Source: Selenomonas sp. (GTDB taxonomy: Bacteria; Bacillota_C; Negativicutes; Selenomonadales; Selenomonadaceae). From it: a stretch of DNA of 11,984 bases. The notes under the pieces are model-generated. The model saw only the letters and a program-made list of their open reading frames with translations, made no database searches and was not told the origin of the DNA. The translations under genes were made by a program, and so were the position numbers. Positions 1 through 11,984 of this stretch are shown in pieces; the first letter of the stretch is position 1; each line of letters opens with the position of its first letter. The stretch spans positions 1 to 11,984 of the forward strand of contig NZ_JAILKR010000048.1 of the NCBI RefSeq assembly GCF_024693525.1, read 5' to 3'.

Positions 1-253
1 CAAAACCAATGGTAAAATCCCCCGTAAAGTCGCATTCCTTCACCAAAATCCCTGCAATGCGAACCGTACGATCATAAATCGGGGTCCCAAAAGCCTCGAT
101 TACCTTGGCATCATCATCCCCAAGGGCCACCGTATTGCAGACAAAATCTTCCTCCAGCAATTTTGCCTGAGCCCCTGCTGCCCCGGTCCATGCCAGCAGT
201 AAAGTAAACACCAGCGCCCCAAAAACGCCAGCTGAAAACCATTTTTGTTTCAT
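1..253 (-). CDS. Secreted protein of unknown function, N-terminal part (cut by window edge)
   Basis: The first 84 residues are visible and the gene runs off the left edge. The start is ATG at 253-251, preceded by an AAAGAGG ribosome binding site about 5 bases upstream. Residues 1-28 form a typical signal peptide: Lys at positions 2 and 4, a hydrophobic core at about 9-22, then a small-residue region (GAAGAQA) suited to signal peptidase I. There is no lipobox Cys, so it should be exported rather than made a lipoprotein. The mature part contains a stretch resembling V-x-LGD then V-I-E-x-FGTP at about residues 42-58. This loosely recalls small periplasmic SmpA-like repeats, but that is only an impression. 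Two Cys (39, 74) could form a disulphide. The function is not recognised. It lies downstream of the aminopeptidase gene in the same direction but seems to have its own promoter. Confidence 0.75.
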   Translation of the reverse strand, partial: MKQKWFSAGVFGALVFTLLLAWTGAAGAQAKLLEEDFVCNTVALGDDDAKVIEAFGTPIYDRTVRIAGILVKECDFTGDFTIGF

Positions 254-307
254 AACAGCCTCTTTCCCTGCGCCATAGCACAGTTTTTCGTGATAAGTTC
301 GGCCACT

Positions 308-313
308 ATTATA
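308..313 (-). promoter_or_regulatory. Probable -10 box for the secreted-protein gene
   Basis: A perfect TATAAT lies on the minus strand about 55 bases before the ATG at 253. No good -35 hexamer sits 16-18 bases upstream (TAGCGA is the nearest), so the call rests on the -10 alone. It lies directly after the aminopeptidase stop codon, and no terminator hairpin is visible between the two genes, so read-through could also supply the gene. Confidence 0.45.
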
Positions 314-343
314 CCGTATTCATGGGAAAATCGCTACATCTCT

Positions 344-1576
344 TCAAAACGCAAAATTGCCGTTCTGGAATACCGGAATCTTTTCCCCGGCTTTCGTTGT
401 CCCGACGATTTCCAAGTCACGCGTGCCAATCATAAAATCTTCATGCAATAGCGAATCGTTGACACCATGCTGCAAAAGCGTCACACTGTCCATCGCCTCT
501 CCGCCCTTGATGCAGGTCGGATAAGCCTTGCCCAATGCCAAATGGCAGGAAGCATTTTCATCAAAGAGGGTATTGTAAAACAGGATACCGCTCTTGGAAA
601 TTGGCGAATCATACGGTACCAGGGCCACTTCTCCCAAATAACGTGCGCCCTCATCCGTTTCGAGCAAGCCCTTTAGAATTTTTTCGCCCTTTTCCGCCGA
701 ATAAGCCACGACCTTGCCATCCTGGAAAGTCAGTTTGAATCCCTCAATCAAATTGCCATTGAAATTGAGTGGTTTTGCCGCCACGACCGTGCCGTTGACA
801 CCATCCCGCTTCGGCAAGGTATAGACCTCCTCGGTCGGCATATTGGCAGCGAACGCAACGCCCAATTCGGAAAGCTCTGCACCGCCCGCCCAAATATGCC
901 CTTCCGGCAGCTCAATGGTAAGATCTGTACCCAGGCTGTTGGTATAGTGAAGCGAAACAAAATCATGGTCATTTAGGAATTTTGCTGCCTTCTGCAGAAA
1001 AGCGATATGCTCCTGCCAAGCTGTCACCGGGTCTTTATCTGCGTCGATACGAACAGTCTGGAAGATGGCCTTCCAGAGTTTTGCCACCGCCTCTTCTTTC
1101 GGACAATCTGGAAATACTTTCGTCGCCCAGCTTTCCGTCGGTACGGAAACCACACACCAGGTATTGCGGTTATTCATCAACCGGGAACGATATTCGAGCA
1201 GCGCAGCTCCGGCAGCCTGCTGAGAAAGTTTCAGTTTTTCTGGCTCAATGTCGTTAAATATCTCCGGATCTCGTGCCGCAATCGAAACGAAGGCCGCGCC
1301 CTGCTCCGCATAATCCATGTAAAACTTTTGACGCCATTCGGGAAACTCCGTAAATAGTTCCTTTTGACCATGCTGATAACGAATATGCGCCAACAACTCA
1401 TCGCCCCAGCTTACTACGACATCATGAGCACCGGCCAGGAAAGCCTCCTCGGCAATGCTGCGGGCAAATTCAGCACATTCAATCGGAGAATTGATGACGA
1501 GGAGCTGGTCCTTTTGCAGATTCACGCCAACCTTTACAACTAACTTTGCATATTTTTTCAACAAAACGTTTTCCAT
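344..1576 (-). CDS. M29-family metallo-aminopeptidase (aminopeptidase II/PepS type)
   Basis: A 410-residue cytoplasmic aminopeptidase that removes N-terminal residues from peptides using two metal ions. The length matches the M29 (AmpS/PepS/APII) family. The residues known to bind metal or act in catalysis are all present at the family's usual numbering: Glu250 (in MPTEEVYTLP), Glu316 (YLGEVALVP), His345 (ASCHLALG), Tyr352, and His378 with Asp380 (LLHEDFMIG). There is no signal peptide. The ATG overlaps the stop codon of the upstream dtd gene by one base (TAATG), which suggests translational coupling. A GGAG-like ribosome binding site lies inside the end of dtd. It is the last gene of the hydrolase-dtd-aminopeptidase operon. 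The likely role is turnover of peptides for amino-acid recycling; exact specificity cannot be read from the sequence. Confidence 0.93.
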   Translation of the reverse strand: MENVLLKKYAKLVVKVGVNLQKDQLLVINSPIECAEFARSIAEEAFLAGAHDVVVSWGDELLAHIRYQHGQKELFTEFPEWRQKFYMDYAEQGAAFVSIAARDPEIFNDIEPEKLKLSQQAAGAALLEYRSRLMNNRNTWCVVSVPTESWATKVFPDCPKEEAVAKLWKAIFQTVRIDADKDPVTAWQEHIAFLQKAAKFLNDHDFVSLHYTNSLGTDLTIELPEGHIWAGGAELSELGVAFAANMPTEEVYTLPKRDGVNGTVVAAKPLNFNGNLIEGFKLTFQDGKVVAYSAEKGEKILKGLLETDEGARYLGEVALVPYDSPISKSGILFYNTLFDENASCHLALGKAYPTCIKGGEAMDSVTLLQHGVNDSLLHEDFMIGTRDLEIVGTTKAGEKIPVFQNGNFAF

Positions 1577-2019
1577 TACATGTCCTCCGTATCAAAAAGC
1601 AGGGTTACGGGACCATCATTAACCGATTCCACCTGCATATCTGCCCCAAATTCTCCCTGTTCGACAGCAAATCCCCTATCCCGTAATTCCTGCATAAACT
1701 GTTCATAAAGCACCTGGGCTAGTTCTGGTTTCGCCGCGTGACTAAAACCTGGGCGGCGTTTTTTCAAATCCGCATACAAGGTAAATTGGGAAACTACTAA
1801 AAACGCCCCCCCAACCTGCTGAATGCTCAAATTCATCTTGCCAGCCTCATCGGAAAACACCCTTACATTGGCGATTTTCTCCGCCAGCCGGGCACAGATC
1901 TCTGGCGTATCCTCGGGACCGACTCCCAATAAGACCAAAAAGCCCTGCTCGATTGCACCATTTACTTTTCCTTCAATCCTCACCGACGCCGATTTTACTC
2001 GCGTGACCACAGCCTTCAT
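1576..2019 (-). CDS. dtd: D-aminoacyl-tRNA deacylase (D-Tyr-tRNA deacylase)
   Basis: Hydrolyses D-amino acids, and mis-attached glycine, from tRNA in the cytoplasm, which keeps D-residues out of proteins. The 147 residues match the family length. Both signature motifs are present: SQFTLYAD at 77-84, including the active-site Thr80, and NDGPVT at 134-139, whose Gly136-Pro137 is the cis-Gly-Pro pair that gives the homodimer its chiral selectivity. The N-terminus MKAVVTRVKSASV is typical. It starts three bases after the hydrolase stop, and the GGAG of its ribosome binding site overlaps that stop codon (GGAGTAA). It ends in a one-base overlap with the aminopeptidase start. The tight spacing implies one transcript for all three genes. 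Confidence 0.97.
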   Translation of the reverse strand: MKAVVTRVKSASVRIEGKVNGAIEQGFLVLLGVGPEDTPEICARLAEKIANVRVFSDEAGKMNLSIQQVGGAFLVVSQFTLYADLKKRRPGFSHAAKPELAQVLYEQFMQELRDRGFAVEQGEFGADMQVESVNDGPVTLLFDTEDM

Positions 2020-2022
2020 ACT

Positions 2023-2991
2023 TTACTCCTTTGTTTCCATATAGGGTTTCACAAAATCATTAACCGTCTTGAAATACTTTTCCTGCTCTTTCTGGGATGC
2101 GATAGCGTGAACAGCTCCATCGATAATCAAAAGCTTTTTCGGCGTCTCCGCCTGCTCGTATAGCTCCTCTGCCATAGACACTGGCACCAATGGGTCTTTC
2201 GAGCCATGGATAAAGAGAATCGGCAGCTTGGATTTTTTGACTGCCGCGACTGGTTCTGCCTCCCGCAGGCTGAAACCAGCCACCTTTTGACAGCGCCAAT
2301 CCAAAAGCTGCATAGCCGGAAAAGCTGGCAGCCCAAAAGACTCTGTTATCTGATGCACTAGCAAATCAAACGCACTGGTATATCCGCAGTCTTCGACACA
2401 GGCAACTGCCTGCGTGGGCAAATCCTCTCGAGCGGCGGCCATCATAACCGAAGCTGCCCCCATCGATACTCCATGCAGCACAATCTTTGCCTGCGGATGA
2501 CGCTGCGCTACGAGCCTTGCCCAAGCGGCAATATCTTCGCTTTCTCTGCAGCCCATCGTCAAGAACCTACCTTCACTATCTCCCGATGCTCTAAGATCCG
2601 GCGTCAACACATGATACCCCATCATGAGATAATTCTCCGCGATATACCAGGAATTCTGCTGCGTACAGCCATAACCATGGACAACGATAACCCAACGGTC
2701 GCTATCCGTGTCCGGCATAAAATGCGTAGCGGTCTGTCTAAGGCCATCCGCAGAAGTCATGTGCCAGGTTTCATCGGTATAGTCCGGCTTGTTGAACCGC
2801 CGTGCCTCAGGTGGCATCAATAACGCATACGCCCTTGGCGGTTCCTGCGGATTATCCGCCGTACCGCGTTCCAAACCAAAATGAACGGCGTAATTGCCAA
2901 TAAAATATCCTGTCCCCATGACGAAGGCCGTCACAGCAACGATTATCGTAATAACCGCTGTCAGGAGACAGGATAAGAGAAGCTTCTTCAT
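2023..2991 (-). CDS. Membrane-anchored alpha/beta hydrolase
   Basis: A 322-residue serine hydrolase of the alpha/beta fold. Residues 1-30 are a single hydrophobic segment after MKK (core about 4-25). With no clear cleavage site, it probably anchors the enzyme with its catalytic domain outside the cell membrane. The catalytic domain shows the HGYGCTQ oxyanion region (105-111), the nucleophile elbow GVSMG with Ser176, Asp266 (HGSKDPLVP) and His295 (GAVHA). It resembles the YqkD/BAAT-like peptidase-esterase group common in Firmicutes; the substrate is unknown. It is the first gene of the operon with dtd and the aminopeptidase. The ribosome binding site AGGGTG lies about 6 bases before the ATG. 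The link to the two downstream genes may be only shared transcription. Confidence 0.85.
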   Translation of the reverse strand: MKKLLLSCLLTAVITIIVAVTAFVMGTGYFIGNYAVHFGLERGTADNPQEPPRAYALLMPPEARRFNKPDYTDETWHMTSADGLRQTATHFMPDTDSDRWVIVVHGYGCTQQNSWYIAENYLMMGYHVLTPDLRASGDSEGRFLTMGCRESEDIAAWARLVAQRHPQAKIVLHGVSMGAASVMMAAAREDLPTQAVACVEDCGYTSAFDLLVHQITESFGLPAFPAMQLLDWRCQKVAGFSLREAEPVAAVKKSKLPILFIHGSKDPLVPVSMAEELYEQAETPKKLLIIDGAVHAIASQKEQEKYFKTVNDFVKPYMETKE

Positions 2992-3034
2992 GGAATCACC
3001 CTTTTATTTATCACACCAAACAAAATGCGATTCC

Positions 3035-3043
3035 ATTATAACA
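3035..3043 (-). promoter_or_regulatory. Extended -10 promoter for the hydrolase-dtd-aminopeptidase operon
   Basis: The minus strand reads TGTTATAAT, a perfect extended -10 (TGnTATAAT), about 44 bases before the hydrolase ATG. The -35 region is poor, which an extended -10 can tolerate. The upstream part of the promoter overlaps the end of leuA, and no terminator hairpin is visible after leuA, so some leuA transcripts may continue into this operon. Confidence 0.7.
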
Positions 3044-3067
3044 TCTTTTTCCTAGAAAAGTATGAAA

Positions 3068-4738
3068 TTATTTCCCAGCCTTCATACGGTTGATCGCGCT
3101 GAATAGCGCCTGAATGGATGCCGTGATGATATCCGTGTCCATGCCAGCGCCCCAAGTGATGTGACCATTCTCCGCAGTAATGCCGATATACGCCATAGCC
3201 CGGGAATTCTGGCCAACCTCCATAGCATGCTCACTGTACGTCAAATCTTTGTAGACGATTCCCAGATTTTTCTGCAGGGCATTTGAAACAGCGTCCAGGC
3301 GGCCATTACCACGTGCCTCAAACGAGACTTCCTTCCCATCGGCCTTGAGGTCGACCGTACCAGAACGCGTTCCATCTGGTTCTTTTTTGAGCAGGAAATC
3401 CACTAACTCATAAGGCTCCACGATGTTGACATACTCGTTCTGGAAAATCTGGAAAATTTCATCCGGCATGAGTTCTTTGTGTTTGTGGTCGGATACACTC
3501 TTAACGCAGTAACCAAAATCCTCACGCATCTTCTTCGGCATCTCGATCCCATATTTCTGCTCCATAATAAAGCCGACACCACCCTTACCGGACTGGCTGT
3601 TGATGCGAATAACATCGCCGTCGTATTCACGACCAACATCTTTCGGATCGATATAGAGATAAGGAAGCGTCCATTTATCCGGATTCTTTTCCTCTTTCCA
3701 CTTCATGCCTTTCGCGATAGCATCCTGATGCGAACCGGAGAACGCGGCAAAGACCAATTTCCCCGCATAAGGCTGACGATAGCTGACTTCCATTCGCGTA
3801 AGGCGTTCATAGGTATCTACCAGCTCGGACATATTCGAGAAATCCAACTCAGGATCAACGCCCAGGGCAAACATGTTCATGCCCACGGTCACAATATCCA
3901 CGTTGCCCGTGCGCTCACCGTTGCCAAAGAGCGTCCCTTCCACGCGGTCAGCACCAGCCAAGATTCCCATCTCCGTATCGGCGACACCGCAGCCGCGATC
4001 GTTGTGCGGGTGCAGGGACAGGACGACATTATCACGATATTTTAGATGCTTATTCATATAAGCTACCTGCATCGCATAGACATGCGGCATGCTCATTTCG
4101 ACGGTAACCGGCAGATTGATGATTGCCTTGCGGTCAGCAGTTGGTTGCCAGACATCGAGCACGGCATTGCAGACCTCCAGAGCATATTCCGGCTCTGTTC
4201 CCGTAAACGATTCCGGTGAATACTCAAAGCGATAATTTTCCCCAGCTTCCTCGGTAAGCTGCTGCAAAAGTTTTGCTCCATCGACCGCTATCTGCTTGAT
4301 TTCTTCTTTTGATTTACGGAATACCTGCTGACGTTGGGCTACCGAAGTAGAGTTATAGACATGAACGATGGCATTTTTGACGCCTTTCAAGGCTTCAAAA
4401 GTCTTACGAATGATATGTTCACGAGCCTGCGTGAGTACCTGAATCGTCACATCATCAGGAATCAGATTCTCCTCAACCAACCGGCGCAAAAATTCGTACT
4501 CCGTCTCCGATGCTGCCGGGAACCCGACCTCGATTTCCTTGAATCCGACTTTGATGAGCATCTTATAGAATTCCAGCTTTTCTTCGAGGTTCATCGGCGT
4601 GATGAGCGCCTGATTGCCATCACGCATATCCACGCTGCACCAGATTGGCGCATGATCTGGTGCATCCTTTTTCGCCCATTCGAGATCAATCTCTGGCGGC
4701 AGAAAATAACCTTTGCTGTACTTCTGATAATTCATCAT
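3068..4738 (-). CDS. leuA: 2-isopropylmalate synthase, long LeuA2-type
   Basis: Condenses acetyl-CoA with 2-oxoisovalerate to form 2-isopropylmalate, the committed step of leucine synthesis, in the cytoplasm. At 556 residues it belongs to the longer form found in actinobacteria and some Firmicutes, not the roughly 510-residue enteric form. The catalytic TIM-barrel domain spans about 30-320 and shows DMRDGNQAL (Arg39, metal-binding Asp40), GFKEIEVGFPAAS (66-77), the HPHNDRG metal site (His243, His245) and GERTGNVD (274-281). The C-terminal regulatory domain, about 440-556, has GNGRLDAVSNAL (477-488) and GAGMDTDIITAS (530-541), which fits leucine feedback binding. The start is one of two adjacent ATGs, 8 bases after AGGAGGG. 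Expression is controlled by the leucine T-box immediately upstream. No other leu gene is in view. Confidence 0.96.
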   Translation of the reverse strand: MMNYQKYSKGYFLPPEIDLEWAKKDAPDHAPIWCSVDMRDGNQALITPMNLEEKLEFYKMLIKVGFKEIEVGFPAASETEYEFLRRLVEENLIPDDVTIQVLTQAREHIIRKTFEALKGVKNAIVHVYNSTSVAQRQQVFRKSKEEIKQIAVDGAKLLQQLTEEAGENYRFEYSPESFTGTEPEYALEVCNAVLDVWQPTADRKAIINLPVTVEMSMPHVYAMQVAYMNKHLKYRDNVVLSLHPHNDRGCGVADTEMGILAGADRVEGTLFGNGERTGNVDIVTVGMNMFALGVDPELDFSNMSELVDTYERLTRMEVSYRQPYAGKLVFAAFSGSHQDAIAKGMKWKEEKNPDKWTLPYLYIDPKDVGREYDGDVIRINSQSGKGGVGFIMEQKYGIEMPKKMREDFGYCVKSVSDHKHKELMPDEIFQIFQNEYVNIVEPYELVDFLLKKEPDGTRSGTVDLKADGKEVSFEARGNGRLDAVSNALQKNLGIVYKDLTYSEHAMEVGQNSRAMAYIGITAENGHITWGAGMDTDIITASIQALFSAINRMKAGK

Positions 4739-4753
4739 CTGCGAATCCCTCCT

Positions 4754-4791
4754 AAAAATAAAAGCCTTTCATCTCTAAGAGACGAAAGGCT
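4754..4791 (-). terminator. Attenuator terminator of the leuA T-box
   Basis: On the minus strand an AGCCTTTC..GAAAGGCT stem with inner TCTC/GAGA pairs (4763-4791) is followed by TTTATTTTT. Its 5' arm contains CGTCTC (4784-4779), which can instead pair with GAG and ACG on either side of the T-box bulge to make the antiterminator. The leuA ribosome binding site follows at once. Confidence 0.9.
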
Positions 4792-5025
4792 AGCTTACGT
4801 GTTACCACTCCAATTCGTGCCTATCGGCACCTCATACAGACTCTATCAAGTCCTCCTGTTCGATAACGGTCAGGAACCGTTCCGGTCTACTCGCCCCTGC
4901 CGGGCTTTCAGCGGACTGCTTCAAGGTGAGTTCCGCATTCATCCACTATTGTCTTTCACCAACCGACAACTCTCTGAAGTCATCCGAATACGTACTATTC
5001 CTCTGCTATGCATTTCTCTGTGTTG
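4754..5025 (-). promoter_or_regulatory. T-box riboswitch, leucine specific (CUC specifier), controlling leuA
   Basis: A leader of about 270 bases that binds tRNA-Leu and allows leuA transcription when the tRNA is uncharged. Stem I carries GAGGAATAGTA on the 5' side of the specifier loop, closed by a 7-pair helix (CGTATTC with GAATGCG). The 3' side reads GAACTCACC, placing the specifier CTC (Leu) at 4930-4928. The distal part has CAGAGAG and GGTTGGTGAAAG, typical of the tRNA-elbow-binding loops. A GCGAGTAGACCGG element fits the stem II region, and GTGCCGATAGGCAC forms stem III. The T-box bulge is TGGTAAC (4807-4801), flanked by GAG and ACG that pair with CGTCTC in the terminator arm. TGGT would pair with the ACCA end of the tRNA. 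The specifier matches the downstream gene. Confidence 0.93.
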
Positions 5026-5031
5026 CATACT

Positions 5032-5060
5032 ACAATATCACAATAAAATACATTTTGCAA
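5032..5060 (-). promoter_or_regulatory. Promoter of the leuA T-box transcript
   Basis: TTGCAA (5060-5055), a 17-base spacer, and TATTGT (5037-5032); each hexamer matches 4 of 6 consensus bases. The start of transcription should be near 5025, just before stem I of the T-box. Confidence 0.65.
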
Positions 5061-5063
5061 GCA

Positions 5064-5083
5064 TTTACATGTTAAACTGTAAA
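5064..5083 (-). repeat. Imperfect inverted repeat upstream of the leuA promoter
   Basis: The minus strand shows TTTACA and TGTAAA as arms around an 8-base centre containing TTAA, 4 bases upstream of the -35 box. The size and place would suit a dimeric regulator. Part of it (plus strand 5061-5075) is identical to a 15-base stretch at 10112-10126 near the ileS promoter. Confidence 0.45.
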
Positions 5084-5089
5084 CTTTTT

Positions 5090-5617
5090 TTATTTTTTAT
5101 GACTGTCCTCCGGTACTCTCGGAGATTTCTTCGCCGCCAGACGGGCATTTTCCTTCTCGCGCTGGATTCTTTTGCGCTCTTTGTGTGCCTCGTAACGACG
5201 ACGCCCATCTTCAAAAGCCCGCTTGGCCTCCTCCGTGTCTAGAATCAACGGCGGAACGGATTTGGGACGCGCATTGCGATCCAACGCTACCATCGTGAAA
5301 TAGGCCGTCAGTGCACGCTGCGGTTTTCCCTCCTGCTCCAGGTCCTCCACATCCACATTGACTGCTATCTCCATAGAACTATGCCCCACAAAAACGATTT
5401 CCGCAGAACACGTCACCAAATCGCCAATCAGGATAGGCAGATGAAACTCCAGCTCGTCAACACGAGCCGTAACTACATTGGAACGAGCATACCGGCGAGC
5501 TGCCGCATAAGCCGTTGAATCCATCATTTTCATGATTTCCCCGCCATGGACATTGCCATTCGGATTCGCCTGACTCGGCATCATTACCTGACTGATTACG
5601 ATTTTATTCTGTGCCAT
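5090..5617 (-). CDS. Acyl-CoA thioesterase, hotdog fold (YkhA/BACH-like)
   Basis: Hydrolyses acyl-CoA to free acid and CoA in the cytoplasm. The single hotdog domain covers about residues 5-125. It has the family signature NPNGNVHGGEIMKMMD (18-33), in which the HGG turn binds substrate and Asp33 is the expected catalytic acid, followed by the central strand region VDELEFHLPILIGDLV (53-68). Residues 131-165 form a highly charged Lys/Arg/Glu-rich helix extending past the domain, ending in a polar tail, so the protein is slightly longer (175) than the minimal family. The ATG lies 8 bases after AGGAGG. It has its own promoter upstream. The stop codon is about 30 bases before the leuA promoter with no hairpin between, so read-through would enter the T-box. 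Confidence 0.9.
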   Translation of the reverse strand: MAQNKIVISQVMMPSQANPNGNVHGGEIMKMMDSTAYAAARRYARSNVVTARVDELEFHLPILIGDLVTCSAEIVFVGHSSMEIAVNVDVEDLEQEGKPQRALTAYFTMVALDRNARPKSVPPLILDTEEAKRAFEDGRRRYEAHKERKRIQREKENARLAAKKSPRVPEDSHKK

Positions 5618-5661
5618 AAATGGGACCTCCTAGGAAATGACTTCCATACGTTTGAATTATA

Positions 5662-5689
5662 ATTATATTGTATCACGTATTAATATGAA
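5662..5689 (-). promoter_or_regulatory. Probable promoter of the thioesterase gene
   Basis: A perfect TATAAT (5667-5662) lies 16 bases after TTCATA (4 of 6 consensus bases, 5689-5684) in a very AT-rich stretch, about 45 bases before the ATG. A second candidate, TTGATA further upstream with ATTAAT, overlaps it, so the exact start is uncertain. Confidence 0.55.
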
Positions 5690-5770
5690 AATATATTTTT
5701 TTTATCAATATACGCCATCAACAACCATCCAAGCATAGCGGATTTTCCGTATTTTTACCGTAACATGTAT

Positions 5771-5807
5771 CACAAAACAAAAGGCATTCTTCCTTTAGAA
5801 GAATGCC
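5771..5807 (-). terminator. Rho-independent terminator after the Hpt gene
   Basis: A perfect 10-pair stem (GGCATTCTTC with GAAGAATGCC, 5783-5807) has a 5-base loop and is followed on the minus strand by TTTTGTTTTG. It lies just past the Hpt stop codon and closes the csoR-hpt unit. Confidence 0.9.
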
Positions 5808-5815
5808 CCTTGCAA

Positions 5816-6184
5816 TCAATCCCCTACACTTTTGCGAATGGCATCACAAGTTTCACGATAAATTGCTCCTACTAATTCCGCCAGCTTTTGGATTTCCGCG
5901 CTGTCTTGGGTGGTGCGAATGGCCTGTACCGTATCATCAGCCGCCCGGAATAATTTCATCAAACTCAAATTGCCGGCGGTTCCCTTCAACGTATGAACAC
6001 TCTTTTCCGCCATAGCCATATCCTGAACCGATAAACTAGTAACAAACTCTTCATAGGAACCGTCATTAAGGAACTTTGACAGGAACTTATGATAAAGCGC
6101 CACATTTCCCATAAAACGCTCTAGGCCTTTGTCGTAATCTACTCCAGCCTGTTCAAGCGTTGCTTTTATCTGAAGTTGCTCCAT
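5816..6184 (-). CDS. Lone Hpt (histidine phosphotransfer) domain protein
   Basis: A 122-residue protein consisting of one Hpt domain, a four-helix bundle that carries a phosphoryl group between response-regulator receiver domains in a phosphorelay. The signature HTLKGTAGNLSL lies at 64-75, with His64 as the phosphorylated residue and the expected Lys67 and Gly68 after it. The preceding segment LERFMGNVALYHKFLSKF (21-38) matches the family's N-terminal helices. No kinase or receiver domain is encoded in the window, so partners must be elsewhere. It starts 34 bases after the csoR stop codon, with GGAGGAGG about 8 bases before the ATG, and a strong terminator follows. It is therefore very likely co-transcribed with csoR. 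Why a metal sensor and a phosphorelay part are paired cannot be told from the sequence. Confidence 0.9.
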   Translation of the reverse strand: MEQLQIKATLEQAGVDYDKGLERFMGNVALYHKFLSKFLNDGSYEEFVTSLSVQDMAMAEKSVHTLKGTAGNLSLMKLFRAADDTVQAIRTTQDSAEIQKLAELVGAIYRETCDAIRKSVGD

Positions 6185-6218
6185 ATATTTGCCCTCCTCC
6201 CGCGACCCGTTCCCTCTT

Positions 6219-6593
6219 TTATTTCAAGAACTGGTCAATCGCCTTGTTCAACTGCTCAAGAGCTTCTTTATCATTATCCCGTACCGCATCGACTACACAA
6301 TGCTCCATATGGTCTTTGAGGATAATCTTGCTTACACCATTGATAGCACTGCGTACTGCAGACAGCTGCACGAGGACTTCACTGCAATCTCTACCATCTT
6401 CTACCATACGCTTAATTGCTTCTAGATGACCAATAAGCCGAGACATGCGGTTCAACACCGCCTTGGTTTGGGTATGGCTATGCTGATGGCCGTGGGTATG
6501 TCGAATAATGGACCCATCTGCCAATTGATGAGTGTGTTCATGTTCATGCTCGTGTCCCTGCTGCTTATCAACTGTTTCAATTTTTTCCTCCAT
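6219..6593 (-). CDS. CsoR/RcnR-family metal-sensing repressor with His-rich N-terminus
   Basis: A 124-residue all-helical DNA-binding repressor of the DUF156 family. The family core runs from about 43 to 124 (AVLNRMSRLIGHLEAIKRMV). Cys70, His95 and Cys99 have the same spacing (25 and 4) as the Cu(I) ligands Cys36, His61 and Cys65 of CsoR, so copper is the best guess over the nickel pattern of RcnR or the His-lacking persulphide sensors. Residues 13-40 are an extension with ten His in alternating HE/HT/HG/HS pairs, likely an extra metal-binding or buffering arm. The start is ATG 7 bases after AGGAGG. A weak promoter (TTGCGG, 17 bases, AATAAT at 6670-6665) overlaps the ileS terminator. No copper exporter is nearby; the adjacent co-directional gene is an Hpt domain. 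No clear operator was seen. Confidence 0.92.
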   Translation of the reverse strand: MEEKIETVDKQQGHEHEHEHTHQLADGSIIRHTHGHQHSHTQTKAVLNRMSRLIGHLEAIKRMVEDGRDCSEVLVQLSAVRSAINGVSKIILKDHMEHCVVDAVRDNDKEALEQLNKAIDQFLK

Positions 6594-6673
6594 GAACCGC
6601 CCTCCTCGATTAGAATCTTTTTTATCTATTCTTTTTTTTATGCAATTTTCCTGCCAGCAAGTAAATTATTCTA

Positions 6674-6706
6674 TAAGAAAAACCTTCCCGCAAACGGAGA
6701 AGGTTT
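6674..6706 (-). terminator. Rho-independent terminator of ileS
   Basis: The minus strand shows AACCTTC-T-CCG, a TTTG loop, then CGG-GAAGGTT (6681-6705) followed by a run of T. It begins about 20 bases after the ileS stop codon. The one unpaired T is the only flaw in a 10-pair stem. Confidence 0.85.
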
Positions 6707-6725
6707 TCCCATTCAACAGGAACAA

Positions 6726-9700
6726 TTATTTTACGGCAATCGTAAGCGACTCCCCATTAATGTTCCATTCTTTTTCTGTTCCTTCAAGGCTCCCATAGCA
6801 TACGGCATCAGCAAGCGTAATATCCTTAAGATACTGCTCGTTTTTCTTGACAATTGCTTCGAGCTTTTCGTTGCCGCTGAGGCTGACCGTGATATGATCG
6901 GTAACTTCAAAGCCATTTTCCTTGCGCATAGTCTGCACCTTGCTGATAACTTCGCGCACAAAGCCCTCTTCAAGCAGCTCTTCCGTAAGCGTCGTATCAA
7001 GCGCAATCGTCACACCGTTGTAACGCTGGCAGTTAAAGCCTTCTTTCTGGGCCATCGAAACCTCAACATCCTCCGGCGTCAGCGTAACTTCCCCGCTGGC
7101 AAGTGACAGCTTGAGCGTCCCCGTGCTGTCAAGCTCAGCCTTAGCCTGAGAGCCGTTGAGTTTTCCGAGGGCAGCCTTGATCTCGCCGATCTGCTTGCCG
7201 ACCTTCGGTCCGAGTACACGGAACTGCGGCTTGAAGCTATAGGAGAGGTATTCCTCCATGTCTTCCTTGAAGGTCACAGCCTTGACATTGAGCTCGTCTT
7301 CGACGATCTTCTTGAAGAACTCCGGCAGCTCGCGCTCTGCATGGACGAACATGTTGGCCACCGGCTGGCGGTTCTTGATGTTCGTCTCGTTGCGGGAGGC
7401 ACGGCCCAGGACGACGATCTCGAGTACGAGTTCCATGTTGGCCTCGAGCTCTTCATCGATCCAAGCCTCATTAGCCACCGGGAAATCAGCCAGATGCACG
7501 GACTCTGGTGCCTGCTTGTCGATGCTGCAAACGAGGTTGCGGTAGATGGACTCCGTGATGAACGGAACCATCGGTGCTGCCGTCTTGGCCGTCGTGACCA
7601 GCGCCGTCCAGAGCGTCATATAGGCATTGATCTTATCCTGCTCCATGCCCTTAGCCCAGAAACGGCTGCGGCTGCCGCGGACATACCAGTTGGAAAGCTG
7701 GTCGACAAAATCCTGCAGAGCCTTGGCGGCCTCGGTTACGCGGTAATTGGACAGGTCGTTGTCGACTTCCTTGACCATCGTGTTGAGGCGCGACAGTACC
7801 CACTTATCCATGACGCTGAGCTTATCGTAGTCCAGCGTGTATTTCGTTGCATCGAACTGGTCGATATTCGCATAGAGCACGAAGAAAGCATAGGTATTCC
7901 AGAGCGTGCCCATGAATTTGCGCTGGCCTTCCTGCACCGCATCATCATGGAAGCGGTTCGGCAGCCACGGAGCACTGTTCTCATAAAAATACCAGCGGAT
8001 GGCATCGGCACCATGCTGACGCAGTGCATCCATCGGATCGACGGCATTGCCCTTCGACTTGCTCATCTTGCGGCCATCCTTATCCTGGACATGGCCGAGC
8101 ACGATGACATTCTTGTACGGTGCCTTGTGGAACAGCAGCGTCGAGATAGCCATCAGCGAGTAGAACCAGCCGCGGGTCTGGTCAACAGCCTCAGAGATGA
8201 AGTCCGCCGGGAAGCGCTTCTCGAAGATGTCCTTGTTCTCGAACGGATAATGCCACTGGGCAAAGGGCATCGAACCCGAGTCGAACCAGCAGTCGATGAC
8301 CTCGGAGACGCGATGCATCTCCTTGCCGCACTGCGGGCATTTGATGGTTACCTTATCGATGAACGGACGATGGAGCTCGATTTCCTCGGGGCAGTTGTCC
8401 GACATGGACTTGAGCTCCTCGATGGAGCCGATCGTATGCTGATGGCCGCATTCGCACTCCCAGACCGGCAGCGGCGTACCCCAATAGCGGTTGCGGGACA
8501 GGCCCCAATCCTGTACATGCTCGAGCCAGTCGCCGAAACGGCCCTTACCGATGGATTTCGGGATCCAGTTGACCGTGTTGTTGTTAGCGACGAGTTCGTC
8601 TTTGACATCGGTCATCTTGATGAACCAGGTCGAACGCGCATAATAGAGCAGCGGCGTATCGCAGCGCCAGCAGTGCGGGTAGCTGTGCGTAAACTCTGGC
8701 GCCTTGAAGAGCAGGCCCTTCTTCTCCAAATCCTCGAGAATCATCGGATCTGCCTTCTTGACAAATACGCCAGCCCAATCCGTCTCTTCCGTAAGTTCCC
8801 CCTTGCCATTGACGAGGTTGACAAACGCGATATTGTACTTCTGGCAGACGCGGTTATCGTCTTCACCAAAGGCCGGAGCCAGATGAACGATACCCGTACC
8901 ATCTTCAGTCGTGACATAATCATCGCAGGTCACGATATGGGCCTTTTTGCCTGGCTGCTTGGCAACAGCTGCATTGGCAAACGGATAAAGCGGCTCATAC
9001 GCGCGGCCTTCAAGCTCCTGGCCCTTGAATTTTTCAAGGACTTCACGCTCACCCTCAACGCCTTCAAATACTTTTTCCACCAGCGCCTCGGCGAGGATGT
9101 AATCTTTGCCATTGACGCGCAGTTTCACATAGTCTACGGCCGGATTTACGCAGAGCGCAAGGTTCGACGGAAGCGTCCACGGCGTCGTCGTCCAGGCGAG
9201 GAAGAACGTGTTCTCCTCATCCTTTACCTTGAACGTAACCATCGCCGAACGCTCAGTGACATCTTTATAGCCTTGAGCTACTTCATGGCTCGACAGCGGG
9301 GTGCCGCAGCGCGGGCAGTACGGTACAACCTTATAGCCCTTATACAGGAGACCCTTGTTCCAGATTTCCTTGAGTGCCCACCACTCGGACTCAATGAAGT
9401 TGTTCTCGTAAGTGATATACGGATTATCCATATCCGCCCAGAAACCGACGACATCGGAAAATTCTTCCCACATGCCTTTGTACTTCCAAACCGACTCACG
9501 GCACTTTTTGATAAACGGTTCAATGCCATACTCTTCAATCTGCTCCTTGCCGTTGATGCCGACAGCCTTCTCAACTTCGAGCTCAACCGGCAGGCCATGC
9601 GTATCCCAACCAGCCTTGCGCAGGACTTTCTTGCCCTTCATGGACTGGAAACGCGGCAGCATGTCCTTGATGACGCGCGTCAGCACATGGCCGATATGCG

Positions 9701-9860
9701 GTTTGCCGTTAGCCGTCGGCGGGCCATCATAGAACGTAAACGTATCGCAGCCTTCACGCTGATCGATAGCTTTCTGGGCGATGTTGTTGTCTTTCCAGAA
9801 CTTCAGAACTTCCTGCTCGCGTTCCACGAAGTTCAGGTTTGTGTCTACCTTACTATACAA
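6726..9860 (-). CDS. ileS: Isoleucyl-tRNA synthetase, type 2 (eukaryote-like)
   Basis: Charges tRNA-Ile with isoleucine in the cytoplasm and edits mis-attached valine. The 1044 residues include the class I HIGH motif (HIGH, 55-58, in PPTANGKPHIGHVL) and KMSKS (598-602). The CP1 editing domain shows TTTPWTLPSN (224-233) and GTGIVHLAPAFGEDD (321-335). Cys pairs at 182/185, 397/400, 469/471 and 508/511 lie in CP1 and neighbouring insertions, some probably zinc sites. The length, the PYCPRCGTPLSSHEVAQGY segment and the long C-terminal part after the anticodon domain place it with type 2 IleRS rather than the roughly 930-residue bacterial type 1. The first codon is TTG, 8 bases after AGGAGG, with no ATG closer. 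It is controlled by an isoleucine T-box. The central part uses GC-richer codons than csoR or hpt. Confidence 0.97.
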   Translation of the reverse strand: MYSKVDTNLNFVEREQEVLKFWKDNNIAQKAIDQREGCDTFTFYDGPPTANGKPHIGHVLTRVIKDMLPRFQSMKGKKVLRKAGWDTHGLPVELEVEKAVGINGKEQIEEYGIEPFIKKCRESVWKYKGMWEEFSDVVGFWADMDNPYITYENNFIESEWWALKEIWNKGLLYKGYKVVPYCPRCGTPLSSHEVAQGYKDVTERSAMVTFKVKDEENTFFLAWTTTPWTLPSNLALCVNPAVDYVKLRVNGKDYILAEALVEKVFEGVEGEREVLEKFKGQELEGRAYEPLYPFANAAVAKQPGKKAHIVTCDDYVTTEDGTGIVHLAPAFGEDDNRVCQKYNIAFVNLVNGKGELTEETDWAGVFVKKADPMILEDLEKKGLLFKAPEFTHSYPHCWRCDTPLLYYARSTWFIKMTDVKDELVANNNTVNWIPKSIGKGRFGDWLEHVQDWGLSRNRYWGTPLPVWECECGHQHTIGSIEELKSMSDNCPEEIELHRPFIDKVTIKCPQCGKEMHRVSEVIDCWFDSGSMPFAQWHYPFENKDIFEKRFPADFISEAVDQTRGWFYSLMAISTLLFHKAPYKNVIVLGHVQDKDGRKMSKSKGNAVDPMDALRQHGADAIRWYFYENSAPWLPNRFHDDAVQEGQRKFMGTLWNTYAFFVLYANIDQFDATKYTLDYDKLSVMDKWVLSRLNTMVKEVDNDLSNYRVTEAAKALQDFVDQLSNWYVRGSRSRFWAKGMEQDKINAYMTLWTALVTTAKTAAPMVPFITESIYRNLVCSIDKQAPESVHLADFPVANEAWIDEELEANMELVLEIVVLGRASRNETNIKNRQPVANMFVHAERELPEFFKKIVEDELNVKAVTFKEDMEEYLSYSFKPQFRVLGPKVGKQIGEIKAALGKLNGSQAKAELDSTGTLKLSLASGEVTLTPEDVEVSMAQKEGFNCQRYNGVTIALDTTLTEELLEEGFVREVISKVQTMRKENGFEVTDHITVSLSGNEKLEAIVKKNEQYLKDITLADAVCYGSLEGTEKEWNINGESLTIAVK

Positions 9861-9868
9861 AGCGGATT

Positions 9869-9874
9869 CCTCCT
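9869..9874 (-). promoter_or_regulatory. Ribosome binding site that fixes the TTG start of ileS
   Basis: AGGAGG on the minus strand is 8 bases before TTG (9860-9858), the first codon of the sequence encoding YSKVDTNLNF. No in-frame ATG or GTG lies at a suitable distance, and the conserved IleRS N-terminus begins right after, so TTG is the likely start. Confidence 0.85.
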
Positions 9875-9881
9875 CACAATA

Positions 9882-9915
9882 GAAAAAGCCTGCATCCCAA
9901 AACAGGATGCAGGCT
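9882..9915 (-). terminator. Attenuator terminator of the ileS T-box
   Basis: An AGCCTGCATCC/GGATGCAGGCT stem of 11 pairs (9887-9915) with a 7-base loop is followed by TTTTTCT on the minus strand. The CATCCT in its 5' arm can pair instead with GTG and AGG around the T-box bulge. Confidence 0.92.
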
Positions 9916-10111
9916 GTAATACCTACACGAAAACCACCTATTTTTCACGTACCATCATACGCTATTCCGTAACGGGGAATACCGGCCCGGCCTACTCGTC
10001 ATCTTTCAGCCTGCTGCTCCGAAGTGATTTTCCGCTTTCCGTACTCGCTCCCGGCTCTCACCTGCCCCGGTTCGCTTTCGCTTTCGGTAAAAGCATACTC
10101 TCTTCATCGAC

Positions 10112-10126
10112 GCATTTACATGTTAA
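10112..10126. repeat. 15-base sequence shared with the leuA promoter region
   Basis: GCATTTACATGTTAA on the plus strand is identical to 5061-5075. Here it lies at the 5' end of the ileS leader and overlaps the 12-base perfect palindrome CATGTTAACATG (10119-10130). In leuA it is upstream of the -35. Both copies have the same orientation relative to their genes. Confidence 0.5.
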
Positions 10127-10134
10127 CATGACAT

Positions 10135-10163
10135 ATTTTACCATAGGCGCGCACATATTTCAA
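10135..10163 (-). promoter_or_regulatory. Promoter of the ileS T-box transcript
   Basis: TTGAAA (10163-10158), 17 bases, TAAAAT (10140-10135); each hexamer matches 5 of 6 consensus bases. Transcription should begin near 10128. It diverges from the lgt promoter, the two -35 boxes being about 43 bases apart. Confidence 0.85.
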
Positions 10164-10193
10164 ATGATATTTTCTCCAGTGGAATAAAAATAC

Positions 10194-10220
10194 TTCCCAT
10201 CGCCTTTGGCAAAATGGGAA
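10194..10220. repeat. Nested inverted repeat over the lgt -35 box
   Basis: TTCCCAT (10194-10200) and ATGGGAA (10214-10220) are perfect 7-base arms. Inside them GCC-TTT-GGC (10202-10210) forms a second inverted repeat. The lgt -35 TTGGCA (10206-10211) is inside the structure. It may be an operator. On the minus strand the hairpin is followed by a T-rich stretch, but no minus-strand gene lies upstream to need a terminator. Confidence 0.55.
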
Positions 10221-10235
10221 ATATGGCGGTATAAT
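10206..10235 (+). promoter_or_regulatory. Promoter of lgt
   Basis: TTGGCA (10206-10211, 5 of 6 consensus), an 18-base spacer, and a perfect TATAAT (10230-10235). The predicted start is near 10242, giving a short leader of about 30 bases before the lgt ATG. Confidence 0.85.
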
Positions 10236-10271
10236 GGATTGTGAATTTAAGATTTTTTCAGGAGGCTATTC

Positions 10272-11060
10272 ATGCATCAGTATTTGTTCTTTATTGGCGA
10301 TTTCCCCGTTCGCGCTTACGGACTAGTCTTGTCGCTTTCCATTATATTAGCTACGGGCGTCGGCTATTTCCTCGTAAAAAAAGAAGGCCGCGGGGAAGAG
10401 ACCTATCTGGTAGACCTTGGCATATATTGCGGCATTGCCGGCCTTATCGGTGCTAGACTATGGGATGTATTCTTCTTCGATTGGGATTATTACAGCCATC
10501 ACCTCACCGAATTATTTAACGTTTGGCAAGGTGGCATGGCCATCCAGGGCGGTATTTTTCTCGGCGTGTTGGCCGGTATTTTCTACTGCCGCCATCATAA
10601 GCTCGATACGGTCCGGCTCATGGATGTATTAGCCCCGGCTATCATCTTGGGACAGGCACTTGGTCGCTGTGCCAATCTCTTAAATGGCGATGCCTTTGGT
10701 GCACCTACCGGCGGATCCTTTGGAATCGTATATCCTGCCACTACTTTGGCCGCTCATACCTATGGTACCCAGCCCCTTTGGCCCGCTGAAATTTGGGAAG
10801 GGCAGCTCGATATGGTCATCTTTGCCTTGCTGTTGATGTTCCGCTGTACCAATCATGCCAAAGGACAGTGTTTCGCACTCTACGTCATGCTATATAGTTC
10901 AGCTCGATTCGGTTTGGAATTTCTACGTGGCGATTACGCAGAAAAAGTTTTGGCATTCATGACTAGTGCGCAAACCACCAGCTTCTTCGCCTTTACCATA
11001 GCGTTTCTCATCTTTCTGTATTTGGGATGGAGAAAAACCTCTTCCTCCCCAAATACTTGA
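10272..11060 (+). CDS. lgt: Prolipoprotein diacylglyceryl transferase
   Basis: Transfers diacylglycerol from phosphatidylglycerol to the lipobox Cys of prolipoproteins, the first step of lipoprotein maturation, in the cell membrane. The 262 residues carry about seven hydrophobic segments, the family's usual topology. Family motifs are visible: FPVRAYGLVLSL (11-22), GARLWDVFF (60-68), WQGGMAIQGG (85-94), the signature-like LGRCANLLNGDAFG (130-143) with the essential Arg at 132, and ARFGLEFLRGD (211-221) with the conserved C-terminal Arg. Where the E. coli enzyme has His103 (FHGG) this one has Gln92; Firmicutes vary here. The ATG lies 6 bases after AGGAGGC. The stop codon overlaps the -35 of the next gene's promoter, and no terminator separates them. 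It diverges from ileS. Confidence 0.96.
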   Translation: MHQYLFFIGDFPVRAYGLVLSLSIILATGVGYFLVKKEGRGEETYLVDLGIYCGIAGLIGARLWDVFFFDWDYYSHHLTELFNVWQGGMAIQGGIFLGVLAGIFYCRHHKLDTVRLMDVLAPAIILGQALGRCANLLNGDAFGAPTGGSFGIVYPATTLAAHTYGTQPLWPAEIWEGQLDMVIFALLLMFRCTNHAKGQCFALYVMLYSSARFGLEFLRGDYAEKVLAFMTSAQTTSFFAFTIAFLIFLYLGWRKTSSSPNT

Positions 11061-11086
11061 CGGTCATCGATACGATAAACTATAAT
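11057..11086 (+). promoter_or_regulatory. Promoter of the SpeD-like gene
   Basis: TTGACG (11057-11062, 5 of 6 consensus), 18 bases, and a perfect TATAAT (11081-11086). The -35 overlaps the lgt TGA stop codon. The predicted start is near 11093, about 35 bases before the GTG start codon, so the gene can be expressed independently of lgt. Confidence 0.8.
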
Positions 11087-11127
11087 ATAACTAAGTATGT
11101 ATTGACAAAAAAGGAGCGAAATTTATA

Positions 11128-11586
11128 GTGAAAATCTTAGCCCGTCATTTAACGGCCGATTTATTCAACTGCAAAAACAATAAACTTACTGATATAGAAC
11201 TCATCAAAACTACACTCGACGATGCCCTTGCTGACAACAATCTCAAGGTTATTGATTCGAAGATCCAACAACTAAGCGAAGACCATTATCTGCTTATTGC
11301 AATCCTTCCCGAGGGTCACATCACGCTTCATATCTATGCCGACCTTAAATATGTTGCCTTAGATATTTTCCTCTGCCAGGAAGATGCCGAGCCAGATAAA
11401 CTATCTAAAGAAATTCGCAACTTCTTTAAGCCGGATAAAACGAAAACTACTGTTTTGAAACGCGGCAATTTTGGCAACGCCAAAGACATTAAGCCAAAAG
11501 TCAAAACCAAAGTTGCTCCCCTGCGTAAGATTCACAACACGGGCGCCAAGGTCATCCGCATCCTAGCGAGAAGAAATCATCAATAA
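11128..11586 (+). CDS. SpeD-family protein lacking the pyruvoyl-forming serine (probable pseudoenzyme)
   Basis: A 152-residue homologue of bacterial S-adenosylmethionine decarboxylase (class 1b SpeD). Normal SpeD self-cleaves before a Ser to make a pyruvoyl cofactor and decarboxylates AdoMet for spermidine synthesis. Family features align without gaps to the Thermotoga maritima enzyme as I recall it: ARHLTADLFNC (5-15), PEGHITLH (61-68) and DIFLCQED (79-86), with His68 and Cys83 in place. Position 63, the processing Ser in ESH, is Gly (codon GGT), and there is no Ser nearby, so self-cleavage and decarboxylation should be impossible. After about residue 100 the tail is Lys/Arg-rich and longer than usual, ending in RILARRNHQ. 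The start is GTG with AGGAG about 11 bases upstream. It could be a regulator, a partner of an active SpeD, or a repurposed fold. No polyamine gene is adjacent. Confidence 0.85.
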   Translation: MKILARHLTADLFNCKNNKLTDIELIKTTLDDALADNNLKVIDSKIQQLSEDHYLLIAILPEGHITLHIYADLKYVALDIFLCQEDAEPDKLSKEIRNFFKPDKTKTTVLKRGNFGNAKDIKPKVKTKVAPLRKIHNTGAKVIRILARRNHQ

Positions 11587-11600
11587 GATATTTATGAAAA

Positions 11601-11637
11601 AACAGCTAACGCATTACGCGATAGCTGTTTTTATTTT
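11601..11637 (+). terminator. Terminator of the SpeD-like gene (probably bidirectional)
   Basis: An AACAGCTA/TAGCTGTT stem with inner CGC/GCG pairs (11601-11629) is followed by TTTTTTATTTT. The upstream GAAAAAAC gives a T-run on the minus strand too, so it can also stop transcripts arriving from the rRNA side. Confidence 0.88.
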
Positions 11638-11668
11638 ACGATTCCTGATATATATACAAAAAATATAC

Positions 11669-11692
11669 CAAAAAAGCGAGCCAAAAGCTCGC
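11669..11692 (-). terminator. Terminator of the rRNA operon
   Basis: A GCGAGC/GCTCGC stem with a 5-base loop (11676-11692) is followed on the minus strand by TTTTTT. It lies about 160 bases past the 23S 3' end and closes the rRNA transcript. Confidence 0.85.
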
Positions 11693-11852
11693 CTGATAAT
11701 CATTATGTCCACTCAAAACTATACAGAAGTTAAAATGTATCACGAACATTTCTTTTTAAAGGAAACTCACTCGCTCCACTTTCGTTTCGCTCGGAGTAAG
11801 CGACTCATACAAATCTGTGCGTCACTTCGTTCCTTCATCTTTGATTCGCTGC
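11693..11852 (-). other. Spacer downstream of 23S rRNA, without a 5S gene
   Basis: About 160 bases between the 23S 3' end and the terminator. No 5S rRNA signature (such as the CCTACTCTCCC complement near a 5S 5' half) and no tRNA were seen. It holds an imperfect hairpin near 11770-11806 (TCGCTTACTCC with GGAGCGAGTGA on the minus strand, one mismatch and two wobble pairs). It also holds a TTCTGTATAGTTTTGAGTGG segment of a kind I recall as common after rRNA genes in related bacteria. Confidence 0.6.
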
Positions 11853-11984
11853 TTAAGTTAAGCCCTCGACTTATTAGTATTGGTCCGCTGCATGCCTTAC
11901 GGCACTTCCACTCCCAACCTATCTACCTTGTCTTCTTCAAGGAGTCTTACTAGATTAACTCTATGAGATACTTCATCTCGAGAC
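11853..11984 (-). rRNA. 23S ribosomal RNA, 3' end (cut by window edge)
   Basis: The last 130 or so bases of 23S rRNA, the large-subunit RNA of the ribosome. On the minus strand the sequence ends with ACTAATAAGTCGAGGGCTTA, a slight variant of the conserved ACTAATAGGTCGAGGGCTT that closes bacterial 23S. It is preceded by CTAGTAAGACTCCTTGAAGA and GACAAGGTAGATAGG, which match the conserved 3' domain VI. The sarcin-ricin loop lies beyond the window. The exact 3' end is uncertain by a few bases. The gene converges on the SpeD-like gene. Confidence 0.95.

Follow-up and report, generated by a model that had tools for sequence, protein, structure and literature searches.

A SpeD-fold protein with a conserved basic tail and glycine in place of the self-cleaving serine in Selenomonas, and its relatives in Negativicutes

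The window analysed here, a stretch of 11,984 nucleotides from Selenomonas sp. (contig NZ_JAILKR010000048.1), carries a gene for a tail-bearing paralogue of SpeD (AdoMet_dc) at 11128..11586 on the forward strand, which starts with GTG, stops with TAA and encodes 152 amino acids. The class 1b AdoMetDC-like domain occupies residues 2-118 (11131..11481, +), while a conserved basic C-terminal tail takes up residues 114-152 (11467..11583, +). The protein has the AdoMet_dc fold and the profile score of a class 1b SpeD: it matches PF02675 with an E value of 5.3e-24 and reaches 79.1 bits against the NCBI equivalog model TIGR03330 (cut-off 75.65). SpeD of T. maritima (1tlu) aligns with it ungapped over residues 2-116 with identical numbering. 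Hence, the similarity to class 1b AdoMetDC seen in the initial annotation is real, but it does not stop at about residue 90 and reaches about residue 116-118. In this alignment PEGHITLH of the window protein stands opposite SESHLTIH, and codon 63 (GGT, 11314..11316, +) places Gly where the self-cleaving Ser is expected, exactly as had been proposed. The retention of His68 and Cys83, which we take to be functional positions of class 1b SpeD, was also read correctly. The window protein thus shares these two residues with a working enzyme of this class and lacks the internal Ser from which the pyruvoyl group is formed.

The upstream neighbour on the same strand is lgt (10272..11060, +; PF01790, E 4.7e-57), which lies outside the mechanism proposed below. 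A promoter-like TTGACG-18-TATAAT (11057..11086, +) overlaps the end of lgt, a ribosome binding site AAGGAGCG (11111..11118, +) provides AAGGAG ahead of the GTG, and a hairpin followed by a T run, read from the sequence as a likely terminator, is found at about 11598..11633 (+). The initial annotation credited the gene with signals of its own. This holds for the ribosome binding site (AAGGAGCG in 8/8 loci printed) and in part for the other two. By eye, the eight Selenomonas loci printed all show TTGAC and TATAAT ahead of the gene, but a scan of 751 bases gave three promoter-like sites versus 2.3 +/- 1.6 in shuffles, so that the lone match carries little weight. Likewise, a hairpin with a T run follows the gene by eye in the same eight loci, but a strict terminator scan did not list the one at about 11598-11633 in the window. 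The 3' end of a 23S rRNA gene (11854-11984, -; RF02541) points towards the SpeD paralogue and ends about 270 bases past it. The window also holds a T-box leader (4775-5017, -; RF00230, 108.9 bits) upstream of a 2-isopropylmalate synthase-like gene (3068-4738, -) and a metal-sensitive repressor (6219-6593, -; PF02583) with a His-rich N-terminus.

Homologues of the window protein number 208 at E<=1e-3. In addition, 73 loci were fetched via two C-terminal tail motifs from genomes named Selenomonas, Mitsuokella, Megamonas, Anaerovibrio, Schwartzia or unnamed relatives, many of them metagenome bins; 72 of these loci cover site 63 and one is cut. Gly63 is present in 72/72 covering loci, Ser in 0/72, and the 10 loci printed use the codons GGT or GGC. 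Gly63 is likewise found in all 120 proteins listed out of the 208 homologues, three of which differ at residue 64. Orthologues therefore do conserve Gly63, and a strain mutation or sequencing error is rejected as its source. His68 is kept in 66/72 loci and 105/120 listed proteins, Cys83 in 68/72 and 119/120, respectively. Whole-gene dN/dS amounts to 0.027-0.091 in the nine computable pairs, synonymous sites being saturated in the others, and in the six pairs computable for both parts it is 0-0.034 for residues 97-152 versus 0.045-0.103 for residues 1-96. The acyl shift requires a side chain that Gly lacks. Given Gly63, the pyruvoyl cofactor therefore cannot form by the known route, and decarboxylation by the known mechanism is lost with it, so that pyruvoyl decarboxylase activity is very probably absent from the Selenomonas protein. 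The structure of the S63A variant of T. maritima SpeD (1tmi) bears the title of a non-processing mutant.

The tailed protein is spread far beyond this genus. A family profile built from 55 diverse tailed members matches 284/300 Negativicutes genomes, one match being weak (G252, 4e-4) and one falling on a split gene (G102); the 16 genomes without a match belong to a sample for which completeness is not stated. Apart from G102 and G252, the main matches run from model position 1-8 to 144-151, as inspected in about 150 listed rows plus 30 genomes. Among 199 genomes sampled across the phylum, 136 match the profile and five reach the end of the tail; all five are Negativicutes and also belong to the class sample, and the other matches do not extend past position 126 except by readthrough of a stop codon. 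Judged by sequence, the tail is a feature of Negativicutes within the sampled phylum. Named members include Sporomusa, Sporolituus, Methylomusa, Anaerospora and Dialister.

The conserved part comprises residues 97-150 (KPDKTKTT.LKRGDFG..KD.KPK.KTKVAPLRKIHNTGAKVIR.LARR), with a mean column entropy of 1.6-1.9 bits compared to 2.0 for residues 1-20, 3.0 for 21-55 and 2.2 for 56-96, and residues from about 114 to 152 have no counterpart in ordinary SpeD. Across 86 representatives, the mean net charge is +8.7 over residues 114-150 versus -2.0 over residues 1-113. A structure model places a short strand at 124-129 and then a helix at 138-151 in the tail, at a low confidence of 58-73 in 10-residue blocks. 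Over residues 138-148 this helix is amphipathic in 68/86 representatives (shuffle p<0.1), but helix 89-100 of the domain passes almost as often (64/86), so that docking is not proven by amphipathicity; over 138-150 only 20/86 pass. Membrane docking by the tail helix was thus tried as a candidate and set aside, since its signal could not be told apart from that of other amphipathic helices and is weak over the longer stretch.

Across the tailed family, residue 63 is variable. A set of 294 loci yielded 197 distinct tailed proteins plus 33 other proteins. The tailed proteins carry Gly (138), Ser (45), Cys (5), Ala (4), Thr (3) or Phe (2), that is, 152 of 197 lack the cofactor-forming Ser, and since sampling is biased these proportions are not class frequencies. 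Gly63 also occurs in two of the 33 others, but both come from tailed genes, of which L155 is truncated at a contig end and L253 is frameshifted; the remaining 31 are tail-less SpeD, all with Ser63. The tailed gene of L253 (in G102) lies in two frames, possibly through a true frameshift or an assembly error. A Sporomusa-type query with Ser found 983 homologues, and among the 120 listed 113 have Ser and seven Gly. A Dialister-type query with Cys found 39 homologues, one of them an ordinary SpeD, with Ala (20), Ser (13), Cys (4) or Met (2) at the site and with Cys83 changed to Phe in 35/39. In the Dialister-type group as a whole (L130-L133, L135, L137, L141, L145; P0242-P0279), residue 63 is Ser, Ala, Cys or Met, Phe replaces Cys83 in most members, and the tail of several contains an insertion.

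Two trees were calculated. The first, with column 63 omitted, comprises 86 tailed representatives (<72% identical) and ten rows of the other set, none of them a tail-less SpeD from Negativicutes; the second uses residues 1-113 of the 86 tailed proteins and 23 tail-less rows, four of the latter from Negativicutes. Both split the tailed family from tail-less SpeD with 100/100 support, and in the first, as expected, the tailed family includes the two Gly rows from the other set. With few columns, many unresolved forks and unsettled bootstraps, the trees require at least eight changes between Ser and non-Ser on the full-length alignment and at least six on the domain alignment. On the first tree, one origin is rejected for the non-Ser state (p 1.4e-18) but not for Gly (p 0.146). 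Because the outgroup and the Sporomusa-like rows carry Ser, the trees suggest Ser63 as the ancestral state of the tailed family, although the change counts cannot separate loss from regain. Beyond the initial annotation, the analysis adds the conservation of a basic tail, the spread through the class and the repeated change of residue 63.

The loss at site 63 is accompanied by drift in the pocket. Phe46, Phe49, Ser55, Trp70, Pro71, Glu72 and Gly84 are invariant in the 31 tail-less SpeD, and we assume that positions Phe46, Phe49, Ser55, Trp70 and Glu72 contact AdoMet. Where 31/31 tail-less SpeD have Phe, Ser, Trp and Glu, the window protein has Leu49, Leu55, Tyr70 and Asp72, and thus it lacks a set of residues expected in a working SpeD. 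Among the 152 non-Ser tailed proteins, Phe49 is retained in 15, Ser55 in 24, Trp70 in none, Pro71 in 76 and Glu72 in 50, while His64 (150), His68 (144), Asp79 (151), Arg112 (152) and Cys83 (120) are mostly or always kept. The 45 Ser-bearing tailed proteins are intermediate, with Phe49 in 29, Ser55 in two, Trp70 in none and Glu72 in 32; His68 occurs in all 45 and Cys83 in 29. Constraint looks stronger on fold and tail than on chemistry. His68 and Cys83 persist in most non-Ser proteins as well, which hints at some function of the pocket. Furthermore, part of the tailed family may still be an enzyme, because 45/197 members keep Ser63 together with His68 (45/45), Cys83 (29/45) and Phe49 (29/45). 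As for the sensing of AdoMet or polyamines considered in the initial annotation, the AdoMet part is weakened, because positions that are invariant in tail-less SpeD have drifted.

For the genomic context we rely on Selenomonas sp. ND2010, whose contig (L001) is 98.5% identical to the window over 8857 bases; all statements at genome level rest on this nearest relative (G001), and "genus" refers to its genus group. Each of the 22 genomes of the genus that were searched contains exactly one PF02675 match, the tailed gene alone, and thus no second SpeD by this profile. speE scores above the cut-off in 19/22 genomes of the genus and in 44/50 sampled genomes; the six genomes in which it stays below, including G088 with a contig of 2.09 Mb, all have the tailed protein. 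In G001, speE belongs to an ADC-speE-CASDH-CASDC-aguA-aguB-like cluster without speD (L295, C1:278000-296000, 6549-13378), in which ADC, speE and CASDH were named by Pfam, CASDC by TIGR01047 and the agu pair from the sequence. Selenomonas SpeE is 56% identical to Schwartzia SpeE and scores lower; it may have changed its donor. In the class sample, exactly one PF02675 match was counted by hand in 104/300 genomes of unstated completeness, 99 of them with a strong tailed match. Among genomes of Selenomonas relatives, 7/15 also carry a class 1a-like SpeD (frames of 263-293 aa, KSH site) and 8/15 have no other PF02675 match. For 44/45 Ser-bearing tailed proteins, with G130 as the exception, the genome has at least one further PF02675 match (counted by hand).

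Gene neighbourhoods were surveyed in 88 anchored loci out of 112, the other 24 being left out as the gene was hidden by the crude gene caller. lgt occurs within 6 kb in 37/88 loci, 34 of which come from the Selenomonas-relative set, and within 300 bp on the same strand in 28. Outside this set, ctsR is found within 6 kb on the opposite strand in 11/32 anchored loci, 88-3722 bases away (L128, L132, L140, L141, L145, L146, L147, L159, L161, L162, L163), together with mcsA in most and mcsB and clpC in some of them. No common neighbour that would indicate a partner emerged from the 88 anchored loci.

Several explanations compete for a gene of this kind. There is hardly any chance that it is a decaying relic or a sequencing error: the one sign of decay is the tailed gene elsewhere that looks frameshifted (G102, L253), nothing at the window gene supports it, and the intact frame, the low dN/dS, the recurring promoter, the conserved tail and the presence in 284/300 genomes speak against it, in line with the initial view of a gene that is not decaying. 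Very unlikely, too, is an active decarboxylase that uses another cofactor route and supplies dcAdoMet to Selenomonas SpeE. Such an enzyme would account for speE in a genus without any other PF02675 match and for the frequent retention of His68 and Cys83 in the 72 loci, but it is at odds with the chemistry of Gly given above, the loss of AdoMet-pocket positions and the Ala, Cys, Thr, Met or Phe at site 63 of related lineages, and the diverged SpeE may no longer use the same donor.

Trypanosomatids provide the precedent (PMC5201418) for a protein that pairs with the true SpeD of the same cell and activates it, a role the initial annotation had in mind. The window protein resembles such a prozyme as a dead AdoMetDC paralogue under selection, dead as far as its sequence tells, and the class 1a-like KSH SpeD in seven of the 15 genomes of relatives would offer a partner there. 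In contrast, no candidate for an active partner was found with PF02675 in the other eight or in any of the 22 genomes of the genus searched, and the 99 class genomes with a strong tailed match hold no other PF02675 match either. With so many genomes lacking any other match, the activator does not stand as a general role, and we regard it as unlikely for the window protein. An equally doubtful idea is a SpeE partner that supplies in trans the dimerising SpeD-like domain fused in human spermine synthase. The window protein is a stand-alone ORF of 152 aa, speE of G001 lies elsewhere in its separate cluster, and G001 SpeE has its own tetramerisation domain (PF17284). An obligate partnership is further weakened by the six of 50 genomes that have the tailed protein and no speE above the cut-off. 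A more specific proposal starts from a trait that distinguishes Negativicutes, the peptidoglycan carrying polyamines on D-glutamate to which OmpM anchors the outer membrane, as described in PMC10628300. The tailed protein would then be a hallmark component of the Negativicutes cell and a candidate for sensing or serving this pool, namely a polyamine-sensing regulator that docks on the membrane or on RNA and is linked to this tethering. The SpeD fold would have been turned into a diamine-sensing switch whose effector is the basic tail, which would explain why the catalytic Ser could be lost; the sole link is the shared taxonomic range, and we consider this proposal quite improbable.

Starting from the computed features (fold, missing Ser, fixed Gly, tail, spread and purifying selection), we favour a SpeD-fold protein without catalytic activity that uses its basic tail to dock on an acidic partner, and assign this overall explanation a probability of roughly 0.6. 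The Selenomonas protein would never self-cleave and would make no dcAdoMet. The tailed family would be a paralogous branch whose separation from SpeD dates to the ancestor of Negativicutes or earlier. Fold and tail would have been preserved in this branch, and the catalytic site would have degenerated in at least two lineages. The protein would act as a scaffold or regulator without catalysis, probably as a SpeD-type dimer, and its tail, with the short strand followed by the helix, would dock on RNA, membrane or protein, between which the tail data do not separate. Of the individual parts, a non-enzymatic role conserved through Negativicutes appears reasonably probable, whereas the idea that this role centres on the tail binding an acidic partner is put forward more tentatively.

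AdoMetDC folds are known to persist for structure or regulation, as passages on prozyme (PMC5201418) and on the N-terminal domain of human spermine synthase (PMC12803844) describe. The tailed protein differs from each of its known relatives. From class 1b SpeD (T. maritima 1tlu, 1vr7; S63A variant 1tmi) it is distinguished by Gly63, Leu49, Leu55, Tyr70 and Asp72 and by the added basic tail 114-152. Prozyme is likewise a catalytically dead AdoMetDC paralogue kept by selection, but it is larger, belongs to the eukaryotic AdoMetDC type and has an active partner, which was found in none of the Selenomonas genomes searched. The N-terminal domain of spermine synthase (3c6k) is fused to an aminopropyltransferase, whereas the window protein stands alone with its basic tail. 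The degraded SpeD2 of Victivallis vadensis, treated in PMC10407285, is also a bacterial SpeD-derived domain without critical active-site residues, but it forms a domain of one fusion protein, while the tailed family is class-wide and free-standing. Finally, the SpeD-derived pyruvoyl ornithine and arginine decarboxylases are SpeD paralogues of changed role as well; according to the same paper they are formed by self-cleavage at Ser, and the window protein, with Gly63, has no such processing Ser. No description of the tailed family was found among the matches listed in the open PMC literature. Li et al. (PMC11999265) count Sporomusa ovata among the genomes with AdoMetDC homologues, and their passages on this species mention neither a tail nor a missing Ser. 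Selenomonas and Negativicutes do not appear as terms in PMC10407285, PMC11999265 and PMC11107197.

With a single PF02675 match and speE present, Selenomonas retains SpeE, no other homologous AdoMetDC having been found, and it is puzzling that the genus keeps speE when no other homologous source of dcAdoMet was found. Because the cofactor residue is lost and yet the gene and its basic tail are kept in almost all sampled Negativicutes, the gene product probably does a different job from that of a polyamine-making enzyme. Hence, pathway reconstructions which trust the TIGR03330 or AdoMetDC name will err for Selenomonas and others. In the tailed family, prozyme and the N-terminal domain of spermine synthase have a bacterial counterpart that spans a whole class, and this family offers several changes of the catalytic residue for comparison.
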